64,000 bases of DNA, from positions 51,130,494 to 51,194,493 of the forward strand of contig NC_053045.1 of the NCBI RefSeq assembly GCF_003473485.1. Direction: 5' to 3'. This document shows positions 1 through 64,000 of the stretch, one piece after another (the stretch's first letter is position 1; the number at the start of each line of letters is the position of its first letter). Made by a program: the position numbers and the translations under genes. A model generated the notes under the pieces. That model made no database searches, was not told where the DNA came from, and saw only the letters and a list, made by a program, of their open reading frames with translations. The DNA comes from Medicago truncatula. Taxonomy: Eukaryota; Streptophyta; Magnoliopsida; Fabales; Fabaceae.

Positions 1-815
1 CAAACTGATTTTCAGATTTTTTAAGAGACCATCATGAACTTCCACTCCTAAAAAGGTATCAAAAAATACTATTAAATTCTTCTATATTAATCAACATCAA
101 ATTGAAGCATTGTTTTTTGGTAGGCAGAAGCAGTGGCGCACCACCGTAGTGCTTGTTTCTTACGTTCACAAAATCCCGACACAAATCTAAAATGGAATTT
201 TCTTAAGGTGGACCCCGCTACAAGCAACATGCTCAGATAAAAAAGGACATAACATTATTGTAGTTTAATGTTCAACAAATAAGAAAGTGCAACGTAGGAA
301 TTGTTCTACCCTGATGAGTTGGATTGGATTTGATGAGTTGGATTGGATTAGAACAAGTTTGTTATTTCTCATACTGAATGCTTCTTTGTGTAACGCTTCC
401 ATGCTTCAAAAGCCGTTTTTAAGGGATGAGTAACTGCTTATTGGCCTCAACCTTAAGGATTGTTTATGACTTGGTTTATCCTTTCCACGTTGGATCATTA
501 AAGTTAATCCATGTAATCCAATTCATGTATGTGTGCCAAGTTTCTCATGTAATAAAAAAGGAAAAGTGTACATTTTTAATTGATTTTTTTGCTAGAAAAG
601 TTCTCCACGCGCCGGTGTAAGTAATCAACTTGGGAGTGTAAATCCAAACATAATCAACATAAGAATAAATCCATGTCTTGTTTTTCATGACAGGGTAAAT
701 AATGTCTTCTATATTGAGAACACTTGTGTTTTTTCCCTCTGCATAGCATCATCATTAAGGAATATGGATCTAGTTTTCATGTGGTTAAATTGACAACTGT
801 TACTTAAAATGTAAA
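1..815. other. AT-rich intergenic DNA, no gene seen
   Basis: No exon, RNA gene or clear transposon end was recognised here. The one 64-codon open frame (426-620) has no recognisable protein features and reads like chance. A short direct repeat of about 16 bases (TGATGAGTTGGATTGG) occurs at about 312 and 330. Confidence 0.5.
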
Positions 816-869
816 AAATCGTTGGGAGAGACGGAACCCTTCTTTAGTGACTTAGGTCTAGAATCATTG

Positions 870-1310
870 ATAGCTGCCTGGCAGGCCCGGCCCTGAGGGG
901 GTGCAAGGGCCTCCCTCAGTCATGGGCTTCAAATAAGTGTAGAAAATATTTTCTTAAAAAAAAAAAACAAAAGACAAGAGGATGGAAATGGAATTGGTGC
1001 GATGTATTTTTTTAGATGAAATTTGTTAGGTTAAATAATTGCAAACCTAATAATGCAAATGAGCGGGAAAAAATTAGGTTAAATTGTTGCAGACGTAACA
1101 AGATTAATAAATAAGGATAAGTGTAGAAAATATTTTCTTAAAAGAAAAAAAAAAGGCAAGAGGATATGAATGAAATTGGTGCAATGCATTTTTTTTTTAA
1201 ATGGAATTTGTTAAGTTAAATAATTGCAAACCTAATAAAGCAAATGAGCGTGAAAAAGTTAAGTTAAATTGCTGGCGGGAAAAAATTAGGTTAAATTCGT
1301 AATAAAATTA
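870..1310. repeat. Imperfect tandem repeat, unit about 185 bp, next to a GC-rich patch
   Basis: Two successive units begin with ATAAGTGTAGAAAATATTTT at about 933 and 1118. Both continue through a purine run, GGCAAGAGGAT-like and AATTGGTGC motifs, TAATTGCAAACCTAATAA and AAATGAGCG. They are immediately preceded by a short GC-rich stretch (about 877-925, core GGCCCGGCCCTGAG) unlike the surrounding AT-rich DNA. This may be the remnant of a transposon with sub-terminal repeats. No coding content is seen. Confidence 0.6.
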
Positions 1311-2700
1311 ATAAATAAAGGATAAACCAAAATTTTAGCTCATAAACTAAATCTCGTTAATTTTGCTTAAAAAGCGGTTCTTAGTTTCGTTTCTAAACGA
1401 TTAAAACAAATTAAAATGTCCATAAAATATACTTTCATACATCAATTTGACCCTCCATCAAAAAAAAAAAAAATCCATCAATTTGACCCATATAGTATCT
1501 TTAAGGATTTTTAATTGATTTTAATAGTCTATCGACTAATTTGGTATGTTTATTCTATTTTTGACGTCTCCATTATTCATCGGATTTTTTAAGAAAAACC
1601 AATAAATATTTGATTATCAACTTAAATATTATTCAAGATATCCTTAGATTTAGACGATTTTCGAAAAATAAACCGTCCTACCAACCATGTTTTTGTTTAA
1701 ATTGGATTGAAATTGCATTCATTGCAGTCGGGTTTCATGCATTCATGGTAGGGATGACAATGGAAACCTTTTGGTAGGTTGCTATAATGCCCATCTCTAT
1801 ACTTGTGTATATAAAAAATTCCCGTATCCGAGTTCATATCCTTGTATTGTAGGCAACAAGTTTGGTGTCTGTTTTGTATCCTATGAACACCTAAACACCC
1901 GTCCGTCTCGTGTCCATTACCAACATTTTAACAACAACAAAAAAACAGCACAACATAATTACAATATGATCCAAAATCTTTTAAATTCACTTATAAAATA
2001 TTAAACAACATAGTATTTAGTCAAATAAGAAACATCAACAGTATATAAAAAAAATAAAAATACATACGACATTAAATATCAAAGATTTAATATTAATTAA
2101 CTAATTTTACTATTTAAAACTATTATGTAGGGTGACGGGCAGTGTGGGTACTAGAGTGGTCGCCCTAACAATGCAGGTATTTATGTGTCTATTGTATGTA
2201 TTTTTTTGCATATGTCTATTGGATTTGAGTACAATTGTCATTCTTAATTACGGGTCATTAACGTTCGCTTACTTCAATGATCCATCAATTGTTACATCAT
2301 GACGCTTTAATAGTTCAGGACCATCTGATCTAAATCGTGTGGTCGAGATTGTTTAAATGATTTGACAACTAAGTTAATTTAAACTACACGATGTATAATT
2401 AACGGTTGAGATACAAAACATCATGCTTTTTTACGGAAGAGAAACTCACTCTCCCATAGAGCAACTTAAATTTTTGTTTTATATTTTAAAAAACCAAATA
2501 TAAATCTAAATCATCTTGTTCAAAATATTACCTATGACCGACTAAGTGAAACGTGATCGTTTTTCTCGTGGTATAGTAGTTAAGTAGTGAGGTAAAAAGT
2601 CCTTTGTCTTTGCTGACTAAGGGGAAAGAATGATAGCGCGTGTTAATAAAACATTAAGAACTTTCCGCGTTTGGTCCCGACCTCCCTCAGAATCAGATCT
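1311..2700. other. Intergenic DNA upstream of the BT gene
   Basis: AT-rich, with no exon recognised. The open frame at 1771-2004 has no protein signature. The promoter of the BT gene must lie in the last few hundred bases. An AT-rich TTAAATAAG at about 2723, roughly 95 bases before the start codon, is the best TATA-like candidate, but it is weak. Confidence 0.4.
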
Positions 2701-2819
2701 TTTACCAATATCTTCCCTTCCTTAAATAAGACCACCCCTTTGATCTCAGAATCATCATTCCCATTTCCTACCCAAAACCATAAACTCTTAAAAATATCTC
2801 CTCTTTCAATCTACAACAC

Positions 2820-5600
2820 ATGGAAATGAATACCCAAACCACACCAATGGAGGTCTTACCCGAATATGATGTCTTTATTCACACTTCTGATGGCACACGC
2901 ATTCCAGCCCACACAACCATCCTGGTTAGTTTGTCTCCAATTCTTCGTCATTTTATTTTTTTAATTCGGTATCCGATTCAAGGACTAACGATTATTGTAA
3001 ATCAATAATTAACAGGCCTCGGTGTCTCCTGTTTTCGAGAACATTATTGATCAACCGCGCAAACAACGCAGCTCCGAAAGAATAATCCAAATTCACGGCG
3101 TTCCTTCCACCGCCGTAACGGCTTTCGTCGGCTTCCTCTACTCATCCAGGTTTGTAGTGATTGTATAACACTCTTCTCTTCAACTGCGCTGTGAATGAGA
3201 AATGACAAAGAGGTCCCTGGTTTTTTACAGTTGCACGGAGGATGAGATGGACAAATACGGAATCCACCTGTTGGCACTATCTCACGTGTACAATGTCCCG
3301 CAACTCAAACAGAGATGCATCAAAGGTCTTGTTCAACGGTTAACATCAGAAAACGTGGTGGATGTACTCCAACTCGCTAGGCTCTGCGACGCACCGGATC
3401 TCCGTGTCCGCTGTATGAAGCTACTCACCAATCACTTCAACGCGGTTCAGAAAACCGAAGGGTGGAAGTTCCTCACCAAACACGATCCCGTGCTTGAACT
3501 CGATATCCTCCGCTTCATGGATGAAAGCGAAACGGTGCGTATAATATTTTATGGAGAGATTCAGCTATTGTCTTTTCGATTCGTTTTTAAAACTTATTAA
3601 AAATATGATTATTATTGTGTTATAGAGGAGAGAGAACTCGAGGAAGCATAGGGAGGAGCAAGGGTTGTATGCGGAACTTTCGGAGGCGATGGAGTGTTTG
3701 GAGCATATATGTACGGAAGGGTGCACCGACGTTGGACCATACCATGTGGAGGTTAATAAAGAAAAGAAACCGTGTAGCAAATACTCCACCTGTCAAGGGC
3801 TTCAGCTTCTGATTCGTCATTTTGCAACATGCAAGAAGAGGGTGAAGGGAGGGTGCTGGAGGTGCAAACGTATGTGGCAGCTGTTTAGATTGCATTCATA
3901 TGTTTGCCAACAAACTCATGATTCCTGCAATGTTCCTCTTTGCAGGTTAGTTGTTTTAATATTCATTCCTAATGCAACTTAGCTACCATATTTTATTTAT
4001 TTACATCAATCACATGCTTTATTTTTTAATTTGGAGGATATATGATTTAATAATAATGCTAGAATTGTTTCATCATTTTAGCTTTTATTTTATTTTTTAA
4101 GAATATATCATAATCATCGATTAAATTAGAATATTAGAGGGTGCTTTGTGTTATTAGTTGCGGTGATCTCAAGATTCTCGTGATACCTTATGATGCGATG
4201 AGTGATAAAACGTGGGAAAAATATAGCCAATGGTGATGGTTATTTAGACATGGTCGGTGATTTATTTATTTTTTTGGAAAAGGAAAAAAAAGTTATGTCG
4301 ATGACTATGATGGTTAGAGTTATTGGTGTTGATGATAGTGTGGGTGGTGGTCATGATCGAGGGAGTGAGATATTTTTAGACGGAAAGAAATTTAGTTGCA
4401 GTTCCAAAATTATTGTACAAAATAACTTGAGATAAAATGTGTCAATTTTTCCATAAACTTGGTTCAATTTTGAATTCAAAAAATCAATTTTGACATCAAA
4501 GAAAAGAAGTTTGAGTCAAAAAAAAATAATTCAAAGATAAGAAGTTCAATTTCATTTTTGTTTAGGTGGGTAAAATGGTCACACCAACACAGTCACGGCA
4601 TCCATTTTGGTCAAAATAGTTTCTTGCTAGCAATAGTTCATTTGTTTAATATTACTAATAAAAAAGAATATTTGACATTGGACTGAGATTGAATGTGTCC
4701 AGGGTAGAGCATTATTTTATCTTTTCGTAATGAATTTATATTCTGAGCTGTGGTCGATTCATCGCATAAAGTCTCACCATTGATCATGTAGCAATATATA
4801 CAATATTGTCACGTTGAAATTAAAGTGTCCGTTAATTTATTGTATATTATATATGGGGTCCAATCATATATTGCAATGTATTGATTACACACGCATTGTT
4901 TGTTTTGTACCCTAGCTTGATATTTTTAGGGATTGGCCAGCTTGCATTTTGATGCCGTTGGTCCATCGATCGTAGTCAATAATTATATGTATATCATTTA
5001 TAACCAGCCTACTACTGTGTTAACAACCAAAGTATGTGGTCATGTCCATGACACCAAGATCAGTGGAATAAAAAAATCTAATAAACATAGTGTTAGTAGT
5101 TACCCAAGTTATAATTAGCTACCTTCAACTTGGGAAGCATGGTTGCATGAACCATGCCAAACATGTCTGTCAATTAGTGAAGGTCCCATCAATGACGGGT
5201 GCCCCTCCAAATTAAGAAATATCTATCTGTGATGATGGTTTTTTGTTTTAGCCCATGTTTCTCTGTTTATCTTCTTGCAATCTCATGATGATGACAGTCT
5301 TGTTTTATCTTGCTGTCAATTTATTTGAAAATTTTGTCACAAACAATTAAGCAATTTTTTTGGGAATGTGACAGACAATTTCAATTGAGAATGGAGCAAG
5401 AGAAAAGGAAAGATGATCCCAAATGGAAACTACTAGCAAGGAAGGTGGCATCAGCTAAAGTAATGTTTTCCTTGTCTCTCCCAAAGAGAAAAAGAGATGA
5501 AGAAATGAGAGTGACCATAGACAATCGTGGGATCAGATGTTTTGGTTACAATGAATATTGTAACAATAATGTCTCGGACAATCGATGTGTTTCATGTTGA
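2820..5600 (+). CDS. BT: BTB/POZ and TAZ zinc-finger, calmodulin-binding scaffold protein (BT family)
   Basis: Five exons with GT-AG junctions: 2820-2924, 3016-3149, 3231-3534, 3626-3945 and 5375-5600. They give 362 residues, the usual BT family length (about 360). Residues about 14-110 are the BTB/POZ domain (starting EYDVFIHTSDGTRIPAH), followed by a BACK-like helical part. Exon 4 (from residue 182) carries the TAZ zinc finger with its Cys/His series (RHFATCKKR, GGCWRCKRMWQL, SCNVPLCR). Exon 5 gives the basic C-terminus (KWKLLARKVASAKVMF), the calmodulin-binding region of the family. In Arabidopsis, BT proteins are nuclear/cytosolic scaffolds that bind cullin-3 and BET bromodomain factors and act in gametophyte development and in nutrient, sugar and hormone responses. 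The last intron is long (1,429 bases). Exon 5 and its flanks were copied to about 14 kb, where they are broken. Which BT paralogue this is cannot be told here. Confidence 0.93.
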
Positions 5601-7876
5601 TAGTTCCTTATCTTATTTTGAAAATTGCTTTTTAGATGTTGTATGTAAGGTTATTGTTAGTGGTAGTGGCTCTTAAATTGAGGAATTAGCAAATTGAGTG
5701 TTTGCTTGAAATGTAAATTTTGGTGGTTGTAGTTGTGCGCAAATTGAACCTCATTTGCCCTGTCATAAGATTCTAAGGAGGTTCTATGTTTGTGTTACAT
5801 TTGATTTATTATCTATGTAAAAAAAAAAAAAAAAAAAAATCAAATGATCATTCATATGATTATTATAAATTTAGTGATTATTTGTTGGTATATTTTTTTT
5901 AGTGATTTATCGGTTTCTATTATGTGATGACATGTATTTCTCAAGAGCATTAATAACTATGCACGAAGGCATTCTTACTAAACTCTTTTTTCAATCAATT
6001 TTTTTTTCTTTTAAAAGGGGATTAATATTGTTCTTCACTTCCTCTCTTCGTAACTCAAACCCACACTCGTTTGAATATAGATGAAATATCTTACCAACTA
6101 AATTGTGTTTCATTGTCTTTTTCTATTTATTTTTTTTTAAACAAAACTTTGTTTGCTTTCTTTTCTTCCTTCCTTGGGTTTTGTTTGAGAATTTGGAGGG
6201 AAGTGGAAGAGAGGGTTTTGGAGATTGAAATTTTATAGAAGAATAGAGAAAATCTTTCATATTTTTTGGAAGAGTAATTTTAAAATAAAATCATAAACTA
6301 ATGCTTATGATCAATATATTTTTAATTTTAAAAATATTATAACAACATATATTAATTTTGAAATATTTATATATAGCCCTCCAAAACCCCCTAAAACCAA
6401 ATGAGGGAGATTTATATTATGAATAAAAAATTAACTTTTCCTCCTATTGTCTTCTATTCTTTCCACTTGTTCCTTCATTTTTTCCAAAACCTCCCTCCCC
6501 TTACTCCTAAACAAAGTCTTACTAAACAACTAAGAAATATTCATTTTAGACCCAGTTTTATATTTCCTTCCCTTGTGGTGCTTAAGTAGGTTAGCGTCTT
6601 CACATATACTATTTAAATATTTTAGTGTTAATCCTTTAGAAACATTCAATTTATCAAATTCAACACCTCAACTCTATATCATAATTCCCTCAAAAAAAAA
6701 AAAAAACTCTATATCATTATATTTATTAAAGAAAAAAACATATAATTACATTTCAACAACACTTATATATTTAATTCCTTAAAAAAAACACTTATATATT
6801 TAATAGAATTTATAAAATGAAACCTGCAAAATAGTAAAATAGTTAAGAGAGATAATTCTTCAATAAACACGATTATATTGGCCCCACAACTTTTTATTCA
6901 ACAACAAGGGTATATTTTAGTTTAGTGCAAAATAGAGAGGTTAACCACCCCCATTGCGACACTCCAACAAATATCCTATATATACCCAAAAAAGAAAGAT
7001 TTTGACATAATTATGAAATGTCTTGCGAAAGGATCGATAATTTGGGACACAATCATGGTGTTTGCTCCTGCATAACAGCATAAGAGAGCATAGTATTGTT
7101 AATACGATGATCACACTTTATTGTGAAATCTAAGCATTAAACACTGACCTGCACAATCTAGTCCCACAGACAATACTTAGTGGAATGAAAACAGAAAGAG
7201 TGACATTTGTTCAATGAAAAGAGGCACTTTGAGGCGTTTGTCAATTCTCCCTCACTAAGCATTAGACATTAAACAAAGAATCTTTTCCTTCTTGAAAATT
7301 TTCTTTTTCGTCCAAATCCCCACAGATACCTTTCACTCCTTCATAAAACATTAGTAATACCCATTGCCTCTCTTGATAAATTTATAAATTCAATACACCA
7401 AAAGATTGGATGTTTTGAGATTATCCAAAGATTATTCTCTTTATTTGTTTTGGGCTTCAAATAGGACCAACCACTATCGAGGTTTAGTGCAAGTGATTGG
7501 TCAAACTATATAAGTGTTATATATCACGGGGTATTAGATTCAATTTCAAAGAATAAAAAAACGAGAGTAAGAGACAGTATCTTTGAGAATTCTCACTTTA
7601 AGGTAAAAATTATTTCCATTTTTTTAATGTGATATTCTCACTTTCAAAGAATATTGCTTTTACGTATAACTAGTTTAACATTTTTCATAAAAATGCTATA
7701 GAGAGACAATATTTTAAATTTTTTAATATTTAAAACATAACAAATATATAAAATATGAGCAAATACTTATAAATTAGTACTGTGCAACTACTTGCATTGG
7801 AATTGTTTGAAACTTAGTTTATCTTGTGGTAATCTCAATTGTGATGATAAAGCCTAATTGCTTATAAAGAAGAGTA
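5601..7876. other. 3' flank of the BT gene and AT-rich intergenic DNA
   Basis: This contains the BT 3' UTR and a long A run (about 5820-5839). No further gene was seen. Open frames at 5902-6084, 6401-6589 and 6573-6782 are low-complexity phenylalanine/serine-rich translations of T-rich DNA. 6905-7275 is shared with 16236-16480 as part of the segmental duplication. Confidence 0.5.
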
Positions 7877-8050
7877 GTAATATTTGAACAACCATTTCAT
7901 ACAGTTTTTGGTGACAACTTTTTTTTTTCTCTTTTCATCGGTTAAAAACAATAAAGAGAGAGAAAAAAAAAAAAGAATAAGTGATAATGTGAGTATGATA
8001 GAGAAAGTTGCAAAAAAATTGTCACAAAATGGTTGTACAAATATCATTTC
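7877..8050. mobile_element. MITE with about 40-bp inverted ends, family A
   Basis: The left end (ATATTTGAACAACCATTT, then a GTGACAACTTT-like stretch) is mirrored at the right end (ACAAAATGGTTGTACAAATA). The centre is A/T-rich with GAGAGAGAAA tracts and no coding capacity. A relative with the same ends lies at about 14259-14428. It is non-autonomous. Superfamily not determined. Confidence 0.75.
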
Positions 8051-8202
8051 TCTGTGAAGAAAGGTCAACATGTGAATCTATTTGCTAAAATTCCTGGCCT
8101 TTTGGTCCCGTATTCAATCAAAACATTAATCTCTACTTTTAAACTTGTCACCACTCACCAATCGATCATCTTCCTCCAAGCATATATAAGACTTTATACT
8201 TT

Positions 8203-8542
8203 TTTTTTTTTTTTTTTTACAACAACCAAATCAACTCATTTCATTAATAACAAGATCATGAATACAAAAAGGTAGGAAATCAAAAAATTGGAGACTAGCA
8301 CAAAAAATTGCCGCCCTTGCAAGGGAATGAGCAACCATATTCGCTTGTCGCCGAATAAACTTAACCATAAAATTTAAATTAAGAGATAGCAATCGATAAT
8401 TTTCGGTAACAATGGATCTAAATTCAGAAATGTCTTCTTTCTTTTTAAGAATAGCATCTGATAGAATCTTTGAATCAGTCTCAAAAATGATATACTGAAA
8501 TCCTGAACTAAGAACCCATTGAATAGCTCCAAGCAAAGCCAT
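8203..8542 (-). mobile_element. 5'-truncated LINE insertion (RNase H end) with poly(A) and target-site duplication
   Basis: The minus strand encodes the terminal RNase H-like domain of a plant non-LTR retrotransposon: FETDSKILSDAI, then VKFIRRQANMVAHSLARAA. It runs into a stop and a minus-strand poly(A) tail, seen as the T run ending at 8218. The insertion is bracketed by the direct repeat ACTTTATACTTT at 8191-8202 and 8543-8554. This is the expected product of target-primed reverse transcription with severe 5' truncation. The open frame across it is intact but is only a fragment of the polyprotein, not a gene. Confidence 0.88.
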
Positions 8543-8554
8543 ACTTTATACTTT

Positions 8555-10480
8555 CTTAAATTTAGTCCAATTGTCCAACTTGGAAGAATTAACGAAATTT
8601 ATTATCAAAACATGTATATATTATAAGGTTTGGAAGGCATACAAATCCGAAACTAAGTGACAAATGGTTTCTTAATTGAAGATGACAAGCCAATCTTGTC
8701 GTGGTTGTGCTTCTACATTTAATTGAAAATCACACAAGTGTAAGTTGTGCCATGCTCAAGTGGGTGTTAATTTGAATACCAACAAGTGGTTTGTCTAGTG
8801 GTGATGGATAGTGATCTCTTAAATAAGAGTTTTATATATTTTTACTAACTTAAATTACATTGTTTTTTCAATGTAATTAAATAAGAGTGTTTGAATCATA
8901 ACTCTATATATGAAAAAAATGTGGTTGACAAAGTCATATATATATTCCTTTCATTACAATATTCATGTAAAAAAAAATGAGTGTTTGAATGAGATTTAAA
9001 TACACATTAAGAAACCATATATTCCGGTATCACTTTGATGATTAGTCTCATAGTGGTTTCAAAGGACATAAGACGTGAGATAATTTGGAGCGCTAGAGAT
9101 CCTAATTAGGGTGGATTAGAAAAAGAAAAAAAAAAAACTCATTTAAAAATGCAAAACAACTCATGCTATTAATTACCATTAAAAACCAGGTTTTTCAAAA
9201 TAACAACCTCTGAAATTGATCTATAACTGGGATCAAGAGTGTGTTCGAGCCACAAATCGACAAAAACAACAAGATGAAGCAAGTGAGTGAATAGAGTGTA
9301 AAAAATTTAATCAAATAGCAAATCAGTGACACTGTCAAACTTGCAGCTCGCTAGTAACTTACTTCAAATTATGTAACTAATCTATTTTCTAATTTATACA
9401 AGACAGCATATTAGAAAATAAAAATACTTATAACCACATGTTCAACCAGAAATCTTATACCGGTACTGGTGGGAATTCCTTTTTATGTTAAAGTTGGTCA
9501 GTCATCTTGAGTTACCTGTAAGAAAAGTGAGCTGCTTATCGGATTTTGCGCAACCACCTTAATGTCGACCATGATGCAAAAGGGAAATAAAATACATTGA
9601 TGCTGCTAGAAGTTGAAATGCAGCGTTACAAATGACACATTTATAGTGTTGTGCAGAGTTTGTTATGAACAGGTTGGATTCCATGCTCTCTTGCCATGGA
9701 TTTCTTTCCAACTTTTTTCAACTGCCTTCCACAGTTCCACTACGAGTTCAGGAAGAAGCTTCTCTTACTTGTGGAATCTTGATCCTTAAGGAGGTTATAG
9801 CTTGCAGATTTTTCCTGCACTGTGCGCATATATTATCTACCATGAATATATTCATTCCATAAAAACATTGATAATAAATTACATTATCAAGGCAAACGTA
9901 TATTCCATTTCTTTAAATCAAATTCTTGCAAGCAAACAGTTAGAATATACATTTATTGTGCTCCTTTGAGATAAACAATTGTTATTGTTAGTTTCCTATG
10001 ACAAAATTCAGGACCTGTACTGAGTGTTGGACATATGGTAGTGAATTCAAAACCTCTTTAAAAGTTCAAGCCACAAGGACAACAAGCATATAAGAGCCAA
10101 TTGATTTTCCTGTTTATCCAGACTTTTATTTAGATATGCATGAAAAAGACTAACAAATAAATGATTATAAGAATGTTTTAAGTTTTTCCTGTGACTTCAA
10201 AAATTAGAGATGAGGAGAAATTGATAATTTTCAATTCCAAACACCGTTCTATAGTGAATTTTCAACATGTGTGTGTGTGTGTGTGTGTGTTTGATAATTG
10301 TTCTAGTTCTGAACTAATGATGACATATAGAGATTGTGATAAATCATTAGTTATAAAAACCTAGCTGTATAACTATTTCAACGATGTTTTTTTTTCAACA
10401 ATGTTACCCCTGATTCGCAAATATCCTAAATTTCCATTGAAAAAAAATATAGAAAGAGGAAAATAGTAAAACCAATTGGA
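8555..10480. other. Intergenic DNA within duplication copy 1
   Basis: No exon chain was recognised. The open frame at 9665-9862 (65 codons) has no features I know. A 22-base (GT)n microsatellite is at 10269-10290. Nothing else stands out. Confidence 0.45.
10269..10290. repeat. (GT)11 microsatellite
   Basis: Uninterrupted GT dinucleotides, directly visible. Confidence 0.97.
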
Positions 10481-10485
10481 AGGAA

Positions 10486-11067
10486 ATGAAAGCTGATTCT
10501 AATATATTAGTAAGAGGCAGCAGCAACAATTGCACCCAGTATGGACCCAAACTTCAACTCGTCGTGAGTCCAGCATCACGCTGCATGGTGGAAACGCCAC
10601 AAGCTGGCAAAAATGACAGTTCAACTCGTGAATCCAGCGTCATGCTGTACGGTGGAAACACCAAAGCCATGTTTCATAACCTAGAGCCCCCACTTAGGTC
10701 ACAAGCTGACGCTACTCAGCTGAACAGACAATTAACATGTTAGACCTTGAAAAACACTCATGTCATATTCTAGCCAATGTGGGACTTGATTGGTCCAAGA
10801 TTGTGTATTTCGAAACGTGGTTCCTTAAATGGTTTACTGTGTAATCTTCGGCCACTTTTAACATGTTATGACACACTAAGAAAGAATCATGTGGCTGATT
10901 TCTCAACAAGATCATCTGTTACATTAGCTTTTACACAATTGATACAAATAATGGCTCTCAATCCTGCTTTTGTCCACCACATTAGTCCCATATCTCAACC
11001 ACTCACTCAAACATTACGGATCAAACATAAAGTATATTGTTTAATTTTCAGAATAGACTTTGTCTAA
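10486..11067 (+). other. Possible retroelement remnant with internally repeated open frame
   Basis: An 85-codon frame (10486-10743) contains two diverged copies of a block starting near 10563 and 10626. Both copies hold a CGTGA, TCCAGC, CACGCTGC/CATGCTGT and GGTGGAAAC order. It is followed by AGCCAATGTGGGACTTGATT (about 10772), a type of phrase I associate with plant LTR ends, and a second 96-codon frame. Protein features are not recognisable. It could be part of an LTR or TRIM element. It is absent from the matching place in duplication copy 2, which fits an insertion. Confidence 0.35.
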
Positions 11068-12814
11068 CATGCAGGAGTAAATTGGTCTTACACCATACAC
11101 GAGTTAATTTTCCATCGTTGAATCAATAAATCTCTTATAAACTTGGCCTTCAAAATAATTTTGAACTTCATATATATAACACGATATCTCAAATCATGTA
11201 CATACGATAATTTCTTGACCATATATACAGTGGCCTAGATTGCTAACACTATTGTTATCATATCATATGCATACATTATTTTGAAGCACTAAAGTCATAT
11301 TCAAAAGATGTATTAGATCAGCTCCAAATTTTGAATGTAACGTCAAATTCCATAACCATAAGCCAACCTTGACTAAAATATGCCTCCAATTACATGTATT
11401 GAGCATCATAAGATATCACTAATCTAAAAGTACTAAAATCATAAATATTCAATGAGGTGATTATCACCTCACCAGAATTTTAATGCAATATCAAAATCCA
11501 GAATCACATCACAAGCCTAATCTTGATCAAATAAATATCTTGAACATGATATGCTAGAAAAGATCACAAAGCTATTCCAAACCATCTATCTAATTCTCAA
11601 AAAAATAAAAAATCTTTCATTTATAAAAAAGAAACATGAAGAGCACAAACTTTGCCACTCTTTTCTTTGGATGCTTTTGACCAAACCTCACATGAAGCTT
11701 TATCCACAAATAGGAATGGTTTTGACAAAAGGGCGTTTGTAAAACTAAATAAGAAGATAAGTTGGATTTGCTTAGAGTGGATTTGGGTGGTTCTTGTTGG
11801 CAATGAAAGTGCAGGGTAGTTAGTGACCACTAGTGGTACATACAGACTCACATAGTCAGTGACATGGTTATTATGCAAAACTTTGATTTTTGCTTTGAGC
11901 TCTATGAATTGTGGAAGAAAAATGGTGAGTGACTCCACAATATACAAATCAGAATATGGAGGAAAAAGTATAAATAAAAATGTCCCGCATCGGAAGCTAT
12001 GAGTAGAGCAGAGAGGAGCTTTGGTTATAAATAAAAAAAGGCTGTAGCTCTTAACTCTAACTCTCAGTCCAATATGATTAATGTTTCAATGGACTAAGCT
12101 GCAAGCAGTTTTGCACCGTCTAATCCTTCTGATCGGATGGATTAGTTTTTGTGCGCATTGATGAATTTGTTATCGTTCGCAATTTTGTGTCGTTCCATTT
12201 TAATTATATAAAAATGGAACGTAACAAATTACGACCATTGACAAATCCATCTTAAAAATAATGTAATAATTTTCACTTTTATATGCTATTATTTGCCCAC
12301 ATTTTGTATGTTTTGCAAAAGGTGGTGTGAGAATAAAAATATACATGTGGCATGTCCGTATAAATTGTGCATATGGATTAATTAATTTTACAACAAAAAA
12401 TAATCTAAAACAAGAAGTTTTAAGATATTGTAGTCAAATTTAATGTCTTTAACCTCTAATTGATGAATATTAGTTGAATTGTGAATTTTTCATTGAGGTA
12501 TAGTAGAATACTGAATCAAGCTTGTCAATTACTATAATTCAATCTTCGCTTTTGATGGTTGGAGTTTGAACCCTAAACATTACATATATTATATATTTTT
12601 TCTACCAATTGAGCTAAGTTCACGATGACCAAGGTGTATGCTTTATGACCACTCTTAAAATATTCAAATTTATCAAGGATGGAGTGTTTTTTTTTCGGGT
12701 AATTACTTGTTTACCTTGGGTAATTTTATCTGATGGAGTTTTGTTTGTACGATTTTAAGGCAATTATGTGTGTTTTTTTTCTTGGAGATAATGCACGTGT
12801 ATCTATCTCTTTAT

Positions 12815-13345
12815 CTATATTTTTTTTGGTAGGTAGACGAAATGATAATAATAATTAGGAACTCACACACACAATTGAATGAGTTGGGGTTTGAACCCCA
12901 ATCACAACTTATGATCTAACAATTTTGATATTTTATCAGTTGAGTTAGAATTTATAAACATTAATCTATCTTTTATATTGTAAACTAAATTTGACTTGTT
13001 AGCATGCAAGTTTTGTGATTACGTGACACATGCAAAGTTTTCACTATATTAAAAATCACTGATTCTTAAAGTTAGGAATATTCTTATGTATCCGATCTAG
13101 TTTAAGAATTACTTATTTTCAATAGAGTGAAAAACTTTGCAATGTGTCATGTAATTATAAAACTTGTATGAGAACAAGTTTAGTTTAATTTGCAATATAG
13201 AAGATAGATAGATATTCATCGGTCTCAACTCAACTGATAAAAATATCAAAATTTTAGGCCGTTGTGATAGCTCCTCCAATTATGTGTGTTTCTAATAATT
13301 ATTGTCATTCTGTCCATCTTCCAACAAAAATAATAGTGCTAATTG
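12815..13345. mobile_element. Fold-back element, arms about 250 bp, with tRNA-like boxes in the arms
   Basis: The segment 12815-13070 and the reverse complement of 13108-13345 align nearly end to end. Examples are CAACTGATAAAATATCAAAA-type sequence, TTATATTGTAAACTAAA against TTTAGTTTAATTTGCAATATA, and GTGATTACGTGACACATGCA against TGTGTCATGTAATTATA. The spacer is about 38 bases. Each arm carries a tRNA-like A-box phrase; the left arm, read in reverse, also keeps a B-box-like GGGGTTCAAACCCC. Only the left part recurs in duplication copy 2 (19080-19215), so the shared block ends inside this element. Confidence 0.72.
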
Positions 13346-13489
13346 GGATATTTAGCGTGTCTGCACCTTACTATACCCCATTTCCCTTTTAATGGTTCAT
13401 AATCTTGATCAATTCAAATGGCTACCATGTTAAAGACACAAAATGACAATTTATTTTCATGTAATCTTAATAGTAATGATAGTCTGGTA

Positions 13490-13952
13490 ATTTTAAGGCT
13501 TTTGGGTAAGAGTGTGGTGTCTCTCTCACTTGTGTGGTTGTTCAAGCCTTGATGTGGACGGTCCCCCGAGCTCCCCCTCACAAACCCAACAGTGGTATCA
13601 AAGCACCGTTCGACGAAAGGTAAGATCGAGGCAGCCGGTCCGTTTGCGCAGAAAGTAGCAACGACGGTACAAAGCAGTGTCGGTCTGTTTGCGGAGAAAC
13701 CAACAACGGCGATACAAACAAGTAAGAGCTTCCGCTTGAAGGGGGACACACTTGAGGGGGAGTGTTGTTGTGTACAAGTGTGAGTTATATGCCACACATC
13801 AGATAAAAAGAGTAAAGGTTGAACACCTTATAAGTAAGAGGACACATAAACCTATGACCTTAAAGTGTTGGGTAAGAGTGTGGCGTCTCTCTTGTTTATA
13901 TGGTTGTTGTAGCCTTGATGTGGACGGTTCCCTAGCTCCCCTCAACCCAACA
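13490..13952 (+). mobile_element. TRIM-like miniature LTR retrotransposon, 5' LTR truncated
   Basis: The 3' LTR (13763-13952, 190 bp) starts TGTTGTTG and ends CCCAACA. The 3' end of the 5' LTR is at about 13490-13591 (shared GGGTAAGAGTGTGG, CCTTGATGTGGACGGT and CCCAACA). Right after it is a primer-binding site TGGTATCAAAGC (13593-13604), complementary to the end of initiator tRNA-Met. Just before the 3' LTR is a polypurine tract (TTGAGGGGGAG). The internal part is only about 170 bp and codes for no Gag or Pol. The start of the 5' LTR is missing. The 3' LTR ends within a few bases of where duplication copy 2 begins. Confidence 0.8.
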
Positions 13953-13957
13953 ATATC

Positions 13958-14150
13958 TTCTTGCTGTCAATTTATTTGAAAATTTTACCACTTACGGTTA
14001 AGCTAATTTTGGGGAACGTGACACGCAATTTCAAGTGGAAACTACTAGCAAGAAATGTAGCCTATGCTAAAGTAATGTTTTCATTGTCTCTCCCTAAAAG
14101 AAAAAGGGATGAAGAGATGAGAGCGAGTGACCATAGAGTATAGACAACCG
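13958..14150 (+). pseudogene. Broken copy of the last exon of the BT gene
   Basis: The sequence from CTTGCTGTCAATTTATTTGA through the basic C-terminal coding part (YAKVMFSLSLPKRKRDEEMR) matches 5311-5520. The splice acceptor ACAG of the working exon is ACAC here. About 38 bases near the start of the exon are deleted. The frame closes soon after, in a TAG near 14141. No upstream exons are present, so this cannot make a BT protein. The 3' flank is also copied (14465-14710 against 5640-5880), split by a MITE. Confidence 0.88.
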
Positions 14151-14258
14151 TGGAATAAGAAATGTTGATAGTGTCTTCCTTTTTTTTTTGGAAAGAAATG
14201 TTGATAGTGTCTTCCCTTGATTAATTTTGAGAGATTACTCTATCTTAAAAGAGAAATG

Positions 14259-14428
14259 ATATTTGAACAACCATTTTTTACAACTTTTGTGATAACTTTC
14301 TCTCTCATACTCACATTATTTTTTTACTTTCTCTCTCTATGGCTTTGGTTTTTGTGTCACTACCTCATTTCCTTTGTAAAATTTTGATTATCACAAAAGT
14401 TGTCACATATATGGATGTTCAAATAACA
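14259..14428. mobile_element. MITE, family A, inserted in the BT 3'-flank copy
   Basis: The ends are inverted: ATTTGAACAACCATTTTTTA and ACAACTTTTGTGATAA at the left, TTATCACAAAAGTTGT and ATGGATGTTCAAAT at the right. The left end closely matches the element at 7877-8050. It interrupts sequence that is continuous downstream of BT exon 5 in copy 1, so it inserted after the duplication. No coding content. Confidence 0.78.
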
Positions 14429-14943
14429 CAACTCATTTTAAAAAGGGTTTTTTGGATGGTGTGCATAAGGTTATTTATATTATTGTTAGAGGTTCTTCAA
14501 TTGAGAAATTTGCAAATTGAGTGTGTGCTTGAAATTGTAATTTTTGGTTGTTGTAGTTGTGAGCAAAAGTTTTAATAAAAAAAATTGTCAGCAAATTGAA
14601 CCTCGGTTTGCTCTGTCATAAAATTTGCAAATTGAGTGTGTGCTTGAAATTGTTATATTTGATTGATTATTTACGTACAAAAATCAAATGATCATTCATA
14701 TATTTAGTGATTATGATCATTCTTATTTAACTCCTTTTTCAATTGATTCAATTTTAAAGATTTTTTTTTGTCCATTTATTTACTAAACAAACTAATAGAT
14801 ATTCTTTTTATTCAGTCGAAAAAAACTAAGAGATATTCTTTTGTCACTTTTCAATATTTCCTTTCTTTTTTGTGTTTAAATGGACTTTGCATTTTTACAT
14901 CTCTCGTTAATAATTTTTTGACAATTGTCTTTTTTGAGTATTG

Positions 14944-16026
14944 CTGTTGACACATTTGGTTTGGCTGAGAAGCATGAGTAAATTACTCAAATGCCCTTAG
15001 GCAGTTAGCTGCCGAAATTTTAAAGAACCGGCTACGTTAACTGCCGAGTAATTTCAAACCTGAAATTAAATAAGAAAATACACCTAAATTTTCCTTAATT
15101 AAATTTAATTCTTTAATCATTTTAAGGAATTAAACATAATTATTATTATGATTTCATTCATATGATTTTGTTGCCATAAATAAAGATATATGAGAGATGA
15201 ATAATATCTGCAATCGGTAGTTAATGGACCTAAAGTGATGATTCAATAAAAGTAAATGCAACAACAAAAACGTTACAAATAATTATATTTGTAATTATTA
15301 GTAATTAATTTCATTGATTTCTGTCATTATTCATAAGTTTGACTAACCTATTAGTACTTTATACTAATATTTCAGATATTATTACTTTAATTAACATGAA
15401 AAACGCAACAACAAAGAAAAATGTTTGACATCGGTAATTAATGGACCTAAAATGGTGATTCAATAAAAAAAATGCAACAACAAAAAACATTATAAATGAT
15501 AGAATAATTATATTTTCCTTCAAAAAAAAAGAATAATTATATTTGTAATTAATTTCATTGATGTCTGTCATTATTCATAGGTTTGACTAACCTATTATTA
15601 CTTTATAATATTTTAGATATTATTCATCTCTCTTTCAAATAATTATATTTGTAATTATTCTATTAATAAAACCTCTTTTTTTTTTTTTTTGTAGAAATAA
15701 AACTTCTTTTCTATTACTAGTTAGAAACGTGATCGAATATGTAATTCTAGGATATCATATTTCTTCATTTATGGCAACAAAATTATATGAATGAAATCAA
15801 CAACGTTATAAAAAGAATCATGTAGTAAAGAATTAAATTTAATTAAGGGAAAATTTAGGTGTATTTCCTTATTTAATTTCAGGTTTGAAATTCCTCGGTA
15901 GTTAACTGCCGAAGTTTTCCTCGGCAGTTAACTGCAGCAGGTTCTTTAAAATTTCGGCAGTTAACTGTCGAAGGGTATTTAGGTAAATTACTCGTGTTTC
16001 TCAGCCAAACCAAATGTGTGAACAAC
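14944..16026. mobile_element. Fold-back (long inverted-end) element with repeated CGGCAGTTAACTGCCG palindromes
   Basis: The left arm (about 14944-15185) and right arm (about 15755-16026) are inverted copies. They share TTGACACATTTGGTTTGGCT at the tip, GAGTAAATTACTC, TTTCAAACCTGAAATTAAAT, CACCTAAATTTTCC and ATGGCAACAAAAT/ATTTTGTTGCCAT. The arms hold several full or partial copies of the palindrome CGGCAGTTAACTGCCG. The middle is a direct duplication (about 15210-15390 and 15430-15625, sharing TTAATGGACCTAAA, ATGCAACAACAAAAA and TTTGACTAACCTATTA). No transposase is encoded, so it is non-autonomous. It is absent from duplication copy 1. A partial relative lies at 49472-49700. Confidence 0.82.
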
Positions 16027-16479
16027 AATACTCATCTTTTTTACATACTCAATTGCTCTCCCGCAATAGTAAAAAATCATTATATCCTTAACAGCAGTTA
16101 ACTACTCCCGACCTCCCAACGTAAAAGTCAGGACAGTTAATTGATGTTGGGTGTATAATGGTCTTTTACTGGTTAGTGTGGGAGAACAATTGGATGCGAA
16201 AGAAAAACAATTTTCTAATTTTTTTAGAGAGTGTATGTTTAGTTTGGTGCAAAATAGATATGTTAAGAACCCATTCTGGGTTTTACATAATCACACTTAA
16301 TTTTGTAATTTAAGTTTCAACGATTACAGGCCAATGCATCAAACATTGACCTGCACCAACTAGTTTCAAAGATGCAGACAATACTTAGTGGTACGAAAGA
16401 TAAGATTGAGTGAGATTTGTTTAGTGAAAAGAAGCAGTTTGAGGCATTTGTCAATTCTCATTCACTAAGTGTTTTAGAC

Positions 16480-17014
16480 TAGTCCAATGCCCACAATCCA
16501 CATTATATAAGGTTTGAATTGTATCAACGCAACATAGATTTCTTCCATTGTAAGCAATGATATGGATGAACAAATGAAAGAATAAAATGAATGAAAGGAG
16601 GAAGAGGTTAGAGAGAAATGAAATTTGAAAACATAATAGTGGTAACAATAAGTGATGCATTTAAAAATGAAATTTGAGAGAACTAATTGTAGATGCGTTA
16701 GATTTAGAAGTTGGTAGTTAATAAAGTTTTCTATTTCTTCGAAAAAAACTATATTATATTATGTAGTTGGTGGTCAATGTGAATAGAAAATTAGATGATT
16801 GTTCCGTGAGGGGGAATAGATAAGAGCTTTGCTAACAAGTTATGCATTCTTTAAGGTTTTTAAATAAAAAAAAAAAACTATTTATTCAAAAAGTTGTGTA
16901 TATATATATATATATGTGTGTGTGTGTTATTTTTTATTTTTTTTTATAAAAATTTGTTATTTTAGATTTTTAAAACTATTTTTATAAGGACATTCGTTAA
17001 CATTTCTCAAATGA
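16480..17014. other. AT-rich spacer with TA/TG simple repeats
   Basis: No gene seen. A TATATA...TGTGTG simple repeat lies at about 16898-16927. The open frame at 16451-16660 is low complexity and unconvincing. Confidence 0.5.
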
Positions 17015-17200
17015 TAAAAGACATATAGTTGAAACTTGAAAACCAGAAATTGAGACAAAATAAGTGACTTACATTTTCTTAAAGAAATCAGTGATGAGTA
17101 ATACAAACAATCAAATGGAAACGCACATTTTCTTCCATCTCGAGTTTCTCCATACCCCACAATTGCTACCCCATGATTCAGCTCATGTGCCACAGTGCCC
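17015..17200 (-). pseudogene. Internally deleted 3' fragment of the KDEL cysteine protease gene
   Basis: On the minus strand the piece 17130-17200 encodes [17 protein letters not shown], the active-site histidine region of exon 4 of the protease at 19509-21056. It then jumps without a splice site into DNA matching the downstream flank of that gene (17015-17125 against 19275-19410). The intervening 3' coding part with the catalytic Asn and the KDEL tail is deleted. There are no other exons. It is a dead fragment created by duplication of the 3' end of the gene. Confidence 0.88.
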
Positions 17201-18408
17201 ATATGATAAACTTGGCCTTCAAAATAATTTTGAACTTCATATATATAACATAATATCTCAAATAATGTACATACAATAATTTCTTGACCATACAGAGGCC
17301 TAGATTGCTAACACTACTGTTATCATATGCATACATTATTTTGAAGTACTAAAGTCATATGCAAAAGATGTATTAGATCAGCTCCAAATTTTTAATGTAA
17401 CATCAAATTCCATAACCATAAGCCAACCTTGACTAAAATATGCCTCCAATTACCTGTATTGAGCATGATACGATATCACTCATCTGAATTCTGAAGGTAC
17501 TAAAATCTTACATATTCAATGAGGTGATTCATCACCAGAATTTTAATGCAATGTCAAAATCCAGAATCGCATCACAAGCCCAATTTTGACCAAATAAATA
17601 CCTTGAACATGATATGCTAGAGATGACCTCTAGTGATGGTACACATAGTCAGTGACATGGTTATTATTATGCTAAACTTTGATTTTTGTTTTGAGCTCTA
17701 TGAATTGAATTGTTGAGTTGTGGAAGAAAAAGGGTGAGTGAGAGCAATGCTTATGTTCCTTTCCTTTGTGCATAGTTAACAGTAACACAGGTTGATGCTG
17801 AATTGGGGCCTCCAAAGGACATGATGATGACCCAAGAAATGTCTTTTGGACCTGCATCAGTAAACGATATTCTCTTCCTAAGCATTTAGAAAGGGCTTGG
17901 TTAACTTGCATTTGTTAGTTACTAAGATTTTTCGGCGGATTTGAGTTAAGAGTTAAGGAGTTTGAGGTCTAGAATAAACAACGAGAATAAACTAATATAA
18001 CAATTAACATAATAACATTGTAATTAAAAAAAACTTACTAATGTTTTTTCTATCTATCATATCATTTATTTAACATAGAAACAAACGTTATTAGAAAAAC
18101 AAAAGTGAAAGATTTAGAGAAACAAAAATGCAAATATAAACAATGCAACTTTACCAGTGAACGAATTTGCCCACATTTTGTGTATTTTGCAAAAGGTGGT
18201 GTGAGAATCAAAATATACACGTGTCCATATAAATTGTGCATATATTAGATTAAGTAATTTTACAAAAAAAAAAAAAAAAAAAAGTCTAAAACAAGTTATT
18301 GTTGTCATATCTTTAACCCCCCTAATTAATGAATATTACTTGAATTCTGAATTTTTTTTATTGAGGTAATAGAATTCTGAATCAAGCTTGCCAATTACTA
18401 CAATTCAA

Positions 18409-18540
18409 ATCTTTAAAAAAAATATATATATATATTCTCGTGAGCTTAGTTCAGTTGGTAAGGAAAATGCATAATATATGTAAAGTATAAGGTTCGAATC
18501 TCAGACAACAAAAACAAAAATCTTGCAAAACAAAAAAAAA
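18409..18540 (+). mobile_element. tRNA-derived SINE with target-site duplication
   Basis: The body has a pol III A-box region (GAGCTTAGTTCAGTTGGTAA) and B box (GGTTCGAATCTC), ending in A-rich sequence. The direct repeat ACTACAATTCAA at 18397-18408 and 18541-18552 brackets it. The matching site in duplication copy 1 (about 12526-12545) has a single, uninterrupted ACTATAATTCAATCTTCGCT, so the empty site is preserved. Confidence 0.87.
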
Positions 18541-18679
18541 ACTACAATTCAATCTTCGCTTTTAATTTTATTTGGATTCAAGGTATGTGCATAACCACTC
18601 TTAACATATTGAAATTTAGTAAGGATGGAGTGTTATTTTATTCCGGGTAATTATTCGCTTACCTTGGGTAATTTATCTA

Positions 18680-19020
18680 TCTATGATAGAGAATGAGAAA
18701 TGATGATGGAGAATGATGAAGAATAATATGGAAGTTTTGAAAATAATAAAGAATAATGTGAAAATTTCTGGAACATCAAAGAATAATAAGGAAGCTACTA
18801 GACACTCTACTAAATAAAATAAAAATTAAGCATTAAAGAAATCTTAACTTTTTTGGATCCTTCTAGTCATATGAACTAGAGTATCCATGTCTCTATACTT
18901 TTCTTTGTAATCAATGTTTGTAGATATTTCTAGTTTGTAATGCAGAGTTTTTCTAGAGTAGTATAAATTAGGCTCACGACTCTCTATTTTCTCTACTTTT
19001 TCTTTTGTCCTTTGGCCAAT
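18680..19020. other. Insertion relative to duplication copy 1, LTR-like
   Basis: About 330 bases here have no counterpart in copy 1, where the flanks are adjacent (about 12735-12780). The block ends with a TATA-like AGTATAAATTAGGCTCACGA followed by TC-rich leader-like sequence, as in the R region of LTRs. Its exact ends and target-site duplication were not resolved, so a solo LTR is possible but unproven. Confidence 0.4.
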
Positions 19021-19508
19021 CTATATTGTGTGTTTCTTGTCTTGTCTTGGAGATGATTTACTTGTATCTATCTATTTATTTGTCTATTTTTGTTGGTAGA
19101 TAGCCGAAATGATAATAATAATTAAGAATTCAAACACAATTGACTGAGATGGGGTCTGAACCCCAATCACGACTTCTAGTTCATCTATTAATGTGTTTGA
19201 CTTCTGGTCTAACACAATTTATCTATCTATATTTATGTCATTAAAACGCTGGATAGCATTTTCTAAACGTTAAAAGACATATAGTTGAAACTTGAAAACG
19301 TGAAATTGAGACAAAACAAGGAAACCAATGACTTACATTTCTTAATAGAAATCAGTGATGAATAAATAATACAAACAATCAAATGCAAACACACATTATT
19401 TCTATTTCTATGGGACGCAATCCTAACATAAGAACATCGATGTATACTTAGACATAGGAAGCATATATGAATTACAAACATTATTATTTCTTGTTGCAAT
19501 GGCATCAT

Positions 19509-21056
<1,548 letters not shown>

Positions 21057-21107
21057 TTTGATATGTTGTGTGACTTGTGATGGGAAAACAAGAAAGGCTT
21101 GGAATGC

Positions 21108-21115
21108 TTTATATA
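21108..21115 (-). promoter_or_regulatory. TATA box of the KDEL protease gene
   Basis: TATATAAA on the minus strand, 52-59 bases upstream of the start codon. That is a suitable distance for a short 5' leader. Confidence 0.65.
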
Positions 21116-24100
21116 GAGAAATGAAAACCGACTTGGTCTAGGGAAATTAGTTAAAAGTATAAATAGAAAATAACTTAAAATTAAAAAGTTCCTTGTAGGC
21201 ATCAATAATTTATGTTGGGATGCTCAACATATGAAAGCAATGAATTCAATAATTGAGATCAATTCTTTTGCACATAAATAGATTCCGTGTTGTTATTGTG
21301 TCACACAATTATTAACATCAACTTCTACTTAAATTAATGGTCGAGATTATAATGCTTGTAACCGATTTAATACATCTATAATTGAAACTGTATGATATCA
21401 AACCAAAATTTGAGATTGACTAATAACCGAGTGTGTGCTTTTAATAATGCAAAGAATCCGGATGTGTTGATTTCAAATATAAGAAATGTTTGTGTAGACC
21501 GACTATTGTGTGATTTTTAGGCTCTATTTTGGCAAAAATTAGCAGATAATAGATAAATTAGTTGATAGGAATGAGATGACTTTCTCTCAAAAAAAGGAAT
21601 GAGATGACTTTTTTTTTTTTTTTGAGCAAAGAATGAGATGACTTATAACGGCTAAATGATAGTAAATATGTTAATTGAAGTGTTACATAAAATTAACGGT
21701 TCAACAAACTGATAAATATAAAACGATATAAAAGACATTTTAAGTTAATAATAAAATTTATATTAATTAATTGTTAAAAAAATAAAATTTATATCAATTA
21801 GTGTTAATGATATTTTAAAAAATTGACTCAATATATTAGAAGTTAGTAATTTAAATTTATCAATCTAATATATATTTTATTTATGGCTATTAAATTAATT
21901 TTTGTTTGTTTAAGTTTTATTAAATTTTTCTTAAAATTTTTTATTGCTTTTTTCAGGGTACATACTCCATTGATTTAGTTTTTACTTTGTGTATTATTTT
22001 TCCTTTTGTAACAACGCTAGCGGATCTTTTTTTTTTTTTTTGGGAATTTTGGTTGATCTTTTGTATGCTTATAACAGTTTGATGTCAATATGCTTATAAC
22101 ATTAATATATTGATTTTATTTTATTTGAAATTATAAAGAGTAAAAAGGTTTTTAGTTAAAATAAAAAAGATAAAATAGAAATAAAAATAATAAGCTATAA
22201 GTTTTTTTGTTTTTGTTTGCTATAAGTTGAAACGCTGTTTTTTTTTTTTGTGGTATCCGTGGTTCAAACCTTAGACCTTGCATATATTATGCATTGTCTT
22301 TATCAACTGAGATATGCTCACGGGGACAGTTGAATCATTGTTTAAAAGAATGATATTATCTCCTTAAAAAAAATGATATAAGCTAGTGAAAAAGTACTAT
22401 AAGCTCATAAGATAATGAAAAATATCAAAACGTATATTTTGGTCACATATGAGTTAATAAGTTATAAGCTATCCACATCAAACTTAAAATTTGTCTTCTG
22501 AATCATCCTCTTAAAGGATATTCGTCTTCAAATTATATGTCACACGCAAGCCAATACCTTAACGAGCTTGATACTTCATGCTTGGAAGACGGTGATAATG
22601 TTGGAAGAGGAGTCCTGCAACTATTATGATAATTATTATTAACTGCATTTATCCAAAGCTGACGAGATGATGACTAATGAAGTAATGTAGTTCCATGTGC
22701 AAAGAAAGATGGACAAAAGTGTTCTCTACATCCCAACTGAACTTGTGTAGTTTCCCATAGTGCATGAGGACAATAATAAAGGTGATGACGAAAAAATTGG
22801 TTGTATTTTATATACAAGTAGTTTTGCTTCAGCATACCAATATGATACCAATGATTCTGTTAGATATATGGACAAGACTATGATATACTCCTATTTGTTT
22901 TAAATTTTGAAATATTAAAGAATATTTTTAATCCTTATACACTTATTGTGTGTAATATATATACCAATATTGATGAGCCAATGTTAAATAAGTTTGTTAC
23001 ATAATGTGCTAAAAGCTAAGATTTTATTTTTATGTATTGTGGAAAATATTGGATTAGGCAAAAGGAATATGAGAAAAGAATTTGGTACTTGTAGTCTTCA
23101 GTGATTATAATTTGATTTTTGACTCCAGTGTGACGTTCTAGCTTGCTTGTTGCTTGTAGTAAAGAGTTACATTAGCGTAATGCGTTAGGTTCTACTAATC
23201 ATTACTTGAGAATGAAAAACACAAATATTATCAATTCCTAATGAAGAACATCAAGTAGGCCACGTTTACCAAGTATGGTCAATTATGTGATGATCTATTT
23301 CATATTATAAATTGATTAGAGATCAGACGCGTACCTTAATTGCATTGAAAGAGGTTTTATTCAATCCCTTTGTCTTAGCCATATTGGAGGAGCTTCTTTG
23401 ATTAATACATACTTTGTCTATGACTTGAAAGTTGAAAAGGTCTCTTAATCCACTCTTATAATAATGGCCTTTGTGCGAGCAGTAAAGGAGACATGTGGTA
23501 ACAATGCCCTCTAAGATACTTGTAGGTTGAATTACTAGTCATGTCGAGTAATTCATACTCGGTTGACACAGTCCGTGTGTGTCGATAATAGAATATTTTT
23601 TGGGTACCCATGTCATGGTGCAAAGTATCAACGGTCCATATGATGACTAATTTTTGTCAAGTTGGCCATCTTTTGTAGGATATCTAATTCCAACCATATT
23701 TTTATCCATCCACGAGACTCGAAGCCAATATCGTGCTTGAGTTAAGGGGTTCGAGTTCAATTCCAGCCAAACTAACGCGATGTTGGTAAAGTATGAATGA
23801 ATATAATAAGACTCTTCTAAAATGAGTAATTTATAAAGTAAGAAAAACAAATATTATTATTTAAACAAACGTGTGATCTCTTATGATGTACTTATAATCC
23901 CCAAATTTGATTTTCTTCAACAAATGGTTGAAAATACTCAATTTACATTTTAGAGTTGTTCACTTTAAAAGAGTTGAATTCAGAAGGATATTAACAACAA
24001 TTGCTAGACTTAATGATTTGTTTACGTCAAAAAAGCTTAACCCATTTGTTCGACTCACTTACCATAACTCTTGTAAGCGGCCTAGACTTCAGTTACAGAT

Positions 24101-25223
24101 TTCTATGCTAAGATAATGATTCAAATGAAATAAATAAATCCATCTTCATCTCTATCTTCATTTCATCCATCATACTTAATGATAAGTTGTTAGAACTGGT
24201 ATAACAACAGAATTAATACTATCATTGAGTAATTATTCATTTACTGAATAATTAGAAGGAATAATACTATCAAAAAACAGAGTAGTGAATGAAACATTAA
24301 AACAAAGGAAAACGGGAAGGGAAGTTACAACTGACTTTTACTCTTGCAAGGCAATTCCTATCCAAGAAATTTGAGAGTCTTGACTTCTCCCTTCTAATAG
24401 AGCTTGGTCTCTCCTTCCCATGATCACTCAACAACTATCCCACAATCATTTTTCCCTTTCCTTTCTCTGTTTATTCTTAAAAATAAACATTACTGACATA
24501 AAAAATAAAATGGACATAACTGTTGAATAATTTATGCCATCTCCTCTTATATTGTTCTCCAAAATAAGAAGTCTAACATAAACTAAAATAAAATCACTTT
24601 ATGAATTAACTGTGGACTCTATACTTTTGTGAGTATTAATTTCCAACTTCCTGTATATCTCCCCGTGACAATGTTTAGGTTCCCTACAGATACTCGCAGT
24701 GTATGCAAGAGGTTACAGGTTAACAAAATGTCATCCGATGAGTGTACTGGTGTACATGAATGAAACTAGCTATACGTAGTTACATTTTATTTTTTGAATA
24801 ACTGTGTGACAACTTGTAATAATAATGGGCAACAGGACCTGGTGATTTATTAATATTAGTTTGGCCGCTGTTCCTAGGTTAATTACCACCTGCCAATGAC
24901 ACGGTTAGATAAATTTTGCCAATTCAATATCTTTACTACAATATAGCTTCATTGCACACTAGTGCTATTCATGCTTCCCTTTAGATATTAAGCAAGACTG
25001 GGTCTAAAGGAAAGTACTTAGCTAAAAAATTGATATATACATCATTCAAAAATTTCAATGGTGTCCTGTCTAAACAAGGAACAGCTTAATAAAGATTTCA
25101 GCCAGCCAATTTAAAAACTGTAAAATAGAGCTTTTTTACCACACCGTCACTGTGACCAGATGGAAACAATCCCGTACCTGTTAGATTTTCTTAAAACTGT
25201 AACGTTGATCTTTACCACAGCCA
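21116..25223. other. Intergenic DNA between the protease and ATG16
   Basis: AT-rich, no exon chain recognised. 21540-22480 contains repeated phrases about AAGCTATAAG and duplicated GGAATGAGATGACTT pieces, typical of decayed DNA transposons, plus a SINE remnant at 22233-22326. Open frames at 23647-23850 and 23907-24116 show no family features. The part after about 24900 is the 3' flank of ATG16. Confidence 0.45.
22233..22326 (-). mobile_element. tRNA-derived SINE remnant, minus strand
   Basis: Read on the minus strand it has the same head as the other SINEs here (GTGAGCATATCTCAGTTGAT, ATGCATAATATATGCAAGGT, then GGTTTGAACCA), followed by a short tail and poly(A), seen as the T run at 22238-22249. 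A clear target-site duplication was not found. Confidence 0.65.
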
Positions 25224-28200
25224 TTATGACCAGATGGAAACAATTCCATTCCTGTCAGCTGAAGCTAGGGGTTTTCCCATTCCACTCCAACTACAACAGA
25301 GAACAGAAGAAGTATGCTCCTTCAGAGTACTGATTATTTCACCTTTAGATATTGACCATATATGGACAGATCCATCAGCAGACCCAGCGGCAACATGATT
25401 GTTGTCTGGACTGATACACGAGCGACTCCAATTAGAAGCCACTCTGTTAACTGTGGCTCGTAATGTGCCACAAACTTCCAGAGATCGCACATCAAACAAA
25501 TTGTGCAAATTATCCCTTCCACTGGTCAATGCAATATTTCCATTTCGAGAAAGGGATATTGACGTGACGGCGTGTGAATGTGCAGCAACCTCACTTAGCA
25601 GCCTTCCACTCTGAATGTCCCATAACCGAAGATTACCATCGACATGTCCAGAAAATATGGTCTGTCCATCTGTGCTGAAGCAAAGAGCATTGCAGTTGCT
25701 GGGAAACATGATTGTGTTTGTGCAGTAACCTTTCATCAAGTCCCAAACTTTTATAGTACGGTCGTAAGCTGCACTGACAACAAGACGACTCGAAACCTTG
25801 CTAACATCAACCGCACAAACTTTATCCGTGTGTCCAGTAAGGGTATGACGGACTCGACCTGAGCTAAGATCCCACACATACAAGTTGTTTGAGCTGCTTG
25901 CAGCAATAACAGATCGATTATCATTGGTGATAGTGAGATCCAATACTGAGCCAAGGCAGCCAGTAAGACTTGAACTTAACGATCCTGTATTTGTATCCCA
26001 CACTTTAACTGAACGATCCTGTCCCCCAGTAATCAATCTACTAGAATTGTACTCGAACAATAAGGAAGCACAACCTCCTTCATGTGCATTTAGCCTGTAT
26101 TTGCAATTGGAAGGGATGTTTGACTCTGAAAAGAATTCAGCACCTTCTTCACTTCGACGAACAATTCCATCTACTTGTTCCCTTGCAAGTTGTTCTAGAC
26201 CACTAGCCCTTAGCCGCTGAACCATGTCTTCATATAGTGCATTTGCCTAAAGAGATGGGAAATGTATTATTAGTTGAATTGGCAACATAAGTTGATATTT
26301 ACAATTATATGCAACTAGAACTTGTTCACATCACAGTCTAGTGAGGAATCTACATGTAAGAAATATAATGTACTAATGTAACTCACAGTGATTCAAATAT
26401 ATTATGCACTATGAGTTTTGAATAGAAAAAGTACTAACTAGTAATATTAAATGGAACAAGAATTTGTTCACAACACAGTCTCGTTAGGACTCTACATGTA
26501 AGAAATATAAACTACTAATGTAACTATCACAGTGATCCAAATATTATGCACCAGCCACCATGGGTTTTGAATAGAAAAACTACTAACTAGTAGGATTCAA
26601 ATTTCAAAATATAAAAAAATTAGAAGTACATCAAATCCAATGTTGGTGTGAAATTGCTGAGCAGGTAAATGACACTTGCCAGTGGCCGGCAAACTAAGCT
26701 TCAAGCTTGTAGGAGCTTCTCAAATAAGATAAAGAACCTTCTGAAAAAATTGAGGTACAAAAACTAATTTCTACCTACAGTCAAACAACTATCTATGACA
26801 AGACAAATAACCATTGCAAATTCATTTCAACTTTCTTCTCCTTTAAGTACTGATAAAAAAGTTCAATTAAACAGGCTCTAAGAGTATTTCCATCAAGATT
26901 GCACAACTTGCCAAAGCCAAATCCATTCACACGGAGAATGTATACAAAAACTAATATCTAGTTCCAAAAGTTGTATGCTGACCGAGAATATGAGATTGTA
27001 TTATACCTCATTTAGGCGTTCAGCATCCTTCATCTTTTCTAACATCAAGCGGTCAATCAACATCTTATTTTCAGCTTCAGCTTCATTAGCTTTAGTAGTC
27101 ATCTGCTCCAGTTGTGCTTTCAGTTCTGAATTCTCGCTGATAACTAATTCTACTTCATTAATCTTTTGTTCCAAATCCGTCTTTAATTGAGAGCACTCAT
27201 CCCTGCATTTTGCAACATTAATTTAAGTGAAAAAAGTTCATTTATCACAAACTAAAAAAATGTTGGTGGCTGTTACAACCGATGTTGTCAATCGAGAATA
27301 ACAGAAAATAGTGGATTTTTAAAATTCCGATACACAATAGTGCTATAGCCTATAGCACCACTATAGCCGCTGTTGGACAACATTTTTTACTAAATAGAGT
27401 TTCTTGGAACTATAGCGGTTTTTCCAAATTCTGCTATGGTAGAGCAGTGCTATAGCTGCTATTTAACAACATTGGTTACAACACAGAAGAAACATCAAGC
27501 AACCTCAATTCTGTCAACTCCTTCTGCATATCAGAAATCACATTTTCTTTCTCTTGAAGCGAAGCTTTTGAAACTCTAGACTCAGCTACTTCCACAACAA
27601 GTTGCTCGGATAACCGAGATTGAGCTTTATAGCATTGCTGAAGTTCCACTTCCAAATTCTCTGCTTTCTCTTTCCACTCAAAACCCTTCAACAACATAAA
27701 TACAACACTTTAATCAACAAAACAAAAATCCAATTGTAACACATAAACAACTATCCAAGCAACCAATTTAACTCCAATATCAAGCAACATTCTGAAACAT
27801 GACATCATCAAAAGCCAATAACTTTGTATGGTTAAGAATAGGTAAAATTGTACACAACTTATGAAACACAGACACACAGACACTGATAATAATTTGAGAA
27901 AATGACATAATTCAATGCGATCACAAAAGTCGTGTTGGAGACCACCAACACGTGTCAGACACAGACACACATTCAATCAGAAATGTCAGCGTTACAAAAG
28001 TTCAAAACTATTGACTATTAAGCATTCTATTGGAACCCATGATAAAAATCCCTAAAAAAAAGATGAAAATTGTTAATGAAAGGGTACGTACCTGAGAAAC
28101 GATGGGTCTAGAAAGTGCGAGAAAAGCAGGAGCATGAGCGCCTTCTTCGAGAAGATGGCGTTTCTTGAGAGCTTTCATAGCATAATTGATTGCATCAATC

Positions 28201-28235
28201 GCTACTTGTTCTTTCGGTCTTCCAGTTTTCACCAT
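25224..28235 (-). CDS. ATG16: Autophagy-related protein 16 (ATG16), WD40 form
   Basis: Four exons on the minus strand: 28235-28092, 27685-27504, 27202-27007 and 26246-25224, giving 514 residues, close to Arabidopsis ATG16. The N-terminus (AIDAINYAMKALKKRHLLEE, then HAPAFLALSRPIVSQ) is the ATG5-contacting part. Residues about 49-174 form a coiled coil (EWKEKAENLEVELQQCYKAQ onward) for dimerisation. From about residue 195 a WD40 propeller follows, with seven WD-type ends such as SVKVWDTNTG, TIKVWDLMKG, NLRLWDIQSG and SVHIWSISKG. ATG16 joins ATG12-ATG5 in the cytosol and directs ATG8 lipidation at the forming autophagosome. The whole propeller lies in one uninterrupted exon. Intron 2 holds a MITE. 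Confidence 0.95.
27278..27478. mobile_element. MITE in ATG16 intron 2
   Basis: The ends are inverted: AACCGATGTTGTCAATCGAG at the left and TTTAACAACATTGGTT at the right. The interior has repeated GCTATAG phrases (GTGCTATAGCC, ACTATAGCCGCTGTTG, ACTATAGCGG, GTGCTATAGCTGCTATTT), giving strong internal self-complementarity. No coding capacity. It lies between exons 2 and 3 and leaves both splice sites intact. Confidence 0.78.
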
Positions 28236-29150
28236 TATTGTTGTTGTGTTTGGTTTCAGAATTGATCCACTAACTTAATTGAATTAGGGTTCTGATGATT
28301 CGAATGATTTTCAGGTGGCGACTAGACAGACCGGTAAATAGGTCCCACATACAAATAAATAGATCATTTTTACCATGAATATTTAAAGAAAAAAGCCATT
28401 TATTCTGTCAAATTTTATTAGCGAGGGACCAAATTTAATAATAAATATAAAGATTAAATTGATAAAAAGTCGTTAAATATTAAAATTAAATCGATGGTAA
28501 ATGGCTGAAATATAGAGATCAACTTAATAATTTAATAGTGTTATTGACATTTTTGAAATGTTTATAATCGCATAAAAATATTTGAGAACGTTCTACAAAA
28601 TTAAAGACTAATTTAATAGTTTATTTGATTTATATTTATTTTCTTTGACGAAAAATAATATCTTGTTAACTCTTTAAAATTGTAAAATCAATCATCTTTA
28701 AAATAAAATCCAAGGAAATATAGTTTAGTTTTTTTTCTAGCAAATGTCTATAATTTACTTATGACGTTAATATTATTTCAAATAATTCTCAAATTTGTTA
28801 TCAGATTTTATCAAACAGATAGGTTTTATAATATTGTAAAGATAGATAACATTTGATGTAGTTGTTATAAACTTCAAATTTTATAATATTTCTTTTGTAT
28901 ATGTTGCATTTGATCTGCTAAAAAAATGAAAGATAAGACATAACAATTTTAGTTGTACAGTGTTTGATTTGTAAAATTGTTTTTGAAATATGACAAACTG
29001 AAGGCAAGGGACAAGACAAAAACATAATTTTTTGTGTCTCACTAAACCACGACACAAGTTTTTGTCCCAAATGCAAGTTATCTAAATACAAAAATAACTT
29101 ATTGTCCACTAAATATCGTATAAGACAAAAAATTATTCAATACCATAAAA
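28236..29150. other. Upstream flank of ATG16 and AT-rich spacer
   Basis: The ATG16 5' leader and promoter must lie in the first few hundred bases; no certain TATA box was seen. The rest is AT-rich, with a phrase AGGGACCAAATTTAATAATA of a common plant repeat type. No gene was recognised. Confidence 0.45.
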
Positions 29151-29157
29151 GTTTATC

Positions 29158-29530
29158 ATGTGTTGCTCTTCCTTGTATTGTGTTGTTCTGTCCATTATAT
29201 ATTGTTTAACAAATCAAACGGAGGATATTGATCATCTCTTTCTCTCTTGCAAATTTTTCCGAATAATCTGGCTTGGTATCTCTAATTGGCTTGGTTTTAA
29301 TACGGTACACCCTGCTCATGTTGTAGAACACTTTCATCAATTTGAATATTTAGGTGGGTTCTCAAAAAACATTCGCGCTACTTTTCAACTCATTTAGTTA
29401 ATAACTGTATGGGTGATTTGGTGCGAAAATGCGGTCTTTCGTGAAAAAGAGGTTCGCTACAATATCTTCCAGACAAAATTAAGCTATAATCTTATTGGTG
29501 GTTGAAAGCAAATAAAATTAATTTTGTTTT
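29158..29530 (+). mobile_element. LINE remnant, reverse-transcriptase zinc-binding region
   Basis: Plus-strand translation gives EDIDHLFLSCKFFRIIWLGI, the conserved C-terminal zinc-binding segment of plant non-LTR reverse transcriptases, followed after a stop by a VWVIWCENAVF and NIFQTKLSYNLIGG-like segment. Stops break it. It is a dead fragment. Confidence 0.75.
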
Positions 29531-30110
29531 TAACAATATGTGGTCGTAAACTGTGACAGAGCTCTGCTTAATCAGCTCCTTGATGTCTTGAATCAAAACA
29601 TCATAAACATAGAATTTGAAGAAGGGACCTTTAACGAGGTTAATGCAGTGAAGAGAAACAGGGTAGCAAACTAGATTGGTGATTTCCAAATCTTTGGCTA
29701 GCAAGAGTCCCTTGTAGATTAAAAACTGGAGTTCCTATTTCTCCATGCCCACCAAAGCGTGGCAGCGAACAAGAAATAAGAGTTGGTGCCCGTGCATCCA
29801 ACCTTAAGCCAATCATGCACAACAATGTTAGAGAAGAAGTTTTGGTCGTCAAAACTGAAGTGGTGCCATATGCTTAGAGAAAGATTACAATCACACAATG
29901 AAAAAAAGTCTCCTCCTCTAAGCCACATCTATAACAAATAGTTGCCTGAGCAAAATACTATGATTAAGCAGGGATAGCGTAGGTACAGACAACCAATTAA
30001 GAAATTTAATTTTCTTCGGAAGCTATAATTTTCAAATCCAAGACCAAAAACGAGAAGGGTTATAAGCGATGGCCAAGAAATACGTTATTTCAAACACATA
30101 AATAGTTATT
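29490..30110 (-). mobile_element. Second LINE remnant, opposite strand
   Basis: Minus-strand translation shows a degraded zinc-binding region (RRKLNFLIGCLYLRYPCL, then SLSIWHHFSFDDQ and FAATLWWAWRNRNSSF) followed by a frameshifted RNase H-like start. Several stops and frame changes are present. It lies tail to tail with the plus-strand LINE remnant. Confidence 0.68.
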
Positions 30111-30144
30111 TGTATTTGGCATTAATTTTTTTAGAATGTGCTTC

Positions 30145-30308
30145 TGCGTAACTTTAAGGTTTCTCGAATGTGCAATTTTCACCAATTTTTTTTTTAACAA
30201 AAACTTTTACTTAGGCCATGTTTTGATAAACATCTTAATTATGTATTTGTAGTGTAATATAAGTGTAGTATGTATTAGCTTCTTCTGTTTTTTTTTTTAC
30301 TAACTTTA
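30145..30308 (+). repeat. Left copy (R1) of a 163-bp direct repeat bracketing the Helitron block
   Basis: Nearly identical to 39382-39543. Both start TGCGTAACTTTAAGGTTTCT and end TTTTTACTAACTTTA, with about one substitution and a few single-base indels. R1 ends exactly where the Helitron 3' terminus begins. Confidence 0.92.
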
Positions 30309-30335
30309 CTAGATCGTCCATCTGTGCTACCGCAC
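30309..30335 (-). other. Helitron 3' terminus with hairpin
   Basis: The reverse complement reads GTGCGGTAGCAC, then AGATGGACGATCTAG. It is a 4-bp stem with a 4-base loop followed by the terminal CTAG, matching the CTRR rule for rolling-circle Helitrons. The stem is shorter than in many families. Confidence 0.8.
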
Positions 30336-30359
30336 TAGTCATAAAATGTTAAAACATAT

Positions 30360-31075
30360 GAAATTGTTCATAAAATATCTATAATTTATGTGGTAAGGAA
30401 CGTTGGACGCCTATAATATAATAGAATGGTTATATAATTTATGGAGTCTGTTTAGAAGTGTAATAGCATCAGCCAAAAAACTACAATACACACATAAAAT
30501 TGATCAAATTGTCTGTCAATGTTGATGTAGATAAGTTTAATATGCCTCAAGAAGCTTAAATATTCATACAATTTTAGTTGAATAAAATAGGAAACTTCAA
30601 ATGTATCAGAAACTACTACACATTTCACATAATGATAAAAAGAGTTGATTCTATTGACCCAAAAAAGGTTCACTCCAGAAAAAGGAAAAAAGATGCAGTA
30701 GATAGTTGATGCTGCCAGCAAAAGTGCACCAGACAAATGAGAGGTTCGCTGTGCAACAACCTGAAACAAATAATTCGCGTTTGACATTCAAGATATATGT
30801 GCTAGTATAGCTTCAGACGCAAATAGTTCAACATAGGAAACTTGGTTAATCTATGTAAACATACCAGGTGGGATGACTTCATTTTCAAACCAGCAACAGA
30901 ATGTAGCTGCTATTAATGTATGGTAATAATGCAAAATGTAACCTGGAAAGTTGGATCAGATTCAGTACAAAAAAATCAGCTTAACTTTATGTTAGAGATA
31001 TTCAAAATCTGTATTATGTTGAATATGATATAAACACAAACCTGACAGTCCTCTAATGCTACTATTTGGGAATTG
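30360..31075 (-). other. Helitron 3' segment, possible captured exon fragments
   Basis: Between the truncated helicase end and the Helitron terminus lies about 700 bp with splice-like signals on the minus strand. There is an acceptor TTTGTTTCAG before GTTGTTGCACAGCG (about 30762) and a donor CACCTG-GTATGT (about 30865). A 111-codon frame begins near this acceptor with VVAQRTSHLSGALLLAA. I do not recognise the protein. Helitrons often carry host gene pieces, so capture is possible, but chance is not excluded. Confidence 0.3.
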
Positions 31076-31084
31076 TAAATACTG

Positions 31085-33972
31085 TCATTGGCTCTTGTTT
31101 ATAGTCATAGCGAACGAAACTGAAATTGGGAATTGCTTGTGTTGAAACTTGAATGGAATCCTTGTATCAGAAGGTGTCAATGACAATCTAGGCATGTATA
31201 CTATATCCCCAATATTACTTCCTGTAATAACCTTGGCCTCAAGCACGTATCTGCCCATCTTAGTAACTATCAAACGCGTTCCATTGCATAGGCCTGCCAT
31301 CGGGTCTAAATTCCTTAACAACATAATAGGGACTCCAACTTTCAACTTAATTTTATGATTTGGAATGCTAGATGCAGTTATTGTGTTTAAAAATTTAGGT
31401 GTGTGAATGTCATCGGGCCTAGTTGCTGATGAATTGGTTGAAAGTGGAGAATCACAACTCAGATAAGTTTTTTCCTCCCCAGGAATCAAAGACATAACAT
31501 ACTCATTAATTTCTTCAACAGTGGAATTTTTTGGAGTTAATATGGCTCTATCTTGGAAAAAAGATGGATCGTGCATTTCATCTAGAAGTGATGGATAAAT
31601 CTCATTAACAATAGCAGCGATATGATCACCTGAGCTTCGAATAAAAAGGTCCTCTGGAATTTCTATATTAATATCTTCATCATTGGCAACACCAACAGTA
31701 CCACCTCCGATACCCAACACCCATTCACTAAACTACTTTCTTTCGTTAATATCAGAACTTGAAGAACCATGTAAAAGGCGCATGTTATTTGACAATGTTA
31801 ATACCTCGCAGAACTGCCATAAATATGAAGAGTTGATGCTTGCATTTACAACCTCTTGTCTATTTGCTTTAGGCATGACTGGGAGTACTTGACGGAAATC
31901 GCCACCAAGTACCACAACCTTCCCTCCAAAAGGGATATATGTCCGGCCGTTATTATGGACACGAAGAATTTCTCTCAAACTACGGTCCAGCGCCTCAAAA
32001 TAGTGTTTATGCATCACAGGTGTTTCATCCTATATAATAAGTTTTGCCTTACAAACCAACTCAGCTAATGGGCTTTTTGGATGTATCCCACATGTTGATA
32101 TTTCATTGACAATTATAGGAATACCAAACCTTGAATGTGTCGTTCTTCCACCAGGTATAAGCAAGGCAGCGATTCCGCTAGACGCAACCGTTAATACGAT
32201 TTCCTTCCTAGAGCGTATTGCAGAAGACAATGCTCTCCAAATAAATGTCTTGCATGTCCCACCGTAACTGTAAAGAAAGAAAATATCAGGAAGGTTAGCA
32301 TCTACTCGGGAAATAATTTTGTCATACACACCTCTTTGTTCCGTCGTCATAGTAGACATTAGTTGATTATGTTCAATCTCCAGCATATTCTGGTTGTAGT
32401 TCATCTCATCATATATCAACCTGTTGCAGGACTCATGTATAAGGGATATGTCCGTCCGAGGCATGGTTGGGTAGTCTTCTTTCAAACTCTTTCCATGGCT
32501 GTGCAACAATCTTTCTATTTCAGCTAGTGTGTAACTTTTAAGTTGATCATCATCCAACACCAAATCTGGACGCAAAAATTAAAGAATAAGTAAAAAATAG
32601 AACGTGCATTTTGTTGAACAATTGTGTTTATTATATACAGCACAGTGGATCAAATGTATATGTATCAAAACATAAATTGCCAAAAAGTATGGTATCTTAC
32701 ACAGGATGAATAAACAAAAATATTGGCTAAATCTATATTGGCATTCATCAAACGTTATAATGCACTATAACATGATAAAAACAAACACAAACAAATTAGG
32801 AGTATTACAGAATGTTAATCTAATCATCAAAGCTAAAAATTGCTTGAAACATAACTACCTGGAACACGCATTGCCCTTCTCTGTCGATGTAGCATATCAT
32901 CACTCACATTCTGCCATGTCTTGTTCCAGACGACCTCTGGTTGAGAAAATTGGTTTGATACCAACAATTGGACAAATAAACTGCGCATGTAACTGACAGT
33001 TCCCCAAATAGAAGCTTGGTTAATTGCGTTTATAAACTCTTTATCATCATCTATTAAGTCTAATGCAAAACATGCATCCTTAAATGTGTTATACTTTTTT
33101 CCACTGACCGTGTAAATGTCATTATAGCAAGATGGACCCTTCACAAAGTTAAGTAAAAGTCGGAGATAAAAAATTTCGCCACTTCCTGGAGGGAAAAAAT
33201 GTATTCGTCCAACTGAAATTCCTGGAGGGACCATCTACGCTCTGAAGCCTTCCGAACAAATTTCATCGAAAACTCACCATAGGTCAAATCCTTGGCTTCA
33301 GTATACTTTATGTTTGCCTCAAACCATGCCAAGAATTTAGTGTCACGAATATGGGGTTTCTGTATGACATCTTCAAGATTTTCATGGTCTTCGAAAACAA
33401 CAGGCTCTTCGCCTTCAAGATGGAAACTAAGGCGCTCAACGGAAGGCTCTCTATAATTAATATGAAATGACCCTTGTTTACGTACTTAAACAAATATTTA
33501 ATTGACCTAGACTGATTGCACCATTCAACATTTATGTGGGCATTATACTTCAGGAGTAAAAGACGGTTATAAGGCACTACATATCTGTTGTCAACAAATG
33601 ACTCCCCATTTTGGATAAAATCACCGTTGTTTCTCCTTCGGTAAACTGGGTAACCATCAGAATCAATAACGGTACTGAATGTATTTTTTTGGAAAATGTT
33701 TGGTGCATTTTTTATTAAGCATGCATGGTGATTTAGTGTTTTGTGGACCGCAAGGACCATGTATCATGAGGGATGCAACAATGTCGTACAACCTTGGGTC
33801 ACGATTTTTGTATGGAATTTCTGCAGATATAATCTTGTCGATCTGATTAGGATGCTTGCATCGGGACTCAGGTCGCAAGAAAACTAATATGTGAGCATGT
33901 GGTAGGCCGCGCTTCTGAAACTCAATGGTATATATTACTGCACATAAATATGCCTAGTAAGTGAACAAACAT

Positions 33973-34005
<33 letters not shown>

Positions 34006-36561
34006 ACTAAATTTAATAATAATTCACAAAAAATAAGCACAATATATCTGCTTTAACCTTCCCAAAAATCTTCCCCTTTTTAATATACTTTATGAGATGA
34101 TCCAACTTTATTTTGAAAAGACAACTGACCAAATTAGGTCGATCTTCCAGTTTAAGATTATGTTTCTTAAGAAAGTCAACTAACTCTGGCCATTTATGGT
34201 TGCACGTAAAAGTGATGAACAAATCAGGGTAACCAACCTAACCACATATTGCCATGGCATCTTGATAATTATGTATCATGTAACGTGCCACCCCGAACAA
34301 TTTTGACGGCAATACCACTCGCTTTCCTGCACTGGCTGGACTGGTCTCACCTCTAAGAACAGCTTCTGTGAGTCTCTTGTACAAATCAGCTCTCACCTCT
34401 TTTTGATGATTTCGATACCACATCAATCGCCATGAATCTATCATTCTGAATGCATCGACTAAAAATTGTTGGAACAAACGCCTGACATATAATAAATGTG
34501 ATTGGTATATATCTCTGTGTTGAATCTTGTAAGCAAACCACTCTTTCATCGAAACAAATACTCACTTAATAGGTTTCGTTTTAGGTTTGTCTGTAAACCT
34601 GATGCCTCTTCGAAACCCATCTTATCCTCTTGAAAAAATTAAAGGGTATTGCAATGGCAAATAAGACATTTAAAAAACATAAATACGCTTATGAAGACCT
34701 GACCTCTCCTCAACAACTACATCCCTTTCGAAATCTGCGGCGTCATAATCACCTACGACCAATGCTGCAACTTCTGAAGCTGTAGGCAAGTTGTAACGCC
34801 TACCATCATAACCCCTCTTTCCCAGAATTCATAATTTAATTTGAGGAGCATTGTCTTCTAATAATGTGTCCCTGACCATCCTATATGACTTTACAAACGA
34901 ATTCGAGTTGTATAAGATATGTCGTAGCTCTTTGATGATAGTTTTCTTAATCGATTTCTTGTCATCTTCCATTCTGCACATTCAATTACACAATATTAAA
35001 TACATCATAGCCAATATACGTTAAGGTACATCATTGTGGAACCTGCTGCACAATTTAGTAATGACATAACTATATATAATATGATATGTACCTGACTGAT
35101 AGCATACAGTTGGAAAGCTCGTTGTCCGTATCATAGATATACAACTGAGTGAACCTCGGATGATCACCATGTTTGGGCAGTAGGCTCCCGATTTGGTGGT
35201 AATTCTCTCCATTCAAAACGAAAACAGGTGGTGCATTACCATTGTTGTTGGTGCTGTCAATATTGGCTCCCATAGATGTAAAAGCGAACATGCTATTGAA
35301 CGACCTTATATTCTCCATAAATATTTTGCTTTTCTTGTCGTTATTGTGGTATAAATCGTACAATCTTCAAGGAAGACGTTTGAATGGTGCTATTTCTATT
35401 ATTCCTTGCATACAACACAATGAAAATTCTGGATTCGATGTATCAGTGTGTTTTGATACCCTTTCCTCGTACCACATAATTGCACCACACCATGGACAGA
35501 TAAAACGCAGCTCTCCAACGCTATAGTAATCTGCAAGTAAATCACAATATTTTCCAACATGCCTTTACATAACTGAAGCTTGATATTAGCATATTAGCTT
35601 GCTGCACGACATTGGTGTTTAGTCTTTTGGTTGATATTAAATTTCTGCTAACCTGTGTCATTTGCACCATCCGTCACATCTTCCTCTTCGTCATTATCTG
35701 TCAATAAGTCAAGTGCATAGAAAGTTAAATCATGTTCAATTCAACAAAGTCTTGGTCAGTAGTAATAATACGCAATGAAAAGTGATTATAATACGCATAC
35801 CTAACTCATGAAAGGGAACATCACCCCTTTCATTGTTCTGATAGCACTTTGTTTCGAAATCTTCATCCATGTTAGCACTTAATCCATTATCCACAGTTGC
35901 TGGTATATTGTCTTCTACGTCTGAAATTACATAATTGATATTCCTATCACAGTCTGGATATAACTGGTGCATATATTTTGTCACGAAATAAAATGTATTC
36001 ATAGTTTGATATAATTTTTAAATCTTATATATATTACCAGATGCATTCTCAGGTATCTCTGAAACTTCCCCATTCTCATTGCACTCCGTATCAAGGTCCA
36101 TCTCTTGAATGGAAACACGTCTATCACGAAGTTCTCCAACTTTTATTACACAAAAATAGATAGAAATAATTACAATTAGAAATCTGACTCGAAAACATAT
36201 AACTGTGAAAAATTACACACAATATGCAACCCACTGATGTTTTAGCTTACCTTGCGTATTATGAGGAACTTCATTCTCTTTCCCACGTTCAGAGACATAT
36301 TCCGTTGATACATTGTTTTCTTTTAGTTGTTCTGAATTTTCCTTACCATATAAACCACCTCCTTTATGTTTTAGAATGTGTTTCCCAGGTTTTGCAGGCA
36401 TGAGCTTCCGAAACGCAACACCACCTGAAATGTAATGTTAATCAGAGGATTCATGAAACTAAAAGAATTACAATTAATAATAGTTAGCAAGTGATACCGT
36501 TTGTTATGTCAGACAAAGGGTTATGCCCATTGTTAACCTTGTGCCTCTTGTTGGAGTTCAT
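31085..36561 (-). pseudogene. Broken Helitron Rep/PIF1-like helicase gene
   Basis: The start at 36561 (MNSNKRHKVNNGHNPLSDIT) is followed by several short N-terminal exons. Next come an SMFAFTSMG...LIGSLLP-like segment (about 35100-35360, here GSLLPKHG), the Helitron-like N domain (VRRLFQQFLVDAFRMID; PDLFITFTCNHKWPEL) and the HUH relaxase core (GLPHAHILVF) after an intron at about 33940-34010. The PIF1 helicase follows (EQRGVYDKII, GRTTHSRFGIP, VVLGGDFRQVLPV, MTINKSQ). It is dead: TAG replaces a normal tryptophan codon after MAICG and after CKAKLII, another stop follows DINERK, and there are frameshifts around 33240-33730. The Walker A loop reads GGTCKT where GGTGKT is expected. The frame stops right after MTINKSQ, so the last helicase motif is missing. 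Confidence 0.88.
33983..34004. repeat. (AT)11 microsatellite in a Helitron intron
   Basis: Uninterrupted AT dinucleotides between the Rep N-terminal exon and the HUH exon. Confidence 0.95.
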
Positions 36562-36637
36562 TTTGATGCAGTCAGATAGATGGGATAAGCACAATGGAAA
36601 TAAAGGAAACTTCAATGGTTTAGATCTAAACGAAAAC

Positions 36638-38668
36638 TGTAACGCCCTCTTTGAATTATTTAATTATTTAATTGAGTCTAGAATTTATTAAGATGAGTTT
36701 ATATTATATTTATATGATATGTGTGATTTAAGGTGATTTTATGAGGAGTTGTGACTTATTTTATTGTTTAGTAAAATAAGATTTGAAAATAAAATAAATA
36801 TTGAGTTGAGGGGTTGTTTTGAGATTTTAGAGAGTTTTGGGGGAGAAAGAGAAATAAGATAAAATAGATAGAGGATATATAAATAGGAGAGACCTAGTTT
36901 AGAAAAACAGTACGTACGATCAGTTTTTGGAAAAAAGGGAGAAAAAGCCAAGAGAAGAGAAAGAGACCAAAGAGCTGCGATTTTCATATTCTAAGGTAAG
37001 GGTGAGACTAGCATTCAATTCTATTATTCTATATAACTCATATGATTGTATTTAGCAAGTGTAGGATTGAATTAGAGAAGTTGGAAAATTAGGGTTAATA
37101 AGAGAAATTGAGGATTAATGGATGAAAAGTTGTTAGATTGATGTAGAATTTGTTTACAGATCTTAGATAAGTCATAATATGATTACATGAATCAATGTTA
37201 GGCTTAAAACCATGTGAATAGGTGAATTTTCGTGAAAACTGCACTTCTGCCTGAGCTTACATTCATCGTTCGCCTCGCGAGCAACTTTTACCCGCCTCGC
37301 GAGTTGCACCTTGCAGCTCGCCATAGCGAGCAGATTCACTCGCCTAGCGAGTGTGACCAGAGAGTCAGCATGATTTCGTAGTTTTGACCCTTAAGTTAAA
37401 CCTTAGATGTTTTTGAGTGCCTGAACATGTGTAATAATGATTAGGAAAGATTTTAGATTGAGATTGAACATGGAATAGTTTAAGAATTGATTTTTGGGAG
37501 TTACACCTGAACTCACCATAGCGAGTAGAGGCTTGTTAGGTTAAATGCGATCTTTGTCACACGAGTTGATGTGAGTTGCTAGAGGTAAAAAACTAAGTTG
37601 TTTATCTTGTTGTTGATGTTCCAGTAAGACTAATGCATATGAATTGATGTTGTTTATAATGTGATATAATTGTATATACATTACTTGAATTATATATGAA
37701 TATTTGAGATATTGATGACTTGCATTTGATATGGTTATATCATGAATTGTTTTGCATATTGTCTATGTTGCTGTTTGTTATTTAACTAAGCTGCATGAGT
37801 CGGTCTAAGTTGAAAGAAGATGTTCCAAATTATTGGATTTATATAAGAGGTTGTTTCTAAGAGGTTGAGTTGTTGTGTCCATGCATTAGCATTCATTGTT
37901 GGGGGCTTGATGCCCTGGAGCCTTTGCTCACCACGTTGGGGGCTTGATGCCCTGGAGCTTTAGCTCAATTAAGTTGAGGACTTGATGCCCTAGAAGTATA
38001 TTAATACTTATTACGTTGAGGGCTTGATGCCCTGGATTGGTACCACATGCATATATGAGGTCTAAGTTGCATAGTCGAGTTGAAGTCGCATTTGTCGAGT
38101 CAAAGTTGTTAAATTGTTAAGATGTTGAAGTTGTGATTCTTTATATGAACTATTAATGAAGTGATATATGATATATTATTATCTATGATGTTTTCATGTT
38201 GTTAAATATAATTGTTGAATTATACGTTTAATATTATTGTTTTGTGAAATCTCACCCTTTCTACTTGGAAATGTTGCTCTTCGTATGAGTAACTTGCAGG
38301 TGATCGAGAGTAGTTGTTGTTGCTTTGCTGTCGTGAGTGGTTATCCCTCATTGAGTCTTTTAGGTGCTCTGATACGTAACGGGATGAGATCTTTTGTGGC
38401 TATTTTCTATTCCTTACGTATTTGATTCATGATTAAGTTGTTCAACTGAATATTTATGAGATGTTTGATGAGACCTGTGTGCCAAGACTTATTTATGTTA
38501 ATGAATTTAATCCGTTGCAAAGTTTGAATTAATATATTGATAATTTTTGGAAGGATAATTAGTTAATTATCTCATTTATGATTTTAAGAAGTGTAGCATT
38601 CCATTTATGTATTGATTACTCTGATAATTGTTTATGAAATTTTTACGTTGAAAAAATGGGGTGTTACA
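36638..38668. mobile_element. Solo LTR (2,031 bp) with 5-bp target-site duplication, nested in the Helitron
   Basis: It starts TGTAACGCCC and ends GGGTGTTACA, imperfect inverted tips typical of plant Gypsy-type LTRs, and is bracketed by AAAAC at 36633-36637 and 38669-38673. There is no internal region, primer site or coding sequence, so it is the product of recombination between two LTRs. Read forward, it has a TATA-like ATATATAAATAGGAG at about 36875 and a likely leader after it. The U5 part holds hairpin-prone repeats described in the findings. It sits 77 bases 5' of the Helitron start codon. Confidence 0.9.
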
Positions 38669-39381
38669 AAAACGGTACGAGTTAGGCAGCTTAATATCTC
38701 AGGACGTGAGCAAACATACCTTTGCTACTCATTTAAAAAGTTAACTTAGTGTCTTCCAATGTGATAAAACTATATGGAAAGGTAAAGAGACAAATAGGTA
38801 CTGATGAAGACAACGATTGTTTTAATGTGAATTTCTACAATTAAATTTATTGCTCCACTAAATGCTCTATGTATCATGAGAAACTAAACAGACTCTTCAT
38901 CATAGTGGCTGCTCCATTAAGAAAATCACGTTTACACATGCCATCTAAAATCTGCCTTTTCATCTCCAATCAATTTTCAAAAAAAAGACTCACAAAAATT
39001 ATTGATTAGTTTAAATGTTGTATATATTCTTTATGTGTTGACAAAAATATCAATTAAAATATTAAGGCTTTGTTTCAATTATATATTTAAATTTCTTAAT
39101 TTCACACACACATACACACACAAAATATTAAGGCTAAAATATGGTCCCTGTAAATATGCTTCATTTTGGTTTTAGTTTCTGTAAAAAAAAATTGTTTTTG
39201 GTCCTGCAAATATGCCTCATTTTGGTTTTGATCTCTGACTCCACTTTTGTGATGATTTGCACATGTGACATATGATGACTGAACCCATTTATTAGAGAAA
39301 TAATCCCTGCAAAATCTTTAATTTTGAAAAAAGTCCTTGCAAAATATTTTGTTTTTGAAAAATGTTTAATGAGTTTACCTG

Positions 39382-39543
39382 TGCGTAACTTTAAGGTTTC
39401 TCAAATGTGCAATTTTCACCAATTTTTTTTTAACAAAAACTTTTACTTAGGCCATGTTTTGATAAACATCTTAATTATGTATTTGTAGTGTAATATAAGT
39501 GTATATGTATTAGCTTCTTCTGTTTTTTTTTTTACTAACTTTA
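39382..39543 (+). repeat. Right copy (R2) of the 163-bp direct repeat
   Basis: Matches 30145-30308. After its last base the sequence continues TGTATTTGCGC, so R2 keeps an intact A-T junction of the kind a Helitron uses as target, whereas R1 is cut there by the Helitron terminus. Confidence 0.92.
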
Positions 39544-40128
39544 TGTATTTGCGCTATGCATTTAACAGAAAATAAAATCAAACTGTGTATTAGCTTCATC
39601 TCATTAACACTTGATGCTAGTGCTTATACTAAAATAATCCCATTCAAACTGACTCTAATTTTATAAAATTGAAAATCGAATGTAACATAACAAATTAATA
39701 TTTTATTGTTAAAGAGCAAATAATCCATTGATCTAATATGTGCGCACATGATCATCAATGAAAAAGTATACACTTTTTTATAAGAAAAAACATACCTTTG
39801 ATAGCATAATTAAATATGCACAACCTTTGTGCTACATCCTATGAATACAAAATAATACTTCAAAGCGCAATTTCATTGGATTCAGTTTTGTCTAGCTCCT
39901 TTGTGCTACATTTTATTAATGACACATTTTCATTATGGGTTATAGTTCAACTAGTAAAAATATTAAAATTGTTAGGCTAAAAGTTGTGATCGAATTTCAA
40001 ATTCCAAATCCTCCTCTTATGAGTGATTTTCAATTGTTGTTGTCATTCGTCTATTTAATAAAAAAAATAATGATACTTTCCATTATAGGCTCGACCCTAC
40101 GACACAAATTTTTAATATGTTCAAAATA

Positions 40129-40308
40129 TATAATCCCTTCATTTTAAAATATAAGCAAAATTCACTTTTTAGGTTCATTCATTTAATGATGTATGTGATC
40201 CATATTTTTTAGTGATGTGTGGTTCATAATATGGACCACATACATTGTTAAATGAATGAACCTAAAAAGTAAATTTTGTTTATATTTTAAAGCGGAGGGA
40301 GGGAGTAT
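40129..40308. mobile_element. Stowaway-type MITE
   Basis: Left end TAATCCCTTCATTTTAAAAT and right end ATTTTAAAGCGGAGGGAGGG are inverted copies, with the CTCCCTCCG-type tip of Mariner/Stowaway MITEs. The near-palindromic interior holds GTTCATTCATTTAATGATGT and ATTGTTAAATGAATGAAC. It has no coding capacity. Confidence 0.8.
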
Positions 40309-40612
40309 TGATCTTACTTAATGCTCTTGATATATTCTCCATTTATTTAATGAATTTAAAAGGTGAATTGTCTCCAATAAGAAGGAAGAGAGATCCTTCC
40401 AAAAAAAAAAGGAAGGAAGGAAGGAGTATTCTCTCATTAATACTTAATGCTAGTGGTTAAACTAATATAAATATATAATCCCATTCAAACCGACTATAAA
40501 ATTATAGAATTCAAAATCGCATGCAACATACCATAACAAAATAATATTTAATCCGTAAGAGTAAACAACTTATTGATCTAATGTGTGTACATAATCCTTA
40601 ATTAAAAATAGG

Positions 40613-40727
40613 GTTAAATATATTTTTGGTCCCTATAAATATATCAACTTTTCATTTTAATCTTTCTAAAATTTTCCTTCAACTTTTAGGGACTTTTTTA
40701 TAAGGACCAAAAACATATTTAACCCTA
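40613..40727. mobile_element. Short MITE, GGGTTAAATAT ends
   Basis: The left end GGGTTAAATATATTTTTGGT and right end ACCAAAAACATATTTAACCC are inverted copies around an interior of about 75 bp. This is a very common legume repeat type. No coding capacity. Confidence 0.8.
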
Positions 40728-40739
40728 AAAAGTATACAC

Positions 40740-41520
40740 TTTTTTATAAGTAAAAAAAACATTTGATGGAATAATAAAATATGCATATATAACGTTTGTG
40801 CTACATCCTATGAACCCAAAATAATACTTCTAAGCACAATTTCGTTGGATTCAAGTTTCATCTAAAAAATGACGCTTTTCATCCTTGGCCTGACCCTACG
40901 GCACAGATTATAATAGGTTCAAAATATATATTGATCACCCTTGCTTAATGCTCTTGAGATCTCCATTTATATGTTTGTAGTATTCCAGGACCATACTATG
41001 ATATAGTTTATTCTTCTTTGGTGGGATTCTACTGTATCTTGCATCAAACTCGTGTTCCTTGCGTAGGAATCCTAATAATTGATGTCTAATGAAAGAAAAT
41101 GATTGTTATTATTATACATAATGCTATTATGTAGAATATCAGCGGTGCGACATGTTTTGGTTTACATGATTCATTAAAAAGTCTGACCTGCTTCACTTAT
41201 ATGTGTAATTTTTCAATAAATATTATTATTTTATCTACGTATAAAATAAAAAATTCAATCTGATCATATCAAATTAAATGTGGTTTAAATTGTTCTTAAA
41301 AAAATGTGGTTTAAATTGAAACAATTTTTTGAGTGATCCAATTCGCAGTTGTAAAAAATTATAGTAATACTAGGATTATGAAGTCATGATAAACCTAACA
41401 AGCTCGATGAACTTTTTTTTTGAGAGAACAAGCTCCATGAACTTATAACATATAATTTACTAAAAAAATCTTATTTACAACATAATAATGATGGATTATA
41501 TGTAAAACATAGGAAATAAT
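40740..41520. other. AT-rich intergenic DNA
   Basis: No gene was seen. Phrases around 40740-40900 (CATTTGATGGAATAAT, TGCTACATCCTATGAA) repeat those near 39780-39850, so a local duplication of about 150 bp with roughly 960 bp offset is likely. Confidence 0.45.
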
Positions 41521-41534
41521 AATAATTAAAAAAA

Positions 41535-41720
41535 GGGTCCTGCTAACCGGTGCCCCCGGGCACTGGTTAAGCTTACCATAAAAGAGAATTATTACCATAA
41601 AAGAAAACTGTTTTTGACATTATTATAAATTAATTACACAATTTTAATGCATTAATTACTATATAATTTCCTTTTTCATACCCTTAACTAGTGCCCCGGG
41701 GGCACCGGTTAGCATTTCCC
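41535..41720. mobile_element. MITE with 9-bp target-site duplication (Mutator-like)
   Basis: It starts GGGTCCTGCTAACCGGTGCC and ends GGCACCGGTTAGCATTTCCC, with a GGGCACTGGTTAAG / CTTAACTAGTGCCC inner extension of the inverted ends. TTAAAAAAA at 41526-41534 and 41721-41729 is the target-site duplication. Nine bases point to the Mutator superfamily, though the A run makes the exact length less certain. The GC-rich tips contrast with an AT-rich middle. Confidence 0.85.
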
Positions 41721-41729
41721 TTAAAAAAA

Positions 41730-44700
41730 AATACTAATAAGCTTGAGATATGAACACATCTTTAATCTGCTGACTCAAGTATTCTCGTAGTAAACGTTCT
41801 ACGCTCTCTTTTTAGTTATAGTAACATAGTAGTGACTATAATTTTATCCTTTAAAATGAATAATTTTGAATTCAAACTACAACCACAATATCGTAATGTC
41901 TCTACTAACTTAGTTATGTTCGCATAAACCTTTCTATGGTATTTTTAACATACATTACTCTAGTTTTTAGCGCCTAAATATGATTGATAAATTAATATCA
42001 CTACTTTGAAATGTGCGGTTTTATATCATTTACTAAAAAAACTATAGTAAGAAAATCATCAATTTTTTAGAAATTGAGATCTCTACTCTAACTGTACAAT
42101 TCTTGCTAGCTTCCTTTTATATTTTCTTTTTTTGAAAATAAGCTTCCTTTTGACACTCATTATATATATATAGACGTCTTTAAATGTTTAGAAGAAATAA
42201 ATCGCAATTTTTTTAAACTTTTTTTTGTGCATCTCTTGCTTTTATCACAATAAATTTGTAGCGATTTTTTACAAATTTTTGGCCTATCACTCATCATGTT
42301 GGTCTATTTTCATTCTTCATTCAAAATACAAAAATATAAATACAAAGAAAACATATAAATAAATGAAAATTACGTTCTACCAAAAAAATGAAAAGCTTGC
42401 AAAACCAATAAAACGGGAGAAATAAAAGTCAACCAATTTTTTCAGAGACTTCGATTATTTTTTGGGTACAAAGACTTCAATTCTTTTAAGCATGCAAATA
42501 CACGAAAAAGTTACTGAGAATAATATTCATCTTTCGTTTTGGACCATATATTTAAAATTTTTGGTTTTATGTATTATAGGGAGAGAATATTTTAGAAAAT
42601 AAAGTCGTTATACTTTAATAAAAATCGATATAATTTACTTGGCAGTATATCATGTTTGGTTCGATTGTTGGGAATAATGTGAGATTTCGATGAAAACGAT
42701 ACCATGATGTAAAAAGAGGCTTCCCGACGGGAGGAGAAATGGAGCAATAGTATCCATGAGAAAGGGAAAGATTTGGAAATACTAGTAAACTATGAAAAAG
42801 GTTAATTAAAGTAAATGAGTGGTAAAAAAGGCCAACGCATAAAAAATTTATTTTGATGTAAAATAGTAAAAAAGAGAACAAATCTTGACACTTTTAAAAT
42901 AGAATAGTATTTAGCTCGTTATCATTACCGTGTCCATTTATATTTGAAATAATAGTGGACGGCCTATGAACCTAGTCGAATAGACATCAAATGAGGTATT
43001 GTAATACTTTAGCATTTTTGCAACATTATGTCAGCAGATATAGTCATAAAAACATTATGTCCGTTGACACAAATATATTCTCTGCCATGTTTCCTGATGT
43101 TCTTTTCTATTGTTCTACAAAACAATTTTACAATTCATCAGCTAATAATTCAAATACACAAAATTATTCGGTAATCTATACCTGATGTGGATAAAATTTT
43201 AGGGCTAATAAATGCTCTGTTCGGAAGTCCCAGGTGAACGTTAGGAGTAATAACAAATCAATGCTCTAAGACCACTTCAGACATTAGATATACCTTATAT
43301 GGATTCTTATGTAATGTGAGAACTCACTTAAATCCAACAATTGAGATATATATGGCTCAAATGCTCTCTTTTTTTACACATTGTTTAAATGTTTTTTCCA
43401 TCGTTATAATCTTGGAACAAATGTTTCCTATCACAAATAATCAAGCGACTCCATATATATGCTTTTTTTTTTTCTTCCTGATCGATCAGTACGTGATGAC
43501 AGCAATGTGTGTATATGCATGTACGTGGCATGTGTACTCTATCCAAGGTTACTACTAGGTCAAGTTAGTGAGATTAGATTCGTTCACTTAATCCTTCATC
43601 TACATCAAGAAAAACATAGTAAGATAATAGGAAGTGATAGAATAGTTTAGAAAAAATGTAGAGAGTAAGTGGAATGGAGAGAGATATACATGATGAAGGG
43701 AGTTGAAAGGGGTGATGATAGCGAGGATACAAATTCGAAATTATTTGTTCACTTCACTATACGTAAATTTTAAATTACTTAAATGCTTAATCTCATTCAA
43801 GAGTAAATTTTTTAAAATTTTTAACAGGTTCACTTCATTGGAGGTAAAATTTAAATTACTTATATGCTTAATATAAGTCAAAATTAATTAAATGAATTGT
43901 AATATATCTTCAACATAATTGGTAGTCTCAAACTCGAATCCACCTTAGGATATGCTATTTTGCCATAAATTAGTGTATAAAAAACATGAGCATTGCTACA
44001 TAGTGCGAGAAACAATAGCACGACAGGCACACGAATCATGGGGTAGTGGTGTTATAATTTCAAAATACATGAAAGCTAAAATAATTTGCAATTTCATGAA
44101 GGATCCTACGGCACTTATTAATTCGTTGTTTCTCGTTATTAGTTTTGTCGTACCATAAAGCTTTTTCCAAAAAACATATATGTGTTTTGGATGTCAATGT
44201 GAATTCACACACATATGAAACAACCTTATACAAAAGTATGGCAGCACTAATAGTAAAATATTGACAACTCATTTTAACACTCTTATATTCATTCTTTTAT
44301 TAAATAGAATTTTGAAAATTACATGTCACACATAAAATGGTGGAAACCATATAAAAGTTTGCGAGACCCAAGCAAATTTCATGAAATGAGAAAGTGTTGG
44401 AAGAGTCACGGTAGATATCACTATTGATCCTAATAACACTCAACAATTATAAATTTCAGCTAATAATATAGTGCATGTTTGGAATCACATCGTTTAGTAG
44501 AATCATATTGACTTACTATTATTTCAATAAACACATCATGTCTAAAATACACACAAGAAGGGTGTCGAAAAATGGTTGGCCTTCTATCATTGAATTACAT
44601 GCATTCACGCATTTAAAATATTAATGATCGTTTGAATAAAATATAACAATCTAAATTTAAAATGAATATTCTATATCATGATATAAATTTAAAATTTAAA

Positions 44701-44940
44701 TATTTTAAGATCGTTAGATTAAGATCGAACATTAATCATGTTCAAAAATGTGTGTTCTTCTTGATTGCGTAAAATCCAATATGGTTGAAAAGATGTTTGC
44801 CAGCACTCTGAGTCGTACCTCAATAAACTTTTATCAATTAACAAGTGACACGTTGACCAATCTGATTCTCACGGTCCAACAAATCTTATACGGACCCCTC
44901 CACTCACTTTGTGCCCCACCATGTTTCTCCTCGTAGCATT
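41730..44940. other. Long AT-rich intergenic region
   Basis: No exon chain, RNA gene or complete transposon was recognised in these 3.2 kb. Open frames at 42615-42881, 42991-43185, 43316-43558 and 43952-44158 lack any family features and have low-complexity composition. Confidence 0.5.
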
Positions 44941-44950
44941 CCCTTCTTGC

Positions 44951-44981
44951 CACGTGTATAAACTTCTGAATTATCCACGTG
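44951..44981 (+). promoter_or_regulatory. Pair of CACGTG G-boxes upstream of the WD40 gene
   Basis: CACGTG occurs at 44951-44956 (context GCCACGTGTA) and 44976-44981 (context CCACGTGCCC), 140-170 bases before the start codon. In plants this motif binds bZIP and bHLH factors and is the core of ABA-response elements. A second nearby copy makes a functional role more likely. The CT-rich leader follows. Regulation by ABA or light is an inference. Confidence 0.5.
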
Positions 44982-45119
44982 CCCTTACGAGAATCCAGCC
45001 CAACCGCTACTTATGTTCCCTTCCTCAGCTACTCCCCTTTGTCTCCCTTCCCTTCTCCATTCTCCATCCATTATTTGCCTCACATCGATCATCACTCTTT
45101 TTGCACTCTCTTCACCATA

Positions 45120-46316
45120 ATGAAGAATGACTTCACTAATACTATCACAACCTTCCTTCACCTTCAACAAAAACAAAACCCTATTTCCATTCTCAACTAC
45201 CAATATCTCACTTCCATCAAAACCCTAACGCCTCATATCACATGTCTTGCAGTCCACCGTAACCTTCTATACGCTGCATCTCTCAACCTCATCAACGTCT
45301 TTGATCTCTCCTCTCATCATACTCTCATTGACACCTTCAACGAAACCTCCACTTCAGGTTATTAATTACTAATCAATAATACAATAAAGCATATGAAAAA
45401 GAATGAGCAAACTAATTAACTATTTTTAACAAACTTTATCTCTAATATAGGTTTTGTCAAGTCCATCACCTTCAGTGGTTCAAGAGTCTTCACTGCCCAC
45501 CAAGACTGCAAAGTTCGTGTCTGGCTTATCACATCTTCAAAAACACACCGTCTTCTCTCCTCACTTCCCACCGTTAAAGACCGGTTGCGACGCTGCATAG
45601 TGCCAAAAAACTACGTCAGTGTTCGACGTCACCGGAAGAGCCTTTGGATCCAACATAATGATACAGTTTCTGGTTTAGCAGTAAACAAGAAAGAGAAACT
45701 CATGTACTCAGTTTCATGGGATAAAACTTTCAAGATTTGGGACTTGTCTTCAGGTAATAACTGGTGTTTGGAGTCTTTTAACGCTCATGAAGACGCTATT
45801 AACGCTGTTGTTGTTTCTGATGACGGTGTTGTTTATACTGCATCAGCTGATGGGTGCATCAAGGTTTGGAAGATGATGGATGATCAGGTGAAACGCTACA
45901 CGTTGGTGAGTATGGTGGGGAAGCAGAAACCAGCCGTTAATGCGTTGGCATTGAACAGTGATGGAACGGTGTTGTTTTCAGGTGGGAGTGACGGGACGAT
46001 TTGTCAGTGGCAGGATAAACAAAACGACATCGTGTTGAAGGAAAAGTTGAGGGGTCATAGTGGGGCAATACTTTGTTTAGTCAACGTTGATGATTTGTTG
46101 GCGAGTGGGTCAGCTGATCTAACGGTGAGGATTTGGCAGAGGGAGAAGGGAGGTAGTAGCTATTGTTGTAGAGGAGTGTTGGAAGGACATGAAAAACCGG
46201 TAAAGTCGTTGGTGGCAATTTCCGGTGGAGGTGAAGATGATGATGAGGTTGTTACGTTGTTTAGTGGAAGTCTTGATGGTGATATTAGAGTTTGGGAAGT
46301 GTTTGGTTTGGTTTAA
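45120..46316 (+). CDS. JINGUBANG-type WD40 repeat protein
   Basis: Two exons, 45120-45357 and 45451-46316, with a 93-base intron, giving 367 residues. It is all WD40 propeller: HITCLAVHRNLLYAAS, KVRVWLI, TFKIWDLSSG, CIKVWKMMDD, TICQWQDK, TVRIWQREKG and DIRVWEVFGL. The family-specific segment VPKNYVSVRRHRKSLWI and the DAINAVVVSDDGVVYTAS repeat match the JINGUBANG group of Arabidopsis, where JGB restrains pollen germination; other members are uncharacterised scaffolds. The start chosen is the first methionine in frame (MKNDFTNTITTF). A second possible start in the same frame, at 44979, would add 47 residues made from CT-rich leader and seems unlikely. Exact orthology to JGB is not claimed. Confidence 0.9.
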
Positions 46317-46818
46317 AACTTAATTGATTCTGCTTAATGCAAACCATGTCCACTCTACCCGTTTGAATTTTTTAAACTTGGTGTTAATTAATTAACCAGA
46401 TAAGTTGAAATTCTGACACTTACGTCGTGGGAGTTTACAAGGAAACCGGACGTGCCAAACAGAGCTGCAGATTCAAGTTAATGCAGGCTTATATATAACA
46501 TATGATATATCTATGCTTCAGCTTTTTGTAAGAGCATAAAATCCCGTTTCAAAGCTGATTAGTACTAAGCCTTTGCTTGCTCTTGATCACTAGAATTGTA
46601 GTCGTGATAAGCAAAACTGTAACTAAAATAATAACTTATAAATATAAGTAAATATTTTTGTGTTATCCCAAGATTTATTTGCTCTCCTTCTCTCTCTTTT
46701 CTGCACTGGCCCATATGCAGAATAGGTCGTACAAAAATCATACAAACTATTGCACAAATACGATCATTATTCACAGGTCATATCAATGTCTAATATAGAT
46801 TCTTACCAAAAATAAATC

Positions 46819-46960
46819 CCCGTGAGCTTAGCTCAGTTGGTAGGGATATTGCATATTATATGCAGGAGCTTGGGTTCGAATCCCGAACATTCCACTACTC
46901 CACAATTAAATTGTGTGAACTCTAGCCATTAGGCTACTGGCTACTTGACCAAAAAAATAA
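46819..46960 (+). mobile_element. Full-length tRNA-derived SINE with 11-bp target-site duplication
   Basis: The head reads CGTGAGCTTAGCTCAGTTGG (A box), then ATTGCATATTATATGCAGGA, then GGGTTCGAATCCCGAA (B box). After it comes a unique tail with TGTGAACTCTAGCCATTAGG and an A-rich end. AAAAATAAATC at 46808-46818 and 46961-46971 brackets it. It is not a functional tRNA gene: the acceptor halves do not pair. It lies about 500 bp downstream of the WD40 gene. Confidence 0.88.
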
Positions 46961-46971
46961 AAAAATAAATC

Positions 46972-47900
46972 TCTAGTATATATTCCAAAATAACAACGCT
47001 ATTTTGCCCTAAAAAAAATCCAAGGGAAGAGTTGACACGTAATGATTATATGATATCATGTTTCTCTAGTATATATTCTCTCTACTAGCTCTAATAATAA
47101 AGTTTCTCTACAATCAGCGGTGAATTTGAACTAAAAAATCATACCAATAAATTTATATGAGTGGAGCAAAACGGAAGAATTAATTAATATTAAAGTAACT
47201 TCAAGTAATAAGGTGTTTATAAATGTTTTCCAACTCAAAGAATTTCTCAAGAGAATCCTCACCAAAGACGCTCAGCTCTAAAGTTATCTTATTCGATTTC
47301 TCAAGTTTATCTCTTTTGAAGCGTACTCAAAACATGAAGAATGAAGTCTTATATAATATTTAGATCTTGAAAATTGTGCCCCAATTTTCACGTTAGTACA
47401 CAATACAATACTAACGTTATCCACAAAATCATGGCCCGATTTTTGTCAAATCAAAACTCCAAATTTTGAACCAAAATCGTGCCCCGATTTCTCCACATCG
47501 TGACATGATTTTTGTCCAACCGTCAATCATCATTTTTGAGACAATTTTCAACATAATTGATTCGAATTGTAAAAAAAAATGCAGACTCGTTAAACAATAA
47601 ATTGCTAGAAGTTGAATCCCTCTATTCTTATGTATAAAGAAACTTAAGTTGAGAGGTGAGAGGACCTGTATTATGTACCCACACATACTCTGGCGGAGAT
47701 TAAGTATAATAATGGAAATTTGTACTATATATGTGCTCAACGGAGATTAAGTAATAAGAGTGAAAAATTGTACTATACAAAGAAAATATATGAATTGTGT
47801 TCTTTGAATAAAAATAGAAAGGCGTATATGACATCACGCGTATATGGATAGAGTATATATATAGAGATATAATTTGTAAATCTAATTCTCTCTACGCGCT
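46972..47900. other. AT-rich spacer
   Basis: No gene seen. A short stretch (47370-47520) repeats the phrases GTGCCCCAATTTTCAC, ATGGCCCGATTTTTGTC and CGTGCCCCGATTTCTC. It looks like a degraded tandem repeat with a 60-base spacing. Confidence 0.4.
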
Positions 47901-47904
47901 AAAA

Positions 47905-48180
47905 TTCATCAAAGAGAAAGTTTTGCATACCCATCCATATGATGTGATTGTTGATTACATTATATCTCTGTTGAAGGCTGACTATAAAAACATTGTTCTT
48001 GTTCACACCTTACAGAAAGAAAACTCTTGCGTCAATCGGTTGGCCAAATTTAAAGCTACTTTTGATAATTAGATTATAGTTTTTGATTTTTGTCCCCCTT
48101 TATTGGCTAGTATCTACTTAATTGATATTATTGGGGTATCTTTCATTAACCTTAATTTTCTTTTATGTCTTGTCATTTTC
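47905..48180 (+). mobile_element. LINE 3'-end remnant (RNase H tail)
   Basis: Plus-strand translation gives VDYIISLLKADYKNIVLVHT, then QKENSCVNRLAKFKATFDN, a stop, and IVFDFCPPLLASIYLIDIIG. These correspond in order to the C-terminal RNase H segment of plant LINEs (His-Thr, Glu-Asn, Leu-Ala-Lys and the Pro-Pro end). One in-frame stop breaks it. Confidence 0.75.
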
Positions 48181-48220
48181 TTTTTTCCATTGATAGAAAG
48201 AAGAAAAAAAAAAAAAAAGG

Positions 48221-48397
48221 AAAATGCTAAAAGGCACTTATTTAAAAGTCAAAAAATTAAATTTTTTCTTAAAAGTTGTGTATTCAGTACATTGAAACTT
48301 CAAAAAGAAACTTTTTCTATAAAAAATCTTAAATTATTTTTTACTTTTAAATTCTTAACAAGTGCCCTAAGTCCATAAGACACTTGTTAGCATAATC
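48221..48397. mobile_element. MITE, GCTAA-CAAGTGCC type
   Basis: The left end AATGCTAAAAGGCACTTATT and right end GTCTTATGG...AAGTGTC-type sequence are inverted copies: the right side reads CTTAACAAGTGCCC and ACACTTGTTAGCATAAT. The interior repeats inverted A/T blocks (AAAAGTCAAAAAATTAAATT against TTAAATTATTTTTTACTTTT). No coding capacity. It inserted immediately after the LINE remnant. Confidence 0.75.
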
Positions 48398-48559
48398 ATT
48401 ATAAAGACATGTCCACAATAAAATAAATTGTTATAATGAGAGATGAGAGTGTTAAATTATTACCGATAGATTTAATCTAATGAGTGAGATCTTATTCCTT
48501 AAGGTCCCCCTCTTTTAATTTAAGATACAAATTTTAATTAAAGAGGTTGAATATGATAA

Positions 48560-49471
48560 CTTTTAAGATTAACTAATATGGATAAAGAAGTCGTCAAGTA
48601 CGACCTTTTTAAAACGGATTTATCTATACAAACACCAAATCCGGCCTTTACCCCTTGTCGACAAACCCAAGTATGTAACTCTTCTCGCTCTCTCCATCTT
48701 GCATTTGTTGTAAAAAATGAGGCGGTGTCGCGAGCTTCACAAATAACACCGATAGGTACCGATTTAGGTTATTCAATTTTACCAATTCGAGCTTGAATTG
48801 GAATTTGAACTTTAAACGGTTGGTTTGACATCGCCGGGACCTTCGCCGGAAGCTTCATTTTTGGCCGGTTTCGGTTCAACGTCATCATCTGTGACATTGT
48901 CAACCATCTCACTATATATCTATCGAATAAAAAAATTTGCAAAGGAAAAATAAATAAATTACTTGTGGAACAAGCTAACCAAGAACAATAGTGGCGCAAA
49001 AAATTCAAAAATATGACTGTGCACAGTGGCGTGACTTAAGTCACGCAGCCTTTACCACTTGCGCAAGTTAACTTGGGCACCTAGCCCTTGCCCTCGAAAA
49101 CCAGACGAACCAAGCACAAAAACCAGCAAAATGAGATGAGTTTTGATGATACAATATACCTGATATTTGGTGCTTGATGAGCGTAGAAACTTGCTTCCTG
49201 ACGATTTGCAATGATTTGGGATGAGGATTTTGACCCAAAAAATCGCACTTTTGGTTTTTGAAGGTGGAGGGAAAGAAAATGGTGCTTGGAGTTTGGACTG
49301 ATGGGTTTTGTACGAAAACAGTAATAATGCGTCACTTAACTTGCACTGCGTGAGTTAAGGTGTGCAGCGTTACTTAAGGTGCGCAAGGGTAAATTTGAAA
49401 CGGCTGCAGGGCGCGAGCAAAATATGCAGTGTGGAGAGCAGAATTCAAACAGTCTTAAAAAATAAAGAAAG
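48560..49471. other. GC-richer segment with palindromic ends, unidentified
   Basis: Base composition rises here. A perfect 18-bp palindrome, GCGTGACTTAAGTCACGC (49029-49046), opens a block whose far side has inverted relatives (TGCGTCACTTAACTTGCAC at about 49330 and GCGTGAGTTAAGG at about 49350). Between them the minus strand has an 84-codon frame (49335-49081; LSLHLQKPKVRFFGSKSSSQ). 48769-49008 (minus) is another frame, KMKLPAKVPAMSNQPFKVQI. I recognise neither. It may be an unclassified transposon or a captured gene piece. Confidence 0.35.
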
Positions 49472-49760
49472 TTGTTGTTGACACATGTAGTTTGGCCGAG
49501 AAACACGAGTAAAATACCAAAATATCCATCAACAGTTAACTACCGAAAATGAAACCGGCTGTAGTTAACTTCCAAAAAAAAACTTCGACAGTTAACTGCC
49601 GAAATCCAATTTAATTCATCGGCACTTAAGTGCCGTGAAAATCATTAATCCAATTTAATGCATTCTTCCGTGACATAGTCTCCGGACAGTGAAAAATATC
49701 AACTACTCCCAACCGACATTAATGCCAAGACGATGAATTTGTATGACAACCGAAATTTTA
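49472..49760. mobile_element. Partial relative of the 14.9-16.0 kb fold-back element
   Basis: It begins GTTGTTGACACATGTAGTTT and GGCCGAGAAACACGAGTAAA, matching the tip of the element at 14944-16026. It carries the same palindrome family: ACAGTTAACTACCGAAA, GACAGTTAACTGCCGAAAT and GGCACTTAAGTGCCG. The opposite arm was not found, so it is probably a fragment. Confidence 0.7.
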
Positions 49761-50033
49761 ATTAAGATAAATTTTAACTACATTTATTCTATTCATTCAT
49801 TAATAATTTGGCATTGATTTACTATATTCAATTTAATTTAATTTGGCGTTGATTTCCTATATCATAGTAAAAGTGCATTTTTTTTCCTTCGTTTTTTGTG
49901 GGAGGAGTCAAGGGAAGTGAGTTTATTGTTTTTGTTATTTTCCCTCCAAGCGAGTATCATTTGTTGTGTGTGAACTGTGCTCAGCATCGCGTGGGTGATT
50001 AACGAACGGCGTTTTCCTTTGCTGCAATCACAA

Positions 50034-51483
50034 ATGGAAGAACCTACCTTCGAGTCTGTACGGCTATCTTATAACTCTTTCTTCTCTAATTCCACTCTTC
50101 ATACTAATTTTCTGTGTATCCTAATCTTCAATTTCTTCATTCAATAACAGGATCTAATCCATTCCATCATGAAGCGTATTTGGACATTGCGAACCTTAGG
50201 TCACACACTTTCTCTTTTACTTCTCAATTTATCTGAAATCGCTAACTATATCATTTTCTTTAATGAAATTATTTGTGTTTTTATTTGCAGAGCGTGAAAA
50301 TGTTGCAACCAATGATGCTTTGGATTCCGAGGTTTTCAAATTTCTGTTTTCGCAAATTTCTAATCTATGTATGCTATGTGTTTGTTATTTGGCTGAGCTG
50401 AAACCTGAGATGATATTCATGTCAATTTCTTAATGCTACTTGTTGAATTCGGAGATTTTGGGTTAAGAAATTTGCTAATAGGTTAGTTAAGAGATTTGTG
50501 TGGTCTTGGAGCATTTAGAGTTAGGTTTAGTGTATGTTTTATAAATGGAAGCGGGTTTTGTGTTGGCTTTTGTTATAAATGAGAGATCTATGTAGTGAAA
50601 CACAAAATACACGGGACTGCATAGTAGTCTGTATTTTTATATTACACTTCAGATTGAAGGCGTGTTTGGTGTCCGACACGACGCCGACAGTTGTAGTTAC
50701 ATTCAATTACTTATATTTTTTAATTTACTACCTGTGTCAGTGCCGTGTACGAGCGTGTGTCAATTCCAAACTGTTTCCCTTTTAATCTCTTTTCTTCATT
50801 TTACAACATTTGTTTTTATGGTATGCTGATTCTCACTTCTCAAACCATTTTACAGAAAACTTGATATATAATATTGTAGTTTATAACTGGTTCGGTGCTC
50901 CTGATAGGAGTATCATATTAAGCATCTTTAATTTGCCCTACATTCTTAAATATTTTAGCCATTATTATCTTTAGTTATAGAATAGCTCCTACTTAATTGT
51001 TAATTGTTGTACTGTCTGTCAATAATCTGCAAATGGGTTTACTGCTACAGGTAGCAGCTGGCTCGTCCAAGAAGAATCGGACAACTTCTGGTATTTATGT
51101 GATTATCATTCTGTTGAGAGATTTCTTATTTGGTGGAGATTATGTGATTATGTCACTGTAGTTGTCTTGGCATTGCAAGTTGGTCGCTTACTGAAACTCT
51201 TGTCCGTCTTTTCGCATGCAGCTAATGCCAGTGCCTTGAAGCTTACCTGTGAACTTCTCCGGGTTTTTGTTACAGGTTCATCCATATGAAAAGAGAAACA
51301 CATTGATGCTTGCTCAAGACTATGATTTGCATATATTCCATGCCATATTGTTTTTGACATAACCTTTCTGTTGATGCAGAGGCTGTTCAGCGTGCTATTG
51401 CTATTGCAGAGACTGAGGGTGATAGTCAAATAGAAGCCACTCATTTGGAGAGTATTCTTCCTCAGTTGCTTCTAGATTTCTAA
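50034..51483 (+). CDS. MHF2: MHF2 / CENP-X histone-fold protein
   Basis: Six small exons: 50034-50057, 50151-50199, 50291-50331, 51052-51091, 51222-51275 and 51380-51483. They give 103 residues, the family size. All junctions are GT-AG and the phases fit. The N-terminus is MEEPTFESDLIHSIMKRIW; the histone-fold core is NASALKLTCELLRVFVTEAV, then QRAIAIAETEG, and the protein ends with the signature EATHLESILPQLLLDF. MHF2 pairs with MHF1 (CENP-S) to form a DNA-binding histone-fold tetramer. It works with FANCM to process stalled forks and, in Arabidopsis, to limit meiotic crossovers; CENP-X is also a kinetochore component. Because its exons are 24-104 bases, the gene is invisible to simple open-frame scans. 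The 720-base intron 3 is the longest. Confidence 0.93.
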
Positions 51484-52483
51484 AGCATTTGATGATTTGA
51501 AATACCCATCTGTAACTATTACTCTCCCTATCATGGATCTAGTGAAAAATTGATCAAGATTTTTGGTGAAAGGTTGTATCAGATACAGCTAATTATCTTA
51601 ATGGAAATTTAAAGGGAATGTTTCTCTTGCTTCTTTATGTTGCGAGAGTGCTGACTATTTTTACTGCTTAGTGTTCTTCACCATCCTGTTATACTTGATA
51701 TTTAAAAAAACACCCTAGATCAGTAATCCCCATAGCAAGAGAAACTATACGGAAATTAAACGAGAGGTAGTAATCCCCATAGCATCAGTTACAAACAAAT
51801 TCCTAATATGAGTTGGATATGATCCATAGAACATCACAGGGTTATTCAAAGAGCATCCTAAATTTGCAAGCGCATCAAAGCATTGATTTACCTCTTGGTA
51901 TGAATGAGCGACCTTCACTTCCCATTCATTGAATTGATTAATGTAGACACTAAATTGATTGACGGTATTTAATTTCAGTATAATCTGTCATAAGTTTGGA
52001 AGATCAAATTGTCCAAAGGGCCATACCTCCATCATCCCCCCTTCAAACTATTCTAGACCAGATGATGCTCCTTATCTTCTCAGTCTGGTAGACTGGAATC
52101 CCTTAGTTCAGCTGAGTAGCTGTGAGGTCAATAAATGTGCTTAATTCTTGCTTCTAGAGAACATCCTGCTTCCTTTATGTGGAATACTTTTGTGGATGCA
52201 TTGATTTTAGGGGAGAGCTTGTTCCCTTGTTGGTTGGATTTGGTTTTCCGGCTGTTGCAGCATGACGTTGTAACATATCAGGACCTTCCAATTTAGATCA
52301 ACGAATGAGGTCATTCAACAATTTTAAACTGATGTGTATTTAAACCGTCCGTTTTGATATCAACGGCTAAGATTTATTACCGCGTCAAGTTGTGTGCTTT
52401 TCTACAAGACTAACATGATATTTTTGTCAAACATAAACGACCAAAAGAGGGTATTTGGTCTAAAATCAACTAAAACATCCATA

Positions 52484-52486
<3 letters not shown>
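51484..52486. other. 3' flank of MHF2 and intergenic DNA
   Basis: Contains a LINE remnant (51710-51960). The open frame at 51959-52144 has no recognised features. No other gene was found before PIMT. Confidence 0.5.
51710..51960 (-). mobile_element. LINE 3'-end remnant (RNase H tail), minus strand
   Basis: Minus-strand translation gives NEWEVKVAHSYQEVNQCFDA, then LANLGCSLN and TDAMGITTSRLISV before a stop. It matches the end of a plant LINE RNase H domain (His-Ser-Tyr, Glu-Val-Asn-Gln, Asp-Ala-Leu-Ala-Asn), with Cys-Phe in place of the usual Cys-Ala. GTAATCCCCATAGCA occurs twice (about 51723 and 51768), a small duplication at its 3' end. Confidence 0.78.

Positions 52487-52536
<50 letters not shown>
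52487..52536. repeat. (TA)25 microsatellite
   Basis: About 50 bases of uninterrupted TA dinucleotides, directly visible, 460 bases upstream of PIMT. Likely length-variable. Confidence 0.97.
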
Positions 52537-52539
<3 letters not shown>

Positions 52540-52997
52540 AACTAATTTTGTTAATTGACAGACTAGGGAAATGTTTGAATTGATTTATTTTTGAGCTCGT
52601 GAAAAATAACTTATGCAAATAAATAAATTTTTATGTTAATTCATAGTTATCATTAACAAAAATTGTATCTTCATAAGTTGGTTTTCATAAACTACCTTTA
52701 TTGTTTTGGTTAGAATTATAACTTTTTTCCCCTCAATAAATAAAATTATAACTTTTTTTGTTACACATAAACTACTTTTATTAGCTTATAAATAATACAT
52801 AAAAAATTATTTATTTGTATAAACTATTTTATATAAATTCAAAATCAAGCCAATCCAAACGAAACTTACATATTTAAAAGAGAGAATAATTGAAATAGTT
52901 GAATTAATCGAATAAAAGCAAGCATTTCCGGTTACAGCATCTCTGCGTAAGTTTCACTCAGCTGATCCGGGTCAACAAAGTTCTCTTCCTCACTAGA

Positions 52998-55293
52998 ATG
53001 GAGGTAACCTCTCCCATTTATCGTAATAATTTAATTTTCTTTCCGATGAGTTCTTATGGAATCCTTATTTTTCCGATCCTTAGGTTTCATGAACTAATTT
53101 TCCTCAATTGCTTTTAATTTGTTTTCAAATATAGATTTTTATTTTTGTTTAAAGTAAATGATCAAATTACTCTGCTAAGCCGATGACACTCTCAGTACTA
53201 CTACATAATTTAGTATCTTGCAATAAATGAAATGTTTATGGCATTATTTACAAGTAGTTTAATAATTTTGGTTGTATAACTGTAAATGAAATGTAATGTT
53301 GCAAATAAATTACAGCAATACTGGTCTGGGAGTGCAATCAATAAAAACAAAGGGATGGTGGAGAATTTGCAGAATTATGGAATAATCAAATCTAGAAAGG
53401 TAGCTGAAACAATGGAAAACATTGACAGAGGTGTATTTGTACCCAACGGGGCGCAACCTTACATTGACAGCCCCATGGCTATAGGCTACAATGCCACTAT
53501 ATCTGCACCACACATGCATGCAATCTGCCTTCAGTTGCTCGAGAATTATTTGCAACCTGGAATGCATGCTCTCGACGTTGGCTCTGGTATACTCTCCGTC
53601 ACACTTATCAGAAAATAATGCGTGTACTTGCTTTGTTGTTTTCTTAGTTGTGAACGAATGATATGGACACTAGATAAATTTTTGAAATTATTATGCAATG
53701 TTTGATTAAATTGATGGCAGTAGTATTGATACCATTTTATAAGAACTGCAGTAATAAGGGTGTGCACAAAGAATGGTGCTTTGTTTCCTTTGCTTGACGG
53801 AGTTTAGGTTTTTGTAATAGATTTGTGTAGCTGATGTTAATGTGAAAAAGTTTCAAGTTTTAAGATGTGTTATACAAAGTTAAGTGATGTTCTGTTTGAC
53901 AATGAAAAGAATTTTACTGAAGTTTTTCTCCATTTTCTCTGGATGTAATACTCACAATCTCTATACTCTGGGCCACTTTGCAGGGACTGGCTACCTGACT
54001 GCTTGCTTTGCTTTGATGGTTGGATCCAATGGCCGTACTGTTGGCGTGGAACATATTCCTGAATTGGTTTCCTCTTCAATCAAGAATATTGAAAAAAGTG
54101 CCGCAGCTCCACTTTTGAAAGATGGTTCCCTTTCTGTGCATGATTGTGGTATGGTTTCTATTATCTCTATCTATGGATCTGAAGGATTGAAAATTTTATA
54201 CTTCTTGCACAACAATAGTACTGTTGCATTTTACCATGATAAGCACTCAAGAATTTCGCAATCCTCCCTTTAAAGCTATGTATCGACATTCGAGAGAGAA
54301 GAACTAAGGCATTTAAGTACTCTGCCAAACATCTTATGATACTCGATCTAGGGTTTAGGGCACTCCATAATACCAAAGTCCTAGCACCACCACTGTGACC
54401 TAACGTCTCAACGGCTACACTCTATGATGCTTCGTTTAGCTTTTTTCAGTCATCCCCTCCATTATATCCCTTTCAAAGACACTGTCAACACTCAACCAGG
54501 CTTTGATACCATTTAATATGCACACAACTATTTGCAAAACCCTTCCATAGAAACTAATTATCAAGGGGAAGAACCAAGCCACTTAAGTACTTCACAAAAC
54601 ATCTCATACTTTTTGATGTAAGACTTAGGCACCTCATAGTATCCAAGGCACTATCATTTCATGACAGTTTAATCTAGTCTATATGTCTGTTGCGGGGGAC
54701 AAAGGAATATGAATGATTAAAATTTTGACGAGCCCTTCATTCAGATACGCAAAAACCATAACCTAGTGTCAGATTTGTGATTTTCATCAAGTGGTTGAGT
54801 CGGCGTAAGCCCAAAGTAAAGTTGATCCATAAGCATTCTTCATGTTATGGCCATCCAAGATATTTGTGTGTCTACATTTTCATTATCTGACGGTCTTTCT
54901 TCTGGTCCCTTACAATATCTGCCTTGTTATATTATATTAAGCTGTTAAGTAATAGCTATTGTAAGTTAGTGGATCTTTAATTTCAAACATTTGTATGATT
55001 GATGTAACCAAAAAAACATTTGTATGATTGTTGTGCTGACAGATGGAAGGCAGGGTTGGCCTGATTTTGCTCCTTATGATGCCATTCACGTTGGAGCAGC
55101 GGCACCAGAAATTCCTCAACCACTTATTGACCAGTTGAAGCCAGGGGGTCGAATGGTTATTCCTGTTGGAAATGCACTTCAAGATTTAAAGGTTGTGGAT
55201 AAGAACTCCGATGGTTCTATCAGTATCCGGACTGAGACTTCTGTTCGATATGTGCCTCTCACTAGCAAGGAAGCTCAACTTAACGGAGAATAA
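52998..55293 (+). CDS. PIMT: Protein-L-isoaspartate O-methyltransferase
   Basis: Four exons: 52998-53003 (only Met-Glu), 53316-53586, 53984-54148 and 55043-55293. They give 230 residues, the same length as Arabidopsis PIMT1. The enzyme transfers methyl from S-adenosylmethionine to abnormal L-isoaspartyl residues so they can revert to aspartate, repairing aged proteins, notably in seeds. Family segments in order are VENLQNYGIIKSRKVAETM, AIGYNATISAPHMHA, the SAM-binding LDVGSGTGYLTACFA (across the exon 2-3 junction), GVEHIPELV, APYDAIHVGAAAPEIP, QLKPGGRMVIPVG and SVRYVPLTSKEAQL. The tiny first exon is set by an ATG-GAG followed by GT and fits the phase. An in-frame methionine before exon 2 (53286) is intronic. 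Intron 3 (894 bases) contains a TRIM-like insertion. Confidence 0.94.
54283..54680 (-). mobile_element. TRIM-like element in PIMT intron 3, reverse orientation
   Basis: Two related direct repeats lie at about 54296-54395 and 54570-54660. They share AAGAAC, AAG-CA-TTAAGTACT, CAAACATCT and GG-CACT-CATA order, as diverged LTRs would. Between them, on the minus strand, TGGTATCAAAGCCTGG (reverse complement of 54497-54512) is a primer-binding site for initiator tRNA-Met. No protein is encoded. The splice sites of the host gene are untouched. The ends are too diverged to name a target-site duplication. Confidence 0.65.
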
Positions 55294-55732
55294 GGTAGTG
55301 AAGGGAAAGCAAAATCCTCAATTAGTGTCGGTGATGCTTTCAGGTGTCTTTGGTTTTCTGTATCACATGCCGCGTTCTGAAAGAAATTTGTATAGTTCAA
55401 GTTAGTTTTATTTTCTTACCGCCAAAACAGGAACCCAATAAAACTGTATTTAAAATCTTATATTTATCCTCCTTTTTTATTTCTTAATTATTGAGTATGT
55501 TTGAGGCTAAAACATGTAATTAAGTAAATTGTATCGGTACAATAAAAAAAAAGTAAATTGTACTCGATAAGTGGTATATATGTGCAACTTAAATTAATTT
55601 TTATATTGCCAAAAATTAAAACAATGGCAACATGACTACTTGGAGAAGTTACATGCAAATACTAATGAGAGAAAATATTGGTGCAAACCAATATAAAAAA
55701 ATCACAATGATGCTTAATACTAAAGAATAAAC

Positions 55733-55995
55733 ATTCAACTTGGTCCCTAAACTATCACTCACCCACTCATCAATTTTGTCCATAAACTATTAAAATCAAC
55801 AAAAATGTCTCTAAATTATTCTCTCATCCAACTATTTAGTCTCTCAGTTTACAAATTTGATTGTTTCTCATGATATATTAGGGGCTAAATTGATGCATTT
55901 TTCATACTTTTTAAAGGACATTTTAGTTGATTTTATTAGTTTAGGAACTAAATTGGTACGTAGATTATAGTTTGAATACCAAATTGACAGTTCTT
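55733..55995. mobile_element. MITE-like repeat downstream of PIMT
   Basis: The left end ATTCAACTTGGTCCCTAAAC is weakly mirrored by the right end (ATAGTTTGAATACCAAATTG). The interior repeats 'CTAAA' and 'TTTAGT' phrases of a common plant intergenic repeat. Ends are diverged, so this is tentative. Confidence 0.5.
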
Positions 55996-56029
55996 TTTAT
56001 GAATAAAGGGGCAATAAGGCCAAGAGAAA

Positions 56030-56900
56030 ACAAAAAAAACCTAGTGAAACTGATCACAGTAACTTCAGCCATCAAACAAACATCAAAGCAGTGAAAAGGC
56101 AAGGAAAGACACAATGCATGCTTGGCTATAGTGTCTGCCACTTAATTAGCTTCCCTGACGATATGACGCCAACGAACCTCAACATTACCGAAGATGAAAC
56201 AAGAGTCGCTAGGGGATAATTTGAGTGATCCACTGAGCAACTTTGACTGATGAGATGAATAACGGTAAGAGAGTCACTTTCACCATTTATACTATCAAAA
56301 CCCCTCTGATGCGCAAGCTTCATTCACATATCCCTAGAGCTGTGAAGCAAAAGTGGTACAACAACCGAGATTTTCACTGAAACTTCTGATGAAAGATCGG
56401 TACGATCCCTAAGCAAACCTCCACAAGAAGCTTTGCCATATAGATGATGAACAACACCATCAATATTGAGTTTTAGCCACTAAGCAGAGGGTGGACACCA
56501 ACGAATATCACTTGGGACATGTAACTGCATGGTTATAGTCTCTTGAAGAGAGAACTAAAGACCTTGTGTTATGTAGAATCAACAAGCTCGTTAATCCTCT
56601 CAATAGTATTCTTCAACAAAATATATAGGGGTTTGGTCAAAGATAAATACATTCCTCCTATGCCAAAGAACTTCCAAGGTGATTCCAAAGATAGAGTACG
56701 GTCTATATGCATGAAGAAACTACTCCCAGGGGTTGGCATATAGCATATACTTTATGCCATAGAGAAGTGGCGAGAGGACAATAATGGATAGCATGAAAAA
56801 GAGTCCTTGAAGACCCGTTACAAATAGGACAAACACTAGGTTGGATTAGACCACACCAACCTCTCATCGTTCGTCAACAAGGATTTAGAAGCGACACACA
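56030..56900 (-). mobile_element. LINE remnant (zinc-binding region plus RNase H)
   Basis: Minus-strand translation shows CPICNGSSRTLFHAIHYCPL then ATSLWHKVYAIC (reverse-transcriptase zinc-binding part). Then come WLKLNIDGVVHHLYGKASCG and GLLRDRTDLSSEVSV, the start of RNase H, and LAHQRGFDSINGESDSLTVI. It ends in a frameshifted segment matching an Arg-Glu-Ala-Asn-Gln type end. Stops and frame changes are numerous. A block with AACACCATCAATATT recurs at about 56452 and 56966, pointing to an internal duplication. Confidence 0.75.
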
Positions 56901-57530
56901 AGAGAAAAATATGATTCTTTGTCTGATGAGGTTCGTTGGCGTTCACTTTTTTTGTCCGATGAACAACACCATCAATATTTCGTTCCAAAAGAATCATGAT
57001 TGTTTTTCCAACGTGACATTCACTTTTTTTCCAAGTCTTCCTTTGACTAATGATAACTACGTATTTTTTTGTTGAAGAAGTTAATAACAATATATTTTTA
57101 AGATAAATTAATAGTATTAATAAGTGGTATGTTTAGAAAATGAATAATAAATACATCTATTAATTTGCATAGAGACTTTATATTTGAGAGGAAGTGACAA
57201 TTTAACTAGATGTCGATTAGTAAATATATTTGTTTTTACATGAAGCCAATTATTAAATGCACTCGTCTGTTTTTCTAAAAGTTGTTTGGTTGAAAATTAG
57301 CTCCTTAACTTTGGTGATCCGCAAATACAAGAAGAGTAAGACAAAAAAAAAAAAAGGAAATTAAATACACTTAACGTCATTTTTAACTATGAAAAATGAT
57401 TTATTTTTTTTGCATATTGTTAATGAGTGAGGGAGTACCAATTTAGTGAGAACGTGAAAAATCAACACATTAAAATCATTTATATATAGAGTAATTTATT
57501 TATAGTGATATACAAATTGAGCAAAGGGTC
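56901..57530. other. AT-rich spacer
   Basis: No gene seen. The homology with the downstream flank of the cp31-type gene begins at about 57530. Confidence 0.5.
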
Positions 57531-57589
57531 TTATAAAGAAATCATACAACACTCACTTTAAAAGTCTAGATTTCTTGAACTTATTACAA

Positions 57590-58853
57590 GTTACGCGATA
57601 ACTCAACAACTCCCATGCTGGTGTATGCCCCTTTCTGCATTAATATAAAAAAATTAATCACACATGTAGTCTTTGTAATGATTCAAATTTAGCAGTACTA
57701 TAAGGGTCATGCTAACAACATTTGTGTTGAAAAAGCTAGCAACATGTTATGTTACCAATGGTAAGTAAGAAATTAATCACTTTGTTGCTTCAGTTGAGCA
57801 GATTTAAATGTATGTTACCAATATTTACCTGACCGTGAAGAACAGCAATGACATTTTTCATATCACATTGTAACAAATCCATAACCCCGTGATCGACTGG
57901 AGACTTTGTCACAGATTAACTCAGCACACTCAACCTTACCATGTTTGCTGAATAATTGCTCCAAGTGTTCATTATTCTCAATACTCCGTGACAACTTAGT
58001 AACATAGACACTAAAAGGAGAATCAAATGCGTGTGGGCGTTTTGGGAGATCAGGTAGTGTATTTCTTATATCATCCTTACTAACAGTCAAGAAATTTCCA
58101 GCTAATTCCTGTCACACAAAGGATGAATTAGTTAATCACATTCATTCTAAGTGTTGAATCAATCCCACACTACAAAAATATAAACCGGAAAACTTACATA
58201 GCCATTGAACTTCTTCATAGCCTTCTCAACTTCTTCAACGGTACTCATGGTTACACATCCAAACATTTCATATTGGTTCCAAGTATAAATTACCTGAAAT
58301 CATTTTATTAGGGAATTTACCTGAAAACATTTTGTATTGCGTCAATTAATTTATTTGTCATGGATGTTAATTTATGCTATAGACTTTATCATTTTATTAG
58401 GGAATGCATATACTAATGTGATTAACAATCTTTCTTAATATACATAATCTGATTAACTTTTGCTTATAGTTTAGTCGGGAGAAATTATAATAGAATGTAA
58501 CACCAAATATTACACATAATCTATGTAATGAAATAAAAAGATAAGGACTACTCACCTCAGCATGCACTACAGTCCCAGCCTGCCCAAAAAGTGTTTTCAA
58601 TTCCTCAACATCGGTATCTTGAGTCAAATTCCCAGCGTAAATCTTCAAATCTTCAGAGAAGAATGGCGGTTCTTCTCCTTATGCCGGTGAGAGAGAGCGA
58701 GGGCAAAAACCTTGAAGAATTATCATATGATGAAGGGTTTTGTAGCTGCTTGAAAGGCTTAACAGAATTTGATATAATAGGGAATTTGGTTTTGGTGTGC
58801 AAGAGTGAATTAGGTAGAAAGAGTAAGCTTGATCCTGTCATTGTGATAGACAT
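57590..58853 (-). pseudogene. Tandem-duplicate pseudogene of the cp31-type RNA-binding protein gene
   Basis: The exon order of the gene at 61100-63345 is preserved: 58853-58556, 58293-58198, 58108-57829, and a degenerate last exon near 57630. Start context (MSITMTGSSLLFLPNSLL), splice sites and 3' flank (ACAACACTCACTTTAAAAGT) match. It is broken. The transit-peptide exon runs into TGA at about 58641, before the first RRM, which continues in another frame (LKIYAGNLTQDTDVEELKTL). The acidic linker is deleted. The RNP1 motif of RRM1 is damaged (EMFGCVTM for RGFGFVTM). RRM2 stops at TGA after RGYGFVTM. The last exon has lost its reading frame. If transcribed it could not give a normal two-RRM protein. 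Confidence 0.88.
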
Positions 58854-58919
58854 GATATAGCTTAATGCTGAGAGAAGAATGAGAAGGAGAAAGGAAAAAC
58901 ACAATACAAGGGTTGGATT

Positions 58920-61050
58920 TGTAAGCTAATATTTGCACATTTACATATTCTAATAGAATTGTCTTGTAGAAATGTATATAATTGAATTGGATTGATTAAA
59001 CACGTGGGAGGGTTTTGTCTTGGATTTGGTGAGATATTAACAATAAAAACAAAAATAATATGCAGATATCATATCATGATCATACTCAGGTGGGTGGGTC
59101 TAGCGCTACGTGTTATGGGCCATGCCACTGATCATAGAAGATTAAGATTTAAGATAGAGGTTTGAATGAAGAAGATGATATGGTGAAAAAGATGAAAGAG
59201 TAAAAGGTGGTGGTGGAGACTAGAGATGGAGATGGTGATAGTGGCTGGCAGCATTGGTAATGGAGGTTGTGGTTATAAATAGCAGCTCTATTTTTGGAAT
59301 AGGCTATAGTTTTTGCTAACCCAGGTTAACAAAAAATATCCAAGCACTCAATGCTTGTTTCGTAATTATTACTTATATAATATACCATGTAGTGTATACT
59401 AGACCAAATTTAGTGTATATACTTGGTATCACGGCGTGTTTGCTGAAATTATAGGGACACGCCTCAATTTTGTTAAAGCTAGTGTAGCTTTTGCAAAATT
59501 AAAATGGTAAGACCAAACATTCGTTTAATTTGATTCACCACCCAGTTGTTTAGAACACCATTATCTACTAGGGTTTTGGTGTTAGAATAGTCCGTGCCAT
59601 CTATCTACATGGTATCTTAAATAAAGTCATTGATCAGAATCGTAAAATGAAGGTAAGATCGTTGATATTTTAAGCCAAATTTTGTAATATCCTCTTACGT
59701 GAAACTATTAAAAGTCTATGTACCTAAACAAGCTGTAATTCTTTTAAGAAAAATAGCTTGATTTAGGGTGCACTTAACATATAACACTGAAAAGAATATT
59801 AATTATTTAAGGTTTAAAGGTTCGAATGAAACACAGTATGACTCAAAGTTGCAGAATAGTATCATCAAGACACAAGGGAAATAAGATAATCAAACAGTTC
59901 GAGGTTGATGTGCCTGCCACTCATCAATACATTTTTTTTTTTAACAATTCGTAGATTTAAAAATACCTCAAGAATTGAAAATATATATTTAGATCTAAAT
60001 TTTTCTCTTCTCTTACATATATAATTGGGTTCTACTAAACCTTCCATTTTTAGTTCACAGATTCGAAGATACATTTTATTGAATTCATTTGCTTTGCTTG
60101 CAATGATAAAACTACAATGTTCAAAAGAACTAATATCGCTTACAGGAAAATCTATTTCTACGAGTCATTTGACACTGCATCTTGGCCTGTGTTGAGAGAA
60201 TAATCATGAGTTCAATGAGCCAAGTCATTGATTTTAGCGTTAACGAGGTAGATTATGATTTAAGGGCACAACTAATCTAACAATAGATTTGCTTTCCAAT
60301 TCAACCGGTTGGACTTATCATTGTTTTATTTGACCGGTAAAAATTGTTTACAAGTCAGCTTGAACCTCAACCCATGACTGGCCGTTAAAAAAAAAAGGGA
60401 AATAGGGGGATTGAATATTGACAAATTCTCAATCTGTCCTCCTTTATGTTCAAATCTGCTAAAATACACTACCGGAATCGTACTTCCAGTAAGCTGCGTT
60501 TTGGAGAGGCGGATTGAGAAATTATTTCACATTATGTGAAGATCCACTCCCAAACTTGAAGATTTTGCATAAAGGTCAATTCATTTAACTAACAAGCATC
60601 ATTGACATATCCTTCAATGAAGATAGTAGGATAGTAGGTTAAAATTATAGGCAGAGTGAAAATGTTGAAACAAACTTGGAGAAATAAAGGGTCTAGCCCA
60701 ACTCATGACAACTCTGGTGGTATTTTCTCGATACCAAGTCTCGAAGCATGTACCAATGTACCAAAGGCTGAACGGTTAAGTTACAACCAAATGACCTCGC
60801 GAGAAACAGGCTAGGTGACATTCAAAAGTTAGACGGTAATACTGTAACAATTAACTGGCCAATTCCACTGCTAGGTGACATTCAAAATAATACAATTTGA
60901 ACTTAAACTTTATAAGTAGGCAGATAATTTATCCGAATATATATCTCAACAATTACTATTACATTAAAACATGCAAATCTAATGTGAAACCAGTGGCCAA
61001 AAAGGAACATTTGAAAATAAAATAAAAAAATTGAAATTTTATCCTTGGCC
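58920..61050. other. Intergenic DNA between the cp31-type gene and its pseudogene
   Basis: No exon chain found. The open frame at 59865-60074 is unconvincing. GCTAGGTGACATTCAAAA occurs twice (about 60811 and 60871), a small local duplication. Nothing else stands out. Confidence 0.5.
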
Positions 61051-61099
61051 GTTAAAAAGAAATCAGACAACACTCACTTTAAAAGTGAATTTCTTGCAC

Positions 61100-63345
61100 T
61101 CAGAAAGAGCGCCTGGGCCTTTCCTCAGCAACATTCACTCTAATTGCCCTCCCATTGAAGCTCTGCAACATAAAAATTAATCACACATTAGTCCTTGTAA
61201 TGATTCAAACATATACACCTCTTCACAACAGTGTCTCAAAAACTTTACCCAAGCACATACCAACGCATGGTATGTTACAAATAAACAAGTAAGCAATTAT
61301 TTCTGTCATACCTGACCGTCAAGAGCAGCAATGGCATCATTCATCTCAGCCTCATTGCTCATTGTAACAAAGCCAAAACCACGTGATCGACCGGTCTCTC
61401 TGTCATAGACTACCTGAGCACTCTCAACCTTACCATGTTCGCTGAAAAGTTGCTCCAAGCTAGAATTGTCAACGTCCCATGGCAAGTTACCAACATAGGC
61501 TCTTAAACCGGAATTAAAGGTACGTGGTTGGCGCAGCCGTGGTGTTCCTCTTGGAGCAGCCTTATTAACTGTCAACAATCTTCCATCTAATTCCTGTCAC
61601 ACAAAGGGTGAATTAGATCCAAAACAACTACAAAAACCATACACGAACAATTAGAGCAGAAATATTAATAATACATTCTTTCATGTTGCTTTTCTGCATT
61701 CATTTGTTTGAGAAAAAGAGACAAATCAAAATACTTTTGTACATGCAAAAAGGCTTCCATTTTCAAATCATCAAATGTCATGAGCCAAAACACTACCAAT
61801 TACAAGTTTTAGTCTAAACTCTAAACAATTATACCAACTCATGGCCACCATTAAAATCTTGAAGCATTGTACTACGATTAGAGCAAAGCATTGTTAGAAC
61901 AGGAACAATGTACAAAGACCAGCCTCAAAATGTCTAATAATGCACATCCCTTCTCATGAATACAGCACAACATCAATTTAGAGGCAGTTACAAGTTGTGT
62001 AATGCTACAATATAAATGTAAATGACATTCTTCTTCGTAAAATGACGAAACAAGATCGAAAACGACTACAACTCTAAATGAAAGAAAACTGTCAAACTCT
62101 CAGATTGATATGTTTAATTTCCACTTCAAAGTATGTGTAGGATAAAATTATCATGTTTTGTTTCAGTTGGCGGGTGGGAGTGAAGTTAGTAACACACATT
62201 GCAGCTAGCAAATGCAACTTAAGATAACAATTTGACTACCATGTACAAATTTATTTGTTTTTGAAAAAATTAAGGAAGCAATTATCATTTGTTGAAGTGA
62301 TACTCCTAATTGTCATTTTACAAAAATCCCCTGAGAGAATTTGAACTTTGTCCTTAAGGTTATAATACCAAAGTTTTATCAATGAAGTCACACATCATGG
62401 ACAACTATTATGTACACATTTGTTCACACTTATCAGCGCTGATTCAGTCACACGGTAAAACGGTATAAAGGGGAAAACTTACAAAGCCACTGAATTTGTT
62501 CACAGCTCTCTCAACTTCTTCCGATGTACTCATTGTGACAAATCCGAACCCACGACTTCTGTCAGTGTCCCTATTATAAATTACCTGAAATCACAAAACA
62601 GTTGTCAAATTACAAATTGCAGTTCACACAATAAAAGTTTAGCAAATCTCTACAACAGCATCACAACCACAATTCAGAGTGTCTTCTACCATAATTCAAC
62701 ATAACCGCACCGCAACCACAATTTAGAGTGTGTTTTTTTTACCATAATTCAACATAATACACAACAATTACACACAATCTATGTTATTCAGTCAAACATT
62801 TTCTTTAATTTTCTATGAATTAATAATTCTCAAACAATTACGAATTCAAAAAAGATAAGATTTTTTTAAAAAAAATAATAAGAACTGACCTCGGCAATCT
62901 CAACAGTCCCAGATTGCTCAAAAAGCTGAGCCAATTTCTCACTATCAACATCAAAAGGCAAATTCCCAACAAAAATCTTCAAATCTTCAGAAGGTTCTTC
63001 AAAACTGGCAACTTCAACTTCTTCATTCTCGTTACTTTCAGTTTCACCAACCCATGTAGCATCCGCTTGATTCTCCCATGTAGCACCATCTTCCTTCTCT
63101 TCCTGTTGAGCCCAATCAGAAGTTTGTGCAACAAATGTAACCAAAGAAGAATGACGGGTTCTTCTCTTGGAAACGAGTGAGACAGATGATGAAAACTTTG
63201 AAGAATTGTAAGATGGGTTTTGAACCTTGAAGGGTTTGGCGGAATTAGAGATGAATGGGGATTTGGATTTGGTGTAGAAGAGTGAAGGTTGAGAAAGTAA
63301 GCATGATTCTGCCATTGTGAGAGATTTGAAGGAAGTGATAGACAT
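61100..63345 (-). CDS. CP31: 31-kDa-type chloroplast RNA-binding protein, two RRMs (cp31 group)
   Basis: Four exons on the minus strand: 63345-62890, 62584-62483, 61593-61312 and 61162-61100, giving 300 residues. Residues 1 to about 70 are a Ser-rich chloroplast transit peptide ending near [12 protein letters not shown]. About 84-118 is the acidic linker ([11 protein letters not shown]...[10 protein letters not shown]). RRM1 has RNP2 IFVGNL at 124-129 and RNP1 RGFGFVTM at 163-170; RRM2 has AYVGNL at 218-223 and RGFGFVTM at 257-264. The C-terminus [15 protein letters not shown] is typical. cp31 proteins bind many plastid mRNAs in the stroma and support editing and stability, notably of ndhF in Arabidopsis. 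I chose the second in-frame methionine (MSITSFKSL) because it matches family N-termini and the pseudogene start. The paralogue (CP31A/B or CP29-like) is undecided. Confidence 0.93.
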
Positions 63346-64000
63346 AGCGGAAAATTGAGAGAAGAGGAAAGGAACAACACAACAATATCGTTGTTTGTGG
63401 ATAAGGGTAGCGTTGTAGAAATGAAACTGAATGAACAAGTGTTAAGGGTTTTGTGTTGGAATTCACAACATAAATACAGTAGATATTATCGATATTTTTT
63501 CATTGGGCTTTTTTCCATTTTACATGTTGAAGATTTCTTTTTAGGCCCCCTTCATATCTCTATTTAGACTCTTAAAACTACAAAATTGTCCTAAATAACA
63601 TGTCTGATATGTAACAATCGGAGCATCAGGTACTTAACGACCAGATGTTTATTTTAATTTTTTATTATTTTGTATCTCTAATAGATAACTATCAGATGTT
63701 CATTTTATACATCTAGTAGATAGCTATAAGATGTTCATTTTAAAAAAATTCATTTTCTACCTCCGATAGATAACTACCAGATGTTCATCCTGTAACTCAA
63801 AATATTCGAACTACAGATGTCCACATAGGCGAGGGACCAAAATGATTGATATTTTGGTAATCTAAAGGGCTCTTCAAATGTGATAGCTTTTAATGAACTT
63901 ATATGAGAAGCCGACATATTTTGTCCACAATGACCATAGTTCCGGATGTACAAAATAGAAATTTTTAAAAAGAACATTTAGTAGTTATCTAAATGAGGTA
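63346..64000. other. Upstream flank of the cp31-type gene and spacer
   Basis: Holds the 5' leader and promoter of the cp31-type gene (no clear TATA box seen) and a degenerate tandem repeat at 63640-63800. No gene recognised up to the window edge. Confidence 0.5.
63640..63800. repeat. Degenerate tandem repeat, unit about 35-55 bp
   Basis: The phrase ATAGATAACTATCAGATGTT followed by CATTTTA recurs with small changes at about 63640 (partial), 63680, 63716 and 63768. The spacing is irregular. Function unknown. Confidence 0.7.

What the first reader, a model, noticed from the sequence alone, without database searches (positions are those of the whole stretch)
30145..39543. Helitron block bracketed by a 163-bp direct repeat whose left copy stops exactly at the Helitron terminus
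Seen: R1 (30145-30308) and R2 (39382-39543) are about 97% identical. R1 ends in ACTAACTTTA directly before the Helitron terminal CTAG, while R2 ends in the same bases followed by TGTATT, an unused A-T target. Known: Helitrons insert between A and T without duplicating the target. A long direct repeat on both sides is therefore not the normal result. Possible explanations are (a) flank carried along by the rolling-circle machinery passing its terminator, followed by nearby reinsertion, (b) a tandem duplication with one copy split by the insertion, or (c) repair-mediated duplication during insertion. R2 could be the preserved empty site.
Basis: partly seen in the sequence, partly recalled or inferred. 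Interest (0 to 1): 0.7.

Follow-up and report, generated by a model that had tools for sequence, protein, structure and literature searches.

The report
Repair scar at a truncated Helitron
A plant jumping gene (Helitron) that lost its front end carries, at the broken end, a copy of the 162 bases that lie behind its rear end, most likely the scar of a broken chromosome patched with the uninterrupted version of the same site; it is tidy but follows known repair habits.

Summary

That end (A|TC...) was found in relatives; the window copy is 5'-truncated and lacks about 4.6 kb by comparison with the C4 copy. R2 abuts the truncation point, separated by 20 bp that match neither side (filler-like), and the Helitron side breaks inside a palindromic high-copy repeat.

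Best reading: a full Helitron sat at A|T of right flank - R - left flank; a break inside it was repaired by copying about 162 nt from an empty allele, then end joining with filler. This explains the coincidence at the terminus without unusual Helitron chemistry. A one-ended insertion with a 162-bp target duplication, or an older local duplication plus deletion, gives the same sequence and is not excluded. No other accession could be tested. Ordinary mechanism, instructive case.

The parts
30145..30308 (.). R1, repeat copy behind the Helitron 3' end; its first base in Helitron sense is the T of the A|T target
30309..30312 (-). Helitron 3' terminus CTAG, followed by T
   Evidence: the same terminus, then different flanks (by eye), in L010 (ATAG), L014, L049 and L051
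30324..30335 (-). 3' hairpin GTGC-GGTA-GCAC, 11 nt before CTAG
30309..39361 (-). 5'-truncated Helitron with degenerate RepHel (Pif1-like helicase) and a nested insertion
   Evidence: Pfam PIF1 9.7e-39 and Pif1_2B_dom 8e-23; blocks at 94.8-97.4% to copies on C4 and C7 up to 36641, 80-81% over 38666-39350, of which 38669-39122 matches at 94%
36638..38668 (.). LTR-like insertion TGTAAC...GTTACA inside the Helitron, 5-bp duplication AAAAC at 36633-36637 and 38669-38673; looks like a solo LTR (by eye)
   Evidence: sequence; absent from the C4 copies L012 and L013
39130..39361 (.). Larger part (equivalent to bases 1-241 of 389) of a palindromic high-copy dispersed repeat, cut at 39361; a diverged relative of it sits at the same place in the C4 Helitron copies
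   Evidence: (38 dispersed-copy hits, each ending at window 39361)
39362..39381 (.). 20 bp that match neither the dispersed repeat, nor the C4 Helitron copies, nor R: filler-like
39382..39543 (.). R2, repeat copy contiguous with the right flank across the uncut A|T (39543|39544)

Best explanation
In Helitron sense (minus strand) the locus reads: right flank - A|T - R2 - 20-bp filler - broken Helitron ... CTAG|T - R1 - left flank. Most likely a full-length Helitron (TC ... CTAG, about 4.6 kb longer at its 5' side) first inserted normally between A and T in right flank - A|T - R - left flank. Later a double-strand break arose inside the Helitron, in or near the palindromic repeat. The end on the 5' side was resected through the Helitron 5' part into the right flank, invaded the empty allele (homologue without the insertion, or a restored sister), copied across the uncut A|T and about 162 nt of R, was released, and was end-joined with 20 bp of filler to the remaining Helitron end. 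Shown: the repeat, the 3' terminus, the 5' truncation, the unmatched 20 bp, the near-uniqueness of R. Inferred: the order of events, the empty-allele template and the repair pathway (synthesis-dependent strand annealing followed by end joining).
For: R occurs as a whole only twice in the genome. The window Helitron lacks the 5' part: the C4 copies run on beyond the break to a TC terminus, which 9 of 9 loci looked at share, 8 of 9 after A (8 of the 40 listed matches fetched, plus the C4 copy). By the C4 copy about 4621 nt are missing; the window has no match to that part except the shared repeat and four weak ones at 64-73%, and no match to the 5'-end motifs. The 3' terminus is genuine: 5 copies reach CTAG (4) or ATAG (1), then T, then different flanks. 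The dispersed repeat is cut at 39361 (each of 38 dispersed-copy hits ends there; 40 of 1051 candidates scored), three aligned copies run on beyond, and 20 unmatched bp follow. Copying from an empty allele explains without coincidence why R2 starts exactly at the insertion point. Only 1 substitution separates R1 and R2 in 162 aligned bases, against 6.5 expected if they were as old as the split of this Helitron from its relatives (P 0.011; 57 window-specific changes in 2829 sites). Human repair duplications reach 619 bp, carry fillers of 1-68 nt, and may prefer templates on the homologous chromosome (PMC2671141: abstract, one section, two passages); filler DNA at deletion ends is documented in maize (PMC2686159, passages).
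Against: No empty or full-length allele could be examined. Nothing in the sequence separates this from a one-step insertion with a 162-bp duplication, or from an older duplication followed by a deletion. The 20-bp filler has no recognisable template within the window (no exact match of 10 nt or more), although fillers are often copied from near by (PMC2686159). The human duplications lie on average 1.2 kb and scarcely over 5 kb apart (PMC2671141); these copies are 9.2 kb apart, about 7.2 kb without the nested insertion. The age comparison is weak (one substitution), compares coding-derived with non-coding DNA, and the branch includes time before this insertion. The break is only roughly near a hairpin tip of the palindrome: 6 nt from it in one copy form, about 33 nt in two others. 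The length of the missing part rests on one tandem pair on C4.
Confidence: 0.55

Rival explanations
1. Older local duplication: R (with neighbouring sequence) was duplicated first, the Helitron inserted at A|T of one copy, and a later deletion removed everything from behind R2 to inside the Helitron 5' part, with filler at the joint.
For: Local duplications occur in this very window, e.g. 11261-11428 with 17321-17488 at 95% and an old duplication right of R2, 39599-39894 with 40432-40864. It also explains the exact start of R2 and the truncation.
Against: Needs three events instead of two; the left flank 29000-30144 has no match elsewhere in the window, and no longer duplicated unit around R is seen; R1 and R2 look younger than the Helitron's split from relatives, though not necessarily than its insertion.
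Confidence: 0.2
2. Insertion-time event: an incomplete, 5'-truncated Helitron was joined by its 3' end at A|T, while the other target strand was broken 162 bp away; filling in the staggered ends gave a 162-bp target duplication, as with LINEs.
For: Geometry is that of a target-site duplication with a 5'-truncated insert; another close copy, on C7, also looks 5'-truncated. Filling-in of staggered ends gives tandem duplications in mouse ES cells (PMC8355091, passages).
Against: The C7 copy has no flanking direct repeat, nor have three other copies, whose 5' ends were not located (0 of 4). In Helraiser, transposition starts at and requires the 5' end (PMC4778049, passages), so 5'-truncated insertions are not expected.
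Confidence: 0.17
3. The repair copied R from R1 on the same or a sister chromatid rather than from an empty allele.
For: Templates close to a break are often used (PMC2671141).
Against: The copied stretch would have to start, by luck, exactly at the base behind CTAG, next to an exactly preserved right flank.
Confidence: 0.05
4. One reading: flank carried along by rolling-circle read-through and reinserted close by.
For: Read-through of the 3' end happens in Helraiser, about 11.7% of events (PMC4778049, passages).
Against: Read-through puts the flank behind the 3' end of the new copy; here the extra R precedes a Helitron without 5' end, does not start with TC, and the 3' terminus is the canonical one.
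Confidence: 0.03

Closest known systems
Repair-mediated duplications by synthesis-dependent strand annealing with end joining (Pace et al. 2009, PMC2671141)
   Same: Direct duplicate of nearby DNA, 162 bp (range there up to 619 bp), filler-like 20 bp (there 1-68 nt), deletion at the acceptor site
   Different: Here the acceptor is inside a Helitron, the deletion is kilobases long (there 1-15 nt), the copies lie 9.2 kb apart, and the template was probably the allelic empty site
Filler-DNA deletions in maize (PMC2686159)
   Same: Deletion of several kb joined with a short filler
   Different: Filler untraced here, and a 162-bp copy of the insertion site is added
Plant Helitrons (TC ... hairpin ... 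CTRR, inserted between A and T; PMC4683698)
   Same: 3' terminus, hairpin, A|T target, RepHel
   Different: Window copy has no 5' end and is flanked by a long direct repeat; an RPA gene, frequent in plant Helitrons, was not confirmed in the relatives
Target-site duplication of 5'-truncated LINEs (recalled)
   Same: 5'-truncated insert between two copies of the target
   Different: Far longer duplication, no poly-A tail, other enzymology

Membership tests
Helitron | 3' end CTRR followed by T of the target | tested here: met
   CTAG at 30312-30309 then T; same boundary in 4 other copies, one of them with ATAG
Helitron | Hairpin about 10-12 bp before the 3' end | tested here: met
   GTGC/GCAC 11 nt before CTAG; longer stem in L014 (by eye)
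Helitron | RepHel protein | tested here: met
   PIF1 and Pif1_2B_dom in 2 of the 4 window ORFs scanned; Helitron_like_N 7.8e-43 in the C4 copy L013. The Rep part of the window copy itself was not scanned
Helitron | 5' end TC after A | tested here: not met
   Lost in this copy by truncation; present in the family: 9 of 9 loci TC, 8 of 9 after A
Helitron | No target-site duplication | tested here: inconclusive
   162-bp direct repeat present, but it joins a break, not the 5' terminus
Repair-mediated duplication | Near-identical copy of nearby unique DNA | tested here: met
   161 of 164 columns; 2 full copies in the genome
Repair-mediated duplication | Filler, deletion or microhomology at the joint | tested here: met
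   20 bp unmatched and about 4.6 kb of Helitron missing
Repair-mediated duplication | Ancestral locus without the duplicate | not testable with these tools
   No other accession or plant genome is held; R has no third full copy
Classical target-site duplication | Recurrent in other copies of the element | tested here: not met
   0 of 4 other copies examined show a flanking repeat of this kind; only one of the 4, L010, is known to be 5'-truncated

The most novel reading that the evidence does not exclude
Helitrons can insert one-endedly: the transposase joins only the 3' end (CTAG) at A|T, the 5' part is lost, and the host closes the other side 162 bp away, leaving a long target duplication. 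That would be a LINE-like outcome of a rolling-circle transposon.
Probability: 0.15. Interest if true: 0.6.

Novelty: new member of a known kind. Interest (0 to 1): 0.27.

Why it matters
It is a warning and a tool. A long direct repeat around a Helitron need not mean a new transposition mode: it can record a break repaired from the empty allele while the insertion was still heterozygous. Such scars, if counted genome-wide, would give repair tracts (start fixed at the insertion point, length readable) without any experiment, and would show one way in which Helitrons lose their 5' ends.

Tried and rejected
R as a common dispersed element: rejected, two full copies; only its centre is repeat-like. 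R as LTRs of a retroelement: rejected, no matching flanking duplication and Helitron sequence between (by eye). R2 at the Helitron 5' end: rejected. The stretch 39130-39361 as unrelated flank: rejected, the C4 copies carry a related repeat at the same place and continue to the TC end. Missing 5' part displaced elsewhere in the window: only four weak matches of 64-73% outside the shared repeat. An RPA gene in the 5' part of the C4 copy: I took one reading frame for RPA by eye; Pfam at E 0.001 and at E 1, and a search of solved structures, did not confirm it, so it is not used as evidence. Long repeats at other copies as a sign of a recurrent mode: L010 gave one inverted 36-nt match, L014 three matches of 62-75% far from the terminus, L048-L049 and L050-L051 none. 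A template for the 20-bp filler: none in the window; not searched genome-wide. Palindrome tip as the exact break point: only roughly fitting. In one search I counted 2 differences in 163 bases for R1/R2 (P 0.04); that included a boundary base, and one search gives 1 in 162 (P 0.011). Earlier notes give the nested insertion as 36636; the start by the sequence is 36638. A search of the own genome with the right flank (39504-39900) did not complete. Papers: of the seven answered literature searches, paired Helitron with target duplication, direct repeat, empty site or truncation terms, and with excision and annealing terms. They listed 20 of 25, 20 of 44, 15 of 29, 12 of 16 and 12 of 15 papers; in those titles and starts of abstracts I saw no report of a long direct repeat around a Helitron, which is no proof of absence. 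Schiml et al. 2016 is not held and is known to me only by its citation in PMC8355091.

Full report
Setting. The window lies at G000:C4:51130494-51194493 of a 430-Mb, 42-contig genome. Genes and repeats look like those of a legume; from the assembly size I take it to be Medicago truncatula (recalled, not tested).

Observation. R1 (30145-30308) and R2 (39382-39543) align in 164 columns with 161 identities, 1 mismatch and 2 one-base gaps. The longest exact non-simple repeat in the window is 81 nt, the length of their exact core; five order-2 Markov sequences gave 16-18 nt. R1 stops at CTAG, R2 goes on with TGTATT. In the own genome R has these 2 full copies and 3 partial hits; the partial hits fall in the centre of R, which resembles a dispersed repeat. 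The tool states that its counts of repeats are lower bounds.

The Helitron. On the minus strand the block codes for a degenerate RepHel: 2 of 4 window ORFs scanned carry Pif1-type domains, and the C4 relative carries Helitron_like_N (7.8e-43). The 3' terminus is real: the window copy, L010, L014, L049 and L051 reach CTAG (ATAG in L010), each followed by T and then by different sequence. A hairpin lies 11 nt before it. The close family is small: 4 matches at 96-100% to the helicase part, namely the window, two tandem copies on C4 near 11.7 Mb and one on C7; the next best are at 83% and below (50 matches listed, 40 of 51 candidates scored).

The 5' side. The C4 copies match the window through 39122 at 94%, carry a diverged relative of the repeat 39130-39361 at the same place, and then continue for about 4.6 kb. 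Their 5' end came from a search with C4:11699940-11700300: 34 of the 40 matches listed start at the same query base, 20 of these 34 in one tandem array. I fetched 8 of the 40; together with the C4 copy, 9 of 9 begin with TC, and 8 of 9 have A before it (L053 has T); the second tandem C4 unit lacks the first bases and was left out of the count. Part of the C4 stretch 5' of the break is conserved at 66-71% upstream of RepHel in the more distant relatives on C3 and C7, so it belongs to the family. One frame there that I took for RPA was not confirmed. Outside the shared repeat the window has only four weak matches of 64-73% to that part. The window copy is 5'-truncated.

The joint. Stretch 39130-39361 is the larger part of a 389-bp palindromic dispersed repeat. 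Of 1051 first-look candidates 40 were scored; each of the 38 dispersed copies among the matches ends at window base 39361, and three copies that I aligned run on beyond that point while the window does not. Then come 20 bp that match none of these, the C4 copies or R, then R2. So the order in Helitron sense is: right flank, A|T, R2, 20-bp filler, broken repeat and Helitron, CTAG|T, R1, left flank.

Reading. The exact coincidence of R with the Helitron terminus has a simple cause if R2 was copied from an allele without the insertion: there the right flank and R are contiguous across A|T, so a repair tract coming from the right flank must begin R exactly at that point. The tract ended after 162 nt and was joined, with filler, to a Helitron end that had lost about 4.6 kb. 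Duplications of this size with fillers, close to their source, are a known signature of synthesis-dependent annealing followed by end joining; in human DNA 824 were counted, and 51 of 68 inspected breakpoints had deletions, fillers or microhomology (PMC2671141: abstract, the breakpoint section and two passages). Their usual spacing is shorter than here. Maize deletions with fillers of 1-131 bp are described in PMC2686159 (passages).

Age. With L010 and the second C4 copy as comparison, 57 of 2829 sites changed on the window branch. If R1 and R2 were as old as that branch, 6.5 differences would be expected in 162 bases; 1 is seen (P 0.011). The duplication is thus probably younger than the split of this copy from its relatives. 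This agrees with an event at or after insertion but does not prove it.

Against and open. The same final sequence would follow from an insertion with a 162-bp target duplication, or from an older duplication plus a deletion. Against the former, 0 of 4 other copies examined have such repeats, although one of them (C7) looks 5'-truncated, as no further Helitron match was found in the fetched stretch beyond its break. Against the latter stand economy and the youth of the pair. No other accession could be examined.

Verdict. The decisive fact, the 5' truncation with filler at R2, turns it from a Helitron puzzle into a probable repair scar.

Noticed in passing
G000:C4:15065067-15085406 (sample L060): 20 of the 40 matches listed lie here, mostly at 969-bp spacing: a head-to-tail array whose units start with this Helitron family's 5' end; a 2.2-kb sample shows three unit starts.
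   Followed up: partly
L016, L013, L012 (G000:C4:11699960-11720975): Two tandem 10.5-kb units, 99.5% identical, of the related Helitron; the first breaks off inside the helicase and the second starts a few bases inside the 5' terminus, so not a simple rolling-circle head-to-tail joint.
   Followed up: partly
36638-38668: LTR-like insertion with 5-bp duplication AAAAC inside the Helitron, absent from the C4 copies.
   Followed up: partly
39599-40132 and 40432-40930: Old local duplication right of R2, interrupted by inverted-repeat stretches 40134-40300 and 40609-40727.
   Followed up: no
33467-33470: About 111 nt present in the C4 Helitron copies are missing here, within the coding part.
   Followed up: no
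11137-11563 and 17206-17626: Local duplication, pieces 92-95% identical at about 6-kb spacing.
   Followed up: no
L010:1-4454: The C7 copy also looks 5'-truncated but has no flanking direct repeat; its 3' end reads ATAG with a shortened hairpin.
   Followed up: partly
L016:7041-7514: Reading frame in the 5' part of the C4 Helitron with a sub-threshold B3-domain match (E 0.0061, below the Pfam cut-off): possibly a captured host gene piece.
   Followed up: no
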